DNA of 64,000 nt, taken from contig JAAXJX010000005.1 of assembly GCA_012269595.1 (NCBI GenBank), positions 1 through 64,000 on the forward strand. The letters are read 5' to 3'. Below, piece after piece: positions 1 through 64,000 of this stretch. This DNA comes from Planctomycetia bacterium. GTDB taxonomy: Bacteria > Planctomycetota > UBA8108 > UBA1146. The translations under genes and the position numbers were made by a program. Below the pieces are notes generated by a model. It saw only the letters and a program-made list of their open reading frames with translations, was not told where the DNA came from and ran no database searches. How positions within the stretch are numbered: position 1 is the first letter of the stretch; every line of letters begins with the position of its first letter.

Positions 1-1317
1 AGGTTCTCCGGCATCGGGAATCGGAGACAGGGAAGTGTTGCACGCTTCAGCAGAGATGGGGCCGAGCACTGCGGCTGTTCCACAATCGGTATGCCCGTTT
101 TGTCCCGACAGTATTGGGGTGACGCAGAAATCGATGAATCCCGGAGAAGCGGTGGTCGGTAGCATTGCTGTCACCACCTCGCCTGCTGTGAATGGACCGT
201 TGCCGAGAAGTTCCGAGTCTGCGGTTGAAAACAACAGTGCGTCACAAGCCCCGGAGAGTTCTGCCTCGACATTCAATTCCCAGGATCCGGGTTCTGAGGA
301 CCCAACGAGGGCTGAAATTACATCCACTTCAAGTTCGAGAAGCAGGTCGCCGGAACCGAAGTCGTTGGGTCCCCAGCCACCCACTCGAAAGTGGAGGACT
401 TCCCCAGCGAAGACGGAGAGGTTTTCAATGCGCGAGTTGTATGAAGGCATCCCTGTTCCCGAGATGGTGCAATTGGGTTCGTCTCCACTGCAGGCGCGCT
501 GACTCAGACCACCGCACTCACCGGTGTAGACGACGAGATCAGTGTCGAAGTCGACGATCTCACAGGTCCTCAGGTGGATCACTCCATCCTCTGGGCTGAC
601 CCAGCGAAACCAGACATCCGCATGCATCTGGCCAAGGGCATTGCAGCCGGTGATGGATGAGTAGGGCTCAGGGCTGGTGCTTCCGCCCGTTGTTTCCAGA
701 GGATTGAGTCCCACAGTTGCAGGCCGGGCATCGGAGCATTCGTCATGGGGAATTGCCGGTGGAGGTGGCGGAGGTGGTGGGGCAAGGTTGAGTTCAAAAG
801 TGCCATTTCCAAGATCCTGATTTCCGTAGCCGCCGATTCGGATCAAAAGTGTCTCTCCGGAGGTCACGGGAACATCGGCGAGAACAGTGTTCCAGGAGTT
901 GCCGGTTCCCTGAACCAGACAGGAAGGGGAATCTCCATGGCAAGCCAGCGGTGACAGATTGTCGCAGGTTCCACTGTAGACGATGACATCCGTATCAAAG
1001 TTGACGGTATCGCAGGTGGTGATCGTCATCAGTCCCGACTCGGGGACCTCAAATGAATACCAGACATCAAAAAGTACCTCACCGAGCGCGGTTCCCGGGC
1101 AAGTATCGACCGGTACGGGATCGGTGCCCGTGGTGGCCTGCGTGGTGTCGATGGAGTGGATGCCCTCACCAATAATTGTCGCCTGAAAGCACTCATCATT
1201 CACGGCTTGAGCAGAAAGGCAGCACTGGCCAGTATATGAAACTTGAAAAAAGATCGGCAGAATGAGAATCCAGCGAATCACACGGCCTCCTCCGTCGTTC
1301 CTTGAGGTATCATTCAT
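1..1317 (-). CDS. Secreted repeat protein, C-terminus truncated by the left window edge
   Basis: Reverse-strand reading from ATG at 1317 stays open to position 1: MNDTSRNDGGGRVIRWILILPIFFQ...DECFQATIIGEG...LFDVWYSFEVPESGLMTITTCDTVNFDTDVIVYSGTCDNL...; a second DECSDARP..ADVWFRWVSPEDG..FDTDLVVYTGEC copy follows. Absent from the ORF track because it has no stop inside the window. Confidence 0.85.
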   Translation of the reverse strand, partial: MNDTSRNDGGGRVIRWILILPIFFQVSYTGQCCLSAQAVNDECFQATIIGEGIHSIDTTQATTGTDPVPVDTCPGTALGEVLFDVWYSFEVPESGLMTITTCDTVNFDTDVIVYSGTCDNLSPLACHGDSPSCLVQGTGNSWNTVLADVPVTSGETLLIRIGGYGNQDLGNGTFELNLAPPPPPPPPAIPHDECSDARPATVGLNPLETTGGSTSPEPYSSITGCNALGQMHADVWFRWVSPEDGVIHLRTCEIVDFDTDLVVYTGECGGLSQRACSGDEPNCTISGTGMPSYNSRIENLSVFAGEVLHFRVGGWGPNDFGSGDLLLELEVDVISALVGSSEPGSWELNVEAELSGACDALLFSTADSELLGNGPFTAGEVVTAMLPTTASPGFIDFCVTPILSGQNGHTDCGTAAVLGPISAEACNTSLSPIPDAGEP

Positions 1318-1364
1318 TTTTGAATGACTGATTACGATTCTACCCCCTTATCGATCGCGATTCG

Positions 1365-2558
1365 ATGCGTGAGAAAATGCAAGGAACAGGGATGAAACTG
1401 GAAAGCCTGACGATTCTTGGAGCCGGAATCATCGGCCTCTCTGTCGCCAGAGAAGCACGTTTGAGAGGTATTCCTGTTCGCGTTCTCGATTCCCGCAGTT
1501 TCGGTACAAGCTGTACCCATGCTGCCACAGGAGTGCTCAAGGCCCCGGAACACCGTCGTTCTCCCTATCTTGATTTGCGTCACCAGAGTTGGGAGGAGTG
1601 GCCCCAGTTGGCTGAACAGCTCATGGCTGAAAGCGGGGGGGTGGATTGTGGATTCAGAATTTGTGGGGGGTTGGATCTGCGGGATCGCACGGTTCAGGAT
1701 CCGCACAGAGCTTTGGAGAAACTTCATGGTTCCGGGGGAAATGTTCGGGTTCTCGATCAGCAGGAATTGAAGCGGCTTCTCCCTGAAATGCACAGGGAGC
1801 CTCAGGCAGGACTCTACATAGAGCATCAAGCGGTCGTTGACCCTGGTGGATTGATGGAAGCATTGAGACGCTCCTGTTTGGGATTGGGTGCAGAGATTGC
1901 CCATGATCTCGGCGAGATATCGCTGGGCTTTGAAGAGGGCCGCAGGATTGTGAGATCTTCTCTGGAGGCTTCGCTCCCTCCCATCGATGAAAAAAATCCT
2001 CTCATTTTGTCCGCCGGATGGGAAACTTCCGCCCTGATCAATCCGGCTCTTGAGAAACCCTTGCCGCTCAAACCCGTAAGGGGTGAAGCGATCGCCCTCG
2101 ACATTCCCGCTCCTCCTCACATCGTGACCTTTGATGCAAAACTGGCGGACGTGGATGACCCTTCAGGCAATCGCAGTCGATTCTCATGGATACCGGGGCC
2201 GGGAGGCACCTCGTGGTTCGGCAACAGCGTGGGGGATACCGGTGAAGGAAAAGAAACTCTGCCGGAACCGACGGCCACCGGGCGTGCGCGCCTGATCGAG
2301 GCGGCGATCTCCTTTTTCGGTTCAGGGGTGGAAAACCGGATTGTCCGTCATTGGGCAGGTCTTCGTCCCAAATCCCTGAGACATGGCGGCCCTCTGATGG
2401 GGCCCATCGACACGGGACGCACTCTGTGGATTGCATCGGGACATTACCGGACGGGCCTTCTGATTGGCCCCAAAACTGCTGAATGGCTGGTGGATTCCCT
2501 CACGGGGAAGAACGAAATCCATGAAAACTTTTCGGTTCCCGAAGAGTTCCGTATCTAG
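1365..2558 (+). CDS. thiO: Glycine oxidase ThiO-like FAD-dependent oxidoreductase
   Basis: N-terminal GAGIIGLSVAREARLRG dinucleotide-binding motif; C-terminal HWAGLRPKS..GPIDTGRTLWIASGHYRTGLLIGPKTA typical of the DAO/ThiO family. Confidence 0.8.
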   Translation: MREKMQGTGMKLESLTILGAGIIGLSVAREARLRGIPVRVLDSRSFGTSCTHAATGVLKAPEHRRSPYLDLRHQSWEEWPQLAEQLMAESGGVDCGFRICGGLDLRDRTVQDPHRALEKLHGSGGNVRVLDQQELKRLLPEMHREPQAGLYIEHQAVVDPGGLMEALRRSCLGLGAEIAHDLGEISLGFEEGRRIVRSSLEASLPPIDEKNPLILSAGWETSALINPALEKPLPLKPVRGEAIALDIPAPPHIVTFDAKLADVDDPSGNRSRFSWIPGPGGTSWFGNSVGDTGEGKETLPEPTATGRARLIEAAISFFGSGVENRIVRHWAGLRPKSLRHGGPLMGPIDTGRTLWIASGHYRTGLLIGPKTAEWLVDSLTGKNEIHENFSVPEEFRI

Positions 2559-2561
2559 GAC

Positions 2562-3734
2562 TCACCCTTTCATGGGGGGCAGCTCCTTGAGGATGCAGGC
2601 CTCAATCTGACGCCCTCTTCTGAGCAGTGCGAGAATCCACGGCCCCGGGTCTCCCTTGAAGCGTTTGATCAACTGTGAGGGGTTTTCCTGCACCCCCCGG
2701 GTTTTGATGCTTGCAGGTGCACACCCCTGTTGGCGAAACCAGTCGACGACTTTCTTTTCGTGCCATCCCATCCGGGCGACCACTCCAAAACTGCGAAACC
2801 AGGGGCTGGTTCTTTCTTCTTCTCCGGCGAGCCAGCCGAGGCCGGGGTGCCATTCACCGGCAGCAACTTCTCCCTGAACCTTGCACACCAATCCGGAGCG
2901 CTCGATGACGGAACAGGGTTCATGCAGAAAGGCGGGATTTTTCAAGCTGCTCTGTTGAAGAAGTTCCTGTTCACCGCTGATTGTCAGGGATTGGCGCAGA
3001 AGCGTTGCACTGCGTCTGGCTGATTGCGCAAGGTCTCCACACCACAGTGTGGCTTCGACGAGGTCGTTGCCATCCTGAAGCCACTCGATCTCACCGGGAG
3101 GTAATTCCTCGACCGAAATACCGGGGCCGCACTTCAATGCTACGGAATGATGCCTCTCGATCAGACTTTTCAGTATTTCAGGTCCCGGCACCATTCCTTC
3201 AAAGTCGTGAACCCGGCGGCCATCGACGCGTCTTGCGGGATCGACATGCAATGGCAGGGGGGGGAGGGGCAGGCACTTTGCGTCCGCAACGAGAGGGTGT
3301 GAATCGATGGGCTCCTTCGACGACTGGCCCAGATTGAAGCGGGTCAATTCGACACGCACCGGATCATGGTCGACGTAGATCACAGGCCCGGATCGGGCGA
3401 GAGCTGCCGAGTCACTGCCGATTCCGCAACAGAGGTCGATGACTGTATCAGAGCCGATGGCGGATCGCATTCTCTGCGCCTTGTGCTCGGCGACGGTCGT
3501 TCGGGTGGCTTGCTCCATGCCTTCACGATCCATCAGCCATGTTTGGGAATCCCGAAGCCGGCCCCGGGAACGGCGGCGAGCCTCAAGGGCTTCGAGGACC
3601 ACGGAGACCTCTTCGAGAGAGCCATGTTTTCTCAACCGTGAGATGGCGGCAACGTCACCCTGGGGGGTGTCCCGCGCCATCTGGAGCAGGGAATCGAGTT
3701 GACCCGAGATCAGTTTTTGCCAGATATCCCTCAT
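2562..3734 (-). CDS. Class I SAM-dependent methyltransferase (THUMP-like domain family)
   Basis: VIDLCCGIGSDSAALA motif I; RDIWQKLISGQ N-terminus. ATG at 3734 preferred over 3839 because the longer ORF overlaps an operator-like palindrome. Confidence 0.75.
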   Translation of the reverse strand: MRDIWQKLISGQLDSLLQMARDTPQGDVAAISRLRKHGSLEEVSVVLEALEARRRSRGRLRDSQTWLMDREGMEQATRTTVAEHKAQRMRSAIGSDTVIDLCCGIGSDSAALARSGPVIYVDHDPVRVELTRFNLGQSSKEPIDSHPLVADAKCLPLPPLPLHVDPARRVDGRRVHDFEGMVPGPEILKSLIERHHSVALKCGPGISVEELPPGEIEWLQDGNDLVEATLWCGDLAQSARRSATLLRQSLTISGEQELLQQSSLKNPAFLHEPCSVIERSGLVCKVQGEVAAGEWHPGLGWLAGEEERTSPWFRSFGVVARMGWHEKKVVDWFRQQGCAPASIKTRGVQENPSQLIKRFKGDPGPWILALLRRGRQIEACILKELPPMKG

Positions 3735-3801
3735 GGATTCCATCCTATGGAGGTTTGCGGGAAATTGACAAATTCCAAATATTTTGGCAACAATTTCAAT
3801 T

Positions 3802-3817
3802 GTTTGGCTTGCCAAAC
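3802..3817. promoter_or_regulatory. Putative DtxR-family operator, site 1
   Basis: GTTTGGCTTGCCAAAC, arms TGTTTGGC/GCCAAACA; upstream of the porin gene; one mismatch to site 2. Confidence 0.7.
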
Positions 3818-3909
3818 ACAGGGGCGGTTTTATAACCATCGCCAGAGTGCTGATTTTTAGACGAGGTGCGAAAGACCTGTATCGCGCCCCTCAGAGAGGA
3901 AACGAAAGA

Positions 3910-5064
3910 ATGCCTTCGAACGAAGTGATCTGCACCAGAATCACACTTTTGGTCTCTGTTCTGGCTTTGACTCTGTCCAGTTCTGGAGCTCTCGAAGCCC
4001 AGGTCGACCGTTACGACAATCGTCCCGCGGCAGAAGGAGATCGGGATATTCGCCTGGGGGGATATCTGGATCTTGAGTTGTTCATGAACAGCGATCGTCT
4101 CGATTTCAAACAGCATCGGCTGGTTCCGATGCTGGATGCGAACATCAGCGAAAATGTGAGTTTCTCCGCCGAAATCGAATTCGAATATGGAGGTGCCAGC
4201 GCCCCCAGAGGTGATGGTGAAACCAAAGTTGAATACGCCTACGCCGATGTGGATTTTGGTGGTTGGACTCTGCGAAGCGGAGCGATTCTGGTTCCTCTGG
4301 GATCGACCAATCTTTATCACGACTCGCCGATGCGTCAGTTGACGAATCGTCCCTTTGTCGCACGTTCGATTGTTCCTTCTACATTGACCAGTGCCGGTCT
4401 GGGCGGAGTCTGGGGGGCGGATGATGGAACTTGGGGAATGGAGTTCTATGCGGTCAACGGTTTTCAGGGTGAAGACGGTGCCGGTGGATACAACTTCAAT
4501 AATTCCAGTGGTATTCGGGGTGGGCGTCCCAGCCTGAAAACCAACATGGGGGATCGCCCCGCCAGTTTTGTGGGACGTTTCACCTACAGCCCGGTACTCG
4601 GAACCGAAATCGGATTCTCGAATTGGACTGGCCCCTGGGATGATGCCGGTGACCTCGATCTGAATATTACCGTCATCGATATCACGACAGATCTGGGCAG
4701 CTGGGTTGAGGCAGTGGGGGCGACGATCCTGAACTTTGAGATGGGTAATGTCTCCATCGACCGCGACGCAGCTGCGATCGCCGGCGGAGTTCCCGACGAT
4801 ATCAGCGCAACTTCCATCGAAGTCTCCAAAAAGTTCTTCCCGGATTTCGTCACCAACCTGTGGGGGGATGATTCCTCCTGTGCTGTGACGATCCGTTGGG
4901 AAGAGCAGGATCTCACCGGCCCGGTGACCAACCGCATGACTTACGGCTTCAACATGCGACCGACGGATGAGACGGTTCTCAAATTCGACTACGAGCAGGA
5001 GTCGATCGAGGGTTCAGAGGACCCCGACGGAACCTTCATCTTCTCCGCTGCGACCTACTTCTAG
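3910..5064 (+). CDS. Outer-membrane beta-barrel porin-like protein
   Basis: Signal peptide (ITLLVSVLALTLSSSGALEAQ), alternating beta-strand pattern, terminal aromatic (...AATYF). ATG at 3910 preferred over the TTG at 3784. Confidence 0.75.
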   Translation: MPSNEVICTRITLLVSVLALTLSSSGALEAQVDRYDNRPAAEGDRDIRLGGYLDLELFMNSDRLDFKQHRLVPMLDANISENVSFSAEIEFEYGGASAPRGDGETKVEYAYADVDFGGWTLRSGAILVPLGSTNLYHDSPMRQLTNRPFVARSIVPSTLTSAGLGGVWGADDGTWGMEFYAVNGFQGEDGAGGYNFNNSSGIRGGRPSLKTNMGDRPASFVGRFTYSPVLGTEIGFSNWTGPWDDAGDLDLNITVIDITTDLGSWVEAVGATILNFEMGNVSIDRDAAAIAGGVPDDISATSIEVSKKFFPDFVTNLWGDDSSCAVTIRWEEQDLTGPVTNRMTYGFNMRPTDETVLKFDYEQESIEGSEDPDGTFIFSAATYF

Positions 5065-5073
5065 GCCTTTTTC

Positions 5074-5105
5074 CCCGGCTCTGGCTCTCTTGAGCCAGAG
5101 CCGGG
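5074..5105. terminator. Strong hairpin downstream of the porin gene
   Basis: CCCGGCTCTGGCTC-TCTT-GAGCCAGAGCCGGG, 14-bp perfect stem; no T-tract on + strand. Confidence 0.6.
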
Positions 5106-5187
5106 ATTCATTGGCCAAATATGGGCAATGAGAGTCTGAGGGCTGAATTTGGGTAAATCTGATCAAAAGCAGTGAAAGAAGTCATTT

Positions 5188-5203
5188 GTTTGGGTTGCCA
5201 AAC
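5188..5203. promoter_or_regulatory. Putative DtxR-family operator, site 2
   Basis: GTTTGGGTTGCCAAAC, about 80 bp upstream of the FMN-binding/ApbE gene start. Confidence 0.7.
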
Positions 5204-5282
5204 GGTACCAAATCAGTTCTATTTTCGGCGGGTCCGCAAAAGGAACCCGAAACCGTCCCTTTCAATCAAGAGGAAGAAGTCG

Positions 5283-6899
5283 ATGAGCCGCGTTTCCTGC
5301 AGTGATTTCAGCACGCATTCCGAAGAGATCCGCGAGTCGCGGGTCTGCTTCCGGTACCGCGGGTTGGTTGCGGGTTTGCTCTTGGTTCTGACGGTTTCTT
5401 CCCAGGCACTGGCCCTTGGTCCGGTTGCTTCTGAGCCCGTCTCCTCTGAGACAGGTGTTTCGACTGAGACGACGCTCCCCGAAAAGACCTCCGGCTTCTT
5501 CAGCAGAGATCTGATCGCAGATCTTTGGAGTGCGGATGTCCACGTTGAGCGCTGTCATGTTCCGGTCGAAGGGGAAGTGAAGAAGAAGATCGTTGAGATC
5601 AGCAGGGTGAGAACCAGGGACCAACAGACCACCCTGTTCCGGGTCACCTCTCCCCAAGGTAACAGACTGGGATCAGTGGTGATCCTCGATGAGGTCGGGA
5701 AGTATCGTCCCATTACTTTCTTTGTTGCCCTCGACAATGATCGTCGCGTCCTTGATCTTCAGGTTCTCGTTTACCGGGAGCACATCGGTCAGGAGATTGA
5801 ATCACCGCGCTTCACACGACAGTTCAGAAATAAAAAACTGGGCAAGTCGCTGAAGCTCCACCGCGGAATCAGAAACCTTTCCGGAGCCACTCTTTCTGCC
5901 CGTGCAGCTGTTCGTGCAGTGCGAAGATCGATAGCGACCGTTGAGGTTTCGCAGGAACAGAATCTGGCTCTGGTTTGGCAAGCTCTTTCCGGCTCCTCTC
6001 TGGCTTACGGTGAACCTGCCTCGGCAGAACCGGTTACCGCTGCGGGCCCTGAGGAAGTTTCGATACTCCGATCAGGGATGGAAGAAAAAGATGCTTCTGT
6101 TGAGAGGGCTCGTCCCGCCATGGGGACCGTCCTCAAGATGGAGGTCTATGGAGAGCAGGCTCTCAAGGCTGTGGAAGCCGCTTATTCTGAGGTAGAGCGC
6201 CTGGAATCGTTGCACAGCCGCTGGAAAGCGGGGAGTGACGTCCTGAGGGTAGAAGCTGCACCTGTGGGAGAGCCGGTCAAAGTTGCCCGGGAAACTGTCG
6301 AGGTCGTCGAAAAAGCACTCGCCATGTCCAGAGAGAGTGGGGGAGCTTTTGATCTGACCCTGAAGAAGGACGGCTTCCGCAGCGTCAAGGTGGATCGGGA
6401 AAAGGGGACGATCACCCTGTTGCGTCCCGGTCTGATTCTCGATTTGGGTGGAATCGGCAAAGGCTATGCCCTCGATCGTGCGGCGGTCGTACTTGAGTCT
6501 CACGGCTGCTCCCGTGCTCTCCTCGATTTCGGAGGCCAACTGTTGGCACTCGATCCGCCTCCCGGTGAAAAATCCTGGGCAGTAGGGATCCATGACCCCA
6601 GGGATGGCAAGTCTGTCCTCCATGAGCTGTCACTGATTCGCTCCTCACTGGCGACCACTGCCTGCTATGAACGCGGGGATCACCTGGTGCAACTTCTCGA
6701 CAATCCTTCACAGGGACGTATCCTGACCACTTCGGTTCTTTCCAACAGTGCCACCGAGGCGGATGCCTTGAGCACCACTGTTGCTCTTCTCGGACAAGAG
6801 GGAGCACGAGCGATTCTGGATAACTGCCCAAATGCTTCTGCAGTGATTCTGGTTGAGGGTGAGAGCCAGCCACGTTTTGTCGGGCGCATTCAGCGCTGA
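5283..6899 (+). CDS. FMN-binding domain fused to ApbE-type FMN transferase
   Basis: Signal peptide; FMN-binding domain with SGATLSA flavinylation-type motif; ApbE motifs RPAMGTVLKMEV, DLGGIGKGYALDRAA, LDFGGQLLAL, ATEADALSTTVALLG. ATG at 5283 preferred over GTG 5172. Confidence 0.85.
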   Translation: MSRVSCSDFSTHSEEIRESRVCFRYRGLVAGLLLVLTVSSQALALGPVASEPVSSETGVSTETTLPEKTSGFFSRDLIADLWSADVHVERCHVPVEGEVKKKIVEISRVRTRDQQTTLFRVTSPQGNRLGSVVILDEVGKYRPITFFVALDNDRRVLDLQVLVYREHIGQEIESPRFTRQFRNKKLGKSLKLHRGIRNLSGATLSARAAVRAVRRSIATVEVSQEQNLALVWQALSGSSLAYGEPASAEPVTAAGPEEVSILRSGMEEKDASVERARPAMGTVLKMEVYGEQALKAVEAAYSEVERLESLHSRWKAGSDVLRVEAAPVGEPVKVARETVEVVEKALAMSRESGGAFDLTLKKDGFRSVKVDREKGTITLLRPGLILDLGGIGKGYALDRAAVVLESHGCSRALLDFGGQLLALDPPPGEKSWAVGIHDPRDGKSVLHELSLIRSSLATTACYERGDHLVQLLDNPSQGRILTTSVLSNSATEADALSTTVALLGQEGARAILDNCPNASAVILVEGESQPRFVGRIQR

Positions 6900-6945
6900 G
6901 ACTCTTCTGGCTGATTGGGCAGTGCTTTTTCAGGGGGCGTAAGTG

Positions 6946-8886
6946 ATGAACCAAGAACAATCCGGTAAAACACTCCGCATCTCTGTTACCGGAAATCCCA
7001 ACGTTGGAAAGTCCACCCTCTTCAATGCCCTTGTGACGGGGAATGCCAGAGTCTCGAACTTTCCCGGGATCACAGCGGAATCGCTGGTGGGTGAGGATCG
7101 CTGGGGGGACATCGATGTGGAGGTCACGGACCTCCCCGGGTGCTACGGCCTGCAACTGGACCTTCCCGAATCCCGTCACTGCCAACAACATTTGGGGGCC
7201 TCCCAAAAGCCCGACTTGCTCGTCAGTGTGATTGATGCGGTCAGCCTGCGCAGAAACATGAACCTGTTGGCGGAGTGTCTGCAAAAAGGAACGCACAATG
7301 CGGTCATTGTGACCCGAACCGATGAAGCACGACTCCGGGGTGTGGAGATCGACTTCCAGCGGTTGGAGGAGCTGCTTCAGGTTCCTGTATTGGAACTGGC
7401 GCATCGGCATGCACACCGAAATGCAGCCCTCAAGGAATTTATTCTGGCTGCGGCAGAGCGGCCCGTAAGTACTCAGGATACGGTTCTCGATTCGAAGTGG
7501 GTCGATGATACGGTCGCAGCGGTGACACGCCCCGTTCGACCGGAGGAAGCCAAAAAGCGAAGAGAGAAGGAGGATCGCCTCGATCGATTCCTGCTTCATC
7601 CCTTCTGGGGGCTTACGACCTTTTTCATCATCATGAGCCTGCTCTTTGGATGTGTGTTCTGGTTGGCCCAGATTCCCATGGAATGGCTCGACAATACCTT
7701 TGCTTTGATCGCGGATTGGGTTTCTGCAAGCATGCCGGAAGGCGAGGTCAGAAGTCTCGTCGTCGAGGGAATCATCGGTGGAGTATCGGGTACGCTGATT
7801 TTCCTGCCTCAGGTTTTGCTGCTGTTTTTCCTCATTAGTGTTTTGGAGGAAACCGGTTATCTGGCCCGTGCTGCATTGGTTGCGGATCGTTGGCTGAGAC
7901 CGTTCGGCCTGCCTGGGCATTCCTTTGTTCCCTTGTTGTCGAGTCACGCTTGCGCCATTCCAGGAATTCTGTGCACGCGTTTGATTCCGGATCGCAAGGA
8001 TCGTCTGGCAGCGATTCTGGTTGCTCCATTCCTCTCTTGTGCAGCAAGATTGCCGGTATACCAGCTGCTGGTAGGGTTGCTCTTTCCTGAAAAACCCTTC
8101 ATTGCCGGATTGGCTTTTGCCGGGTGTTACCTGCTGGGAGCATTGGCAGCGGTCTTCAGTGCCTGGATAGTTCGGCGTTTCCTGTTGCCCGGGCCCAGTC
8201 CCGATCTGGTTCTCGAGATGCCTCCCTTTCAGCGACCGTCATTGCTGGACTCCCTGAAAATCGCCTGCCAGCGAGGTTGGCTCTTCCTGAAAAATGCGGG
8301 AACCGTCATTTTGCTGATGTGCATCGTTCTCTGGTGGTTGGGAACCTATCCCAAGAGCACGGAGAGTTCTGCTGTCGCCGAGTTGCGAGCCAAAGCTGCA
8401 GCAGTGGAATCTGTGGAGGAAGCGGAAGCCCTCGTCGAGGAGGCGGACTCTCTCGCTTCCCGAGAGAGTACCGCCGCTTCCTATCTGGGTCGTATCGGCA
8501 AGAGTGTGGAGCCGGTGTTTGCACCTATCGGAGCCGACTGGCAATTGTCGATTTCGATCATGGCCAGTTTTGCCGCCAGGGAAGTTTTTGTGTCTTCAAC
8601 CAGTGTTCTATTGGGAACTGGTGAAGAGGCAGAGGCGGAACCTTTGATGGACAAGATCAGAAACTCCAGACGGGATGATGGTTCGCCTCTTTTGACGCCC
8701 TCGTCGGCTGCTGGATTGTTGGTCTTTTTCGTGCTGGCAATGCAATGTCTGCCGACGCTTGCGGTCACTCGCAAGGAGTCCGGGGCATGGAAGTGGGCGA
8801 TCCTTCAGTTGACATGGATGAGCCTTCTGGCATGGGGCATGGCTGCGGCCATGCGCATGTTGATTCTGCTTCTCGGGTGGGAGTGA
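6946..8886 (+). CDS. feoB: Ferrous iron transport protein B
   Basis: GNPNVGKSTLFNAL, FPGITAE, DLPGCYGL G-domain motifs; gate-region SSHACAIPGILCTR and PFLSCAARLPVY. Confidence 0.95.
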   Translation: MNQEQSGKTLRISVTGNPNVGKSTLFNALVTGNARVSNFPGITAESLVGEDRWGDIDVEVTDLPGCYGLQLDLPESRHCQQHLGASQKPDLLVSVIDAVSLRRNMNLLAECLQKGTHNAVIVTRTDEARLRGVEIDFQRLEELLQVPVLELAHRHAHRNAALKEFILAAAERPVSTQDTVLDSKWVDDTVAAVTRPVRPEEAKKRREKEDRLDRFLLHPFWGLTTFFIIMSLLFGCVFWLAQIPMEWLDNTFALIADWVSASMPEGEVRSLVVEGIIGGVSGTLIFLPQVLLLFFLISVLEETGYLARAALVADRWLRPFGLPGHSFVPLLSSHACAIPGILCTRLIPDRKDRLAAILVAPFLSCAARLPVYQLLVGLLFPEKPFIAGLAFAGCYLLGALAAVFSAWIVRRFLLPGPSPDLVLEMPPFQRPSLLDSLKIACQRGWLFLKNAGTVILLMCIVLWWLGTYPKSTESSAVAELRAKAAAVESVEEAEALVEEADSLASRESTAASYLGRIGKSVEPVFAPIGADWQLSISIMASFAAREVFVSSTSVLLGTGEEAEAEPLMDKIRNSRRDDGSPLLTPSSAAGLLVFFVLAMQCLPTLAVTRKESGAWKWAILQLTWMSLLAWGMAAAMRMLILLLGWE

Positions 8887-8892
8887 GGATCC

Positions 8893-9012
8893 ATGTTTGA
8901 ATCCGATCCCCAATTCTGGATCGTGACTCTCGTCGCAGTTGTCTCTCTCCTGTTGCTGGTCCGGAAGCGGAGCCGCACGTCCGGCGGAGATTGTGGACCC
9001 TGCTCCAAATAG
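8893..9012 (+). CDS. FeoB-associated Cys-containing small membrane protein (39 aa)
   Basis: MFESDPQFWIVTLVAVVSLLLLVRKRSRTSGGDCGPCSK*, 6 nt after the feoB stop; single TM plus C-terminal CGPC; below the ORF-track size cutoff. Confidence 0.7.
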   Translation: MFESDPQFWIVTLVAVVSLLLLVRKRSRTSGGDCGPCSK

Positions 9013-9105
9013 GACCCTGCCAATTTATTTCACTGTGGTATCTTTGTTTTCAGTTTGATCCAAGGATGTGGATCGACCGGAAGGTCAAAATTGGAAGGGT
9101 ATCCC

Positions 9106-10275
9106 ATGATTCCTCGTCTTCGTCGATACGGGACCGTTTGTCTCGTAATCGCTTTTATGCTGTCGGGTCCGGCAGTGGCTTTCTCTTCTTCTCCCGATTC
9201 GGTGGGGGTCGCAGACGAAAAGATGGAAGCGGCCGCTGAAAAGGCATTTGAAGAGATCAACAAAAAAATGAGCGAGGCTCAGGAGGCTTATTACAAGCCG
9301 CTGACTGAGGCTCGGGAAAAAGGTCTCAGCGATAAAGAGATGGAGAAGATCGAACTCGATCCGGAACTCGATCCCGTAATGGTGGTGGGCCCGGAGATGC
9401 TCAAAACCATCGACAAGTATGCGGGAACAGATGCAGCCCTCGGTGCTTGCGACCAAATGCTGGCTTTGGCTGGCAGAAGTGAATCTGCCGGCTGGATGGC
9501 TGAAAAGGTCATGTCGGCGCTCAAGGCTCACTACCTAAAGAACGAGAAGCTGGTCGACGTCTTGCGCTACTCCCATTACTGCTCCGAAGCCATGGCGCCA
9601 GCCATGTGTGATTTTCTCAGTGTGGTCGTCAGTGAGTCTCCTCACAGGGAAGTTCAGGCCGCAGGCTGTTACTCTCTTGCCAAGATCAAGGGCAAGAAAG
9701 AAGAGACACGCAGTGAAGGCCTGGCTCTGCTCAAAAAGGTTCAGGATGAGTATGGAGATGTTTCTTACGGGAGATCCGTTTATGCCGACAAGGTCAAGGG
9801 CGACCTCTTCGAAATGAAGAATCTTCAGGTCGGTTGTGTCGCACCTGAAATCATTGGCAAGGAGATCTCCGGCAAGTTGATGCAGCTGTCCTCTTTCCGC
9901 GGAAAGGTGATCCTGCTTGATTTCTGGGGTGATTGGTGAGGTCCCTGCAGGGCCATGTACCCACACGAGCGGTCGCTCGTGGAGAAATACTCTGCAGATC
10001 CTTTTGCCATCGTCGGAATCAACTCGGATTCCTCCATCGAAAAAGCCCGTGAAGTGGTCGAGAAAAACAAGATCAACTGGCTCAGCTTTTATGATGGGAG
10101 TCCAGGTGGACCCATTTCAACACGCTGGAATGTGACCGGTTGGCCGACGATCTACCTGATCGATGCCAAGGGAATCATTCGTTACAAGGATGTCCGTGGC
10201 AAAGAAATGGATGACGCCATCGAGTTGCTGGTTCAGGAAGCGAAAGCCGAACAGGCCGCTGAAAAGAGCAAGTAA
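9106..10275 (+). CDS. Secreted TlpA/thioredoxin-like protein, probable selenoprotein (TGA at 9937-9939 read as Sec)
   Basis: ORF 9055-9939 ends ..LLDFWGDW-TGA; the same frame continues GPCRAMYPHERSLVEKYSADPFAIVGINSD..GWPTIYLIDAKGIIRYK to 10275. TGA replaces the first Cys of WCxPC; cis-Pro WPT present downstream. Confidence 0.8.
9962..9982 (+). promoter_or_regulatory. Candidate bacterial SECIS hairpin
   Basis: CACGAGC-GGTC-GCTCGTG (7 bp, GGUC loop at 9971-9974), plus a bulged A and one more C-G pair; loop starts 32 nt after the TGA. Confidence 0.6.
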
Positions 10276-10301
10276 AGCCACGCATTCTCATGCGACATGG
10301 A

Positions 10302-10991
10302 TTATCCCGGGGAATCTTCTGAGGAAGGTTTCCCGGGATTTTTTTGATCCGATCCAAAGCCCATGGGGCAGCTACTCGAGTCAGGCTTGCCCGAGTCTGT
10401 TTTGTCCGAGGATTTGGCAGGAAAGAGCGGGTTTGATGCCGGAGGGTCGGCCTTGCCCGCCCGGTTTCTTCGGCGAGGGGCCCACCACAGCTCGTCGAGG
10501 CACGCCAAAGATCCCAGTACCAGACTGAGCAAAAGAAGGCTTCCACCGATGATCTGGGTGAAGAGTGCCAGTGAACTTCCGGAAGCAATGGCGAGGGGTG
10601 AGAAGAGCAACCCGACAAGACTTCCAAATCCTGTGAAGGAGAGGGTGACCTTGACCCCAGTCGACCAGGGAGTCAGTTCAAACAGGTGCAGGACAACGAA
10701 GAGCAACATTCCCAGAGAGAAGATATGGTCATGAATAAAGGAAAGCAGTTCCCTGGGAGTTTTTTCGGACATCAACTCTTCAGCATCGAGGTCGTCCTCA
10801 TTGCCCAGAACCCATTCGCGGGCATTGTCGACAGAAAATCCTCCTGCACTGCTGGAGTACTGAACTGCAGCAACGACACAGCCAGCGAGGACGGTCAGAA
10901 AAAAGAGCGTCAGGAGCCAACGGGTGGAGGTGTTGGAGCGAGCGAGGGTAAATCCGGACTGCTTGTAAAATCGGGTCATGTCAGCCTTCAC
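10302..10991 (-). CDS. Multi-pass membrane protein with paired TM histidines, function unknown
   Basis: Several hydrophobic segments; LSFIHDHIFSLGMLLFVVLHLFEL; C-terminal basic/polar tail. Confidence 0.6.
   Translation of the reverse strand: MKADMTRFYKQSGFTLARSNTSTRWLLTLFFLTVLAGCVVAAVQYSSSAGGFSVDNAREWVLGNEDDLDAEELMSEKTPRELLSFIHDHIFSLGMLLFVVLHLFELTPWSTGVKVTLSFTGFGSLVGLLFSPLAIASGSSLALFTQIIGGSLLLLSLVLGSLACLDELWWAPRRRNRAGKADPPASNPLFPAKSSDKTDSGKPDSSSCPMGFGSDQKNPGKPSSEDSPG
10304..10345. terminator. Intrinsic terminator
   Basis: ATCCCGGGGAA...TTTCCCGGGAT followed by a T-tract; just after the Sec-thioredoxin-like gene. Confidence 0.75.
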
Positions 10992-11116
10992 CCACCCTGT
11001 TCAACCCTGAAAATCAACACTGGAATGCAGACTGCGAAATGCAGACTACTTTGCGGCTGTAAAAACAGTGAATCAGATTTGTGAAAGGAAAGCGTGTTCA
11101 AGGAAGGAAATCTGGA

Positions 11117-11419
11117 TCAACTGTCCAGAGGGAGAACCCGGAGAGAAGAGGCAATCTCTTCACTGAGTCCCACCCGTTGACCGTCGATCTCCAGAATACA
11201 GGAACCGGAATTGTGACAAACCCGGAGTTCACAATCCCCGCACATGCCCATCGCTTCCAAGAGGGGGCGCTGATTCTGGGGAATCGACTCTTCCACCAGG
11301 CGCCCCCGATCTCCCAGTTTCATGTCGAAGAGTGATCTGACCTGAACAGACGTGCTGAGAGCCGCCTGTTCCAGCGAGGGTCGCACACTCTTTTCAGGGC
11401 TGGGGTTGCCGGTTTGCAT
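11117..11419 (-). CDS. feoA: FeoA-domain ferrous iron transport protein
   Basis: MKLGDRGRLVEESIPQNQRPLLEAMGMCGDCELRVCHNSGSCILEIDGQRVGLSEEIASSLRVLPL: FeoA SH3-like pattern. GTG at 11482 is an alternative start. Confidence 0.75.
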   Translation of the reverse strand: MQTGNPSPEKSVRPSLEQAALSTSVQVRSLFDMKLGDRGRLVEESIPQNQRPLLEAMGMCGDCELRVCHNSGSCILEIDGQRVGLSEEIASSLRVLPLDS

Positions 11420-11576
11420 GGATCTCCAGTTCGAAAGTCCTGAGATGAAGGCCCAAGTGAGCCTCGCAACTTTTACGAGCACTTGTCCTTACGTGAATCG
11501 GGCATTAATCTTCAGATTCAGGAACACAGTGCTCAATAGGCCTATTTTTACATGCTGTTTGAGTGCTCATCAACCC

Positions 11577-11592
11577 GTTTGGGTACCCAAAC
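11577..11592. promoter_or_regulatory. Putative DtxR-family operator, site 3 (autoregulatory)
   Basis: GTTTGGGTACCCAAAC, perfect 16-bp palindrome ending 17 nt before the dtxR-like ATG and lying between it and divergent feoA. Confidence 0.75.
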
Positions 11593-11609
11593 AAGAGGAG
11601 GAGGTGCGA

Positions 11610-12167
11610 ATGGATTGGCGAGAGTTCGATCAGAACCCCGTAAGTCATTCCGCTGCCCACCATTTGACGGCGATTCAGCAACTCCTGGAAGATCAGGGGT
11701 ATGCCCGAGTTTCGGATGTCGCCCGAAAACTGGGCATTACCCGCGGAAGTGTTTCCGTCTCCCTCAAGGGACTCCGGCAAAGAGGGCTGGTGGTGGAAGA
11801 CCAGCACAAGCATTTGGGGCTTTCTGATGAAGGCCAGCGGATTGCACGGGGGATTCATACCAAGCGGGTCCTGTTTAAGGCATTTTTGGAAAAATCCCTC
11901 GGCCTGCCTGCGGATCTGGCGGAAATGGACGCCTGCAAGATTGAGCACCTGATCAGTGATCTGACCGCTGAGGCGCTGGCGATCTACATCGATCGAAGAG
12001 AGGATGCTTCAGATTCTTCTTCGGATCGAGACCAGCAAGTGAACGCTCTCGAAGACAGTATCCGTGAAGGCCGGGTTGAGGCGTTCCCGGGAAAAGAGAT
12101 CGAGACCATCTCCGAGCGATTGCAGAGCAGCTCTGAAGAGCAAAGCAAGGATAAAGACGATGAGTGA
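11610..12167 (+). CDS. DtxR/MntR-family metal-dependent regulator
   Basis: HHLTAIQQLLEDQGYARVSDVARKLGITRGSVSVSLKGLRQRGLV winged helix; EMDACKIEHLISDLTAEAL metal-binding/dimerisation segment. ATG 11610 preceded by GAGGAGGAGG. Confidence 0.85.
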   Translation: MDWREFDQNPVSHSAAHHLTAIQQLLEDQGYARVSDVARKLGITRGSVSVSLKGLRQRGLVVEDQHKHLGLSDEGQRIARGIHTKRVLFKAFLEKSLGLPADLAEMDACKIEHLISDLTAEALAIYIDRREDASDSSSDRDQQVNALEDSIREGRVEAFPGKEIETISERLQSSSEEQSKDKDDE

Positions 12168-12609
12168 ATATTCCCGCGAGGTTGCTCTGAGCCGCCTGAA
12201 TGAATTGTTGGCGGAAGAGTTGGAAGCTTCGATTCGATATTTGCATTTGGGCACACTGGTTCAGGGGATCGACCGATTGGTCATCCAAAAGGTGCTTCAG
12301 GAAAATCATGAAGAAACGGTCGAGCATGCCCAGCAGGTCTCCGAGAAGATTCTTCAGGTGGGGGGAACTCCAAAACCAAAAATCAATCTCGAATTGACGG
12401 GTGAAAAGTGCACGGGTGTCGAAGCTCTTCAGACGGCACTGCTCTTTGAGCAGGCAGCTCTGGATGCTTACAAGGAGTTTCTCGAGGTGGTAGAGGGCAG
12501 TGGAGACGTGGTTCTCGAGGAGTTCGCGCGTCAACAGGTAGCACTGGAGTCTGAGCACGTTTCTGAACTGCGGATGCTTCTCGGGGAAAACGTCGTTGGC
12601 AGCGAGTGA
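12160..12609 (+). CDS. Ferritin-like/bacterioferritin-family protein
   Basis: LNELLAEELEASIRYLHLG, ENHEETVEHAQQVSEKI, EQAALDAYKEFL: ferritin-like di-iron helix pattern; start overlaps the regulator stop. Confidence 0.75.
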   Translation: MSEYSREVALSRLNELLAEELEASIRYLHLGTLVQGIDRLVIQKVLQENHEETVEHAQQVSEKILQVGGTPKPKINLELTGEKCTGVEALQTALLFEQAALDAYKEFLEVVEGSGDVVLEEFARQQVALESEHVSELRMLLGENVVGSE

Positions 12610-13084
12610 TCGTCCCGGTGGGCTGACCGCTCTCTCTGTTCTCAATGGGTTCTTCGCTCTTGCCGTCGGTGGAACGACGATTCAGCGGTTCATGACATCC
12701 TATGATCTCATGGAAGTGGCAGAGGGTGAGGTGCGGGGCCGGGGCTGGCGTCGCAGGTATTTGAAGTCACTCCTCGATGAGGGGCTCACTCCCATGGATT
12801 TGCAAATCCTCGCCCTGATCGGATTGGTGGCAACACTGCTACTTCTGGTTTCGATTTGGGGTTTGTTGAAGCGCAGCAATTTGATCGGGCGTTGGCTCGG
12901 CACCCTTGGCGGCGTCGCTCTGGCAGCCTTCTATATCTTGAACATCGACTGGTTGCCGGAAACGTATCTCAGGGGAAGTGGGCTCTCCATTGCACGACAA
13001 ATCTTCTACCCTCTCTTCCTGATTTTCATGCTCCACGTGATTTTTCGCCGTGACTTTCTTCAAGCTCAGGGGAAATCCGGATGA
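12596..13084 (+). CDS. Small integral membrane protein
   Basis: Several TM segments; overlaps the upstream gene end and abuts the downstream permease gene. Confidence 0.6.
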   Translation: MAASDRPGGLTALSVLNGFFALAVGGTTIQRFMTSYDLMEVAEGEVRGRGWRRRYLKSLLDEGLTPMDLQILALIGLVATLLLLVSIWGLLKRSNLIGRWLGTLGGVALAAFYILNIDWLPETYLRGSGLSIARQIFYPLFLIFMLHVIFRRDFLQAQGKSG

Positions 13085-14007
13085 TTCAATTTCGTCATGT
13101 CCTTCTCCATGCACAAAAACTGATCATTCACTCCCTGCGGACCGGCTCGGGAGTCGCCTTCATCTTTCTGACGATCTTGATCGGTCTGTCACTGGCGAAT
13201 CTCTCGATCACTCCTGTGGAGTTGGGGTTTACGACAGCAGAAGAGTTCAGGGAATCCGCAAGCAAGGCCATCGGGTTCGCCCTTGCGACGGCAAGTTTGC
13301 GTATGGGCGGGGAAAATGAAAATGGTCCGCCGGACACGGATATTCTCTCTCGAATGGAATCCGGGGACTTGATCGATCTGGGTATGTGGGCACGGTACCT
13401 GATCCTGGATAACCCGATGTTGCTGTCGATCACGGTATTGCTGTTGGGAGTGGTCCTGCCTCTGATTTTGCCGCTGGGTTCATTCACGGCGATTTCCAGC
13501 GATGTCCAACACAGAACGGTTCGCTATCTCCTTCCCCGAACCAGCCGTCTGTCCCTGTTGGTTGGGCGCTGGCTGGGGACACTGTTCCTGTCATGGGTTT
13601 TGATACTTCTGCTCTTGTTCTCAGTCGTGGTCTATCTGTCGATCATGTTGCCTCCGGAGGCGACTGAATCGATGGTGCCATGGGCGGGGCGTTGTCTTTT
13701 TTCCTTGTGCTGTCTGGCGACCCCTTATGTTTCCCTTGGAATTCTGTGTTCTGCAGTCTTCAGGGTCCCGATGGTCGCTCTCCTTGCCGCGGTGGGAGCC
13801 ACGGTGGGGACACCGTTGCTGGCACTCAGCCTTCAGGAGGCATGGGACCCCCTTGGCAATCTTTTGTATCTGCTGCCCTGGGGATACTCGCACGAGCTGC
13901 TCTCTCCCAATGGAGACAAGGTTTTCACCGCCGTGGCCTATTCGCTGGGCCACAGTCTTCTGTTCATGACTCTGGCTGCATGGAGATTCCGGAGGGCTGA
14001 CCTTTGA
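13081..14007 (+). CDS. ABC transporter permease (NosY-like)
   Basis: Hydrophobic permease; ATGA overlap with 12596-13084 and 4-bp overlap with the ATPase gene. Confidence 0.75.
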   Translation: MIQFRHVLLHAQKLIIHSLRTGSGVAFIFLTILIGLSLANLSITPVELGFTTAEEFRESASKAIGFALATASLRMGGENENGPPDTDILSRMESGDLIDLGMWARYLILDNPMLLSITVLLLGVVLPLILPLGSFTAISSDVQHRTVRYLLPRTSRLSLLVGRWLGTLFLSWVLILLLLFSVVVYLSIMLPPEATESMVPWAGRCLFSLCCLATPYVSLGILCSAVFRVPMVALLAAVGATVGTPLLALSLQEAWDPLGNLLYLLPWGYSHELLSPNGDKVFTAVAYSLGHSLLFMTLAAWRFRRADL

Positions 14008-14966
14008 GCAACTCTTCTGAAGTCACCACCGGTGAAGCCATTCGTATCAGCGGCTTGAGTCATCACTTTGGTGAAAAGCAGGCCCTGAAGGACATCGATT
14101 GGGTTCTGCCCCAAAAAGGAATCGTCGGACTGGTCGGGCCCAATGGTGCAGGCAAGACCACACTGTTTTCCCTGATCGCCGGGTTCCTGACTTTGCAGAA
14201 GGGGACGATTTCAGTATTGGGGGAGTCGAGCCCCGTGGCTTCTGCCCTCATGGGTCGAGTGGGCGTCATGCCTCAGGACGCCATCTTCGCCAGGGATATC
14301 TCCATCTTTGATCAACTTCTGTTTCTGTTGAAACTGGATGGTTATCAGGGGGAAGTGGCGGAGCAGCGTGTTCGCGAAGTGATGCAGCGGGTGGGCCTCG
14401 AGACAGAGCTTTTCAGGGGAGCCGCTGTTCTCTCTCATGGAATGGGCAAGAGACTCGGTGTGGCTCAGGCGATCCTCGCCAATCCTGAAATCGTCCTTCT
14501 CGATGAGCCGACAGCCGGCCTCGACCCCGCCAACGCACGTCAGATTCGTCATCTGATGCGGGAGTTGGCGGAAACTTCGCTGGTCATCGTCTCTTCGCAC
14601 AACCTGTTGGAGTTACAGGATCTCATCGATTCGGTCGGCGTGATCGTTGGTGGAGAGTTGATTTCCAGTGGCACCGTGGAAGAGGTCACGCGACGGGCGC
14701 GCCGCTTTGAGATTCACCTCGATGCAAAGGTGGAAGTGGAACTGGTCGTTGAGTTGAAGCAGTTGAGCCACATCAACGAAGTGGAGTTTTCCGACCAGCA
14801 ACTGACGGTCAGTCTGAATGCGGATCAGGAAGATGGCCTCAATGGCGCTCTATCTCAGCTATACCGTTTTCTGATAGAGAAGGGGCTGCCTCCACATGAA
14901 GTGCGTGAAGGTGCGAGCCTCGAGCAGGCCTATCTGAAACTGACGGGGGAAGATCAGTCTTCCTGA
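14004..14966 (+). CDS. ABC transporter ATP-binding protein (NosF-like)
   Basis: Walker A GPNGAGKTTLFSLIAG, signature LSHGMGKRLGVAQAIL, Walker B EIVLLDEPTAGLDP. Confidence 0.9.
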   Translation: MSNSSEVTTGEAIRISGLSHHFGEKQALKDIDWVLPQKGIVGLVGPNGAGKTTLFSLIAGFLTLQKGTISVLGESSPVASALMGRVGVMPQDAIFARDISIFDQLLFLLKLDGYQGEVAEQRVREVMQRVGLETELFRGAAVLSHGMGKRLGVAQAILANPEIVLLDEPTAGLDPANARQIRHLMRELAETSLVIVSSHNLLELQDLIDSVGVIVGGELISSGTVEEVTRRARRFEIHLDAKVEVELVVELKQLSHINEVEFSDQQLTVSLNADQEDGLNGALSQLYRFLIEKGLPPHEVREGASLEQAYLKLTGEDQSS

Positions 14967-16846
14967 ATCACTCCTGAAGAGGGTCCCGGGCTGACACTGT
15001 TGGATCGAAGTTGGTTGAGGCGCAGACGCATCTCGTCAACTTCCTGACTCGGGACTGCTGAGTCGAGCAGCCGACCCATGTCATCGATCAAGCCGGGGTT
15101 GGGTCCGATCCACGGAATCAGGGCTTCCAAGTGCAGGGCCGCAGCAAAGTAGCTTCCATTCTGGACAGATGCGGTGGCCTGTTTCTGGGCCAGAATTCCA
15201 CGAAGAGTGACAAGTGGAGGGAGTAACCCCCAGCGATCCCTGGAGGAGTTCAGCCAGTCTGCCAATGCCTTCGGACCATCCTGCTTTTCAATCAGTTGAC
15301 CAAAACGCAACACCAGATCGTGACTTGGTTCGAGGGGTTCATCGAGAGCGCTGCTCCACCATCTTTTGGCCGCAGCGAGATCACCGGATACGGCACTCAT
15401 GTAACCGAGTCGTTCTTCGAGACGGGTTCCCTCCGGTTCAAAGAGGGCGAATCCACCCCGGGTAACAGAGAGTTGTGAGTGTAAAAACCCGAGGGCACTT
15501 TCAGCGGCGGTGATGGCTTCGGCAGGGACCGGAGGTTTCCCTGGCAAAAAGACCTGATCCAGATTGACCGCCGCTTTCTCCATCCATTGGGAGGACTGCT
15601 GGAGGTCCCAACGGGATTTCCCTGCAGAGACCGTCATCGTCAGGCAGAGGAAAGCAGCGACCAGAACCCACTTGCCGGAGGAAGTCCACTTCCCGGATCG
15701 CCGAAGGGGCTGTTGCTGCAGTGAAACATCCTTCTCCTTCAACAACTGAGCTGCTTTCCAACCGAGAAACGTCACCATCAGTGCGATCCCCGTGGCCATC
15801 AGCAGGGGGACTTGCTCGTATACACCTCGCCAACTGAACCAGCTCAGGGCGAACACCAATGCGAGTGCCAGTTCACCACCCCAGGAGAGATGGGATTTGC
15901 GAGCGACCTTTTTTGCTTCAGGGCCATTGCTCGCCAACAGTCCCGGCTTTCCCAAACCAAATGAAAGCACGCTGTTGGGGCAGACATCCACGCAGTCGAG
16001 ACACTTCATACAGCCCGGATCGACGACCTGCTCATGAACACGGATCTCACGGGAGATCTGCACATTGGAGGTGCAATGTGCCGTGCACAATCCACACGAT
16101 TCGCACTTTGACATGTCTGCGACGATGCGCATCGGTGAGACGCGGTCAGCGATATTGAAGAAGGCTCCATAGGGGCAACCATATGTACAGAAACCCTTGG
16201 CCCCCAGCAGGTAGACCACGACGAATCCGCAGATCAGAAAGAATGGAATCGAGACGATGACCGAAGGGAATGTGGCCCAGAAGTCTTCCACGAAAAGGTG
16301 GTTGCTGAATCCTGGCCACGCTTTCACAGGGGCGAACCATGTGGTCACTCCAGGAAGGAAAGATTCAACGATGGGAAACACTTCCCGCTTGAAGGTGGGC
16401 CAGAGAAACATGTAGAAGGCGAGAATGAAGGGGATCAGGGAGAGCAGGCGGCTGCGGAAGGGGCGGGGCGTGATTCCGACCTTTTTCATCATCCAGCCAC
16501 ACAGGTCCTGGAGCGCCACCATGTGACATGCCCAGCCGCAGAACCAGCGGCCCAGTACTGCGGTCGACAAGATGGCGACCACAAAAAAGATGAAGCCCGC
16601 ATTCACCTGACCATTTTCGAGAGTGTACATACTCTCTGAAGGTTCGATGGGGGAGAGGGTGCGTCCCGTGACCCACCAATGAATCAGATGGCCTGCGATG
16701 AGGAGATGGACAAATCCGAGAACCCATGCCCGTCGCTTTCCCGAACGACCTGGGGTCCGGTTTCCGGATCGGCGAAATCCTTCACATCCTGGTTTGGGCT
16801 TGATGTCCCTGGCCAAAGTATTGCTCCCTCTTCTGCTCTCGATCAT
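14954..16846 (-). CDS. Membrane polyferredoxin (NapH/NosR C-terminal-like) with C-terminal helical extension
   Basis: FCGWACHM and FCTYGCPYG motifs; 4Fe-4S CESCGLCTAHC and CMKCLDCVDVCP; multiple TMs. Convergent overlap with the ATPase gene. Confidence 0.8.
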   Translation of the reverse strand: MIESRRGSNTLARDIKPKPGCEGFRRSGNRTPGRSGKRRAWVLGFVHLLIAGHLIHWWVTGRTLSPIEPSESMYTLENGQVNAGFIFFVVAILSTAVLGRWFCGWACHMVALQDLCGWMMKKVGITPRPFRSRLLSLIPFILAFYMFLWPTFKREVFPIVESFLPGVTTWFAPVKAWPGFSNHLFVEDFWATFPSVIVSIPFFLICGFVVVYLLGAKGFCTYGCPYGAFFNIADRVSPMRIVADMSKCESCGLCTAHCTSNVQISREIRVHEQVVDPGCMKCLDCVDVCPNSVLSFGLGKPGLLASNGPEAKKVARKSHLSWGGELALALVFALSWFSWRGVYEQVPLLMATGIALMVTFLGWKAAQLLKEKDVSLQQQPLRRSGKWTSSGKWVLVAAFLCLTMTVSAGKSRWDLQQSSQWMEKAAVNLDQVFLPGKPPVPAEAITAAESALGFLHSQLSVTRGGFALFEPEGTRLEERLGYMSAVSGDLAAAKRWWSSALDEPLEPSHDLVLRFGQLIEKQDGPKALADWLNSSRDRWGLLPPLVTLRGILAQKQATASVQNGSYFAAALHLEALIPWIGPNPGLIDDMGRLLDSAVPSQEVDEMRLRLNQLRSNSVSPGPSSGVIQED

Positions 16847-16925
16847 AACGACTGGGCTCAATTTCGAGAATGCTGATCAGTCGGTTTAAGGGCAGAAGTG
16901 ATCCAATTTGTGGATCAGGCATAAA

Positions 16926-16963
16926 AAACGGAGGGTGGATCACCGGGGATCCACCCTCCGTTT
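16926..16963 (-). terminator. Intrinsic terminator after the thioredoxin-like gene
   Basis: Minus strand: AAACGGAGGGTGGATC...GATCCACCCTCCGTTTTTTAT. Confidence 0.8.
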
Positions 16964-16984
16964 CAATAGATCAGGGAGACCGGC

Positions 16985-17941
16985 CTAGTGGTCGGGTACC
17001 CCGTCACCATCGTGGTCATGGTTTCCGTCAGGATGGTCCAGATTGTGGATGGCCTGTTCGATCATCTGCTTGCCCTGGGGATTGTCGGCGACCAGAGGAT
17101 CTTTGAGCATGCGATTCAGGAAGGCTTTGGCCTCGTCCCTGCGATCTTGCTCAGCCAACCACTGGTGGGCAAACCAGAGAGCATTGAGGGCATCCGGTCC
17201 GTTGACGTCCGGGTTTTCGGTCAGGAAAGCGACCAGTGTCGGGAAGTCCGGCTCGCGGGTGTTCATCAACTCCTTGAGACGCATGTTGGCCTTGTGGGCA
17301 GCGACCAATTTTTTCAGGTCGGCGTTGTCAGACTTTTCAGCCATCTCCAGATACTTGGAGTATCCGGGGTATCCGAGAAGCTCGTTTTTGGTCATCACGC
17401 CAAAAACGTCAGCGAGCATCTTGCCGGCTTCCGCATCTTCAGCTGCAAGCATTTTCTTCAGTTTGTCTCCTTCGGTGCGCAACTCCTCGAGATTCTTGAG
17501 GTAAGCTTCGGGTCCACCCGGAAGATATCCGGTACGACCGTAGGGGCGCATCATGGCATCGGCGAGCATGATAGTGGGGTAACCGTTGACTCCCATATCA
17601 TCGCGATGCTTGTCATTCATTTTGGGGTCGACCACTTTGGCTTTCAGTTCTTCAGCCTGGGGAAAATCCAGGTAAAGGTAGATGAATTGCTTGCCTGCCG
17701 TGGCATCGAAGTCCGGCTTGGAGAAAACCTCGCTGTCGAGTTTTTTGCACCAGCCGCACCAGTCACTTCCGGTGAAGTTGATCAGGATGTCCTTGCCCTC
17801 CTTTTTCGCCTTCTCCATGGCAACGGAGATATCCGTTTCCCAAGAAAGACCCTCAGCGGCCTTTTCGGTCGCAGAAAGGAAGGGGGTAGCAACGAACATC
17901 AAAAGACACAGAAACAGGATCCCGGTCAGAGATGACTTCAT
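16985..17941 (-). CDS. Secreted thioredoxin-like protein
   Basis: Signal peptide; NFTGSDWCGWCKKLDSEVF redox motif; GYPTIMLAD cis-Pro. Confidence 0.8.
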   Translation of the reverse strand: MKSSLTGILFLCLLMFVATPFLSATEKAAEGLSWETDISVAMEKAKKEGKDILINFTGSDWCGWCKKLDSEVFSKPDFDATAGKQFIYLYLDFPQAEELKAKVVDPKMNDKHRDDMGVNGYPTIMLADAMMRPYGRTGYLPGGPEAYLKNLEELRTEGDKLKKMLAAEDAEAGKMLADVFGVMTKNELLGYPGYSKYLEMAEKSDNADLKKLVAAHKANMRLKELMNTREPDFPTLVAFLTENPDVNGPDALNALWFAHQWLAEQDRRDEAKAFLNRMLKDPLVADNPQGKQMIEQAIHNLDHPDGNHDHDGDGVPDH

Positions 17942-18188
17942 GGGTTCTCCTTGCTGGGGTTTGATCCGTGAGGATTGAACAGCCCTCCTTTGGGAGGACG
18001 AAAATCACCGGAGCCGCCTTTGGGACAAGTACGGATCCTGAATGAAAGAGCCAGATTAGCCGATCGGTGGACCCTCCGGAAGCGGCTTTGAATCGCATCT
18101 GAAGCGAACCGTTGGCAATATCAGCATTTATTGACGGTTTTGAAGAGAAATGTACGGATCTTTGCGCTTCCCGGGCGCGCTCTGCGGG

Positions 18189-19784
18189 TCAGTCGAAGGG
18201 ACGACAGATCACACACGCATTGATGCCACCGACACCCATGGAGAGTTTTCCGGAGAGTCCTTCTGGAAGAGGGACGGCTTCTTTTCCGGTAAAGTTCCGA
18301 TGGACTTCGGAGATCTGTGAATTCAGCTCTGACTCGGTGAGAGATGTGGGAGCGATTTGTCCCGATTCTCCGGCAAGCATTTGTGCCGTCAATTCCCAGC
18401 CTCCGCAGACACCCATACCGTGACCGAAGGTACCTTTGCGGGCTGTCATCAGAATGTGTTCGGGAAAAAGTTTGCGTGCATTTTCAACTTCAAGGTAGTC
18501 GCCGGGAGTGGCAGTGCAGTGAAGGTCCCAGGTCGAGACCGATTCTGCACTCGTGGAGGCGGATTCAAGGGCGGAATGAATCGAAGCGGTCGGCCCTTCT
18601 TCACTCGGGGTGATGATGTGGTCGGCATCCGACGTCAGACCGACTCCCACCGGTTCCATTCCGAGGGGCTTGAATCCCCGGGCCTGCATCTTTTCGAGAT
18701 CACCGATGATCCAGATACAGGAGCCTCCACTGATGTGGGTTCCTCTTAATCCGGTCAGGGGTTTGGAGACTTCACCATCATTGGAAAGCACACGGGCGGC
18801 ATTGAACGCTCCCACGACCATGGAGTGTGGCGGGGGGTCTGCAGCACCGACGACGACCGCTTCCGCTTCACCGCGGGCAATGGCGTCCATTCCCAATTTG
18901 AGGGCGACTCCAAAGGTGGAACACGCCGCCACCGGCGAGAAGCTGGGCCCTGTGATCTTGCCCATCATGGTGATCTGCGTGGCCACGGAACTGTGAATAT
19001 TCCACAGCAGGTTCGGTGAAACCGCATTCCAGGGTTCGAGGGGGACTCCCCAGTCTTTTCGTAACTGGGCAGCCTTCTTCATCTTGCCACGGATCACCGC
19101 GGCCTTGTTACTTTCGACCTCACCCTCAATGCTTTCGCCTTCAATCTCCCGGCTTTTTTCCAGGTACTCTTCCAGCCGGGTCGATTTTTCAGCCCAATAC
19201 CGGTTCCAGGCTCTGCGAGCATCTTCCCTGGCTTCGGGGGCGACGGTTTCCGGATCATCGGGCAGGCCATTCAGTGTTTCAGGATCCGCATCCCCGGCGG
19301 TGAAAGCGGCTCTGGCAGGACAGTTTTCGGGGCTTGCCCAGAACTCATCCCAACGGGCCTGTGCGCGATCTGCGGTGAGGGCTACTTCGGAGATGGTCGG
19401 CAAATCACCGAGACCTGTACCCACGTAAACATGGGCTGCATTGCCCAGGTCCTGAAGTGTCTTTTCGATTCCGGGGTTCTGCTCGAGGGACTGAATGAAA
19501 CTGCCCACCGCCATCAGGGTCGGGTCACCCATCTTGCTTTGAAGTTGACCGAAACGATTGGGGGGGAAACGGTCATCGATCCAGGAGTGATACTTCTCGA
19601 AGTCAAAGTCCGGATCTCCGACGAGAAAATTGCTGGGACCAAAGTCCTCAAACTTTTCGAGCCATGAACCTCCGGCATAAAGTTTTTCACGGAAGGTGTC
19701 GACACTGTCACAGCCGGGAGCGATCACTCCCCAACCAAAGATGCCGATTCGCGGATTTGAATCCGTCTTGACCGGGTCATTCAT
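18189..19784 (-). CDS. Beta-ketoacyl synthase-family protein with a charged insertion
   Basis: FSPVAACSTFGVALKLG active-site Cys, DLHCTATPGDYLEVEN and ARKGTFGHGMGVCGGWE His motifs. ATG 19784 preceded by GAGGAG. Confidence 0.75.
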   Translation of the reverse strand: MNDPVKTDSNPRIGIFGWGVIAPGCDSVDTFREKLYAGGSWLEKFEDFGPSNFLVGDPDFDFEKYHSWIDDRFPPNRFGQLQSKMGDPTLMAVGSFIQSLEQNPGIEKTLQDLGNAAHVYVGTGLGDLPTISEVALTADRAQARWDEFWASPENCPARAAFTAGDADPETLNGLPDDPETVAPEAREDARRAWNRYWAEKSTRLEEYLEKSREIEGESIEGEVESNKAAVIRGKMKKAAQLRKDWGVPLEPWNAVSPNLLWNIHSSVATQITMMGKITGPSFSPVAACSTFGVALKLGMDAIARGEAEAVVVGAADPPPHSMVVGAFNAARVLSNDGEVSKPLTGLRGTHISGGSCIWIIGDLEKMQARGFKPLGMEPVGVGLTSDADHIITPSEEGPTASIHSALESASTSAESVSTWDLHCTATPGDYLEVENARKLFPEHILMTARKGTFGHGMGVCGGWELTAQMLAGESGQIAPTSLTESELNSQISEVHRNFTGKEAVPLPEGLSGKLSMGVGGINACVICRPFD

Positions 19785-19939
19785 CGAAATCTCCTCGCCC
19801 ACATCCCTGAATCTGAAGGATTTCCCGTGAACGCATAGTCCGGTGTCAGCGGTTCCTGATCCAGTGAATATCGGGTGTGTCCGGGCAGAATCACAGTCCG
19901 GGAGGAAAAAGGCTCTCTCAAGCAAAGAGAGGAAGGGGG

Positions 19940-20512
19940 TCAGATCCCCAGGAACCAGCGGTGGAGGCGGGGATCGGTGGTGAGCTCCGGGTGGAAGCAG
20001 CAGGCGACGCAACGTCCCTGTTGGACTGCGACCACCTCATCCTCCCTGCGGGCGATGACGTTGACCTCTTCGCCAATGCGGACAAACTTCGGAGCGCGGA
20101 TGAAGACCCCTTCACCCGTGCCGGGCCCGGGTCCCGATTGCCACTCGACTTCCCCGACGAAGGAGTGGATCTGGCGACCATAGGCATTGCGGTCGACATC
20201 CACATCGATCAGTTCAAAACGGGGTGGAGCCTGCTCCGGATTCTTGCCCATCAGGATGGCTCCTGCGCAGGTGCCCAAAAGGGCCAGGGAACCTGCACGA
20301 ACCCGCTCGGGAATCTGCTGATCAAGACCGTGAATCTTGAGCAGATGATGCAAAGTGGTGCTTTCGCCACCGGGGATCACCAGATGGGTAATCCCCTCCA
20401 ACTCTGCGGGCTTTTTGACTTCGATGGGTTCCGCACCCGCAGCATGCAGGGATCTGAGGTGGGGTTCCACAGATCCCTGCAGGGCGAGAACAGCGGCCTG
20501 AACAGTGGCCAA
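19940..20512 (-). CDS. pdxT: Pyridoxal 5'-phosphate synthase glutaminase subunit
   Basis: VLALQGSVEPH, VIPGGESTT, LGTCAGAIL, CCFHPELTTD; adjacent to pdxS. Confidence 0.92.
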   Translation of the reverse strand: MATVQAAVLALQGSVEPHLRSLHAAGAEPIEVKKPAELEGITHLVIPGGESTTLHHLLKIHGLDQQIPERVRAGSLALLGTCAGAILMGKNPEQAPPRFELIDVDVDRNAYGRQIHSFVGEVEWQSGPGPGTGEGVFIRAPKFVRIGEEVNVIARREDEVVAVQQGRCVACCFHPELTTDPRLHRWFLGI

Positions 20513-20515
20513 GGT

Positions 20516-21442
20516 TTACCAGCCGCGATCCTGAAGGCGCTCCGCTTCCGAAAGCTTGCTGGCATCGATTCCCGGCATCGCTTCTCCCAGGTTTCTGGAG
20601 GCGTTGGCGAGTTCGGCCGCATCTTCAAAGTGGGCGGTGGCATGAACGATGGCCTTGGCGGTACGCAGGGGATCTTTCGATTTGAAGATTCCTGAACCGA
20701 CGAAGACCGCTTCAGCGCCGAGACGCATTGCCAGTGCTGCATCAGCAGGAGTGGCAATACCACCGGCCGCAAAGTTGGGAACCGGGAGTCGGCCTTCCTT
20801 TGCCACCTGACATACGAGGGAATAGGGAGCACCGTGATCCTTGGCCAAAGTCATCCACTCCTCTTCAGGGGCAGTGGTGAGGCGGCGGATTTCGGAGTGA
20901 ATCGCCCGCAGGTGACGCACGGCCTCGGTGATATCACCAGTACCTGCTTCGCCCTTGGTGCGCAACATGGCCGCACCTTCGCCGATTCGACGCAGGGCTT
21001 CACCCAGATTGGTGGCTCCACAGACGAAGGGAACGTTGAAGCGGTTCTTGTCGATGTGGTAGGCGTGATCTGCGGGAGTCAGCACTTCCGACTCGTCGAT
21101 GAAGTCCACTTCGAGGGATTCCAGAATCTCGGCTTCAACAAAATGTCCAATGCGTGCTTTCGCCATCACCGGAATCGAGCAGACCTTTTGGATCTCTTCC
21201 ACTTTTTCGACCGGGGACATGCGGGCAACGCCACCATCCCTGCGGATGTCGGAAGGCACTCTTTCGAGGGCCATCACCGCTACTGCTCCTGCCTCCTGGG
21301 CTACGTGGGCCTCTTCGGCTGTGGTCACGTCCATGATGACGCCTCCGCGAAGCATTTCAGCGAGGCCAATACGGGTTCTGTGAGCCTCAGAGAGCCCGGT
21401 TCCCCGGAGCGGGGAGGAATATCCGTCATTCATCGGTTGCAT
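20516..21442 (-). CDS. pdxS: Pyridoxal 5'-phosphate synthase lyase subunit
   Basis: [79 protein letters not shown]. Confidence 0.95.
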
Positions 21443-21758
21443 CCTTTCTGGCTGACAGACTGGAAAACGGCTTCAGGGGTCTTCACAGCTCTGTCACATC
21501 AGTCCGAGTTTGCACCCGGAAATGCCCCGATGCGAGCAGATCGGCGGACGATACAGGTTTCATGGGTGGATTCTGGTGGTTATTCTGTACCTCGACCTGC
21601 GGGAAATTCGGGGACATGAATCGCGGGGATACCTTTGGAGCTCTCCAATTCCTTTGGAGCTCCCCAGAGGTGGGGGAATAGAGATAGACGATTTCAGCAG
21701 GGGTATTCAGCGAACTGGGGAGAATCCCCGCGCGATCAGCCCTGATTGTTTGACGAGA

Positions 21759-21896
21759 GGAATACCGGTCTGTGTACCGGCTTCCACAGGTGGAGGATCT
21801 GCCCCCTGCTAACGGGGGAGTTTCGCCATCTGACAGGAGTGCAGTCTGCCCGTAGTAATAACGAGTCTGCTGATCGGCTGTGTTCGGGGGCAGACT
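21759..21896 (+). other. Candidate structured leader RNA (three hairpins)
   Basis: GGAATACCGG/CCGGCTTCC (21759-21785); CCCCC-TGCTAAC-GGGGG (21802-21818); AGTCTGCCC (21843-21851) pairs with GGGCAGACT (21888-21896). About 100 nt upstream of the first amidohydrolase-like ATG. Confidence 0.35.
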
Positions 21897-21992
21897 TGTG
21901 AAGCGCAGGCATCGAGTGACTTTGATCGAATCAGTGTGAAAGAGCGCCGAGTCGTTGCGAGGGCAACGGCTTATGAGGAAAGAGCCAAGCAT

Positions 21993-23306
21993 ATGTCTTC
22001 ACCCAGAGTGTGGCTGATGCTGATCCTCCTGTTCTACCCGGGTTGGGTAGAGGGTCAGTTGTTTCAACGTCCGGTTGTTCTGGAGGGTGTCAGCGCCCCG
22101 ACGCGTGGCGGGACTCTCGATGATCTGACGATCATGATCCGTGGCGGCAGGATCGCCGAGATCTCCCAGACTGCAGACGTGCCACTCATGTCAAAAAAAA
22201 TCCCGGCCCAGGGGCTTTTCGCCACAGCAGGTCTAGTGGATCACGCTTCCGTTCTCACCCTTCCCGTGGGCGGATCGGGAGAGGCCAAGCAATGGAGTTG
22301 GGACGGCTTTGATCGCTTCTCCAGGGATGATATCGAAATGGTTCTCTCTTCGGGCGTGACCCGGGTCCATCTGGTTCCGGTTCGCGGCAGCGGTATCTCT
22401 GGCAGATCCTGCTGGGTTTCACTGGAAGAGGCGGAAGGCGGCGGGCATGGCGTCCTGATCGAGGAAGAGGCTGCCCTTTGCATCAACCTTTCATCGGGAG
22501 CCCCTTCCGCGCGCATTCGTGCTTTCGACAAAATCGTCGAGCAGTTCAACAATGCCCGTGATCGTCGCGACAGCCTCGACAGTTATGAATCAGACCTGGA
22601 GGAGTACCTCGAGGAGCTGAAGAAGTGGGTCGAGGAGCAGGCCAAGGACGGTGAAGGGGAGGGCGAAAAGTCCTCCGAAGAGGGCAAAAAGGACGACGAG
22701 GAGAAGAAGGCACCCGAAAAGCCCCGTCGTCCCGATCTCAATGAGGACAGCGATATCCTCCTGCGTGCACTGGACCACAAGATTCCGGTGTTGATCACCG
22801 CCCGTCGATCTGCAGATCTTCTGAATGCCTGCGAGTTGATTCACATGTTCCAGTTGGACGCGATCATTCATGGGGCGGATGAAGCGGCTCTGGTGATCGA
22901 CGAGTTGAAAAAGTTGGAGGACCTTTCCTTCATTATCGACCAGCCGGCGACGTCGATGGCGGTTACCGGTCCCGGAGTTCTGAGCACGACTCCCAGAAGG
23001 CCTTCCAATCTTGCTGCACTCCTGGAAGAGCATGAAATGGATTGGGTGATCGGCAGCGGAGGCTCAGGAGAAGGTCTTTGGCGAATGACCCGCAAGATGA
23101 CGGGGGAGGCTGCGCTCACGAGTGCACAGTCAACGAACCTCAGAGGTCTTCGCAGTCGTCGGGATTCCCTTCGACCCGGTCAGAATCACATCGTTCTGTG
23201 GAGTGCCAACCCTGCGACCCAGCCAGCAGCTCGCCCCGTAAAGGTGATCATCGACGGTGAAGTGGTCTGGCAGGAAGCCTCTGCGGCGAGAGGAGGGCGC
23301 TTCTAA
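21993..23306 (+). CDS. Secreted amidohydrolase-like protein 1 (HxH absent)
   Basis: Signal peptide; amidohydrolase N-terminal sandwich; GLVDHASV where HxH is expected; charged insertion EEYLEELKKWVEEQAKDGEGEG.... Confidence 0.7.
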   Translation: MSSPRVWLMLILLFYPGWVEGQLFQRPVVLEGVSAPTRGGTLDDLTIMIRGGRIAEISQTADVPLMSKKIPAQGLFATAGLVDHASVLTLPVGGSGEAKQWSWDGFDRFSRDDIEMVLSSGVTRVHLVPVRGSGISGRSCWVSLEEAEGGGHGVLIEEEAALCINLSSGAPSARIRAFDKIVEQFNNARDRRDSLDSYESDLEEYLEELKKWVEEQAKDGEGEGEKSSEEGKKDDEEKKAPEKPRRPDLNEDSDILLRALDHKIPVLITARRSADLLNACELIHMFQLDAIIHGADEAALVIDELKKLEDLSFIIDQPATSMAVTGPGVLSTTPRRPSNLAALLEEHEMDWVIGSGGSGEGLWRMTRKMTGEAALTSAQSTNLRGLRSRRDSLRPGQNHIVLWSANPATQPAARPVKVIIDGEVVWQEASAARGGRF

Positions 23307-24499
23307 TGTTGAATCGCTCCAATCATCAAAAACCGAACTCGGGAAACAGGTTGTTCCTGTTCGGTCTTGCACTGCTCTTCGCTCTGACTCTTTCCTTCCC
23401 GGCAGAAGCCGGTGGCAACGGAGTGGCGATTACCGGTGCACAGGTTCTTCTCCCCGATGGAAATCTGGAGGGGGACTGGGCGGTTATCGTCGGAAATGAC
23501 GGCAAGATTCAGGCATTGGTGCCCGGTTCCACCGTCGATGAGAAGGCGTTTGACCAGGTTTACCGCGCCCCGGAAGGATCCGTCCTGACCCCGGGATTGC
23601 ACGATCTCATGGGTGCGCTGGGTACGCGTGGAAAATCCGGCTCCTTGCGTTCCGGAACCGTTCTGGTCGACGATCAGCTCGACGCCGGGAGCAGTTTCGA
23701 CTCTTCGGACCCGTGGCTGGATGTCGCCGCTCACCACGGGGTGCTCTACACCACTCTGGTGGCGCAGCCTCTCGGAGTCGTCAATGGAAAGAGTGCGACC
23801 TTCCTTTGCCACAGTGATTCTTCCGCCACCCGATTGGGATCCGGAAAAATGATGCTGGCACTGGGTGACTCTGTTCTCTCTGCGAACCGGGTTCCGACCA
23901 GTCGAACCGCATTGCTCTCCATCTGGAGAGAGTGGATGCAGACAGGCCCTGAGGCTCTGAAAAATCCGGGCCTTCTTTACGTGGCGGAGGGAATCGATTT
24001 GCGCCAGGCACTCGCATTGCCCTGGTCAGCCGATGCGATTCCGGTCTTCATTCACACTGGTGGTGATGGCCGTTCCCCGTTGAATCTCGTGAAAGATCTT
24101 CCCAAGCCGGTGCATATGGTCGTCGGACCTCTGTTGGATGGTGGAAGCCGTGCCCATCTCATGATGGCGGTAAAGGCTTCGAAGCAGGGGGTGGAATTAA
24201 GTTTTGCCGGTGGACTTCCGGCAGGTCCCGCCGATCACCTCCGTGGAAGTGCAGCCATGGCTGTTTCCGCGGGGATGGATGCGGCCGCTGCCCGCAGAGC
24301 ACTTTTCAGTAATCCGGCGAAAGTTTCCGGAGCGCTGGAGACGGGAGAGGTTGCCGCAGGCAAGAGAGCGGATCTGGTTCTTTTCTCGGGAGATCCCCTC
24401 GACACCGCTTCCAGCGTGATTCACGTCTGGCGTGGCGGGCAGGGAACGCGGGTTGCCGAACCCGGTAAAGTGAATGAATTGGAGAGCGTCAGAAAATGA
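23306..24499 (+). CDS. Secreted amidohydrolase-like protein 2 (HxH absent)
   Basis: TAATG-coupled start; PGLHDLMGALG; C-terminal EVAAGKRADLVLFSGDPLD. Confidence 0.7.
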   Translation: MLNRSNHQKPNSGNRLFLFGLALLFALTLSFPAEAGGNGVAITGAQVLLPDGNLEGDWAVIVGNDGKIQALVPGSTVDEKAFDQVYRAPEGSVLTPGLHDLMGALGTRGKSGSLRSGTVLVDDQLDAGSSFDSSDPWLDVAAHHGVLYTTLVAQPLGVVNGKSATFLCHSDSSATRLGSGKMMLALGDSVLSANRVPTSRTALLSIWREWMQTGPEALKNPGLLYVAEGIDLRQALALPWSADAIPVFIHTGGDGRSPLNLVKDLPKPVHMVVGPLLDGGSRAHLMMAVKASKQGVELSFAGGLPAGPADHLRGSAAMAVSAGMDAAAARRALFSNPAKVSGALETGEVAAGKRADLVLFSGDPLDTASSVIHVWRGGQGTRVAEPGKVNELESVRK

Positions 24500-26025
24500 A
24501 CAACACATCCAAGAACCCCCTGATGCTGTGGGTCTTTGCTCTGATCACCGGATTCTGTTTCTCGCCACTTCTTGCCGAAGAAGAGGCCGTGAAAACGATC
24601 AACTCCTATGTGGTGAAAGCGGGCAAGGCTCACCTCGGCAATGGCCAGACGGTCGACAATGCGGTCATCGTTGTCCGTGAAGGACGAATCGAAAGTGTCA
24701 CCTCCGGTGGCGCTGTTCCGGAAGGACTGGAGGTCATGGAGGTTGCTGAAGTGACCCCTGGCCTGATCGATGCCAACGCCAAGATCGACGTCATGGACGC
24801 AATGCTCTATCCCACCGAGGATCCACGATTGACGATCCTTCGAGCATTGGGGATGGAAGACCAGTACCACGGCGGCGATGTCTGTCCCTGCGGAACGGTC
24901 TGTCCTGCCCAGACGCTTCACCGTCATGACGAGAGCTGTCTCTTCTGTGGATACCCGGAGCATGATCCCCATGCTCACGCTCATGATGAGGAAGAGGAAG
25001 AAGAGGAACTTGCTGAGCTGAAGCGTGAAGCGATGGCTGCCGGAGTTCCCAGTGAGAGCGGGCTGATCACGGACCAGTCGAGCGAGGTGGTTCCCCAATT
25101 CGAGATCATGGACGGTATCGATCACGGATCAAAAGATTTTGATCGTCTGCTCCAGGAGGGGGTAACCACGGTTTACATCAGTCCCGATGGATCTGCCGTG
25201 ATCGGATCCCGCGGAGCCACGATGCGCACCGGCGGTCCCATCACCGATCGCTTCATGGGAACCGGTTCTGTCAAAACGGTGGTCGGTAGTGACGCCTACC
25301 GCTACGGCACCCGAAATCGCAGCCCTTTCCGCGGCTTTGTTTCCATCTACACCCGTCGTCCCGATTCCCGTATGGGCGTGGGCTGGGTTTTCCGCAGGGC
25401 ATTCTACGATGCCCTTCTTCGTGCCCGGGGCCTTGAGCCGACCGGTGCCGACAAAACCTCTGCGGAGGCTTCCCGGGTTTTGCAGGGAGTCCTCGCCGGA
25501 GATGTACCGATGAGGATTCAGGCCAGAACCGGCAGCGACATCGAAACTGCCTTCCGCTTTGCCAATGAGTTTGGCATTTCCTTCACACTGGAAGATCCGG
25601 TGGAAGCGTGGAAAAGGGTCGATCTCCTCAAGCAAACAGAAACACCCGTGGTCTTCGGCCCCATCTTCGATCAGCCCAGCGGAATCACTGCGGGCTCGCG
25701 TGAAATGCGTAATCGAAGACTTCACACGGTTCGCGATCTTTCTGACGCCGGTATCCCGATGGCTCTCAGTGCGCAGGATCTGCGCGGTGAAGAGGGCCTT
25801 GCCCGTCAGGCGATGCTGGCGATTCGATTCGGTGTCGACCCTGCGGAGGCGTTGCGAATGGTGACTCAGTACCCGGCCCAGTTGCTGGGAATCGAAAAAG
25901 AGGTGGGAACCCTTGAGCCGGGACGCAGAGCTGACCTGGTTTGCTGGAACGGTTCCCCATTCTCAGCCTTGACCCGCATCGAAAAGGTCATGCTGGACGG
26001 CGTACTTTCATACGAGAGAAATTGA
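24496..26025 (+). CDS. Secreted amidohydrolase-like protein 3 with Cys/His-rich insertion (HxH absent)
   Basis: ATGA overlap; CPCGTVCPAQTLHRHDESCLFCGYPEHDPHAHAHDEEEEEEE; C-terminal VGTLEPGRRADLVCWNGSPF. Confidence 0.75.
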   Translation: MNNTSKNPLMLWVFALITGFCFSPLLAEEEAVKTINSYVVKAGKAHLGNGQTVDNAVIVVREGRIESVTSGGAVPEGLEVMEVAEVTPGLIDANAKIDVMDAMLYPTEDPRLTILRALGMEDQYHGGDVCPCGTVCPAQTLHRHDESCLFCGYPEHDPHAHAHDEEEEEEELAELKREAMAAGVPSESGLITDQSSEVVPQFEIMDGIDHGSKDFDRLLQEGVTTVYISPDGSAVIGSRGATMRTGGPITDRFMGTGSVKTVVGSDAYRYGTRNRSPFRGFVSIYTRRPDSRMGVGWVFRRAFYDALLRARGLEPTGADKTSAEASRVLQGVLAGDVPMRIQARTGSDIETAFRFANEFGISFTLEDPVEAWKRVDLLKQTETPVVFGPIFDQPSGITAGSREMRNRRLHTVRDLSDAGIPMALSAQDLRGEEGLARQAMLAIRFGVDPAEALRMVTQYPAQLLGIEKEVGTLEPGRRADLVCWNGSPFSALTRIEKVMLDGVLSYERN

Positions 26026-26076
26026 GCTAAACCTTCCACCCGCACTGCGGAGGAAGCATTGAAACCGAGGTAATCG

Positions 26077-27618
26077 ATGTCGACCCTGACTCATAAATTC
26101 CTGACTCTGGGAATCGCCCTCCTGCTGCTCTTTCAGCAGGGAGTCGCCGAAGCCCAGTCATCTCCCAAGGTGGCCCTGACAGGCGGCAAGATCCTGACTG
26201 TCTCCGGTGCACCCGTCGTCGATGGAACCATTCTGATCGAGAATGGAATCATTCAGGCGGTGGGCGGAGCAGACATGGAAGTTCCTTACGACGCCATGGA
26301 AGTGGATTGCAGCGGAATGATCCTGGCACCCGGATTGGTGGATGCCCACAATCCCGCAGGATTGGACATTCCCAACGAGAATCTGTCGGTGGCCCCCTTC
26401 GTCGATGTCTACGACGCCATCGACCCTTCCCGTTTCTTCTTTGAAAACTCCCTGAGAAATGGCATCTCCACGGTTCACGTCATGCAGGGCAACAACTGCG
26501 TGGTGGGCGGAGTGAGCCGGATCGTGCATCCGATCGGTCTCTCTCCCGATGAGATGACCCGTTTGCCGGGAATCGCTCTCAAGATGTCCGTGACTCCCAA
26601 AGGTGGGTACGACCGCCTTCGCCAGCGTGCAGAACTTCGAGGTGTCTTCAGCGAGTTTGATCGCTGGCATGAAAACCTCGCCGAGACACGCTACGAACAG
26701 GAAGCGGAAAACAGTGATGAATTGAATCCCTTGCCTCCCGCCGAAGCGCGTGAGAAGGGGAAGTCGATGATCCGTGAAGAGGACCTCGACGACCGCCATC
26801 GTCATCTGGCTTATCTCGATGGAGGAAAGCTGGGGGCCTGGATCCATTGCGGTGCTGCGACCGATGTGGCTCCTGCCATCGCGATGATTGCAGACAGGGG
26901 CTGGACCGGAAGGGCGGTTCTCGTGCTGTCCGGGGACGCTCACCTTGCAGCGGCTGAGATTGCTGCGGCCAAGGTACCTGTGGTTCTTGACAGTGATCTG
27001 ATCCACCGCGAAAGAGATGCCATCACCGGAGAGGTGGAGGAGACCTTCATTCCCGAGGTGATGCGTCAGAACAGGATTCGTTTCGCCCTTCAGGCGGGTC
27101 GCAGCAATGTCATGCCGGAAAATCTTTTGACCTATCAGGCTGCGCGCCTGGTTCGTAACGGCATGTCGCAGGAGCAGGCACTGCGCACGATCACTCTGGG
27201 GGCTGCCGAGATCTGTGGGGTCGCAGATCAATACGGATCCATCGACAAGGGCAAGGTCGCCAATATCGTCATGTGGACCGGGAATCCCCTGGAGATGACC
27301 TCATGGGTTCAGAAGGTCTGGATCGAAGGAATCCTCGCATACGACCGTGAGATGGATGCCCGTCTGCAGCGCCTCTTCCCAGAAATGGAGGAAGAGGAGA
27401 GTTCTGACGAATCCAAGAAGATGGAAGAAACTTCCGAGGGAGCATCCGGCGAGGAAGCCAAGGGAGAAGAGGGTTCGACTGAAGAGGGAGCTGGAGCCAA
27501 AGGGTCAGAAGAGACCCAGGAAGATGCCGAGCCCCTGAAAAAGGATGGCAAGAGCGAAGAGAAACCCGCACCCAGCCCCGCTCCCGATACTGATTCGGCA
27601 AGCAAGGGAGGACTCTAG
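26077..27618 (+). CDS. Secreted amidohydrolase-like protein 4 with acidic C-terminal tail
   Basis: PGLVDAHNPAG; YGSIDKGKVANIVMWTGNPLE; Glu/Ser/Lys-rich tail. Confidence 0.75.
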   Translation: MSTLTHKFLTLGIALLLLFQQGVAEAQSSPKVALTGGKILTVSGAPVVDGTILIENGIIQAVGGADMEVPYDAMEVDCSGMILAPGLVDAHNPAGLDIPNENLSVAPFVDVYDAIDPSRFFFENSLRNGISTVHVMQGNNCVVGGVSRIVHPIGLSPDEMTRLPGIALKMSVTPKGGYDRLRQRAELRGVFSEFDRWHENLAETRYEQEAENSDELNPLPPAEAREKGKSMIREEDLDDRHRHLAYLDGGKLGAWIHCGAATDVAPAIAMIADRGWTGRAVLVLSGDAHLAAAEIAAAKVPVVLDSDLIHRERDAITGEVEETFIPEVMRQNRIRFALQAGRSNVMPENLLTYQAARLVRNGMSQEQALRTITLGAAEICGVADQYGSIDKGKVANIVMWTGNPLEMTSWVQKVWIEGILAYDREMDARLQRLFPEMEEEESSDESKKMEETSEGASGEEAKGEEGSTEEGAGAKGSEETQEDAEPLKKDGKSEEKPAPSPAPDTDSASKGGL

Positions 27619-27619
27619 G

Positions 27620-30343
27620 ATGCAGACAGGCAAGTGGACCCGGTTGACCGGGTTACTGCTCCTGATACTGGTGTTGCTCCCATCGGCAGAGGTCCGGGCA
27701 GGCGGAGATTTTGTTCTTCGCGCCGGGCATTTGCATACCGGGCAGCAATCGCTTGTGGATGGAGCCATCGTTGTTCGAGATGGCCGTGTCGTGGATTGCG
27801 GTCCATGGGCCCAGATCTCCGCCGGTTTGGTGGGTGATCTTCCGCTGTTGCATTGGCCTGACGCCTATGTGACACCCGGGCTCGTTGCGGCCTCCAGTGC
27901 GGTTGTCGGTCCCCACCGTGGTGACGAATCGATTTCCGCCGCATTCCGGGCCGTCGATGGATACAACACCTACGGCGATCATCGCCCACTCCTGGAAACA
28001 GGCGTGACCACGATTCATGTCAATCCCGGTGAACACCGACTGATGTCGGGTCAGGGGGCGGTGGTGAAGCTGGAGGGTGCTCCTGCCGGCAGGGTTCTGG
28101 TCGATTCATCCGACCTGGCGATCTCCCTCAGGGATCGGGTCGACAATCCCGATCCCCTTCTGGAGATTCCCTTCCCCGCTTCCAGTGATGTTCAGATTGA
28201 ACCGCCCGCGCCGCAAAGACCCGCAAGCCGAATCGATCGGCTTCTGGCCTTGCGTGAGGCCATCGATATGGCGGGAAAAGATTCTCTCGCCCACGGTGAG
28301 CTCGCCAAGGTCTGGGGCACCGGTGTTCCCATGCGTATCTCCGTGGATGCCGCTCCCGATCTTCAGGGCATGCTTCAGATGATGCAGTCGGAAGGTCGTC
28401 AGGGATATCTTGTAGCGGATGCCATGGTGGGCGGCATGGAAGCCGATCTGGCTGCTGCCGGAGTTCCGGTGGTCCTGCGAATGAGAGGGCCTCAGGGGGA
28501 TATTCCCAACGGAGGCGTCCTTCGCTCCCACGGTTTTCCGCATCTGAAGGACAGTCCCGCATGGGCGCTGGCCCCTCCCGGTGATGACCTTTCCCAGTTG
28601 GGTTGGGCGATGAGTGAAGCAGCCGCTGCGATGGATTCCCCGGAATCGGTGATTCCATGGGTGACTCACAATGCAGCCCGCATCCTCGGAGTTGCAGACC
28701 GGGTGGGACACCTCCATCCCGGAGCCGACGCCGATATCGTGGTCTGGAATGATGCACCCTGGAAGATTCACGCCCGTCCCCTCGAGGTTTTTGTCGAGGG
28801 TTTGAGAGCGTGGCAGCCGGAAGAGCAGCACACCAAAGTGATCAGCGCGGAGACGATCTGGATCTCTCCAGGGGAACAGTTGACTGATGCCCAGGTCCTG
28901 ATCGAGAACGGTGTCATTACCGCGGTCGGTCACCGTGTTCCTCACCCGCCGCATTGCCAGGTGATCGACGCCGGACCCGGCAGTTTTCTTGCCCCGGGAT
29001 TTATCGATTGTTACGGCCATCTGGGATTGGAGGGTGACTCCGCCTCGATGGGAACGGGAGATCGATTGCACCGGACGCTTGGGGTGACCGGCGACCGTGA
29101 GCACAGCGTGGCTCTGGCTGGAGTGACCAGTCAGTTGCTGGCACCGAAGCGACTGCAGCGTGGTGCAGGGATAGGGGTTCTCGCCAAAACTTCCGGAGAC
29201 AGTCGTGAAGCGCGGATCGACGAGCACTACTCGATGCTTCTCCTGGAAATCTCCGATAGCGGATTCGGGGCGATTCGTCGTCTCTTTGATCAAGGGCAGA
29301 AATACCTCGAGTCATGGGAAAAATACGAAAAAGATCTCGCCGAGTGGAAGAAGAAAATAGAAGCCGGGGAGAAGATAGAGAAGAGCAAGCAGGAGGAAGT
29401 CGAGGAGATTCCGGAAGAAAAGCTGGATGACCCCCTGACCGGAATCTGGGAGATGACCATCAGTGGTGGTCCGATTCCCGAGCCTGAAAGCGCCACTCTT
29501 TCGATCACCCTGACCGGATCAGAGTGGGAGGGTCGACTGGTCGAGCCTGCACCGCCCGTTCCGGTGCGGATGGTCGGCACTCTGGAGGGGACGACTCTCA
29601 AGGGGACCATCGAAGTTCCCGACGGAGATCTTCCGGATACCCCGCGGATCGAGGCGGAACTCACCGGTGAAGATTCGATGGAGGGCAAGATTTCGATCCT
29701 GGCCTTCTCTGCGGATCTTTCCGGGACCCGGACCAGCAAGGAGGCGAAAACCTTCAAGGTCACCCGTCGGAAGAAGCAGGACGATGATGGCCGACCGAGG
29801 CCGCCCAGAGTCCGGGCGACTCTGGAACCGATCCGCTCGGTGCTGGAAAAGAAGATTCCGGTTCTCGTATCGGTGAGAGGCTTCAACACCCTGCCGTCCG
29901 TGGTCGATTACTTCACCGGCAAAGAGATTCCTTTTGCCGTTCAACTCGATCAGTTCATGCGCTTCCATAAGGATCTTCTTCTGGAGAAGAAAATCCCCGT
30001 GTTGCTGCCGGATCAGATGAGTTTCGAAGCTGCCGACACCACCTACATGCCCTCCACCTGGTTGGGACGCTCAGGAGTGACTGTTGGCTTCAGAAGTTCC
30101 GCTGCTGATGGCGCCCGCAGATTGCCCTTCAGGGTCCGTGGAGAAGTGGCCAATGGAATGGCGGCGGATGCGGCGCTGGATGCGCTGACCCGGGGAGCGG
30201 CCAAGGTGGTCGGTGCCCATGACCGAATTGGTCAGATCGGCGTCGGCATGGAAGCAGACCTGCTCATTTGGAAGGGACATCCTTTCGAAGGGGGTAGCCG
30301 CCTCGAGAGGGTATTTGTCAATGGAGAGGAGGTCCAACGATGA
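27620..30343 (+). CDS. Tandem (double) amidohydrolase-like protein 5 with inserted beta-rich domain
   Basis: Two amidohydrolase-like halves (first ends HPGADADIVVWNDAP, second VGMEADLLIWKGHPF); coiled-coil plus TGIWEMTISG..SGTRTSK insertion. ATG 27620 follows the TAG of the previous gene. Confidence 0.75.
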   Translation: MQTGKWTRLTGLLLLILVLLPSAEVRAGGDFVLRAGHLHTGQQSLVDGAIVVRDGRVVDCGPWAQISAGLVGDLPLLHWPDAYVTPGLVAASSAVVGPHRGDESISAAFRAVDGYNTYGDHRPLLETGVTTIHVNPGEHRLMSGQGAVVKLEGAPAGRVLVDSSDLAISLRDRVDNPDPLLEIPFPASSDVQIEPPAPQRPASRIDRLLALREAIDMAGKDSLAHGELAKVWGTGVPMRISVDAAPDLQGMLQMMQSEGRQGYLVADAMVGGMEADLAAAGVPVVLRMRGPQGDIPNGGVLRSHGFPHLKDSPAWALAPPGDDLSQLGWAMSEAAAAMDSPESVIPWVTHNAARILGVADRVGHLHPGADADIVVWNDAPWKIHARPLEVFVEGLRAWQPEEQHTKVISAETIWISPGEQLTDAQVLIENGVITAVGHRVPHPPHCQVIDAGPGSFLAPGFIDCYGHLGLEGDSASMGTGDRLHRTLGVTGDREHSVALAGVTSQLLAPKRLQRGAGIGVLAKTSGDSREARIDEHYSMLLLEISDSGFGAIRRLFDQGQKYLESWEKYEKDLAEWKKKIEAGEKIEKSKQEEVEEIPEEKLDDPLTGIWEMTISGGPIPEPESATLSITLTGSEWEGRLVEPAPPVPVRMVGTLEGTTLKGTIEVPDGDLPDTPRIEAELTGEDSMEGKISILAFSADLSGTRTSKEAKTFKVTRRKKQDDDGRPRPPRVRATLEPIRSVLEKKIPVLVSVRGFNTLPSVVDYFTGKEIPFAVQLDQFMRFHKDLLLEKKIPVLLPDQMSFEAADTTYMPSTWLGRSGVTVGFRSSAADGARRLPFRVRGEVANGMAADAALDALTRGAAKVVGAHDRIGQIGVGMEADLLIWKGHPFEGGSRLERVFVNGEEVQR

Positions 30344-31581
30344 GGATCTCTGCCAATCAATGGATTTTGAGTCTGGCCTTCCTGTTCCTCGTTTGTCTTT
30401 CGGCGGATGCAACCGCCGAGACTCTGGCATTCAAGGTCGGCAAGGTGGTGACCTTTGATACCGAAGAGCGGGTGATCAACAACGCGACCGTGATCGTCGA
30501 AAATGGAAAGATCACGGCGGTGGGGAAATCGAAAGAGATCATGATCCCTGCCGGAGCAAAGGTCTTTGAGCACAAGGATCTGTGGCTGGTTCCCGGCTTT
30601 GTCGAGTGCCACAACCACACCGGAGGCGGATCGCCGGACCTCCATGACTACGTCTACCTGACAAACCCCGGATTGCGCACGCTGGAATCCATCGTCCCCG
30701 ACAACCCGGAGATGATTCGCGCTCGCGCCGGTGGTGTGACGACGGTACTGACGATTCCGGGTAGCGGAAACAATATGTCCGGCTTCGGCACGATCATGAA
30801 GACCTCCGAGGGCACGGTTGCGGAATCCGTCATCAAGGCTCCCGGATCCCTGAAGATCGCCCAGGCAGGAAACCCGGAGCGTTACTTCTACGGTGTGGGA
30901 CGTTCCTTCATGAACTTCAACACCCGTCAGACCCTGCGCAAGGCACGGGATTACCACTTGGCAAGAACCGAGTGGGAGGAGGGTCGCCTCGAGGTCGAGC
31001 CCGCCTTCAACCTGAACTGGGAAGAGTTCCGACCGCTGTTCCGTCGTGAAACCGTGGCTTCGGTTCACACCCAGATTTACCAGGTCCTGATGACCACCGT
31101 CAAAATGGTTGCAGGAGAATTCAACATCCGCACGGTGCTGGATCACTCCACCTTCGACGCCTGGAAAGTCGCTCCGCTCGTCAACGCGGACGAATCGATT
31201 TACACCATCAATGGACCGAGACAGCTTCACTACGATCGCACCCAGAGACGACTGATGGGCAATGCTGCCCGCTGGTGGCAGGGGGGTGTCCGCAAGTTGG
31301 GTATCAATACCGACTCTCCGGTGGTACCGCAGGAAGAGTTGGCCTACCAGGCGAGCATGGCCTGCTACTACGGCTGGAAGCCCTACGAGGCGCTGAAGGG
31401 GATTACCAAGATTCCCGCAGAAGCGCTGATGATGGACCACCGTCTCGGCAGCATCACTGTGGGCCTCGACGCCGATTTTTGCCTTTGGACCGGTGATCCG
31501 ATCGACCCCCGTTCATCCTGCGAGATGACGGTGATCGATGGTGAAGTCACCTACGAAGCCAGTGAGAAGAGGGTTTTCTAA
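30340..31581 (+). CDS. Secreted amidohydrolase 6, apparently complete metal-ligand set
   Basis: PGFVECHNHTG (HxH), SVHTQIYQV, VLDHSTFDAW, INTDSPVVPQEE, VGLDADFCLWTGDPID. Confidence 0.8.
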   Translation: MRISANQWILSLAFLFLVCLSADATAETLAFKVGKVVTFDTEERVINNATVIVENGKITAVGKSKEIMIPAGAKVFEHKDLWLVPGFVECHNHTGGGSPDLHDYVYLTNPGLRTLESIVPDNPEMIRARAGGVTTVLTIPGSGNNMSGFGTIMKTSEGTVAESVIKAPGSLKIAQAGNPERYFYGVGRSFMNFNTRQTLRKARDYHLARTEWEEGRLEVEPAFNLNWEEFRPLFRRETVASVHTQIYQVLMTTVKMVAGEFNIRTVLDHSTFDAWKVAPLVNADESIYTINGPRQLHYDRTQRRLMGNAARWWQGGVRKLGINTDSPVVPQEELAYQASMACYYGWKPYEALKGITKIPAEALMMDHRLGSITVGLDADFCLWTGDPIDPRSSCEMTVIDGEVTYEASEKRVF

Positions 31582-32900
31582 TGAGAATCATTCAATGGAC
31601 CTGGATCCTTGCCCTGCTGGCGGGGGTCTCCTCGGATCTGCTGGCGGGTGACCGGGTCACGGTTATTCGTGCAGGCTCCGTGATCACGGGTACCGGTGAG
31701 ACGATCAGTCCCGGTGAAGTGGTCATCGAAGATGGCAAGATCACCCTGATTGGCAATCAGCTCGAGATTCCTGACAACGCCAAAATTATCGAGGCCCGAA
31801 ATCAGACTCTGATGGCGGGACTGGTTCTCTCCCGAACGAGCCAGGGGCTGATCGGCGGAAGAGTCAGCGGTGTAGGCTGTGACCAGACGGTTCTCAGTCG
31901 TTGGGTCGATGGGGAAATGGACTGGGAATCTTTCCTTGAGGCTGGATTTGTTGCTGCCGCCTTTGTTCCTGCCGGCACCGGATTTCATGGACAGGCAGTC
32001 ATCGTGCACACCGCACCTGAAGCAGAAAACCGGATCCTCAAGGAGTCGGTCTATCTGCCACTGACGGTGACGGGCTCTACTTCACTCTACCGAACTGTGT
32101 CCCAGGCCTTTGACGGTGCCCGCAAGGAAATCGAAAAGGTGAAGAAGGCTCGCGAAGAGTGGGACAAAAAGCAGGAAGAGGCCAAGAAGGCCGCCGAAGA
32201 GGCGAAGAAGAAGGAAGCGGAAAAAGGAGACAAGGACAAGGCTGCAGCCGAGAAGGGGGACAAGTCCAAAAAAGACGAAGGTCCCAAGGAGTTCAAGGCG
32301 CCGCCGATGAATCCGGCTCTGGTTCCGCTGGTGGATATTCTCGAAGAGAAAGCCTCCGCCATGCCGCTGGTGATCTCGATCTCTTCTCCCGGTTCGATGC
32401 TGCATGTCGATGCGGCCATGTCGAGCGTCAAGGAGCTGGAGGATCGGGATCCACCTTCGATTTTCGTCTTGCCGGGAGCCCGCAACGGCGCATTCCATGA
32501 AGTGGTCGATGAACTGATCGAACGCAAGGCGACGGTCATGATTCCTCCCGGAATGAGCGTTCTGCCCGATACCTACTATCGCTACCACGTCCCTGCTGCA
32601 CTCTCACGGGGAGGGTGTTCTGTGATCAGCCTGCCGCGTGCGGACAGTGCCAGTGGCATGAGAGATCTTCCGGGATATCTGGCGGAGCAGGTTCGATACG
32701 GCATGTCTGAAAAGGATGCGATCGCCTCACTGACTTCTGCCCCGGCAAAGTTTTTGGGACTGGGCGATCAAATGGGGACGATCGAGGAGGGCAAAGCGGC
32801 CCACCTGATTCTTCTCAATGGATCGTTACTCGACCCGGGAGTGAAAGTCATGAAGACCATGATCTCCGGTGAAGTGGTCTGGGATCGGGAGGATCGCTGA
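31581..32900 (+). CDS. Secreted amidohydrolase-like protein 7 (HxH absent)
   Basis: TAATG-coupled; MAGLVLSRTSQGL; Lys/Glu/Ala coiled insertion; GTIEEGKAAHLILLNGSLLD. Confidence 0.7.
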   Translation: MRIIQWTWILALLAGVSSDLLAGDRVTVIRAGSVITGTGETISPGEVVIEDGKITLIGNQLEIPDNAKIIEARNQTLMAGLVLSRTSQGLIGGRVSGVGCDQTVLSRWVDGEMDWESFLEAGFVAAAFVPAGTGFHGQAVIVHTAPEAENRILKESVYLPLTVTGSTSLYRTVSQAFDGARKEIEKVKKAREEWDKKQEEAKKAAEEAKKKEAEKGDKDKAAAEKGDKSKKDEGPKEFKAPPMNPALVPLVDILEEKASAMPLVISISSPGSMLHVDAAMSSVKELEDRDPPSIFVLPGARNGAFHEVVDELIERKATVMIPPGMSVLPDTYYRYHVPAALSRGGCSVISLPRADSASGMRDLPGYLAEQVRYGMSEKDAIASLTSAPAKFLGLGDQMGTIEEGKAAHLILLNGSLLDPGVKVMKTMISGEVVWDREDR

Positions 32901-34306
32901 TGTTGAAGAAGATTCGAACCATCACCGCTCTGTTGGCTTTTGTCATCGTCTTCACGGACATGCCGGTGATTCCGGGTGGCTACAGTTTGTGCGAGAGCAT
33001 CTCTGAAGCACAGGATCCACCGCGACGCCGTCGTGGACGTCGCCGTCAGGCTCCTCCTCCCGCACCGGAACCGGAGCCGGAGAAGAAGGAGATTGTCGCT
33101 GCAGACTCGGACGATGAATACCTCGTCATCCGCGGGGCCACCCTTCACACCGTGACAGGTGGAACTCACCGAAACGGAACCCTGATCTGCAAGAACGGCA
33201 AGATCTACCAGATCGTTGCCGGTCCTGTGGATGGCCCGGAGGGGGCAGAGGTGGTCGACGCGACGGGGCACCATGTCTATCCGGGTCTGGTCGCATTTCG
33301 TTCTTCTGGCCTGGTCGGTTCCGGCGAAGCTGAGAAGAGCCAGGACCCCTTCGATCTCGACACGACGATGGGTCTGGCCGCCGGAATCACTGCTACCTGG
33401 AATGGCTCGAGAGTCACCAAGCTGGTTCATGGGAGCCTTGAGGATCTGACGATCCGCCCCAAATCATTCAGCAGTATCAATTACAGCTACAGGAATCCCA
33501 GAGGACGCAGTGAATTGCGTCGTGCGATGGATCGGGTTCAAGAACACCTGAGAGCGTTGGAGCGCCACGCTGAGGAGAAAAAGAAAGATCCGGAAGCCAA
33601 AGCCCCCGATGACAAATGGATCAAGGGGATCTACGCCACGGTTCGCAGTCTTCTCACCGGACAAAGCCAGGCTCTGGTTCGTGCCCGTTCGATGGCGGAG
33701 ATTCGCGAGTATTCAGCCTTGGCCCGCAAATACGGTTTTGAGATCGTCTTTGAGGGGGCCGAGGAGGGGTGGATCGATCCCGGGGTTCTTTCGAGAACCG
33801 GAGCCAGTGCCGTCATTTCACCTCGCGCCCGCGTGGATGCCAATGAGGACCTCAATCGTGAAAGTGGATCGAGCATTGAGAATGCCAGAATGCTCCACGA
33901 TGCCGGTGTGCCGTTGGTCATCATTCCGCAAAGCACAGGTATTGCTCTCTGGGGACTCGCCGGGCGGGATTTGTCTCACCTTCCCCTGGAGGCGGCCTTT
34001 GCGGTAAGAGGCGGTTTGCCAGAACAGGTCGCCATCGAAGCGATCACCATCGAACCTGCGAGATTGCTGGGTGTGGCTGATCGTGTGGGCTCACTTGAGG
34101 TGGGAAAAGATGCCGACTTCATCATTACCGACGGAGACCTGCTCAGTTACATGACTCTGGTTCGTTGGGCTTTCGTCAACGGCAAGATTCAGTACGACAA
34201 GGAGGAAGAGGGCATTTTGGATCACATCAGACCCGATGGTGATCTCGACGCTCCTCCGCCGGACGATCACTGGCCACGCCGATTGGGAGATCCCCTCAAA
34301 GGCTAG
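32900..34306 (+). CDS. Secreted amidohydrolase-like protein 8 (HxH absent)
   Basis: TGATG-coupled; YPGLVAFRSSGLVGS; RVGSLEVGKDADFIITDGDLL. Confidence 0.7.
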   Translation: MLKKIRTITALLAFVIVFTDMPVIPGGYSLCESISEAQDPPRRRRGRRRQAPPPAPEPEPEKKEIVAADSDDEYLVIRGATLHTVTGGTHRNGTLICKNGKIYQIVAGPVDGPEGAEVVDATGHHVYPGLVAFRSSGLVGSGEAEKSQDPFDLDTTMGLAAGITATWNGSRVTKLVHGSLEDLTIRPKSFSSINYSYRNPRGRSELRRAMDRVQEHLRALERHAEEKKKDPEAKAPDDKWIKGIYATVRSLLTGQSQALVRARSMAEIREYSALARKYGFEIVFEGAEEGWIDPGVLSRTGASAVISPRARVDANEDLNRESGSSIENARMLHDAGVPLVIIPQSTGIALWGLAGRDLSHLPLEAAFAVRGGLPEQVAIEAITIEPARLLGVADRVGSLEVGKDADFIITDGDLLSYMTLVRWAFVNGKIQYDKEEEGILDHIRPDGDLDAPPPDDHWPRRLGDPLKG

Positions 34307-34335
34307 TCTCTGCCTTTCATGACTCACGTTATTGG

Positions 34336-34372
34336 GCCGTCCTTCCGGGATTGACACTTCCGGAAGGACGGC
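34336..34372 (+). terminator. Hairpin terminator-like element at the end of the amidohydrolase operon
   Basis: GCCGTCCTTCCGG-N11-CCGGAAGGACGGC, 13-bp perfect stem. Confidence 0.6.
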
Positions 34373-34444
34373 TTGAATTGATCTCACAGTGTTCCTGCAG
34401 TACGCCCTCTCAGCGCGTTCATCCCCTGTGAGAATGGTCCCAAA

Positions 34445-36490
34445 ATGCCACCCCAATTTTCCCGGATTTTCCGGTTGTCCATTCAGATCCTCTGCCTGAT
34501 TGCCATGCTTCAGGGGCCTCAGCTCTGGTCGCAGTGTGTGGAAGATGATTTGCAGGTCTTTGGTATCAACCCCGGGGATCGGGTGGGCCGTTCTGTTGCC
34601 GTCAGTGGAGGCCGGGTTTTTGTCGGTGCTATCGGTGACGATGGCGGAGGCTTTCTCAGTGGCAGTGTCCGTTCATTCAGAAGAGGGGTTTCCGGGTACC
34701 AGTTGGAGCATGTCTTCAGTGGATTGTCCGGGGCAGAGTACGGATCCTCTTTGGCAGCGGATGAAAACTGGCTCGCCATCGGTGCCGTCGGGCTCGGATA
34801 CATCGAGATGTGGAAGAGGGACCGTTTTGGGTGGGTTTACGACTCGATCATCGTCGACAGTCAGGGTGCAGATGGGGACGGCTTCGGTAGTAGTCTCGAT
34901 CTTAAAGACGGCGTACTGGTCGTCGGAAGTCCCACATATACGACCGATGTCGGAGAAGCAGGTTGTGTCACAGTCTGGCGACTCAACTCCATGGGCCAAT
35001 GGCAATTCGAAGAGAGACTGTTGGCTGAAGACAGAGTTGAAGGTGATAACTTCGGAACCTCCATATCGGTAGACAGCCTTGGGCAACTGTTGGTCGGATC
35101 ACCTGGCAGAGATGCTTCAGGGGTCGATAGCGGAATTGCCATTCTGTATTCAGGCGGTCCTGATGGTTGGTTTGAATCGGCCAGATTTGGTAACAATGTG
35201 GCACAGCCGGGGGACAGATTTGGAACCTCTGTCAGTCTCCTGGATGATTACGCTTTCATAGGCAGTCCCTATTCCAGTTTTTCCGGGCCCTTTGCCGGAC
35301 AGGTGGTTTCCTATCGCCGGTCGAACTCGATCTGGATTCTTCAGCCCTTCCTGACACCGGACAGCGGTTCTTCTGGAACCGGTTTTGGAGCGACCCTTGC
35401 CATCGACGGAAATCTATTGGCAGTGGGATCGCCTATGGACATGGGTAACGAGGCAATGCCAACCGGAAGAGTGCGAATCTATCGCTACATTCAAGAGTGG
35501 ATCCACGAGAGTGATCTGACTGGATACGCTGGTTCATTTCTCGGAACGGCTCTCGCCATGGACAAGGGAATGATCTTCGCAGGAGCTCCTCTCGATTCGA
35601 CTTCCGCTGTTCTTGGAGGGGGTGTGAAGTTCTCAGTCAGTGGAGACAGTGATTGCGACGGAGATGGTGAACTCGATGCCTGTGAGATTGTCTCAGGGGC
35701 TGAAAACGACTGCGATCTCGACGGAATCCCCGATTCCTGTGCAATTGCTGAGGGTCTGGTAGCGGATTGTGATGGGGATCTCATTCCTGACAGTTGTTCG
35801 ACCCTTTCAGGAGGAGTTGCGGATTGCGACGCGGACGGTGTCCCGGACGAATGCTCCACAACTCTGGGTCTGGTGTCGGACTGCAACGAGGATCTGATTC
35901 CCGACGTTTGTCAGCAAGACTGCAACCAAAATGGGGAACCGGACGTCTGTGAAGTTCTCATTCCCTCAAATGACTGTGATCAAAATGGTCAGCTGGATGA
36001 GTGTGAGGTCAGCAATGGCCAGTTGTCCGATTGTGACGGAGATGGTCTCCCTGATATCTGTGAAGATGACTGCGATCAGGATGGTCTGCCTGACGTTTGT
36101 GCAGTCCTTTCCGGAGTAGTCGAGGATTGTAACGGTAACCTGCATCCGGATGTTTGCGATTTGAGTGATCCACTGTTAAACACGAATGCCAACGGTTACG
36201 TAGATGATTGCGAACCGACTTTTATCCGCGGGGATGCAGATGGTACCCCTGGAGTCCGGCTGGCAGATGCGGTGCTGCTGATCTCAAGGGTTTTTGGTGA
36301 TCTGGTGATCGTCAACTGTGAGGAAGCCGCCGATGCCAATGGCGATGGATTCCTGGATATTTCTGACGGCCTCTACCTGCTCTTCTATGAGTTTTCTGGT
36401 GGAGCCAGTCCACCTTCACCATTCCCTGAGTGTGGAATCGCCCCTGTTGAGGCCCATTTCTCATGCACTGAACATCCATCCTGTCCCTGA
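34445..36490 (+). CDS. Secreted FG-GAP-like beta-propeller with Ca-binding repeats and dockerin-like C-terminus
   Basis: Signal peptide; about seven GxxFGxSLxxxxxxLxVGSP repeats; DxDxDGxxDxC repeats; FIRGDADGTPGVRLADAVLL..DANGDGFLDISDGLYLL. Confidence 0.8.
   Translation: MPPQFSRIFRLSIQILCLIAMLQGPQLWSQCVEDDLQVFGINPGDRVGRSVAVSGGRVFVGAIGDDGGGFLSGSVRSFRRGVSGYQLEHVFSGLSGAEYGSSLAADENWLAIGAVGLGYIEMWKRDRFGWVYDSIIVDSQGADGDGFGSSLDLKDGVLVVGSPTYTTDVGEAGCVTVWRLNSMGQWQFEERLLAEDRVEGDNFGTSISVDSLGQLLVGSPGRDASGVDSGIAILYSGGPDGWFESARFGNNVAQPGDRFGTSVSLLDDYAFIGSPYSSFSGPFAGQVVSYRRSNSIWILQPFLTPDSGSSGTGFGATLAIDGNLLAVGSPMDMGNEAMPTGRVRIYRYIQEWIHESDLTGYAGSFLGTALAMDKGMIFAGAPLDSTSAVLGGGVKFSVSGDSDCDGDGELDACEIVSGAENDCDLDGIPDSCAIAEGLVADCDGDLIPDSCSTLSGGVADCDADGVPDECSTTLGLVSDCNEDLIPDVCQQDCNQNGEPDVCEVLIPSNDCDQNGQLDECEVSNGQLSDCDGDGLPDICEDDCDQDGLPDVCAVLSGVVEDCNGNLHPDVCDLSDPLLNTNANGYVDDCEPTFIRGDADGTPGVRLADAVLLISRVFGDLVIVNCEEAADANGDGFLDISDGLYLLFYEFSGGASPPSPFPECGIAPVEAHFSCTEHPSCP
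35651..36160 (+). repeat. About ten TSP3-like Asp/Cys repeats (protein-level)
   Basis: DCDGDGELDACEIVSGAEN / DCDLDGIPDSCAIAEGLVA / DCDGDLIPDSCSTLSGGVA / ... 13- and ~19-aa units. Confidence 0.8.
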
Positions 36491-36491
36491 T

Positions 36492-39400
36492 TCAGGGAAG
36501 GCTGGAAAGGTCCAGTGAAGTGAACGTGCCGGAATTGATATGGGCGATTTTCAAATCGATGTAATCGATGGGGATCCCCCAGCCACTATGCACTGCCTGA
36601 CGATACTTTTGCATCTGCTCCTGATACTTTTCGATCAGTTCCACTGAGTCCTTGGCCAGAGTATCCGTTTTGAAGTCGATCAACTCAGCGCTCACCACTT
36701 GATTCCCAATCTTTCGCATGACCATGCGGTCAATGACTCCATGGAAATCACGGTCACCGATTCGGGTCAGGATCGGGATTTCCATTTCCACAACGATTTG
36801 ATCATCGCCTTCGCAGTTCAATCGCTGTCGGGTCAGATTCTCGTCGAAGATTTCTGCGAAAGACCCCTTGGTGAATGCTTCGCAGACGAGAGTCACCGCC
36901 TCTTGGTGGAGAGACTCTTCACGCGGAAATCGTGACTTGAGACTTTCCATGGCTACAGTCGGAGACAGATCGTTCCACAGGCACTGCTCCAGCAAGTAGT
37001 GAGAGAGGTTTCCGAGTTGCAATGCCTTGCGACGCGGGGCAGTCAAATGCCCCGCTCTTCCGGAAGCCCTGCTCGCCCTTTCCTTTAGGGAATTCGGTTC
37101 CGGGCGACGACTGCCGACCGGAATTCGGGCACGCTCACTACTTTCCTCATCGGAAGAATGACTTTCGGGTTTGCCGATTTCGTACAAAACATTGCCGGCA
37201 GAGAGTTCTGCACCCGGTGCCAGTTTTTGGACGAGAAGGGAGGCGTAGGAGTCCGCAGAGTATTCTCCCTTTTTGGGTGGTTTCGGCAGCAGCATGATCA
37301 GTGTGTGCTTTGCCCTGGTCATGGCGACATACAACAGACAGAGAGCTTCGGTAAGTCGTTGATCCCGACTCTGCTGATACATTTGGGGGTAGGGTTCACC
37401 GACCAGAGAGAGGTGTTTCTTGCCAACGTATCGGGACAGGTGGACCGGCTGAAAATCGTTCTCGAGTGTGAGAAGGCCAGGAATCACCTGGAACCAGCGG
37501 AAATCCAGTTCGGGAAGGATGACGGAATCGAACTCAAGACCTTTGGCCTGGTGAATCGTCATCACCTGTACAGGAGATCCCCCCGGTCGTGGAACGGACC
37601 GGTTACGCAATCCCTCAATCAGGTCTGCCAGTCGCAGACCATGAAATCCGATCGATCTCAATTGCTCCATGAACTGCTGGATACGTAAATGATCTTCCTC
37701 GGTACAGACCTTTGCCAATTCATCACAGATGGGGCTGAAGACTTCTGGTAATCCCTCTGAATAGATTCGCTCCCGGAGTTCATCGAGAACGGTTCTCCAC
37801 GGGCTGTCAGGATCTTTTTTCAGAATCCCCGGGAGTGGCGAGCGTTCCACTGCCACTCCGAGAGTACTGTCACCGGGATGTTCGATCCATTCGAGCAGGG
37901 CGATCAGTCTACCGACGGCAGGCGAATCGGTCAGGGGGTTTCCGCGTTCTTCACTGGCTTCGATGCCCTTTGCTTTCAGTGCGTTGACCAAATGGGAAAT
38001 CTGCTGATTTTTACGGACGAGGATGGCAATGGTGCCGTCGGGTGAGAGGCGCTGCAGTCTCTCCACTTCGGCAAGGGTATCCAGATAGGGGCAGATTTTA
38101 CTCGACTTGCCTTCATGCTCATTGGCAATTCGCAATGTCACATGACCCGCTTCCCGGGGACCACGCGGAGCTGCCACCCGATGTTCATCGAAGAGGGTGC
38201 TCCACTTGTCGACAGCCGCCTGATCCTCAATTTCCGGCGCTGCAGAGCCGAGATCCCCAAAGGTCTGGTTCACACACTCCAGAATCGGGGCTGATGATCT
38301 CCAGGATTCGTCAAATCGTTCTTCGGATCCGGGCAATAGTTTTTGTTCAAACAGGTCCATCACTTCAGCCCGGCCACCGCGCCAGCCATAGATGGCCTGT
38401 TTGCTGTCCCCGACGCAAAAAATCGATCTCCCACCGGCACTGTCCGCTGCCAACTCATCGATCAGGGGGTCAAGAACCGCAAACTGGATCAGGGAGGTAT
38501 CCTGAAACTCATCGAGAAGGAGGTGCCGAACTGAAGCATCCATGCGGTCATCGACGAGGCCCATCTGGCCAAGAACACGGGCCTGCAGAAGAGCCACAGG
38601 GACATCACTGTAGTTGAGGCCACCTTGTTCCTTGAGTCCGCGGCTTCTTTCGGTGTCGTACTTCTGTAAAAACTCACCGGTGGACTGATTCTGCACTCGA
38701 ATCAATGCCGAGTATTCACTGCCCAACTGTTGGAGGAAGGTCTGAATCGCTTCGAAAAGGTCGTCGTCTATTTCGACCCGGTCAAAGATACGTTCACCCT
38801 GGATTACCTTGGACAGAAGACCTTTTTCGCAGGCAGCGAGCCTCGTCAAGAGGTCTTCTCCCCAGACTTCCTGAATGGTTCGCAGACCATTCTCCCAGTG
38901 TTTGCGTTTCTTTTTGCCTGCTTTGTCTTTGGGGCACTCGAATCGGAGAACAGTTTCCCATGCACGTTCGAGGTCTGCAGGTTTGGGGCCTCCACAGTCA
39001 GCGGGCAACTCCCAGGCATGTGGGGGAAACTCGCGCCACTTTTCGTGGAAGTCAGAGACGAGCCTGTCCAGATCCGCAGCAACCTGACTGCTGAGCTTTC
39101 CCTTATTGAGGCGGTGCATCAATTGCCGGGCTTCCCGGGTTCCCTCTTCTTCCAGAATCTTCTGGATTGCTCCGGTGCGAATCTTGTTCAGGGATTCTTC
39201 ATCAAGAATTTGCCAGCCTGGAGAGAGATCGCATTCGTAGGTAAATCCTGTGGCGATCCGCGAGAAGAAGGCATCCAGAGTAGAGACCTGGCATTTGTGG
39301 AGTACAGAGAGCATCTGAGTCAGAGCGGGTTCAATCCGGTTCCTGATGGCCTCTTCCTGAGAGGTGGCTTCCAGTTCCGAAACGAGTTGAGTAAACCCTT

Positions 39401-39632
39401 CCAGTTTCAGGGCATCGGTCAACTCTGACAGTCCCTTGGGCTCGAGTGCCTTCAGCAACCTGTCGAGGATTCTTTCCATGATTTCCCCGGCAGCAGTGCG
39501 GGTGAAGGTCACTGCCAGAATGGAGTCGGCGGACTCTCCACAGAGAATCAATCCCAGATAACGGGTCGTCAGAGCGTAGGTTTTTCCGGAGCCGGCGCTG
39601 GCTCGAATCATACGGTGATAGGGAAAACTCAT
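36492..39632 (-). CDS. AddA/RecB-like UvrD-family helicase-nuclease
   Basis: IRASAGSGKTYALTTRYLGL, AVTFTRTAAGEIMERI, LLLDEFQDTSLIQ, VGDSKQAIYGWRGG, TIHQAKGLEFDSVILPEL, ALCLLYVAMTRAKHTL, IDFKTDTL. Confidence 0.85.
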   Translation of the reverse strand: MSFPYHRMIRASAGSGKTYALTTRYLGLILCGESADSILAVTFTRTAAGEIMERILDRLLKALEPKGLSELTDALKLEGFTQLVSELEATSQEEAIRNRIEPALTQMLSVLHKCQVSTLDAFFSRIATGFTYECDLSPGWQILDEESLNKIRTGAIQKILEEEGTREARQLMHRLNKGKLSSQVAADLDRLVSDFHEKWREFPPHAWELPADCGGPKPADLERAWETVLRFECPKDKAGKKKRKHWENGLRTIQEVWGEDLLTRLAACEKGLLSKVIQGERIFDRVEIDDDLFEAIQTFLQQLGSEYSALIRVQNQSTGEFLQKYDTERSRGLKEQGGLNYSDVPVALLQARVLGQMGLVDDRMDASVRHLLLDEFQDTSLIQFAVLDPLIDELAADSAGGRSIFCVGDSKQAIYGWRGGRAEVMDLFEQKLLPGSEERFDESWRSSAPILECVNQTFGDLGSAAPEIEDQAAVDKWSTLFDEHRVAAPRGPREAGHVTLRIANEHEGKSSKICPYLDTLAEVERLQRLSPDGTIAILVRKNQQISHLVNALKAKGIEASEERGNPLTDSPAVGRLIALLEWIEHPGDSTLGVAVERSPLPGILKKDPDSPWRTVLDELRERIYSEGLPEVFSPICDELAKVCTEEDHLRIQQFMEQLRSIGFHGLRLADLIEGLRNRSVPRPGGSPVQVMTIHQAKGLEFDSVILPELDFRWFQVIPGLLTLENDFQPVHLSRYVGKKHLSLVGEPYPQMYQQSRDQRLTEALCLLYVAMTRAKHTLIMLLPKPPKKGEYSADSYASLLVQKLAPGAELSAGNVLYEIGKPESHSSDEESSERARIPVGSRRPEPNSLKERASRASGRAGHLTAPRRKALQLGNLSHYLLEQCLWNDLSPTVAMESLKSRFPREESLHQEAVTLVCEAFTKGSFAEIFDENLTRQRLNCEGDDQIVVEMEIPILTRIGDRDFHGVIDRMVMRKIGNQVVSAELIDFKTDTLAKDSVELIEKYQEQMQKYRQAVHSGWGIPIDYIDLKIAHINSGTFTSLDLSSLP

Positions 39633-42463
39633 GCCTCCACCTCGTCTTCCGTGGAAGCTTCCAGCATTGCCGAAAGGCTTTTCTCAGCATCGATGACCAC
39701 GCCTGCAAGGGCACGGTCCCATGGGGGAGTCAACACTTCGAGGATTCGTTCTTGCGGAGAGAGAATCTCCGAAGCGATTTCATGGGCACGCGAGATGGCA
39801 TCATCGAAGTCGTCGTCGGTCCATGCTGCGATTTGAACTGAGCGTGCCGAAGTGGTTCCAGGAAGATTGAAAAATCCGACCTCCGGATCTGCTGGCAGCT
39901 GAACGCCCTCAAGAACCAGAGTGGACGCGAAGTGACGATACAGGGGGAGTTGCAGTTTTTTCCACTCCGTATCCCTCCCAGGGCGCCTTCCATGGTCCTT
40001 TTCTGGAGAAGGTCCCTGTTCACTGGTTTTGTAGTCGAGGATGCGCCACTCACCGGTTTTTTCATTGCGATCAATTCGATCGATTCTGCCCGAGACTCCG
40101 ATACTTCCTTCCGGAACAGTCAATCTGCAGTGTTCCGGATCGAGTGCAATCTCCGTGGCCATGATTTTCCAACCCTGAAAACGCAGTGTGGTTTGTTGGG
40201 TCGCCCAGATCTCGAGTCGCGCCCGGGCCTGCTCAACCTGGACCAGAACCGCTGCACGGGGATGCTGTGCCAGTTTTATTCGGCAGTATTGGTCGAGAAG
40301 GGACTCGACCGCTTCGAGAATGGCATCCCTGTCCTTGAGATCCCGCAGCGCTTCGGTTTTTCCGTACGTCTCCAGAACCCAATGAACCATGTTTCCGAAG
40401 GCCATTGGCGACAGTTGCAAATCACGATCGTGACACTCGGAGCAGTTGAGGGTGCGTTCCAGTTGAAAGAGGACTGGGTCCGCAATCCAGCGGGCGAATC
40501 CGGTTACCGAGATTTTTTCAGGAGTGGGAGTGTCGATCGATCGTGGTGGGCCAAGATCCGCAAACTCCTCAGCGGGTTCTGTGATTTGCTCTTTCAAAAA
40601 CACCCGCTTGCCGGGATGGAGGAAATCCCTCAGTCGTTGAACTCCCGCTTCACCGCGGAGCAGGAGACGTGAGGGGAGTTGCGGATTACCCTGCGAATCT
40701 CTGGCTGAAAGAGCAACGACAGTGTGACGTCGTCCATCGACCAGACTGCGAAGCAGGTGAGTGTCGCGGGCGACCCTTTCCTCATAGCCGGGGATCCCCA
40801 GTTCCCTTCTCAATGATTCAGGAATCAGGGGATCGGAGGTCAGAGATCCTGACAGTTTTCCTTCGCTGATACCGGTCAGTATCAAGTGGGGCGCCTCATC
40901 CATCGCCAGTTCAAGCCAGCCGAGTCCCTGAATTGAGGAGGGGTCATTTTCTTCCGGAATCAGGGAGTCCATCGTCAAGGCGCAAACGAGACTGACAAAG
41001 TTGTCTGCGGCCAGACGCAGTTCTGTTTGAGGACCACACTCACGCAACTTTTCGAGGGTTTCGATGAGCAGATCTCCCTCACCCTCGGGAATCAGTGGGA
41101 ATCCATCGGCATCTGTTCCGACGAGATTTCCGAGAACTTGCAGGTATTGGTCGATTCGAAGATGCAGAAGATCCTCGTCGCTCATGAGAGGAGACAGTTG
41201 TTCCTGCAAGTGAAGGAGTGCCGGAGGAGCGTTCGGGTCTTCTGCCTTATCCGGTTGGCGCTCCGTGCTCCAGCGATCGAGATCTTTCAGGACTTCGACC
41301 TCGGCACCTTTACGGTCTGTTCTCATGGGTAGTCGTTTCAGCACGAGTGGGTGGCGTGCGAGACCGGAAAAAGCGGAAAAGGAGCCTCCAGTAACGACCC
41401 TTCGAATCCCTTCAACCAGTCGACCCGTAGAGGTCAGTGAGTGGGGTTTTCCTGCAGCAGGATGGATTCCCATGCCATGTCTACGAAGACCCTCGGTTAA
41501 CCATGGGGTCAAATCCTCATCCAACAGACCGAGGGAGACGTCCTCCATCTTTTCGATCGAAGTCTGGTCGGAGATATGTTGAACGACGGCGAGGGTCAGG
41601 TCCGCAGGTTGGTCGGCAACGATCATGGGAATCGAATCGGGGAGTTCCAGCTGCGACCACATTTCTGGGATCGGTCGCCCCCAGTCGTCGTAGAGATTCT
41701 GGTCTTCACTTTTGGCGTCGATCCAGATCTGGCAGAGGCAATTTTTCTCGAGCCATGCTCGCGTCGTTGACGGCAACTCGAGAATTCCGATCAGGATCAC
41801 TTTTCTGTGGGCTTCACGAGGGGAAGCCTGGTTGAACCCTCCGGGGTGGACTCCCCAAGTGCGCAGCAACTCCAGGCGGGAATTTTCCAATTCCTCGACC
41901 ACGAGTAATCGTTTGGCCGCTTCGGTATCGCGGGGGGCCATGCAGTGGGCGGCAGCCCCGGGATTGGACCCCTCCTGTTTGAGTTGACGAACGGTATTTG
42001 AGAGTAGTTGACCGACTTTCAACAATCCGGTGGCATTCCCGCTGGTGGTTTCCTCAATCCCCAGTAACTCCTTCTGTGGGAGGGAGGCGGCCTGAAGGGT
42101 CATTAACCAGGAGAGTCTCTCTTCTTCGGGAGTGATCCGCGGAAGGTCCCGATCGATGAGTTGGGTCTCCAACTGACCCGGAGTCTCAATTTCAGGGGGG
42201 AGAAGACCGACTCCACGGTCATGGCTGATTTTCGTCAGTTGTCGAAGGAGGAGGCGGGCGGCCCTGCTACCCGGAAGAACCACCAGGTGGCCCCTGAGAT
42301 CGATGGGTCCGGAATCGCCAGACTCACCAGAGACCTCTGCGACCAGACGCTCGGCAGCGGCCCGCAGAAATCCCTGGGATTTTCCCAGAAAGTGACGTTC
42401 GACCCTCGACATGGGGCTTTCTCCCTCCTTCAGATTTACGCCTGAAGTGTCAGAAACTGACAA
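39629..42463 (-). CDS. AddB-like PD-(D/E)XK nuclease-family protein
   Basis: GNMVHWVLETYGK, SGRIDRIDRNEKTGEWRILDYKTSEQG nuclease motifs; 4-bp overlap with the AddA-like gene. Confidence 0.75.
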   Translation of the reverse strand: MSVSDTSGVNLKEGESPMSRVERHFLGKSQGFLRAAAERLVAEVSGESGDSGPIDLRGHLVVLPGSRAARLLLRQLTKISHDRGVGLLPPEIETPGQLETQLIDRDLPRITPEEERLSWLMTLQAASLPQKELLGIEETTSGNATGLLKVGQLLSNTVRQLKQEGSNPGAAAHCMAPRDTEAAKRLLVVEELENSRLELLRTWGVHPGGFNQASPREAHRKVILIGILELPSTTRAWLEKNCLCQIWIDAKSEDQNLYDDWGRPIPEMWSQLELPDSIPMIVADQPADLTLAVVQHISDQTSIEKMEDVSLGLLDEDLTPWLTEGLRRHGMGIHPAAGKPHSLTSTGRLVEGIRRVVTGGSFSAFSGLARHPLVLKRLPMRTDRKGAEVEVLKDLDRWSTERQPDKAEDPNAPPALLHLQEQLSPLMSDEDLLHLRIDQYLQVLGNLVGTDADGFPLIPEGEGDLLIETLEKLRECGPQTELRLAADNFVSLVCALTMDSLIPEENDPSSIQGLGWLELAMDEAPHLILTGISEGKLSGSLTSDPLIPESLRRELGIPGYEERVARDTHLLRSLVDGRRHTVVALSARDSQGNPQLPSRLLLRGEAGVQRLRDFLHPGKRVFLKEQITEPAEEFADLGPPRSIDTPTPEKISVTGFARWIADPVLFQLERTLNCSECHDRDLQLSPMAFGNMVHWVLETYGKTEALRDLKDRDAILEAVESLLDQYCRIKLAQHPRAAVLVQVEQARARLEIWATQQTTLRFQGWKIMATEIALDPEHCRLTVPEGSIGVSGRIDRIDRNEKTGEWRILDYKTSEQGPSPEKDHGRRPGRDTEWKKLQLPLYRHFASTLVLEGVQLPADPEVGFFNLPGTTSARSVQIAAWTDDDFDDAISRAHEIASEILSPQERILEVLTPPWDRALAGVVIDAEKSLSAMLEASTEDEVEA

Positions 42464-42549
42464 GGTCTGAACTTGCAGGTTGAAAAGTTCCCCGTCAAGA
42501 CGGTCCGTACTGATGGCCTCTGGGCCTTCCCAAGGGTAAATTCAACCCC

Positions 42550-44073
42550 ATGGCTTCCCACACTGACCCCTCCTATGGATTTGTGATCGACAACCGAAGT
42601 TGCATCGGTTGCCACGCCTGCACAGTGGCTTGCAAGACCGAGCACTCTGATCCGGTCGGGATCAACAAGACCTGGGTCCAATATCTGGAAAAAGGGGTCC
42701 ATCCCCGAGCAGAGCGTGCCTTCCATGTTTTGCGATGCAATCACTGTGCAGATGCTCCCTGTGTGGAAATTTGCCCCACAGCCAGCCTCTCCGTTCGCAA
42801 GGATGCCATCGTCGATTTTGATCCCGGGAGGTGCATTGGCTGCAAAGCGTGCATGCAGGCCTGTCCTTACGACGCCATCGATATCCACCCGGAGACGGGG
42901 ACCGCGACAAAATGTAATTATTGCAGTCACCGTGTCGACGCCGGTCGAGAACCGGCATGTGCTGTCGTGTGTCCCACGGGAGCGATCGTGACGGGAGATC
43001 TGGCTGATCCAGAGAGCCGTATTGCACGATTGGTGGCGGGTGAACCGACGATGGTTCGCAAGCCGGAAAAAGGAACCCGGCCCAAGATTCACTACATCGA
43101 AGGCCATGTGGAGGCACTCGATCCTCTCGCCAGTCAAAGACCACAGAGAACGCTCTGGGGTCAAAGGCAGGAGGATGGAACCGACGATGCCGAGAACCCG
43201 GTGACATACCAGCGGGGAGCTCCAACGCGGACCTACGATATCCAACAGCGTCACGCTCTCAGCTGGGGCTGGAAGGTCAGTGCGTACCTGTGGACAAAGT
43301 CGATTGCTGCGGGAGCACTGATGGTTCCCGCACTGCTTTGGCCCTTTGAAAGACGAAGCCTGATCGATGGGGCCCTCGACATCGCCTGGCCTCTGGCGTT
43401 GATTTTCATGGCTGTGACCGGAGTCTTGCTGGTCGCCGACCTGAAGAGACCGGAGAGATTCCTCTGGGTTCTTCTGCGGCCTCAATGGTCCTCCTGGCTG
43501 GTTCGTGGAGCCTATGGAATCACTCTCTACAACGGAGTCCTGGTTGCAGGGTGGTGGTTGGGTGAGAGCAGTTCGAGTGGTCTCGGCGCACTGTTGTTAC
43601 TGGCAGGGGGAGTCCTCGGTACTTTTGTCGCAGCCTACTCCGGCTGGCTCTTTGGCCAGGCGAAGGGAAGAGACATGTGGCAATCGGCCCTGTCGCCACT
43701 CCATCTGGGTCTGCAAGCTGTCGTAGCCGGAGCAGCTGCACTCTGGTTGTTGAACCCCGGTGAACTGGGAGAACTCAAGGGCCTGTTACTCTTCTCCCTG
43801 ATCCTGGAAACCCCTTTCGTTCTTCTCGATGTCCATGGACGCCATTCCACCGAAGCTGCCCGTCGTGCTGCCCACTCGATTCTGGAAGGGCGACGTGCAC
43901 CGATTTACTGGGTGGGGGTTCTGGGCCTTGGAAAATTGGTTCCATTGCTGTGGATCTCATTCCTCGATACCGGATCGGGATTGGCCGTCATCCCCGCGCT
44001 TTTGGCGTTGCTGGGAATAGCCCTTTGGGAACACCTGTGGGTGGAGGCTCCGCAACGCCTCCCCCTGGCATGA
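42550..44073 (+). CDS. Fused 4Fe-4S ferredoxin (PsrB-like) and NrfD-type membrane subunit
   Basis: CIGCHACTVACK, CNHCADAPCVEICP, CIGCKACMQACPYDAI, CNYCSHRVDAGREPACAVVCPTGA followed by a polytopic NrfD-like half. Confidence 0.85.
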   Translation: MASHTDPSYGFVIDNRSCIGCHACTVACKTEHSDPVGINKTWVQYLEKGVHPRAERAFHVLRCNHCADAPCVEICPTASLSVRKDAIVDFDPGRCIGCKACMQACPYDAIDIHPETGTATKCNYCSHRVDAGREPACAVVCPTGAIVTGDLADPESRIARLVAGEPTMVRKPEKGTRPKIHYIEGHVEALDPLASQRPQRTLWGQRQEDGTDDAENPVTYQRGAPTRTYDIQQRHALSWGWKVSAYLWTKSIAAGALMVPALLWPFERRSLIDGALDIAWPLALIFMAVTGVLLVADLKRPERFLWVLLRPQWSSWLVRGAYGITLYNGVLVAGWWLGESSSSGLGALLLLAGGVLGTFVAAYSGWLFGQAKGRDMWQSALSPLHLGLQAVVAGAAALWLLNPGELGELKGLLLFSLILETPFVLLDVHGRHSTEAARRAAHSILEGRRAPIYWVGVLGLGKLVPLLWISFLDTGSGLAVIPALLALLGIALWEHLWVEAPQRLPLA

Positions 44074-44085
44074 GGAGAGATCAGC

Positions 44086-46920
44086 ATGAGTAAGATCAGC
44101 TGGATCGAAAAGCTTGCCGGACTTGTCGGGTTGGTTCCCCGAGAAAGAAAGTGGCCCGATCCCGACCCCTATGGAGAAGGATTGTTGCGCTATCCTCCCT
44201 TCGAGAAATGGCTTGAAGTGGAAGAGCTGGACAGCAAGCGCAAGCCACGACGACTGGCGATGGTCCCGACGACCTGTTTCAACTGCGAGGCTGCCTGTGG
44301 GCTGTTGGCTGCTGTGGACAAGGACTCCCGGGAGATCCTTCGTCTCGAGGGAAATCCTCTGCACCCCGGAAGCCGCGGAAAAAACTGTGCCAAGGGACCT
44401 GCGACGCTGAATCAGGTACAGGATCCGGAGCGAATTTTGCAGCCGATGCGCAGGGTCGGTCCCCGCGGTGAGGGCAAGTTTGAACCGGTCAGTTGGGAAA
44501 CCGCTCTCAATCAGATCGCAAAGTCGATCCAGGATTGCTTCAAGGAAGATCGTCACGATGAGGTGATGTATCACGTGGGCAGGCCGGGACATGAGGGCTC
44601 AGTAGAGCGTGTCTTGCAGGCGTGGGGGATTGATGGCCATAACAGTCACACCACGGTTTGTTCTGCCAGTGCCCGCGCCGGTTACCAATTCACCTGGGGA
44701 TATGACCGTCCCGCACCGGATCACGCCAATGCCCAGCTGATTCTGCTCCTCAGTGCCCATCTCGAGTCAGGGCACTATTTCAATCCCCATGCCCAGAGAA
44801 TCATTGAGGCCAAACACAGTGGGGCTCGCATCGTGGTCCTCGATCCACGATTGTCGAACACCGCCTCGAGGGCGGACCTGTGGCTACCGACGAAACCGGG
44901 AACCGAGGGCGCAGTCATCCTTGCGGCATTGAAGATTCTCATTGAGGAGGATCGGATTGATCGCAAGTTTATCTCGGAGTGGGTCGATTGGCGCGGTTAC
45001 CTGAAAGAGCTTCATCCGGAAGACGTACCGACGGTGGATCGCTTCCTGAAGCGCTTCTCTGAACACCTTTCCGAGTGGACACCTGCAGAGGCCGAAAGTT
45101 ACGCAGGACTGGAGAGTGGCAGCATTGAAAAATTGGCTGCCGAGATTGCCCGGGCCGGATCGCGTATTGCCGCCCATTGCTGGCGCAGTGCCGCCAGCGG
45201 CAATCTGGGGGGGTGGCAGATCGCCCGTTCGCTGGCGATCCTCAATGCCTTCACAGGTTCACTGGGGGTGGAGGGGGGCACCTCTCCCGCCGGTTGGAAC
45301 AAGTTCAAGCCTGACTTCTTTTCGATGCCAGATCCCGGCAAGCGCTGGAATGAATTAATCTGGCCACGACAATTCCCGACCTCATTTTATGAAATGAGTC
45401 ATCTGCTGCCGCATCTGGTGGAAGACGGTATCGGCAAGATCGGTGTCTATTTCACTCGCGTCTTCAATCCGGTTTGGACCTATCCGGATGGCATGTCGTG
45501 GATGAGGATGCTTGAAGACGAGGAGAAAGTGGGCCTTCATGTCGCCCTGACTCCGACCTGGAATGAAACCGCTTACTACGCCGATCTGGTTCTGCCGATG
45601 GGACATTCCACCGAGAGGCACGACGTTCAGAGTCTGGAGACGCATTCTGCGCGGTGGCTCTCTTTCCGGCAGCCGATCTTCAGGGCATTGGCCCGACTGG
45701 AAGGAAAGCCCAGCGACGATACCCGTGGATTCAATCCCGGTGAGGTATGGGAGGAAGACGAATTCTGGATCGAGTTGTCGTGGCGTATCGACCCGGATGG
45801 CAGTCTCGGAATTCGCAAGCATTTTGAGTCCCCCTACAGACCGGGAGAAAAGGTCACCGTTGAAGAGCAGTATCAGCACATGTTCGAAAACAGTGTTCCC
45901 GGCCTCCCTGAAAAAGCGGCAGAGAATCAAATGACTCCCATGGAGTACATGACTCGAGTGGGGGCTCACGAGTTGCCTGGAGAAGCTTATGAGCTTCATC
46001 GGCAGGAGGTGGATCTGGCAGAAAATCAGATCCCGGAAATTGATCCCCAAACCGGGCTCGCCAGTGTGGATGGCAAAGTGATCGGTGTGGCGGTGGATGG
46101 TGCAATTCGCAAGGGCTTTCCGACACCGAGCCGCCGAATAGAGATCTACTCGGGTCTTCTTGAAGAGTGGGGTTTCTCGGAGGAGGCACTTCCCGGTGTA
46201 TCACGATCTCATGTAGGCCCGGAAAACCTGGATCCGGAAAATGGCATCTACGTTCTCGTACCCACGTTCCGCTTGCCGACGATGATTCACTCCCGCTCTG
46301 CCAACTCCAAGCATCTGATGGAGATCTCCCATGCCAATCCGGTGTGGATTCACCCGGAAGATGCAGAGCGTCACGACATCCTCGATGGTGCACTGGTGCG
46401 GGTTGAGACAGAAATTGGGCATTTCGTCAATCGTGCGCGGATTACGGATGGCATTCGCAGTGGGGTGATCGCCTGTTCCCACCATATGGGCCGCTGGCGC
46501 AAAGAGGATGGACCCGGATCACGCTGGAGCAGTGCCACGGTCAATTTTGAGGAACTGTCGGATGGCAGTACCCGAATGCGTCGACTTCAGGGTTCTGAGC
46601 CTTTCAAGAGTGAAGATCCTGACAGTGAGAGGACCTGGTGGGATGAAAGTGGCGTCCATCAAAACCTCGCCTTCCCTGTTCAGACAGACCCGGTCAGCGG
46701 CATGCATTGCTGGCATCAGAAGGTCCGATTGGTGAAGGCTGCGGACGATGACCAGTATGGTGACGTGGTCGTTCATCCGGAGAAAGCCAGGGCTGCACAC
46801 CAGAACTGGTTGAAACTGGCCCGACCTGCAGGACCCGATCGCAACGGTGGATTGAGAAGACCCCGGGAACTGCCGCGTCCATTGGGAAGAGATCCCGAGG
46901 CATACCACTTCAAGGATTGA
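44086..46920 (+). CDS. Molybdopterin-dependent oxidoreductase catalytic subunit (CISM family)
   Basis: TTCFNCEAACGLLAAV 4Fe-4S motif, GRGKNCAKG-like RGKNCAKGPATLNQVQDPERILQPM, HNSHTTVCSASARAGY. Confidence 0.85.
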   Translation: MSKISWIEKLAGLVGLVPRERKWPDPDPYGEGLLRYPPFEKWLEVEELDSKRKPRRLAMVPTTCFNCEAACGLLAAVDKDSREILRLEGNPLHPGSRGKNCAKGPATLNQVQDPERILQPMRRVGPRGEGKFEPVSWETALNQIAKSIQDCFKEDRHDEVMYHVGRPGHEGSVERVLQAWGIDGHNSHTTVCSASARAGYQFTWGYDRPAPDHANAQLILLLSAHLESGHYFNPHAQRIIEAKHSGARIVVLDPRLSNTASRADLWLPTKPGTEGAVILAALKILIEEDRIDRKFISEWVDWRGYLKELHPEDVPTVDRFLKRFSEHLSEWTPAEAESYAGLESGSIEKLAAEIARAGSRIAAHCWRSAASGNLGGWQIARSLAILNAFTGSLGVEGGTSPAGWNKFKPDFFSMPDPGKRWNELIWPRQFPTSFYEMSHLLPHLVEDGIGKIGVYFTRVFNPVWTYPDGMSWMRMLEDEEKVGLHVALTPTWNETAYYADLVLPMGHSTERHDVQSLETHSARWLSFRQPIFRALARLEGKPSDDTRGFNPGEVWEEDEFWIELSWRIDPDGSLGIRKHFESPYRPGEKVTVEEQYQHMFENSVPGLPEKAAENQMTPMEYMTRVGAHELPGEAYELHRQEVDLAENQIPEIDPQTGLASVDGKVIGVAVDGAIRKGFPTPSRRIEIYSGLLEEWGFSEEALPGVSRSHVGPENLDPENGIYVLVPTFRLPTMIHSRSANSKHLMEISHANPVWIHPEDAERHDILDGALVRVETEIGHFVNRARITDGIRSGVIACSHHMGRWRKEDGPGSRWSSATVNFEELSDGSTRMRRLQGSEPFKSEDPDSERTWWDESGVHQNLAFPVQTDPVSGMHCWHQKVRLVKAADDDQYGDVVVHPEKARAAHQNWLKLARPAGPDRNGGLRRPRELPRPLGRDPEAYHFKD

Positions 46921-46934
46921 AGAGGAGTAGGACC

Positions 46935-47549
46935 GTGAACTCAGCAGTGTTGGAGGGTTTGCCCCTCACCTGTGAAACTTCCGAAGAATGGGCTCCTCTG
47001 GCCCTTGCAAATCTGGATCAGGTTCTTCGTGATCATGCGTGGTGTGAATACAAGGCTGCCAGTGCCGGTCTCGGATTGATGGCCCGATTTCCTGAACATG
47101 AGTTTTTACACCGGCCGATGGTTGCGCTGGTTCAGGAAGAGATGCTGCATTTCAGACAGGTGACGGACTTGCTGAAGGAGCGGGGGGTCTCATTGGGGCC
47201 TCCACCTGTCGATCCCTATGTCAAAAAACTGCGTGGTCTCCTGTGTGCGAAAGGATCCGGGATCGGTGGTCTTGGCGATCACCTGATCGTCAACGCGTTC
47301 GTTGAGGCACGATCTTGTGAACGCTTTCGAGTCCTCGCCCGGGCCCTTGAATCGGGGCCAGAAGCGGATCCCGATCTGTCCAATTTTTATCAGCGCCTGG
47401 CAGATGCGGAGGGGCGACATTGGGAGTCCTTTCGTGATTTGGCCATGCAGGTGTGTGATCCGGCGGTGGTCACCAGGAGGATCTCTGAAGCGGCAGATAT
47501 CGAGGCCGATTTGCTGCGATCACTTCCTGTCGAAGCAAGGATGCACTAG
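46935..47549 (+). CDS. miaE: tRNA-(ms2io6A)-hydroxylase-like MiaE
   Basis: LDQVLRDHAWCEYKAASAGL, VALVQEEMLHFRQVTDLL, IVNAFVEARSCERFRVLA, LADAEGRHWESF di-iron motifs. GTG start with GAGGAG upstream. Confidence 0.8.
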   Translation: MNSAVLEGLPLTCETSEEWAPLALANLDQVLRDHAWCEYKAASAGLGLMARFPEHEFLHRPMVALVQEEMLHFRQVTDLLKERGVSLGPPPVDPYVKKLRGLLCAKGSGIGGLGDHLIVNAFVEARSCERFRVLARALESGPEADPDLSNFYQRLADAEGRHWESFRDLAMQVCDPAVVTRRISEAADIEADLLRSLPVEARMH

Positions 47550-48223
47550 TGCCAAGGCAGGTTGTCGTCACCGGCTGCAGCAGGGGAATCGGCAGAGCTC
47601 TGGTGGCGGAGTTCCAAAAGCGTGATGTGGAAGTGGCCGGTTGTGCAAGACAGGGTTCTTTGCTTGCGGAAATGGGTGGAGATCCCCATTTCAGAGCGGT
47701 AGACGTCTGCGATGAGGAGGGGATGAAGCAGTGGGCCGGCGATTTGCGGAGATCAGGGTTCACTCCGGATCTGGTCATCGCCAATGCCGGATTACTGAAT
47801 GTTCGTGCACCTCTCTGGGAAGTATCCGCCGCTGAGTTCTCTTCAGTGATCGACGTTAATGTCAAAGGGGTTCATCTCACCATCTGTGCGTTTGTTCCCG
47901 GGATGCTGGAATCGGGGCGAGGGGTTCTCGTGGCATTATCCTCCGGATGGGGGCGCAGTACTTCACCCGAGGTGGCCCCGTATTGTGCTTCCAAATATGC
48001 AGTGGAAGGCCTGATCGGCTCACTTGCCCAAGAGTTGCCTGCGGAATTGGCGGCAGTGGCTCTTTCTCCTGGAGTGGTTCACACAGAGATGCTCAGCCGT
48101 GCATTTGGAAGTGCGGATGCTGCACTCGCGGTCGAACCGGAAGAGTGGGCTCAGTCTGCTGTGGATTTTCTTCTCGATCTCGGTCCCGCCGATTCGGGGA
48201 AATCCCTGTCTTTTCAACGCTGA
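47549..48223 (+). CDS. Short-chain dehydrogenase/reductase
   Basis: VVVTGCSRGIGRALV, NAGLL, YCASKYAVEGL. Confidence 0.85.
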   Translation: MPRQVVVTGCSRGIGRALVAEFQKRDVEVAGCARQGSLLAEMGGDPHFRAVDVCDEEGMKQWAGDLRRSGFTPDLVIANAGLLNVRAPLWEVSAAEFSSVIDVNVKGVHLTICAFVPGMLESGRGVLVALSSGWGRSTSPEVAPYCASKYAVEGLIGSLAQELPAELAAVALSPGVVHTEMLSRAFGSADAALAVEPEEWAQSAVDFLLDLGPADSGKSLSFQR

Positions 48224-48228
48224 CCCGA

Positions 48229-50133
48229 CTAATCCTCCTCAGAGTTTTCCTGCGGACCGTTCTCCACTGTCTGAGCAGCCTTCTGTTCTTGTACCCACGT
48301 TTCCATCCTTGAGCGCAGAATCTCCAGCGGCATCGAACCTTCGGCGAGCAGGTGGTCGTGGAATCCGCGAATGTCAAAGTCGTCGCCCAACTCTTCACGG
48401 GCATTTTTGACCAATGACTGGATTTCCAGCTCTCCCACCTTGTAGGCCAGTGCCTGTCCAGGCCATGCGATGTAACGGTCCACTTCTGCCTCGACATTCT
48501 TCCGAGTGAGGGCAGAGTTTTCCATCATCACCTGAATCGCCTGGTCTCTGGTCCAGCCCAGTTGATGAATTCCGGTATCGACCACGAGTCTCAGAGCGCG
48601 CCACATTTCATAAGAGAGCTTTCCAAATCGGGAGTAGGGATCCTGGTAGAAGCCCATTTCGTCTCCGAGAGATTCTGCGTACAGCCCCCAGCCTTCGATA
48701 TACGCAGTGAAATGGGTAATCTTTCTCCAGTTTGGAAGCCCTTCCATTTCCCCCTGAAGTGCCAATTGGTGATGGTGCCCGGGGACTGCTTCATGGAGAG
48801 CCAATGCTTCCATTTCGTAGATAGGACGGCTCCTCAGATCAAAGGTGTTGGCATAGAACCAGCCGGGTTGGGATCCATCCGCAGGTGGGGACATGTAGTA
48901 GGCGGTCGTCGATCGGGGGGCTTCGTGGGGAGGGATTTCCCGGACTCCGTAAGGAGACCGCGGCAATTTTCCAAACAGGGTTGGCATCATGGCATCGGCA
49001 CGTTTGCAAATATCACGATAGCCCTTCAGGAGATCTTCTGCTGATTCGTGATAGAAGCGGGGGTCCTCACGAAGAAACTGGACAAATGCCGAAAAATCAC
49101 CATCAAAATCAACTTCCTCGATGATTTTCTGCATCTCCGATTTGATTCTTGCCACTTCCCTGAGACCCAACTGATGAATATCGGCGGCTGAAAGTTGTGT
49201 AGAAGTGTGTTTACGGATGCAAAAACTGTAGTACTCATTCCCATTGGGAAATTCATAGGCCCCAAAGGAGTCCCTCGCCAGGGGGATGTATGTCGACTCC
49301 AGGTATGCTGCGAGTTCGGAAAGCGCGGGCTGAACCTTGTCACCGATCACACTTTGAGCTTTCTCCTGAATCTTGCTCCATTTCTCGGGGCTGGTACCTG
49401 CAGGCCTCTTGTTGAAGGGAGCATAAAAGAGGGACTCTGCCGGTGCTGGAGAGGTACAGGCCAGAAATTGTTCAGGAACCCCGACCAGAGTCGCTTTTGG
49501 GGGCAGAAAGCCCTCATTGACTGCTCTCTCCAGAACTTCCTTTACTCCGCTGATATAAGCAGGAATCGCCTCAAGCCGTGAAAGGTAGTTTTCGTAATCT
49601 TCTGTTTTGACAAAACGAAGTTGGCTGTGAAGTCTGGGGAGCCATACCTGTGGCCCCCTGCGTTGATTGATGGGGGCCAAATGCTCACCCACACGAATGC
49701 CATCCAGTTTGTTCTCAATGATGTTGATCAGGATTTGCGCCTGTTGACGATCCTGTTCGGGAATCTGTGAGAGATCCAGGGCATACATTGCATTGAAAAG
49801 ACTGAAATACTTTTTCAGATCGCGGTCGATGGTTTTCAGTCCGGATTGTGGAAGTTTGCCCTGAGCGGCCTTGTTCCCATACTCAGCTGCAAGCATGGGA
49901 CTTACTGATAGTTGGTACTCCCAGAAATCGTCATAGATCTTCTCAAGGGAATTCAGTACCTGGTCTGCGGCGGTGATCGGAGGTGGGATGAAATCCTGTG
50001 AAAAGAGCGTTCGGTTTCCTGAAATGGGGAACAGCGTCACCCATAGAAGAACTGTCAGTGAAAGCGTTAGCCCGGGTCGAACTGTATTAAGTGAAGAAGT
50101 CTCTTCGACAGATGCACACGAATTCGGAATCAT
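48229..50133 (-). CDS. DUF885-family secreted putative peptidase
   Basis: Signal peptide; EALALHEAVPGHHHQLALQ; FTAYIEGWGLYAESLGDEMG. Confidence 0.85.
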   Translation of the reverse strand: MIPNSCASVEETSSLNTVRPGLTLSLTVLLWVTLFPISGNRTLFSQDFIPPPITAADQVLNSLEKIYDDFWEYQLSVSPMLAAEYGNKAAQGKLPQSGLKTIDRDLKKYFSLFNAMYALDLSQIPEQDRQQAQILINIIENKLDGIRVGEHLAPINQRRGPQVWLPRLHSQLRFVKTEDYENYLSRLEAIPAYISGVKEVLERAVNEGFLPPKATLVGVPEQFLACTSPAPAESLFYAPFNKRPAGTSPEKWSKIQEKAQSVIGDKVQPALSELAAYLESTYIPLARDSFGAYEFPNGNEYYSFCIRKHTSTQLSAADIHQLGLREVARIKSEMQKIIEEVDFDGDFSAFVQFLREDPRFYHESAEDLLKGYRDICKRADAMMPTLFGKLPRSPYGVREIPPHEAPRSTTAYYMSPPADGSQPGWFYANTFDLRSRPIYEMEALALHEAVPGHHHQLALQGEMEGLPNWRKITHFTAYIEGWGLYAESLGDEMGFYQDPYSRFGKLSYEMWRALRLVVDTGIHQLGWTRDQAIQVMMENSALTRKNVEAEVDRYIAWPGQALAYKVGELEIQSLVKNAREELGDDFDIRGFHDHLLAEGSMPLEILRSRMETWVQEQKAAQTVENGPQENSEED

Positions 50134-50203
50134 GGGAATACCCTTGCCAGGTTTTTGACCATGATCAGTGTATACGACCCTGAGAATGACAGGAATACGA
50201 GCG

Positions 50204-50893
50204 TCAGCGAGGGCTGGTCTCTTGAAGATCCACGGTTGCTGGCACGATCCGGGCCTTGGCTTCCAGGGATTCTGACAGGGTCACTTGAAATCGATCCCGG
50301 AAATCGGTGGGAAAGAAGTGGTCAAGAGTCCCGGTTGCCTCAGCAAGGGGGACACCGATGACCGAGTCCCGAATCGGTTGATGAATTTGCCCATCGGGCC
50401 ACTGAAAGACTCCAAGCAGGATCAAGCCAAAGACGAGGCCCGCGATTCCTCCACCCATCAGCGCACCGAGAACTCCGTCACAAGTTTTGAGGGTTCTGTC
50501 AAAGTGGCTGCGAAAGAAGTAGGTAATCAGCATTGTCGAAAAGATGGATCCTGCGAAGATGGCGAGACCCGCAAGGATCTGAGCTCCCAGTGGTCCCAAT
50601 TCGACTCCGACCGATTGAAAGAGTTGAGTTTGGGAAAAGGGCTTCGAAAATTGAAAAGCCATGAAGGCACCCGTGGTTGAACCGAAGAGCAGGGCCGTCG
50701 AGCGATAGAAGCCCAGGCCTGCCCCCGTGAACAAGCCTGCAAGCATGCCCAACAGGATGACGATGTCGATCCAGTTGCATTGCTGCCAGAACACATTGAG
50801 GTTATTGAGTGCTCTGGTGCCGTCCAGCCACTCAGGTAGGATGGAAGCTCCTGAGATGATGGTCATCATCAAATCAGGAACATGGGTGCTCAT
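50204..50893 (-). CDS. CvpA-family membrane protein
   Basis: IVILLGMLAGLFTGAGLGFYRS, TCDGVLGALMGGGIAGLVFGLILL. Confidence 0.75.
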   Translation of the reverse strand: MSTHVPDLMMTIISGASILPEWLDGTRALNNLNVFWQQCNWIDIVILLGMLAGLFTGAGLGFYRSTALLFGSTTGAFMAFQFSKPFSQTQLFQSVGVELGPLGAQILAGLAIFAGSIFSTMLITYFFRSHFDRTLKTCDGVLGALMGGGIAGLVFGLILLGVFQWPDGQIHQPIRDSVIGVPLAEATGTLDHFFPTDFRDRFQVTLSESLEAKARIVPATVDLQETSPR

Positions 50894-51017
50894 GTGGAAT
50901 CAACTCCTTAATGCCGGCGGACCAATTTCCGCAAATTAAGGATTTTTTGTCAAGAGAGCCTGACAAGTCGTCATTTTGCCGTGATTCGCAGCCCTGATCC
51001 AAATCTGGAGGGATCGG

Positions 51018-51827
51018 ATGTCTTCATATCTGACTGGAATGAATGTGCTCGTCACCGGAGCGAGTGACGGGATCGGAGCCGAGTTGGCGGTCAAGTTGGC
51101 CCAAAATGGCGCAGAATCCCTGATTCTCGCCGGGCGTAACAGAAGTCGTCTGGAGGAGACGGCACTACGCTGCAAGATTCCATGCCGATTGGTCATCGCT
51201 GATCTCGCAACCTCAGAGGGAGTCGATCAGCTGCTGTCAGAGGTCTCTGGAGAAGATATTGACGGTCTCGTCAACAATGCCGGAGTCGGTCTGGGGGGGA
51301 GATTCGAGGATCTGCCACTGGTGGATCAGGATCAAATGATCTTTCTCAACTGCCAGGCCCTGGTCAGGTTGAGTCATTCTCTGCTCCAGCCCATGAAAGT
51401 CAGACAAAAAGGTTTCATTCTCTTTGTCGGATCATTGATTGGGTATGCAGGGGGGCCTGGGATGGCTGCATACAGTGGTACCAAGGGTTTCGTAAACCGT
51501 TTTGCGGAAAGCCTCGGCTGGGAAATGCATGATCAACCGATCAGGATTTTGCTTTTAGCACCCGGGGTAACGCAAACTTCCTTTTTCAAGGCTGCAGGAA
51601 TATCTGAAGACCATATCAGGGCGGGGCAGATGAGTCCCGAGGAAGTTGCGGGAGAAGCCATTCGGGGACTGTTGAGTGACCGTGGAGTCGTGGTCGCGGG
51701 CTGGAGGAACCGAATGTTGCTTTTTCTGGTGAGATTCGCCCCACGCTGGATGGTCGGGTTGGTTTCCAGAAAAATCTTCTCACAAATACTGACCCCGGGG
51801 ACTGATACCGAGGGGAAAAAAGCCTGA
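51018..51827 (+). CDS. Short-chain dehydrogenase/reductase
   Basis: VLVTGASDGIGAELAV, NNAGVGLGG, YSGTKGFVNRF. Confidence 0.85.
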   Translation: MSSYLTGMNVLVTGASDGIGAELAVKLAQNGAESLILAGRNRSRLEETALRCKIPCRLVIADLATSEGVDQLLSEVSGEDIDGLVNNAGVGLGGRFEDLPLVDQDQMIFLNCQALVRLSHSLLQPMKVRQKGFILFVGSLIGYAGGPGMAAYSGTKGFVNRFAESLGWEMHDQPIRILLLAPGVTQTSFFKAAGISEDHIRAGQMSPEEVAGEAIRGLLSDRGVVVAGWRNRMLLFLVRFAPRWMVGLVSRKIFSQILTPGTDTEGKKA

Positions 51828-51854
51828 GATTCGTCGAGAACTCTCAGTGAAGGA

Positions 51855-52253
51855 TCATTTCCGAGTGGTGGGCAGTCCTCGGGAATTCCAGCCAGGGAAG
51901 GTGATGTTGCCGAGCACGTCGGTCTCACCTACATATCCTCCGCGCATGTCATGCAAATTGCTGAATCCCTTTTCGGAGAGAAGGTCCGCTGCTTTTTGTG
52001 AGCGACCACCCTTTTGACATCCGAGAATGATTTTGGTGTCTGCAGGGAATTCAGCTTCGACACAATCGACGAAATCAGGGTTCATTCGCAGGCCGACGCC
52101 CCCGTCTCCCCGAATCATGATGGGGATGTTGGTCGATTCAGGAACATGACCTTCGGCAAATTCCTCTGGCATGCGAACATCGAGATAATGGTATTCCTGA
52201 TCAGACTGCAACAGGTCGTGAGCCTTGTCAGGGTCGATGCGCTTGATGACCAT
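51855..52253 (-). CDS. Rhodanese-like domain protein
   Basis: YHYLDVRMPEEFAEGHVPESTNIP, IILGCQKGGRSQKAADLL. Confidence 0.85.
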   Translation of the reverse strand: MVIKRIDPDKAHDLLQSDQEYHYLDVRMPEEFAEGHVPESTNIPIMIRGDGGVGLRMNPDFVDCVEAEFPADTKIILGCQKGGRSQKAADLLSEKGFSNLHDMRGGYVGETDVLGNITFPGWNSRGLPTTRK

Positions 52254-52445
52254 AAATCCTCCCCCATTCCCTCCTCAAGAAAAGCCCGGCGCAACTTTGT
52301 TCCGAAAGGACCATGTTGGCCAACCAGCATCATCCATTCAAAAATGAGAGGAGTCAACCAACCGAATAACGCATGAAATCCACGATATCAGGGCATTTTG
52401 GATAAATGCAGGGCTATCAGTGCTGATGAAGAATTGTAGGCGATT

Positions 52446-53015
52446 TCAGGAGGTTTCCGGACTTCCGCGTTTGTGTGTAAGGATCCAGAGACTGGTCAAG
52501 TTGATGGTGAAGTGGGCAGCAACGCTGCCCGGAATCCCGAAGAGGGGGGACTCTGCAAGTGCACCGAGGAACAGTCCACCCAGAAATGCGAGGGGGACCC
52601 ATATTCTTAATTCCCTGACTCCGGTCCAGTGTGCCAGCCCGAAAATGAGACTGGTCAGCCACAAGCCGAGGTATGGCTGTATCAGCGCCCTGAAGAGCAA
52701 CTCTTCAGAGATGGAGGAGATCAATGCGACAAAAAAGATCTCCTTCACTGTCCAGCCCTCAAATTGTGTCTCCAGCAAGGCACTCATGTTGCGAATGATG
52801 GGGACTGTCTTTTGGGCCAACCATTGCAAAACCTGAAGTGCACCTCCTGCGAGTGTTCCCAGGAGCAACGCCTGAAAGAGATCGGAAAATGAATCGATCA
52901 GAAAGAATTGAGACCCATTCAGCACAAGGAGGAAAGAGACTGCCACCAGTGCAATCAGACCATGGGTGGTCATCGTGGTATTGAAGAGTTGACTGGGCGA
53001 ACTCAGGGATCTCAA
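52446..53015 (-). CDS. CPBP-family intramembrane metalloprotease
   Basis: ISSISEELLFRALIQPYLG; FGLAHWTG; FLGGLFLGAL. Confidence 0.8.
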   Translation of the reverse strand: MRSLSSPSQLFNTTMTTHGLIALVAVSFLLVLNGSQFFLIDSFSDLFQALLLGTLAGGALQVLQWLAQKTVPIIRNMSALLETQFEGWTVKEIFFVALISSISEELLFRALIQPYLGLWLTSLIFGLAHWTGVRELRIWVPLAFLGGLFLGALAESPLFGIPGSVAAHFTINLTSLWILTHKRGSPETS

Positions 53016-53980
53016 GAGGGGTCCTCTTCCCGGTTTTCCTCTTGAAGAATCTTCTGGGCGTTTCGCTTCAGGCCCTCCAGTCTTGTACGTGTGACAGGAG
53101 TTCCCGCATAGATATCCAGAAACCCCTCCCTGTTGAGGTCGAGAACTTCCTTGCAGGTGTCAGCGGATTTTCCGGGTTTCAATTCTGGGTGGATGACGGG
53201 TTTGAGACGGGCAGGCCGTTGGTTCCAGGGGCAGACTTCCTGACAGATGTCGCAACCGAAGAGCCAGCCATGCAACTTCGTATTCTCCGGAAACTCTCCG
53301 CGGTGTTCGATGGTCCAGTACGAGATACATTTTCCCGCATCGATACTGCGGGGTTCGATGATCGCAGACGTGGGGCAAGCATCGAGGCAGCGAGTACATG
53401 TTCCGCAACGATCCATCACCGCTGGAGTGGTCGGCAATGGACGGTTAGTGACAATTCCACCCAAAAAGAACCAGCTGCCGATTTCCTCATCGATGATGAG
53501 GCCATTTTTGCCGATCCAGCCCAGGCCCGACAGTTCAGCCCAATCTCGCTCCAGAATGGGGGAGGAGTCGACGCAGTACCATGTTTCCCATTTTCCATTC
53601 TGCGAAACGGATTCGCAAAGTTGTTTGAGCATCGGTTTCATCACCTTGTGATAGTCCCGGCCACGGGCATATCGGGCCACTTTGGGAGCACTCTCCGGAA
53701 GTTCCGGATCATCAGGGTAGGGCAAGGTGACCATGATCACACTCTGAGCACCGTCGACAGTGAGGGTGGGGTCGCAGCGTCTTTCCTTGTTGGATTCCAT
53801 CCATTTCATGCCTGCGTGCATGCCCTGATCAATCCACTCACGAAATCGGTGGGCATGGGGTGATTCGCCGGCTCTGGCAACTCCCAGTGAGTGAAAGCCG
53901 ATTCTGAGTGCAGCGGCTTTGAGGTCTCCGAGCTCGGAATTTTCCCCGTTATCAGTTGCGGGTATCATGGGTTCTTCCAT
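53012..53980 (-). CDS. queG: Epoxyqueuosine reductase
   Basis: CGTCTRCLDACPTSAI, LHGWLFGCDICQEVCPWNQRP, YCVDSSPILERDWAELSGLGWIGKNG. Confidence 0.92.
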   Translation of the reverse strand: MEEPMIPATDNGENSELGDLKAAALRIGFHSLGVARAGESPHAHRFREWIDQGMHAGMKWMESNKERRCDPTLTVDGAQSVIMVTLPYPDDPELPESAPKVARYARGRDYHKVMKPMLKQLCESVSQNGKWETWYCVDSSPILERDWAELSGLGWIGKNGLIIDEEIGSWFFLGGIVTNRPLPTTPAVMDRCGTCTRCLDACPTSAIIEPRSIDAGKCISYWTIEHRGEFPENTKLHGWLFGCDICQEVCPWNQRPARLKPVIHPELKPGKSADTCKEVLDLNREGFLDIYAGTPVTRTRLEGLKRNAQKILQEENREEDPS

Positions 53981-53986
53981 TCTGGA

Positions 53987-54952
53987 ATGTTAACCGAGAG
54001 AGAGCAGTTTTGGAGAAGGGAGAGCCTGATTTTGACAGGTGTTTCTGAGCCACGACCAGACTCCGACTCTCGGCCTTTCAAAGTGGGACCTTATGTCGGG
54101 TTGCTGAGAATCCCTCACTGGATCAAGAGTCTGTTTATTCTCTTGCCCTTGCCTTTTGCGGTCGCTTCCGGGGGGGACCCGGACCCGCTGAATCTGGCTC
54201 TTGGAATCCTTGGATTTTCCCTTTTGAGTTCAGGCGTGTATATCTTCAATGACATCCATGATCGCCACAGTGATCAAAAGCATCCTGTCAAGAAGCAGCG
54301 CGCCGTGGCTGCTGGAATCGTGTCACCAGTCAGTGCATGTCTTTGGGGAATTCTTGTCTCTCTGGCAGGTTTTGCACTTCTCTCATTTCCCGGACTGCTG
54401 TTGCCTTTCTCACCAGAGCCATGGTTACTGGGGGGCTGCTATCTTGCAGGAAATGTTCTTTATACTTTTTGGGCTCGTTCTCTGCCGTGGTTAGACGTCT
54501 TGTTTTTGGCAAGCTTCTTTCTGGCTCGACTCACATTGGGTTGCTCGCTGATGCTGGTCAATGCCAGTGGAATGTTAATCGTCACAGGATTTCTGCTGGC
54601 ACTGAACCTGGCTTTGGGGAAACGATATTCCGAGTTGACCAGAGGATATGGACCTGAATACCGCTCGAGCTTGTCAGGGTACAGGCTACCTGTACTTTCT
54701 CGTGCCCTTGCCCTGACGATGGTCGCCTGCGGGTTGACTTATCTGTGGTATTGCCTCAACTCAGATCTATTCAAACCCGGGAACTGGTGGTGGAGTGTTG
54801 TTGTTGTCGTATTGGGGTTGTTCCTTTATTTCAGGGAACTGGTTTTCCATGAAAAGGGGAGAGATCCTGTAGAGGTCATACTCAAATCGGTATGGCCTCG
54901 TTGGATTATCCCACTTTGGATCTTGATGGTGATTCTGGGCATCAAATGGTGA
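53987..54952 (+). CDS. UbiA-family prenyltransferase (decaprenyl-phosphate phosphoribosyltransferase-like)
   Basis: LLRIPHWIKSLFILLPLPFA, FNDIHDRHSDQKHPVKKQRAVAAG. Confidence 0.75.
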   Translation: MLTEREQFWRRESLILTGVSEPRPDSDSRPFKVGPYVGLLRIPHWIKSLFILLPLPFAVASGGDPDPLNLALGILGFSLLSSGVYIFNDIHDRHSDQKHPVKKQRAVAAGIVSPVSACLWGILVSLAGFALLSFPGLLLPFSPEPWLLGGCYLAGNVLYTFWARSLPWLDVLFLASFFLARLTLGCSLMLVNASGMLIVTGFLLALNLALGKRYSELTRGYGPEYRSSLSGYRLPVLSRALALTMVACGLTYLWYCLNSDLFKPGNWWWSVVVVVLGLFLYFRELVFHEKGRDPVEVILKSVWPRWIIPLWILMVILGIKW

Positions 54953-55135
54953 GGTAGTTCAGGGCCTCCCATACCTGTCACACCTGTCAATGCTGATCTA
55001 GCCGATTTATGGATCATCGAACTGGGCGGTTGATTGATATGTGGATTCAAAGGGTTAATATCTAATTTAACGAAGGGGAAATGACCCTATTCGTCCAATA
55101 TATGTTTATAAAAAGTAACGGCCTATAGGTTACTC

Positions 55136-56101
55136 ATGAGTGATTTTTCCTTTGGAGCTCCCTCCAAATCAAAGAGCGCACCAATTCTTGTTGTGGGATG
55201 GCCTGGTCTGGGAGGAGTCGCTTCCTCCTGTGTCAGAACTCTCTCGCAAGGGTTGCAGTCCGAAAGTGTTTCCGCACTCAATCCGGATCCACACTTTGAG
55301 TTGGAAGATATCCAGATCAAAAATGGGCTTATCTTTCAGGGAAACCTCCCAAAAATGATCTTTCAGAGAGTGCGCTCTGCAGCGAATCAGGAGTTGATTC
55401 TTTTCATTCCAGATACCCAAACGATGGAAAAACCACTGGATTTGGCGAGGGCCGTCATCAGAACCGCCATGTCTACCTTTGGGATTCAATCGGTGATTAC
55501 TTTCGCAGCGATCTCGGGTGTTTTGGAACCGGAAGAAGAGCCTGTTGTTCGATTCGGAACGACCGATTTTCATAGCGGCGAAGAATTGGCAAAAGCAGGA
55601 ATTCCGCCCATCAGATCCGAACGGATTGTGGGGTTGAATGGACTCATTCTTCTGGCGGCACAGGAGCTGGGTTTGAAAGGGATTTGTCTCGTTTCGGAGA
55701 TTCCTGTTTGGGGCCTTCATTCACCCAATCCGAAAGCGACGAGATCCCTGCTGAAAACATTTTGTTCGCTGATGTCGATTCGTCTGAATTTTGATCATTT
55801 GAATGGTCAAATTCTGGCATTGGAAGAGAAGATGGCTGCTCTTAGAGATGCATTCTCAAATGAGTCAGGAGAATCCTGGGATTCTGATAATGGATTCCAT
55901 CTTGACCAAGAGGGTAAAGAGTTTGAATCAGCAACTGAACGCAATCTCAGTAAAGCGGAACTCGATGAACTAGAAAACTTCTTTTCCAGAGCCAAATTTG
56001 ATCGAAGTCAGACTCCGCTATTGAAAGCGGAATTGGATCGCCTGGGAGTCTTTAAACTCTACGAAGACCGATTTTTGGATCTTTTCAGGGATTTGAGCTG
56101 A
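55136..56101 (+). CDS. PAC2-family protein
   Basis: APILVVGWPGLGGVASSCV; GVLEPEEEPVVRFGTTD; VGLNGLILLAAQELGLKGICLVSEIPVWG. Confidence 0.7.
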   Translation: MSDFSFGAPSKSKSAPILVVGWPGLGGVASSCVRTLSQGLQSESVSALNPDPHFELEDIQIKNGLIFQGNLPKMIFQRVRSAANQELILFIPDTQTMEKPLDLARAVIRTAMSTFGIQSVITFAAISGVLEPEEEPVVRFGTTDFHSGEELAKAGIPPIRSERIVGLNGLILLAAQELGLKGICLVSEIPVWGLHSPNPKATRSLLKTFCSLMSIRLNFDHLNGQILALEEKMAALRDAFSNESGESWDSDNGFHLDQEGKEFESATERNLSKAELDELENFFSRAKFDRSQTPLLKAELDRLGVFKLYEDRFLDLFRDLS

Positions 56102-56122
56102 CATTCCACTTCATGATTGATG

Positions 56123-56161
56123 AAAAAGCCCCGGCATGGATTCCATGCCGGGGCTTTTTTT
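56123..56161. terminator. Bidirectional intrinsic terminator
   Basis: AAAAAGCCCCGGCATGG-ATT-CCATGCCGGGGCTTTTTTT between convergent genes. Confidence 0.92.
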
Positions 56162-56181
56162 ATGGCGATTAAAAAGTCGGA

Positions 56182-57057
56182 TTAGAGCCCTTGAGCGCAA
56201 TCCAGGCTGTCATTTGTGAAATCTTCACCGGGATTCGGAAAGGGAACCCAGGGGCCGGGTCCATCCAGGAAAAACCAGTAGAGCAGGAAGATGGCATCGG
56301 AAACATCCGAAACACCATCGTCATTGGCATCACCCGCGTCCATGCAGCTCGGGAGTGGTCCGGAAAGGAAAGTGTAATCAAGGTGGAATATCACGTCTGC
56401 AAGATCAACAACGGAATCCATATTGACATCACCGCGGATGAAAAGTTGAGGGACCGGAGGAAGTTCGATCAACAAAGATCCCGGATAAAGAGTGTCTACA
56501 GCTACTGAAGTTGTCCCAAAAACGAGCATATTGTTGATGGGAGGAGAGCCGAACCCGTCTTGAGGATTGAATTGCACCGTGGATTCCACAGCTGTTGGAA
56601 GAACGGTTCCGTGAATAAATGCCACTTCCTGGGGGTATCCAAGGGAAGGCAATGTCTGGCCGTTGAATGGGGGAAGGGCATCAAAAAGAACGCCACAAAT
56701 GATGGTGCTTGTAGAAAGATCAATCTGCGCCTGAACATATTCAGCCTCGATGGCGCCTGCGAGTGTGCCTTCAACGTCAATCGTCATGGCGGACAGTGGA
56801 AAGGGTGTGGGCCCTGAGAATTCGAGAGAGAAACTGAATCCTGCAATCTGGCCATTCCAGTCAGCCAGCACGGGAATCGAAACTGGGTCTCCGGGTTGTG
56901 CCGTGACATCACCGATGCCCAGAGTGGTTGATTGGCCCATTAGGGAAGAACCGCTCAGCAGGATCACTGCCAAAAGAGATATAAATCGAAAAAAGTATGG
57001 GGACTTGTCCGATTCGGTGCGGGGAGTTCCCGATCCAATTTGACTCGTCATGATCAA
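56182..57057 (-). CDS. Secreted cohesin-like and dockerin-like domain protein
   Basis: Signal peptide; LGIGDVTAQPGDPVSIPVLADWNGQIAGFSFSLEF; FIRGDVNMDSVVDLADVIFHL..DANDDGVSDVSDAIFLLYWFF. Confidence 0.8.
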   Translation of the reverse strand: MIMTSQIGSGTPRTESDKSPYFFRFISLLAVILLSGSSLMGQSTTLGIGDVTAQPGDPVSIPVLADWNGQIAGFSFSLEFSGPTPFPLSAMTIDVEGTLAGAIEAEYVQAQIDLSTSTIICGVLFDALPPFNGQTLPSLGYPQEVAFIHGTVLPTAVESTVQFNPQDGFGSPPINNMLVFGTTSVAVDTLYPGSLLIELPPVPQLFIRGDVNMDSVVDLADVIFHLDYTFLSGPLPSCMDAGDANDDGVSDVSDAIFLLYWFFLDGPGPWVPFPNPGEDFTNDSLDCAQGL

Positions 57058-57270
57058 GAGTCCTCTTTCCCTGACAGCAGCACACCTGATCGCCAGGCGA
57101 CGCAGTGCATTGAGGCGGGCACTTTGTCAACAAATCGACGTTCGGAATCACTCCCTTGAAAACACATCTTGGGATACGATCACTGGCGTTTGAATAGATC
57201 AATAAACATCGACCAGAGTAGATGATACTCCCTCAGGGAGACGTCTCAAGTGGGATGCAGGAGTGCTGAA

Positions 57271-59526
57271 ATGACGGATATTCACGCAATTCGCGGGCTT
57301 TACGAAAATGCACGTCAACGCCACGATCAGGCTCGACAGGTTTTGGGCAGAGGACTGACTCTTGCCGAAAAAATCCTGTTTTCGCACCTTGAGGTCGATC
57401 AGGAGACTCTGACTTCCGTTCCGGAGCGTCGTCAAGATTACTGCGATTTGCGTCCTGACAGGGTGGCGATGCAGGATGCGACAGCGCAGATGGCGATTCT
57501 TCAGTTCATGCAGGCTGGACTTGACCAGGTCCAGGTTCCTTCTACCGTCCACTGCGATCATCTGATCCAGGCGCGTCATGAGGCGCAAACTGACCTTGCT
57601 GCAGCGGAAGAGGTCAATGCTGAAGTTTACCGATTCCTTCGCTCGTCTTCAGAGAAGTACGGTATCGGTTTCTGGAAGCCGGGTTCCGGAATTATCCATC
57701 AGGTCGTTCTTGAGAATTATGCGTTCCCCGGTGGATTGATGATTGGTACGGACAGTCATACTCCGAACGCGGGTGGACTGGGAATGCTGGCCGTCGGTGT
57801 TGGTGGAGCCGACGCCGTTGACGTGATGGCAGGATTGCCCTGGAACGTCAAGTGGCCCGGAGCCATTGCTGTGCATCTCAAGGGAAATCTGGGCGGTTGG
57901 ACTTCCGCCAAAGACGTGATCCTCAAGGTTGCAGGAGAGCTGACAGTCAAGGGGGGGACAGGCGCCATCGTTGAATACATTGGCGACGGGGCCCGTTCGA
58001 TTTCCTGTACTGGTAAAGCGACAATAACCAATATGGGTGCAGAAATCGGGGCGACGTGCTCAGTGTTCCCGTTTGACGAGGCGATGGCACTTTACCTCGA
58101 GTCGACAGGCAGGGGAGACCTTGCCGCTTTGGCAAGAGACCATGCTGATCTTCTTGCCCCCGACGCCGAAGTCGAAGAAAACCCGTCGGAATTTTATGAC
58201 CAGATTCTTGAGATTGATCTCGATTCTCTCGAGCCCCATGTTGTCGGCCCCCATTCACCTGACCGGGCAAGGCCCGTGTCTGCGTTGGGCGCAGAGGCAA
58301 AAGAAAATGGCTGGCCATTGGAAATCAGTGCAGCGCTCATCGGTTCCTGCACGAACTCCTCGTATGAAGACATGGACAGAGCATCCTCCATCGCAGATGA
58401 AGCCGTCAAGGCCGGTCTCAAGGCAAAAAGCCAGTTTCTTGTTTCTCCCGGTTCAACTCAGGTCTTCAAGACTGTCGAGCGTGATGGTCAAGCCGGAATC
58501 TTTGAGAATCTGGGGGGGACAGTGCTCGCCAACGCTTGCGGTCCGTGCATTGGTCAGTGGCAAAGGGACGATATGGAAAAGGGGACTTCCAATAGCATCG
58601 TCAGCTCTTTCAACAGGAATTTTCCAGGGCGTAATGACGGAAATGCACAAACCCTTTCCTTTATTGCCAGCCCAGATCTGGTGACAGCATTTGCGATCGC
58701 AGGCACACTCGATTTCAATCCGCTCACCGATACCGTTACGACCGAGAGTGGTGAGGAAATCAAACTTCCGGTACCGGAAGGGGACAGTCTTCCTGACCAG
58801 GGATTCGTCACGGATTCCGAGGGATTTGTCGCTCCACCAGAGTCAGGGAACTCAGTGGTGGTGGACGTTGCTGAAAACAGTGAGCGGCTTCAATTGTTGA
58901 AGCCATTCAAACCGCGTGAAGCTGAGCAGCTGGCGGGGATGCCACTTTTGTTCAAGGCAAATGGCAAATGTACCACTGACCACATCTCACCCGCTGGCCC
59001 ATGGCTGAAATTCCGGGGCCATCTGGAAAACATATCGCGCAACATGTTCCTGGGTGCGGTCAATGCATTCCACGACAGTCCGGGGCTCGGGAACGATCCT
59101 GAAACAGGCAGCAGCAAGCCTCTGCATGAGATTGCAGCCTCCCTCAGGGATTCCGGTCATTTTTGGGCGGTTGTCGGCGACGAAAATTATGGTGAGGGGT
59201 CGAGCCGTGAGCATGCGGCCATGTGTCCCCGATTCATGGGTTGTGGAGCTGTCATCGTTCGTTCCTTTGCCCGGATTCATGAAACGAATCTGAAAAAGCA
59301 GGGAATTTTGCCGCTTAAATTCCAGGATCCTGACGATTATGACAAGGTTCTCCAAGGTGACGTGGTCACCATTGAGGGACTGGAAGAGTTGGCTCCTGGC
59401 AGCACTTTGACCGCTGTTTTCCGTCATCAGGATGGTTCAGAGGATCGTGCTGTTTGCAGTCACACTTGTAGCGAAAGTCAGGTGAAGTGGTTTTGGGCGG
59501 GTGCAGCACTCAATACTCTTACCTGA
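57271..59526 (+). CDS. acn: Aconitate hydratase
   Basis: IGTDSHTPNAGGLGMLAVGVGGADAVDVMAG, IGSCTNSSYEDM, NACGPCIGQW, GENYGEGSSREHAAM-like DENYGEGSSREHAAM. ATG 57271 with AGGAG. Confidence 0.92.
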   Translation: MTDIHAIRGLYENARQRHDQARQVLGRGLTLAEKILFSHLEVDQETLTSVPERRQDYCDLRPDRVAMQDATAQMAILQFMQAGLDQVQVPSTVHCDHLIQARHEAQTDLAAAEEVNAEVYRFLRSSSEKYGIGFWKPGSGIIHQVVLENYAFPGGLMIGTDSHTPNAGGLGMLAVGVGGADAVDVMAGLPWNVKWPGAIAVHLKGNLGGWTSAKDVILKVAGELTVKGGTGAIVEYIGDGARSISCTGKATITNMGAEIGATCSVFPFDEAMALYLESTGRGDLAALARDHADLLAPDAEVEENPSEFYDQILEIDLDSLEPHVVGPHSPDRARPVSALGAEAKENGWPLEISAALIGSCTNSSYEDMDRASSIADEAVKAGLKAKSQFLVSPGSTQVFKTVERDGQAGIFENLGGTVLANACGPCIGQWQRDDMEKGTSNSIVSSFNRNFPGRNDGNAQTLSFIASPDLVTAFAIAGTLDFNPLTDTVTTESGEEIKLPVPEGDSLPDQGFVTDSEGFVAPPESGNSVVVDVAENSERLQLLKPFKPREAEQLAGMPLLFKANGKCTTDHISPAGPWLKFRGHLENISRNMFLGAVNAFHDSPGLGNDPETGSSKPLHEIAASLRDSGHFWAVVGDENYGEGSSREHAAMCPRFMGCGAVIVRSFARIHETNLKKQGILPLKFQDPDDYDKVLQGDVVTIEGLEELAPGSTLTAVFRHQDGSEDRAVCSHTCSESQVKWFWAGAALNTLT

Positions 59527-59616
59527 ATTTGAGAATCGCGATTTCCTGAAGCGGAAATTTTAGCCCCGGTGATATCCTTGAACCTGACGGTTATTGGGAT
59601 CTCGGAGGGGTTCAGC

Positions 59617-61440
59617 ATGTCATTTCAGAAATGTTTCGCAGGGGTTAGCCAAAGCTCTGTTTTCGTTATGCTCTGCATTTGCCTATTGTCTTCTTCAGCA
59701 CTGGGTCAGCAAATCGAGTTGAATCTGAGCAGTCAGGCAAGTGTATATGCTCCGGGTGAGTCCTTCCTCGTAGATCTTTCACTGGAGAATCCAGCTGGAG
59801 AGACCGTTCGTGGTTTACAGCATGCGGTTGCATGGGACTCAGGCTCTCTCCAACTGTTATCCGTCGATTTACCGGGGTCGCTGAACGGATCACCTGATCC
59901 AGAAATTCTTGTTTGGAATGCACCTGAGCCTGCTGGAAGTGGTGGAGATCAGGGTTGTGCAAGTTGGTGGGATGGTTCCGGTCAGGAAGCATTCAGTCTG
60001 GGTTTGATTCTCAGTGAGAGTTTGTCGGCGACATCGACTCCCATCGCCCAACTGGAGTTCAGGGTCGTCGGGAATGCACCGAACGGTCTGATTCAACTTT
60101 CCACACCGGATCCAGATCTGACATGTGGTTGGATCGGCTCCATCGTCACAGATCAGAATGGGGTCATTCTGCCGACACTTCCGGGAACTCTTGATTTGGA
60201 AATCAGTGATGTTTTACGTCCCACAGAATTGGTTTGTGGGGAAGTTGCTGAAACTGTATTCCTGACCTGGCAGGAACCGGTGGATTATTCACAGGTTCAA
60301 ATCCGCAGAGACGGATTGCTCATTGCTGAAATTTCCGGTGGTCTTGGTTTCTTTGAAGATTCTGACGCATTGATTGGAACCGAGAGATCCTACTCTTTGA
60401 GAGGAATTCTGGCGGGTGTCACTTCGCCTGATGTTTCTTGTGAAGTTTCGATAGATGGAGATCTTGAGACTCCCACAGGTTTGAGTTGTACACAAAATGC
60501 AAACACCGTTCTTTTGACATGGGAAAACCCACTGCCTTATGAACAGGTGGATGTGTTGAGGCAGGGAAATCTGATTGCGACTCTGAGTTCACTCGAGAAC
60601 AGCTTTGTCGATTCCGGACCCATTCCCGGGATCACTCTGGATTATGTTCTTCGCTGTTCTTTGGCGGGTACCACTGCCGATTCCGAGCCCTGCGAGATCT
60701 TTCTGCCGATTCCTGATGTTCTTTTCATACGAGGTGACATCGATAGTGATGGAGAGCTCAACCTCGTCGATCCAGTGACGCTTCTACAATACTTGTTTGT
60801 TTTTGGTGATATGCCCTGCGCTTCTGCTGCTGACTTCAATGACGACGCTTCACTCGACCTTTCTGACGCAGTCAACCTTCTGGCATTCCTCTTTACGGGG
60901 GGAGCAGAACCCGCTGCACCATTCCCATTGGCGGGGCTGGACCCCACACCCGACTCATTGGGTTGTGACACAGGCTGTCCTGACGTCACCTGTGGTGCAG
61001 GATTCCCCGGGGATGAATGCGCCAGTGCTGTCACAGTGACACTCGGAGATAACAACTTTGACACCTCGTTGATGACAGATTCGGCGGATCCTTATGATGA
61101 TTCCGGTTGCGAGTCCACCTTCCTGGGCCAGATGTACGCTGATATCTGGTTCGACTTTACGGTACCGGAAACAGGAAACGCGACCTTCTCGCTCTGCTCT
61201 GATGAAGTGGTCTTTGACTCAGATATGGTGATCTATAGCGGGTCATGTGGACAGTTGGTCCAGCAGGCCTGCAATGGAGACGGCGTGGATGCACAAGGCG
61301 ATCCGTGCCCGCTTTTGACCTCCAGGATCAACGATTTTGCTGTCTCAGAAGGTGATCACTTTTTCATTCGGGTGGGGGGATTTGATTCGCTCAGTCAATC
61401 GGAGTTGGGGCCGGGTGTCCTGACGATCACCATCGACTGA
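59617..61440 (+). CDS. Secreted protein with cohesin-like, internal dockerin-like and PPC-like domains
   Basis: Signal peptide; LFIRGDIDSDGELNLVDPVTLL..NDDASLDLSDAVNLLAFLF; C-terminal ADIWFDFTVPETGNATFSLCSDEVVFDSDMVIYSGSCGQL. Confidence 0.8.
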   Translation: MSFQKCFAGVSQSSVFVMLCICLLSSSALGQQIELNLSSQASVYAPGESFLVDLSLENPAGETVRGLQHAVAWDSGSLQLLSVDLPGSLNGSPDPEILVWNAPEPAGSGGDQGCASWWDGSGQEAFSLGLILSESLSATSTPIAQLEFRVVGNAPNGLIQLSTPDPDLTCGWIGSIVTDQNGVILPTLPGTLDLEISDVLRPTELVCGEVAETVFLTWQEPVDYSQVQIRRDGLLIAEISGGLGFFEDSDALIGTERSYSLRGILAGVTSPDVSCEVSIDGDLETPTGLSCTQNANTVLLTWENPLPYEQVDVLRQGNLIATLSSLENSFVDSGPIPGITLDYVLRCSLAGTTADSEPCEIFLPIPDVLFIRGDIDSDGELNLVDPVTLLQYLFVFGDMPCASAADFNDDASLDLSDAVNLLAFLFTGGAEPAAPFPLAGLDPTPDSLGCDTGCPDVTCGAGFPGDECASAVTVTLGDNNFDTSLMTDSADPYDDSGCESTFLGQMYADIWFDFTVPETGNATFSLCSDEVVFDSDMVIYSGSCGQLVQQACNGDGVDAQGDPCPLLTSRINDFAVSEGDHFFIRVGGFDSLSQSELGPGVLTITID

Positions 61441-62185
61441 GACCGACCCTGGCAGGGTCACAATCAGATATCTTTGCTTCTTTACCCCTGAAGACGATCG
61501 CTGACCGAAGATCTTCGGAGCAAACTTCGGCATGATAACGCCAGAGGTCTACTCCAATTTCTGGCAACTCTGAAGTGATCGTTCCTTCCAGAGCCTGCGA
61601 ATCCGGGTTTCCAGAAAAGAGCCTCAGTGGAAGGGTCATGCCATCCCCATGGGCCTTGACCATCGCTTCCTTTTGAACCCAGAGATGAAAAAACGCCACT
61701 CGTCGCAGATCTGCAGGTGACTCCAGCCATGCATTTTGTTCTATCTCGGAGAAACAACGCTGAGCGAGGTCCTCTATGGGGGATTCTTGCCTGATTCGTT
61801 CGAGGTCGACTCCCAAAGCTGAATCCGAACTGACCGCCATCAGAGCACGATCTCCACAATGACTCAGATTGAAATGAAGGTTTTGAAAGTGGGGGGATTC
61901 TGAATCGAGTTCCGGCTTTCCGTGCTCCCCGATAATCAAGGGAACATCACGAGGACTACACTGTAGATAATCAGCAAGAATCCATCGTAATCCGAGGCGT
62001 GAACGAGTCGCCCGTTCCCCTAACTCCGGAAAAATACCCTGGTCGATTCTCTGTCTTTCTTCTCCCACGAGGTCTTCGAGATGATTTTGAATCGAGTCCG
62101 GTTTGCCGCTGAGGCTGAACTTCCAGGTGTCGATTTCGACGAGTGGTTGCTCCTCTTCTCGGTGATCTTCAGCGATTGAATTCAT
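61427..62185 (-). CDS. 4'-phosphopantetheinyl transferase (Sfp-type)
   Basis: HFNLSHCGDRALMAVSSDSALGVDLERI; FHLWVQKEAMVKAHGDGM. Confidence 0.88.
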   Translation of the reverse strand: MNSIAEDHREEEQPLVEIDTWKFSLSGKPDSIQNHLEDLVGEERQRIDQGIFPELGERATRSRLGLRWILADYLQCSPRDVPLIIGEHGKPELDSESPHFQNLHFNLSHCGDRALMAVSSDSALGVDLERIRQESPIEDLAQRCFSEIEQNAWLESPADLRRVAFFHLWVQKEAMVKAHGDGMTLPLRLFSGNPDSQALEGTITSELPEIGVDLWRYHAEVCSEDLRSAIVFRGKEAKISDCDPARVGLSRW

Positions 62186-63186
62186 GTCGAGACGGGCTCT
62201 TCCGCAGAATGATGCTGTCTGAGACGTTCAATACCAACTGCGGTAGAAATGGTGGGTTTCCAATCGAGATCCCGCATGGCTGCTGAAAGGTCAAACCAGT
62301 GACTGGTGGACTGTTGGTGGGCAACGAATCGAGTGAGAGGGGGCTCGCCACTGAAGAAGGGTGTTTTGTAGATATTTTCAATTAGCCAGCCAGCAGCCTT
62401 TGCAAGTAATGGAGAGACCGATGGGCGAATCGGATTCATTTCTGCACATGAGAGGAAGCTGTTGATCAGGTCTTCTGGTGAAGTGGGTTCTCCATTGGAG
62501 ACAAAGTATGCTTTTCCCCTGCAATCAGGATTGGTGGCGATCTGGTTCAGGGCACAGATATGGGCGTCTACTGCATTGTCGATGTAGCAGGCGTCGATTT
62601 TCATGCCATGACGACGTACCAGTTTCAACTTGCCCTGGCGTGCACGTTCGATGATTCGTGGAAACAGGTGTCGGTCTCCAGGGCCCCAAACCAAATGGGG
62701 GCGAAGTGAAATGGTCCAAAACTGATCGCTGTTGGCCGCAATGACCTCGGTCTCGGCGATGGCTTTGGTTCTTGGATAATCTGCCAGATAAAAGCTGGGG
62801 TAGGGCTCTGATTCATCGATTCCAATTTGATCTTTGCCATCGAAGACCACGCTTGGGGAAGAGGTGAAAATCAGTCGTTTGACGCCGTTCGCCTTGCAAG
62901 CTTCGATCACATTTCTGGTACCCAGAACGTTGGCTTGCTCAAAATCTTCACGGGGGCCGGAGATAGCGGCCAGTGCAGCTACATGGAAAACAGCATCGAC
63001 TTCTTTCATGGCGTCCATGAGCAGTTCTTTTTGAGTAATACTGCCCTGAAGGTGAGTTCCACCCGATTGATTCAGCTCGGGATAGTTCCCTCGCTGAAAG
63101 GTGACAACCTCATGCCCCAACTTCAGTAGTCGGCGGGTGATGTTGCCACCGATAAAACCACCGGCACCCGTCACGAGGCATTTCAT
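62182..63186 (-). CDS. oleD: OleD-like NAD-dependent reductase (3-beta-HSD/SDR family)
   Basis: CLVTGAGGFIGGNITRRLL; VDAVFHVAALAAISGP; FTSSPSVVFDG; YPRTKAIAE; SLRPHLVWGPGD; IDACYIDNAVDAH. Confidence 0.75.
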   Translation of the reverse strand: MKCLVTGAGGFIGGNITRRLLKLGHEVVTFQRGNYPELNQSGGTHLQGSITQKELLMDAMKEVDAVFHVAALAAISGPREDFEQANVLGTRNVIEACKANGVKRLIFTSSPSVVFDGKDQIGIDESEPYPSFYLADYPRTKAIAETEVIAANSDQFWTISLRPHLVWGPGDRHLFPRIIERARQGKLKLVRRHGMKIDACYIDNAVDAHICALNQIATNPDCRGKAYFVSNGEPTSPEDLINSFLSCAEMNPIRPSVSPLLAKAAGWLIENIYKTPFFSGEPPLTRFVAHQQSTSHWFDLSAAMRDLDWKPTISTAVGIERLRQHHSAEEPVST

Positions 63187-64000
63187 GAAATCATCCTGCC
63201 TGCCATGAGAGCGAGCTGCTCTCGCTGGATTTTTGCATTGTGCCGAATGTCGACAGGAAACGGTCCTGTAATAACGATTCTGTCAATTGTGCGGGTCAGT
63301 GGATTTTCATTTGCTTGCTTCAGCAGATCCTGTTGGATTTGAGCATGGCTTAAATTGGAATCCGGAGCAGGCTCGACGCAGAGAACAGGTTGTTGATCGT
63401 CAATGGGGCCCACTCCGACGAGAGCGGTACGAAATACACCGGGATGGGTTTCAAAGATCCGCTCCGTGGCCACGGTATCAAGAGGTCCCTGAGAGGTCAG
63501 CACTCTCTGACTTGTTCGCCCTCTGAACCAGATCTGATTGTCAGTATCTTTCATTCCCATATCACCGGTGCGATGCCAGATCCGGTTTTTCTGATCTGTA
63601 AATTTATGGATGGCATCCGCTTCTTCGTCGAACAGGTAGCCTCTGCTGACGGTGGGGCCGGAAACCCAGATTTCACCGGTGTGACCATTGGGCAGGCCAA
63701 CTTCGTCAGGCTTGCCACCGGGTTCGACGATTTGGAGATCGATCCCGTCAACGGCAGATCCAATGCAGACCCCATTTCCTGCTGAAGTAGCCTCATGAGT
63801 GGCGAGGATCTGGTCGTGATGAACATGGCAGAGAGGCAAACCTTCAGTTGCTCCATAAGGCGTTTCGATGGATGTCTCTGGTGAAAGGTGTTGGCTCAGT
63901 GTTTCGATCGCTCCATGTCTTGCCGGAGCTCCTGCGCTGATGACCCGCTTCAATCCCCGGAGTTGGGTCCCGGTTTTTTGAAGATGCCGGGAAAGTGAAC
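63183..64000 (-). CDS. oleC: OleC-like AMP-dependent acyl synthetase, N-terminus beyond the right edge
   Basis: Frame stays open upstream of 63953 to the window end (..SLSRHLQKTGTQLRGLKRVISAGAP); PYGATEGLPLCHV; TGEIWVSGPTVSRGY; WHRTGDMGMKD. Confidence 0.8.
   Translation of the reverse strand, partial: SLSRHLQKTGTQLRGLKRVISAGAPARHGAIETLSQHLSPETSIETPYGATEGLPLCHVHHDQILATHEATSAGNGVCIGSAVDGIDLQIVEPGGKPDEVGLPNGHTGEIWVSGPTVSRGYLFDEEADAIHKFTDQKNRIWHRTGDMGMKDTDNQIWFRGRTSQRVLTSQGPLDTVATERIFETHPGVFRTALVGVGPIDDQQPVLCVEPAPDSNLSHAQIQQDLLKQANENPLTRTIDRIVITGPFPVDIRHNAKIQREQLALMAGRMIS

Follow-up and report, generated by a model that had tools for sequence, protein, structure and literature searches.

A conserved planctomycete operon of nine amidohydrolase-fold domains with a single complete metal site points to a probable exported hetero-oligomer

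That an enzyme can have pseudoenzyme partners is known, though most examples involve just one or two dead subunits. The CRMP/dihydropyrimidinase-related proteins form hetero-oligomers of inactive amidohydrolase-superfamily proteins, and in the eukaryotic 20S proteasome beta ring paralogues assemble in a set order with only some subunits catalytic. Septins are another ordered assembly of paralogues in which only some members are catalytically competent (PMC10731463). In the Pseudomonas aeruginosa ATCase–pseudo-dihydroorotase dodecamer, a dead dihydroorotase homologue is needed for assembly of the active partner (PMC7053772); that partner is a transcarbamoylase and not an amidohydrolase, there is one type of pseudo-subunit, the complex belongs to cytosolic metabolism and there is no array of paralogues. 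The PDB entry 3ooq from Thermotoga maritima contains ten chains of one uncharacterised protein species, the material retrieved on it describes no pseudo-paralogues, and a literature search on TM0814/3ooq/cd01309 gave only unrelated papers and no substrate. Our literature search found no published description of a nine-domain operon of the kind reported here.

This operon occupies positions 21993-34306 of the window, the whole 64,000-nucleotide stretch of planctomycete DNA that was analysed. It consists of eight co-directional, mostly overlapping genes without internal stops, all on the + strand and at the coordinates given by the first-pass annotation. They encode nine paralogous amidohydrolase-fold domains (P1-P4, P5N and P5C, P6, P7 and P8), listed here with the residues found at the six metal-ligand positions:

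P1, 21993..23306, + strand: exported pseudo-amidohydrolase, 437 aa; ligand positions AVCTGG
P2, 23306..24499, + strand: exported pseudo-amidohydrolase, 397 aa; ligand positions MAMYHG
P3, 24496..26025, + strand: exported pseudo-amidohydrolase, 509 aa; NKKQDQ; contains a Cys-rich insert
P4, 26077..27618, + strand: exported pseudo-amidohydrolase, 513 aa; ligand positions HPKHLG
P5, 27620..30343, + strand: two pseudo-domains, P5N (about 27620-28834, SAASAP) and P5C (about 28835-30340, YHLSLS)
P6, 30340..31581, + strand: 413 aa; HHKHHD, the full subtype-I binuclear metal set
P7, 31581..32900, + strand: exported pseudo-amidohydrolase, 439 aa; RSPSGA; Lys/Glu-rich insert
P8, 32900..34306, + strand: exported pseudo-amidohydrolase, 468 aa; ligand positions RSSRGQ

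The genes had been described as largely stop/start-coupled, and five of the seven junctions indeed overlap (P1/P2, P6/P7 and P7/P8 by 1 bp, P2/P3 and P5/P6 by 4 bp), while gaps of 51 bp and 1 bp separate P3 from P4 and P4 from P5, whose ATG is at 27620. Over about 60-90 loci per junction, 4-bp and 1-bp overlaps rank with the most frequent spacings, and they suggest that all eight genes share a single transcript; a promoter and terminator scan of the operon gave signals no more than chance. No flanking gene is conserved in the loci compared beyond the amidohydrolase family itself, and therefore we regard the eight genes as the unit. Conserved neighbours thus offer no functional clue: neither a transporter nor a signalling partner is conserved next door, and a transcarbamoylase like that of P. 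aeruginosa, or any other conserved gene, is absent in and beside the operon. A crude signal-peptide heuristic was positive in 634 of 732 operon ORFs, in line with the earlier statement that most of the proteins carry signal peptides. Of the proposed location, periplasmic or surface, this heuristic sustains the export and not the choice of compartment.

Pfam Amidohydro_1 scored above cut-off in six of the eight proteins; P2 fell below it and P1 had no Amidohydro match. When every family was compared with P6 by profile-profile alignment (hhalign), the probability was 100% throughout, with E values of 1e-53 to 1e-65 over nearly the full length, P1 included (E 1.5e-53). By this measure P1-P5, P7 and P8 share the amidohydrolase barrel with P6 over the full domain, and the nine-domain count made from the sequence alone holds. 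In the PDB, the P6 profile matches 3ooq best (E 2.1e-78, over positions 30-405 of the profile), and this entry is also the best Foldseek match (TMt 0.74) of the AF2 model of P5, which has a pLDDT of 87.1 and a moderate pTM of 0.76. Further relatives of P6 in NCBIfam and the PDB are Xaa-Pro/Xaa-Arg dipeptidases (NF051886; 3mtw, 3be7, 3n2c). NF051886 (Xaa-Pro dipeptidase) is the best NCBIfam neighbour (E 1.2e-19), but P6 reaches only 70.6 bits where the curated cut-off is 500, and we rejected this identity; none of the results points to a dipeptide substrate for P6. Beyond the superfamily, the Pfam and NCBIfam models give no specific function for any of the proteins. Metal-dependent bile salt hydrolases (PMC13081902), considered as a lead, belong to another amidohydrolase branch (PF07969/YtcJ-like) and were set aside.

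In subtype-I amidohydrolases, the metal site consists of HxH after strand 1, a lysine on strand 4, histidines on strands 5 and 6 and an aspartate on strand 8. Ligand mapping on the orthologue families located this set in P6 as H91, H93, K172, H243, H269 and D325:

P6 H91-N-H93 (HxH, strand 1), 30610..30618, + strand: 110/111 aligned orthologues, the remaining one being a contig-end truncation
P6 K172, predicted carboxylated bridging lysine (strand 4), 30853..30855, + strand: 141/141
P6 H243, 31066..31068, + strand: 141/141
P6 H269, 31144..31146, + strand: 140/141
P6 D325, predicted general base, 31312..31314, + strand: 141/141

All six are kept in 139 of 141 P6 domains, including clades with two to five tandem P6 copies; in one clade P6 is multiplied up to fivefold and each copy is ligand-complete. 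P6 thus has the ligands of a subtype-I binuclear site, from which metal binding, lysine carboxylation and hydrolase activity are predicted, and no other subunit of the operon comes near it in conservation. The motifs quoted by the first-pass annotation for the canonical site are all in the sequence, and our mapping agrees that only the gene at 30340-31581 retains the site, adding the strand-4 lysine K172 that had been omitted.

None of the 612 domains in the other eight families carries all six ligands. Remnants are found in P4 (the first His in 64/80 orthologues, the Lys in 70/80), P5C (the second His in 65/76) and P3 (the Lys in 41/69), and some distant P2 orthologues retain up to five of the six. 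The partly kept ligands of some P2 and P5C orthologues fit a stepwise decay from active ancestors, and P4, with two ligands kept in most orthologues, might still bind metal or a ligand. Alternative ligands, named beforehand as a finding that would speak against pseudoenzymes, were looked for at family level, and no replacement set is conserved in the eight families. At 85% conservation, the P1, P2, P3, P4, P5N and P8 families have no His, and P5C and P7 have just one each. Among the polar residues that are conserved, Arg, Asp and aromatics outside the ligand positions predominate, and P8 has a strongly conserved, non-catalytic signature of its own.

Several domains also carry insertions, two of which can be placed on the + strand:

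P3 Cys/His-rich insert CPCGTVCP...H...CLFCGYP, 24871..24975 (approximate), + strand: in a subset of P3 orthologues
P5C inserted beta-rich domain, 29429..29737, + strand: about residues 604-706 of P5, from AF2 secondary structure

The P3 insert is likely to bind metal. The P5C insert has no Pfam match, is preceded in the AF2 model by a 33-residue helix (P5 549-581) and has W205, D199 and R299 (P5C numbering) as conserved residues. The P4 copy in the window ends in an acidic low-complexity C-terminal tail. Charged helical inserts, seen in the sequences and in the P5 model, appear suited to contacts.

The content and order of the operon recur across the phylum, distant classes included, far beyond chance. 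Each of the 57 loci with sufficient flanking sequence holds P6 together with eight or more further family domains, all on the same strand and in identical order wherever the paralogues can be distinguished. P6 and P8 are found together in 89 of the 295 genomes sampled, and the only two exceptions are contig ends; about 70% of these genomes lack the operon. In a scan of named genomes, the best 80 of 290 loci come mostly from Planctomycetota or its subgroups, some labelled only 'bacterium' and one Bacillota. Each positional family is a clade or close to one: 11 label changes were counted, where the minimum is 10 and shuffling gives 77 on average. dN/dS lies between 0.019 and 0.081 for all eight genes relative to a close relative (L060); dS is high or saturated once more distant genomes are compared, and the selection estimate therefore comes from this comparison only. 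The nine families are, on this sequence record, old clades under purifying selection, and the lack of co-conservation that the first-pass annotation had named as a refuting outcome did not appear. Smaller sets exist: a pair on contig C51 of the same genome (G000; ligand strings HHKHHD and RVANGE) and those at L158 and L157 in the same phylum, where a complete or near-complete domain stands beside one or more pseudo-domains, number two to four domains and not nine.

A co-inherited operon alone is no proof of physical contact. Natural fusions join neighbours (P1+P2, P1+P2+P3, P4+P5 and P7+P8), and P5N and P5C are fused everywhere. An AF2 model of the P1+P2 fusion from L124 reached only pLDDT 51 and pTM 0.34 with an alignment of five fused sequences, from which single-domain P1 and P2 rows were left out because P2 was then misplaced onto P1.

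We propose, with a probability of roughly 0.7, that the operon encodes an exported, ordered hetero-oligomer with amidohydrolase chemistry, in which a single type of catalytic subunit is joined by eight pseudo-domains with scaffold or binding roles. Its basis in sequence consists of nine related domains with one full site, the ancient order, co-occurrence, selection and neighbour fusions; from the fusions, fixed order, overlapping genes and selection we infer the physical complex, and its stoichiometry, what each domain contributes, the carboxylation of the lysine and the substrate class are likewise predictions. In this proposal, each beta/alpha-barrel domain would occupy a distinct, fixed place in one periplasmic or surface metallo-amidohydrolase machine. 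P6 would use the usual mechanism of amidohydrolases, at a binuclear site of H91, H93, carboxylated K172, H243, H269 and D325, to hydrolyse a C-N bond in an amide, peptide or cyclic amide. The remaining eight domains would descend from active copies that lost the metal site, and their present part would be to scaffold the assembly and to bind substrate or gate access to it. The earlier idea of one active subunit type with pseudoenzyme partners is well supported by sequence, with up to five complete P6 copies in one clade.

Alternatively, the pseudo-domains could be separate exported binding proteins or sensors whose old pockets capture different ligands and which share regulation with P6 without assembling with it. 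Most of the domains are exported as proteins of their own, binding may survive the loss of metal ligands, and the first His and Lys of P4 would fit retained ligand binding. We nevertheless consider this unlikely, since repeated neighbour fusions, rigid order and all-or-none co-occurrence favour a stoichiometric assembly and no conserved transporter or signalling partner adjoins the operon. It is still less probable that the non-P6 domains are enzymes with other chemistry or other metal ligands, such as metal-free or mononuclear hydrolases. The superfamily tolerates mononuclear variants, and two to five ligands remain in P4, P5C and some P2 orthologues, but P1, P2, P3, P5N, P7 and P8 have no conserved His/Asp/Glu/Cys cluster, and their conserved polar residues mostly lie away from the ligand positions.

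Eight non-catalytic domains out of nine, all exported and with charged helical inserts, could also suggest a coat or lattice of the envelope with the barrel as building block, P6 activity being secondary or for maturation. This seems very improbable given that P6 is the most conserved subunit with invariant ligands, that the duplicates in one clade are complete P6 copies, and that an essential envelope layer would hardly be absent from most sampled genomes. Neutral decay of tandem duplicates with no common function is the least credible reading: tandem paralogues often decay, and P2 and P5C have lost their ligands by degrees, but this reading is already contradicted by dN/dS of 0.02-0.08 in all genes, family-specific conserved signatures and retention of all families in every complete locus, in distant classes as well.

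The hetero-oligomer that we favour would differ from each system named at the outset. CRMPs, which are among the PDB matches of the P6 profile, are eukaryotic cytosolic proteins with closely similar paralogues, whereas the operon has nine anciently diverged domains including a predicted active one; the proteasome beta ring and septins have other folds and are not exported bacterial complexes. More tentatively, and at somewhat less than even odds, the product may be an asymmetric particle with at least nine different amidohydrolase-fold positions (up to 13 with multiplied P6), in which gene order is neighbour order, the eight pseudoenzymes bind or gate and only P6 catalyses. If true, this would be a class of exported bacterial machine not described before and a prokaryotic counterpart of eukaryotic proteasome subunit diversification, evolved from a homo-oligomeric enzyme.

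With eight of nine paralogous domains lacking the metal site and their order kept phylum-wide, the operon documents with unusual clarity how an obligate hetero-oligomer could arise in evolution from a probable homo-oligomer. This route is testable in about 90 genomes with graded decay (P2, P5C), fusions and P6 multiplication. The analysis also draws attention, in about 30% of the Planctomycetota genomes sampled, to a probable exported activity for which Pfam and NCBIfam name the superfamily only, and singles out the P6 gene as the catalytic candidate for assay. Overall, the sequences point to an undescribed protein machine that would consist for the most part of retired copies of the enzyme itself.

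The eight open reading frames that the first-pass annotation had assigned to one operon (P1–P8) were borne out; all lie on the forward strand with zero internal stops, P1 starting with ATG at 21993 and P5 with ATG at 27620. Genes overlap by 1 or 4 bp at five of the seven junctions, the others being gaps of 51 bp (P3/P4) and 1 bp (P4/P5). Because P5 holds two domains (P5N and P5C), the total is nine. Pfam Amidohydro_1 scored above cut-off in six of the eight proteins and sub-threshold in P2, and the Pfam search gave no Amidohydro_1 match for P1. When orthologue alignments were compared, all eight other families matched P6 over near-full length (probability 100%, E 1e-53 to 1e-65). A hydrophobic, signal-like N-terminal segment is present in the sequences of all eight window proteins, and a crude heuristic for signal peptides picked out 634 of the 732 operon ORFs of relatives. 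In the family loci the operon has pdxS/pdxT-like genes on one side and the gene of an FG-GAP-like secreted protein on the other, which is not the case in other clades; the locus comparison found no conserved neighbours beyond the operon's own family.

Features of the window
19940-21442, reverse strand: genes resembling pdxT and pdxS, transcribed away from the operon; their position beside it is conserved in the family
21993-34306, forward strand: operon P1–P8
24871-24975: Cys/His-rich insert in P3 (CPCGTVCP...H...CLFCGYP), with variants in many, not all, P3 orthologues; by its sequence it looks like a small metal-binding module
29429-29737: beta-rich insert of P5C, with Trp, Asp and Arg conserved family-wide and no Pfam match
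30340-31581, forward strand: P6
34445-36490: FG-GAP-like secreted protein directly downstream of the operon, there in 14 family loci and not in other clades; calcium-binding-type and dockerin-like repeats, judged by eye

The metal ligands single out P6. Its six ligand residues in the window are H91, H93, K172, H243, H269 and D325 (HHKHHD), and all six are present in 139 of the 141 P6 domains. Of the two exceptions, one is cut off at a contig end; the second (HHKHQD) comes from a four-domain relative outside the nine-domain operon; each duplicated P6 copy examined is ligand-complete. The full set occurs in none of the 612 domains of the eight non-P6 families, here called pseudo-domains. Loss is graded across these families: P1, P5N, P7 and P8 mostly retain zero of six ligands, most P4 members keep the first His and the Lys, P5C keeps the second His (with HHK and Asp in four members), and one P2 member keeps five of six. 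This gradation suggests that the pseudo-domains descended from active copies and decayed independently. No new conserved His/Asp/Glu/Cys set forming a replacement metal site was found in the P1, P2, P3, P5N, P7 and P8 families; P8 has instead a strongly conserved signature of its own.

Among solved structures, the P6 profile is closest to 3ooq (E 2.1e-78), an amidohydrolase from Thermotoga maritima that is uncharacterised; the PDB entry contains ten chains, a count from which no ring size is derived. The 3ooq structure is also the best PDB match (TMt 0.74) of an AF2 model of P5 built with 47 sequences (pLDDT 87.1, pTM 0.76), in which residues 549-581 form a long helix and residues from about 604 to 706 a beta-rich inserted domain.

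The window is one contig (C21) of a 2.8 Mb genome in 60 contigs. Scanning the P6 alignment against named genomes gave 290 relatives, and nearly all records among the best 80 of 290 are named Planctomycetota, Phycisphaerae, Pirellulales and similar; close relatives of the window, with 99% P6 identity, include MCMED-G47 and TMED53. Among 295 genomes of the phylum with completeness of at least 85%, P6 scores separate at a natural gap into strong matches (E <1e-130, 90 genomes) and weak ones (E >1e-90). P8 also matched strongly in 90 genomes, at a narrow gap (about 9e-55 to 9e-49). Comparing the lists by hand, both are strong in 89 genomes; G081 has P6 without P8 on a contig that stops 1.7 kb past P6, and G010 has P8 without P6 on a 3-kb contig. 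Genomes assembled into just one or two contigs (G297, G163) also carry the operon, which is therefore not an assembly artefact.

Annotated loci show the order P1-P2-P3-P4-P5N/P5C-P6-P7-P8 on a single strand. At least eight non-P6 family domains lie on the P6 strand in 57 of 57 loci with enough flanking DNA (at least 9.5 kb before and at least 3.2 kb after P6). In distant clades, the Pirellula-like one included, automatic labelling left the family of some domains ambiguous; domain number and position fit. The P4 ORF sorts ahead of P3 in L046/L101, L098, L116 and L153, which is taken as a start-codon artefact because the P4 call in these loci begins too far upstream and is over-long (901-995 aa). 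Natural fusions join P1+P2 (L050, L051, L123, L124), P1+P2+P3 (L049), P4+P5 (L043/L063) and P7+P8 (L057). In one genome group (f36) P6 is repeated in tandem, with as many as five copies and 13 domains, and three loci (L139, L140, L141) carry 4-5 within the operon, all ligand-complete. Two clearly distinct operon versions (L147, L148), one with P1+P2 fused, occur together in a single genome (G085, contamination estimated at 5%).

In a tree of 105 rows, P3, P4, P5N, P5C, P6 and P8 each form one clade with starred support, and two changes apiece are required for P1, P2 and P7; over all 11 groups, label changes number 11 (minimum 10, shuffled mean 77). The nine paralogues are therefore older than the split of the carrier lineages, and both vertical inheritance and transfer as a unit fit. 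Between the window and its close relative L060 (P6 identity 99%), dN/dS is 0.019-0.081 over all eight genes, lowest in P3 and P6.

Selection has maintained the eight pseudo-domains, always alongside P6, in fixed order and with neighbours sometimes fused. The simplest account would be an exported hetero-oligomer with a catalytic P6 and eight pseudo-domains, each domain at a defined position. P6 is expected to cleave a C–N bond at its predicted binuclear metal site by the mechanism usual in the amidohydrolase superfamily, and the others may act in scaffolding, substrate binding or gating.

Assembly of P. aeruginosa ATCase is reported to require a dead dihydroorotase-like subunit (PMC7053772), so the principle that a pseudo-amidohydrolase can serve as an assembly partner is already established. 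The operon differs in the number of pseudo-paralogues and their rigid order, and in that its active partner shares the fold of the pseudo-subunits. No published description of this operon was found in the literature searched, which covered few subscription papers. Its products would form a pseudoenzyme-containing paralogue complex, possibly a categorically new machine.

One locus (L158) and the genomes of group f29, where the nine-domain operon is absent, encode proteins that each combine several amidohydrolase-like domains (lengths about 1,070 and 1,500 aa); these may be a condensed variant of the arrangement. Smaller sets also occur. The window's genome has a separate two-gene set on contig C51 (L039:2708-5313), consisting of an HHKHHD domain and, after it, a pseudo-domain (RVANGE); genus and family have counterparts of this set. 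In G031 one of about three domains is complete, and the set in G032 comprises about four, with HHKHQD. Judged from these sets, the pairing of an active with a pseudo-domain is a wider habit of this branch, of which the nine-domain operon is the extreme.
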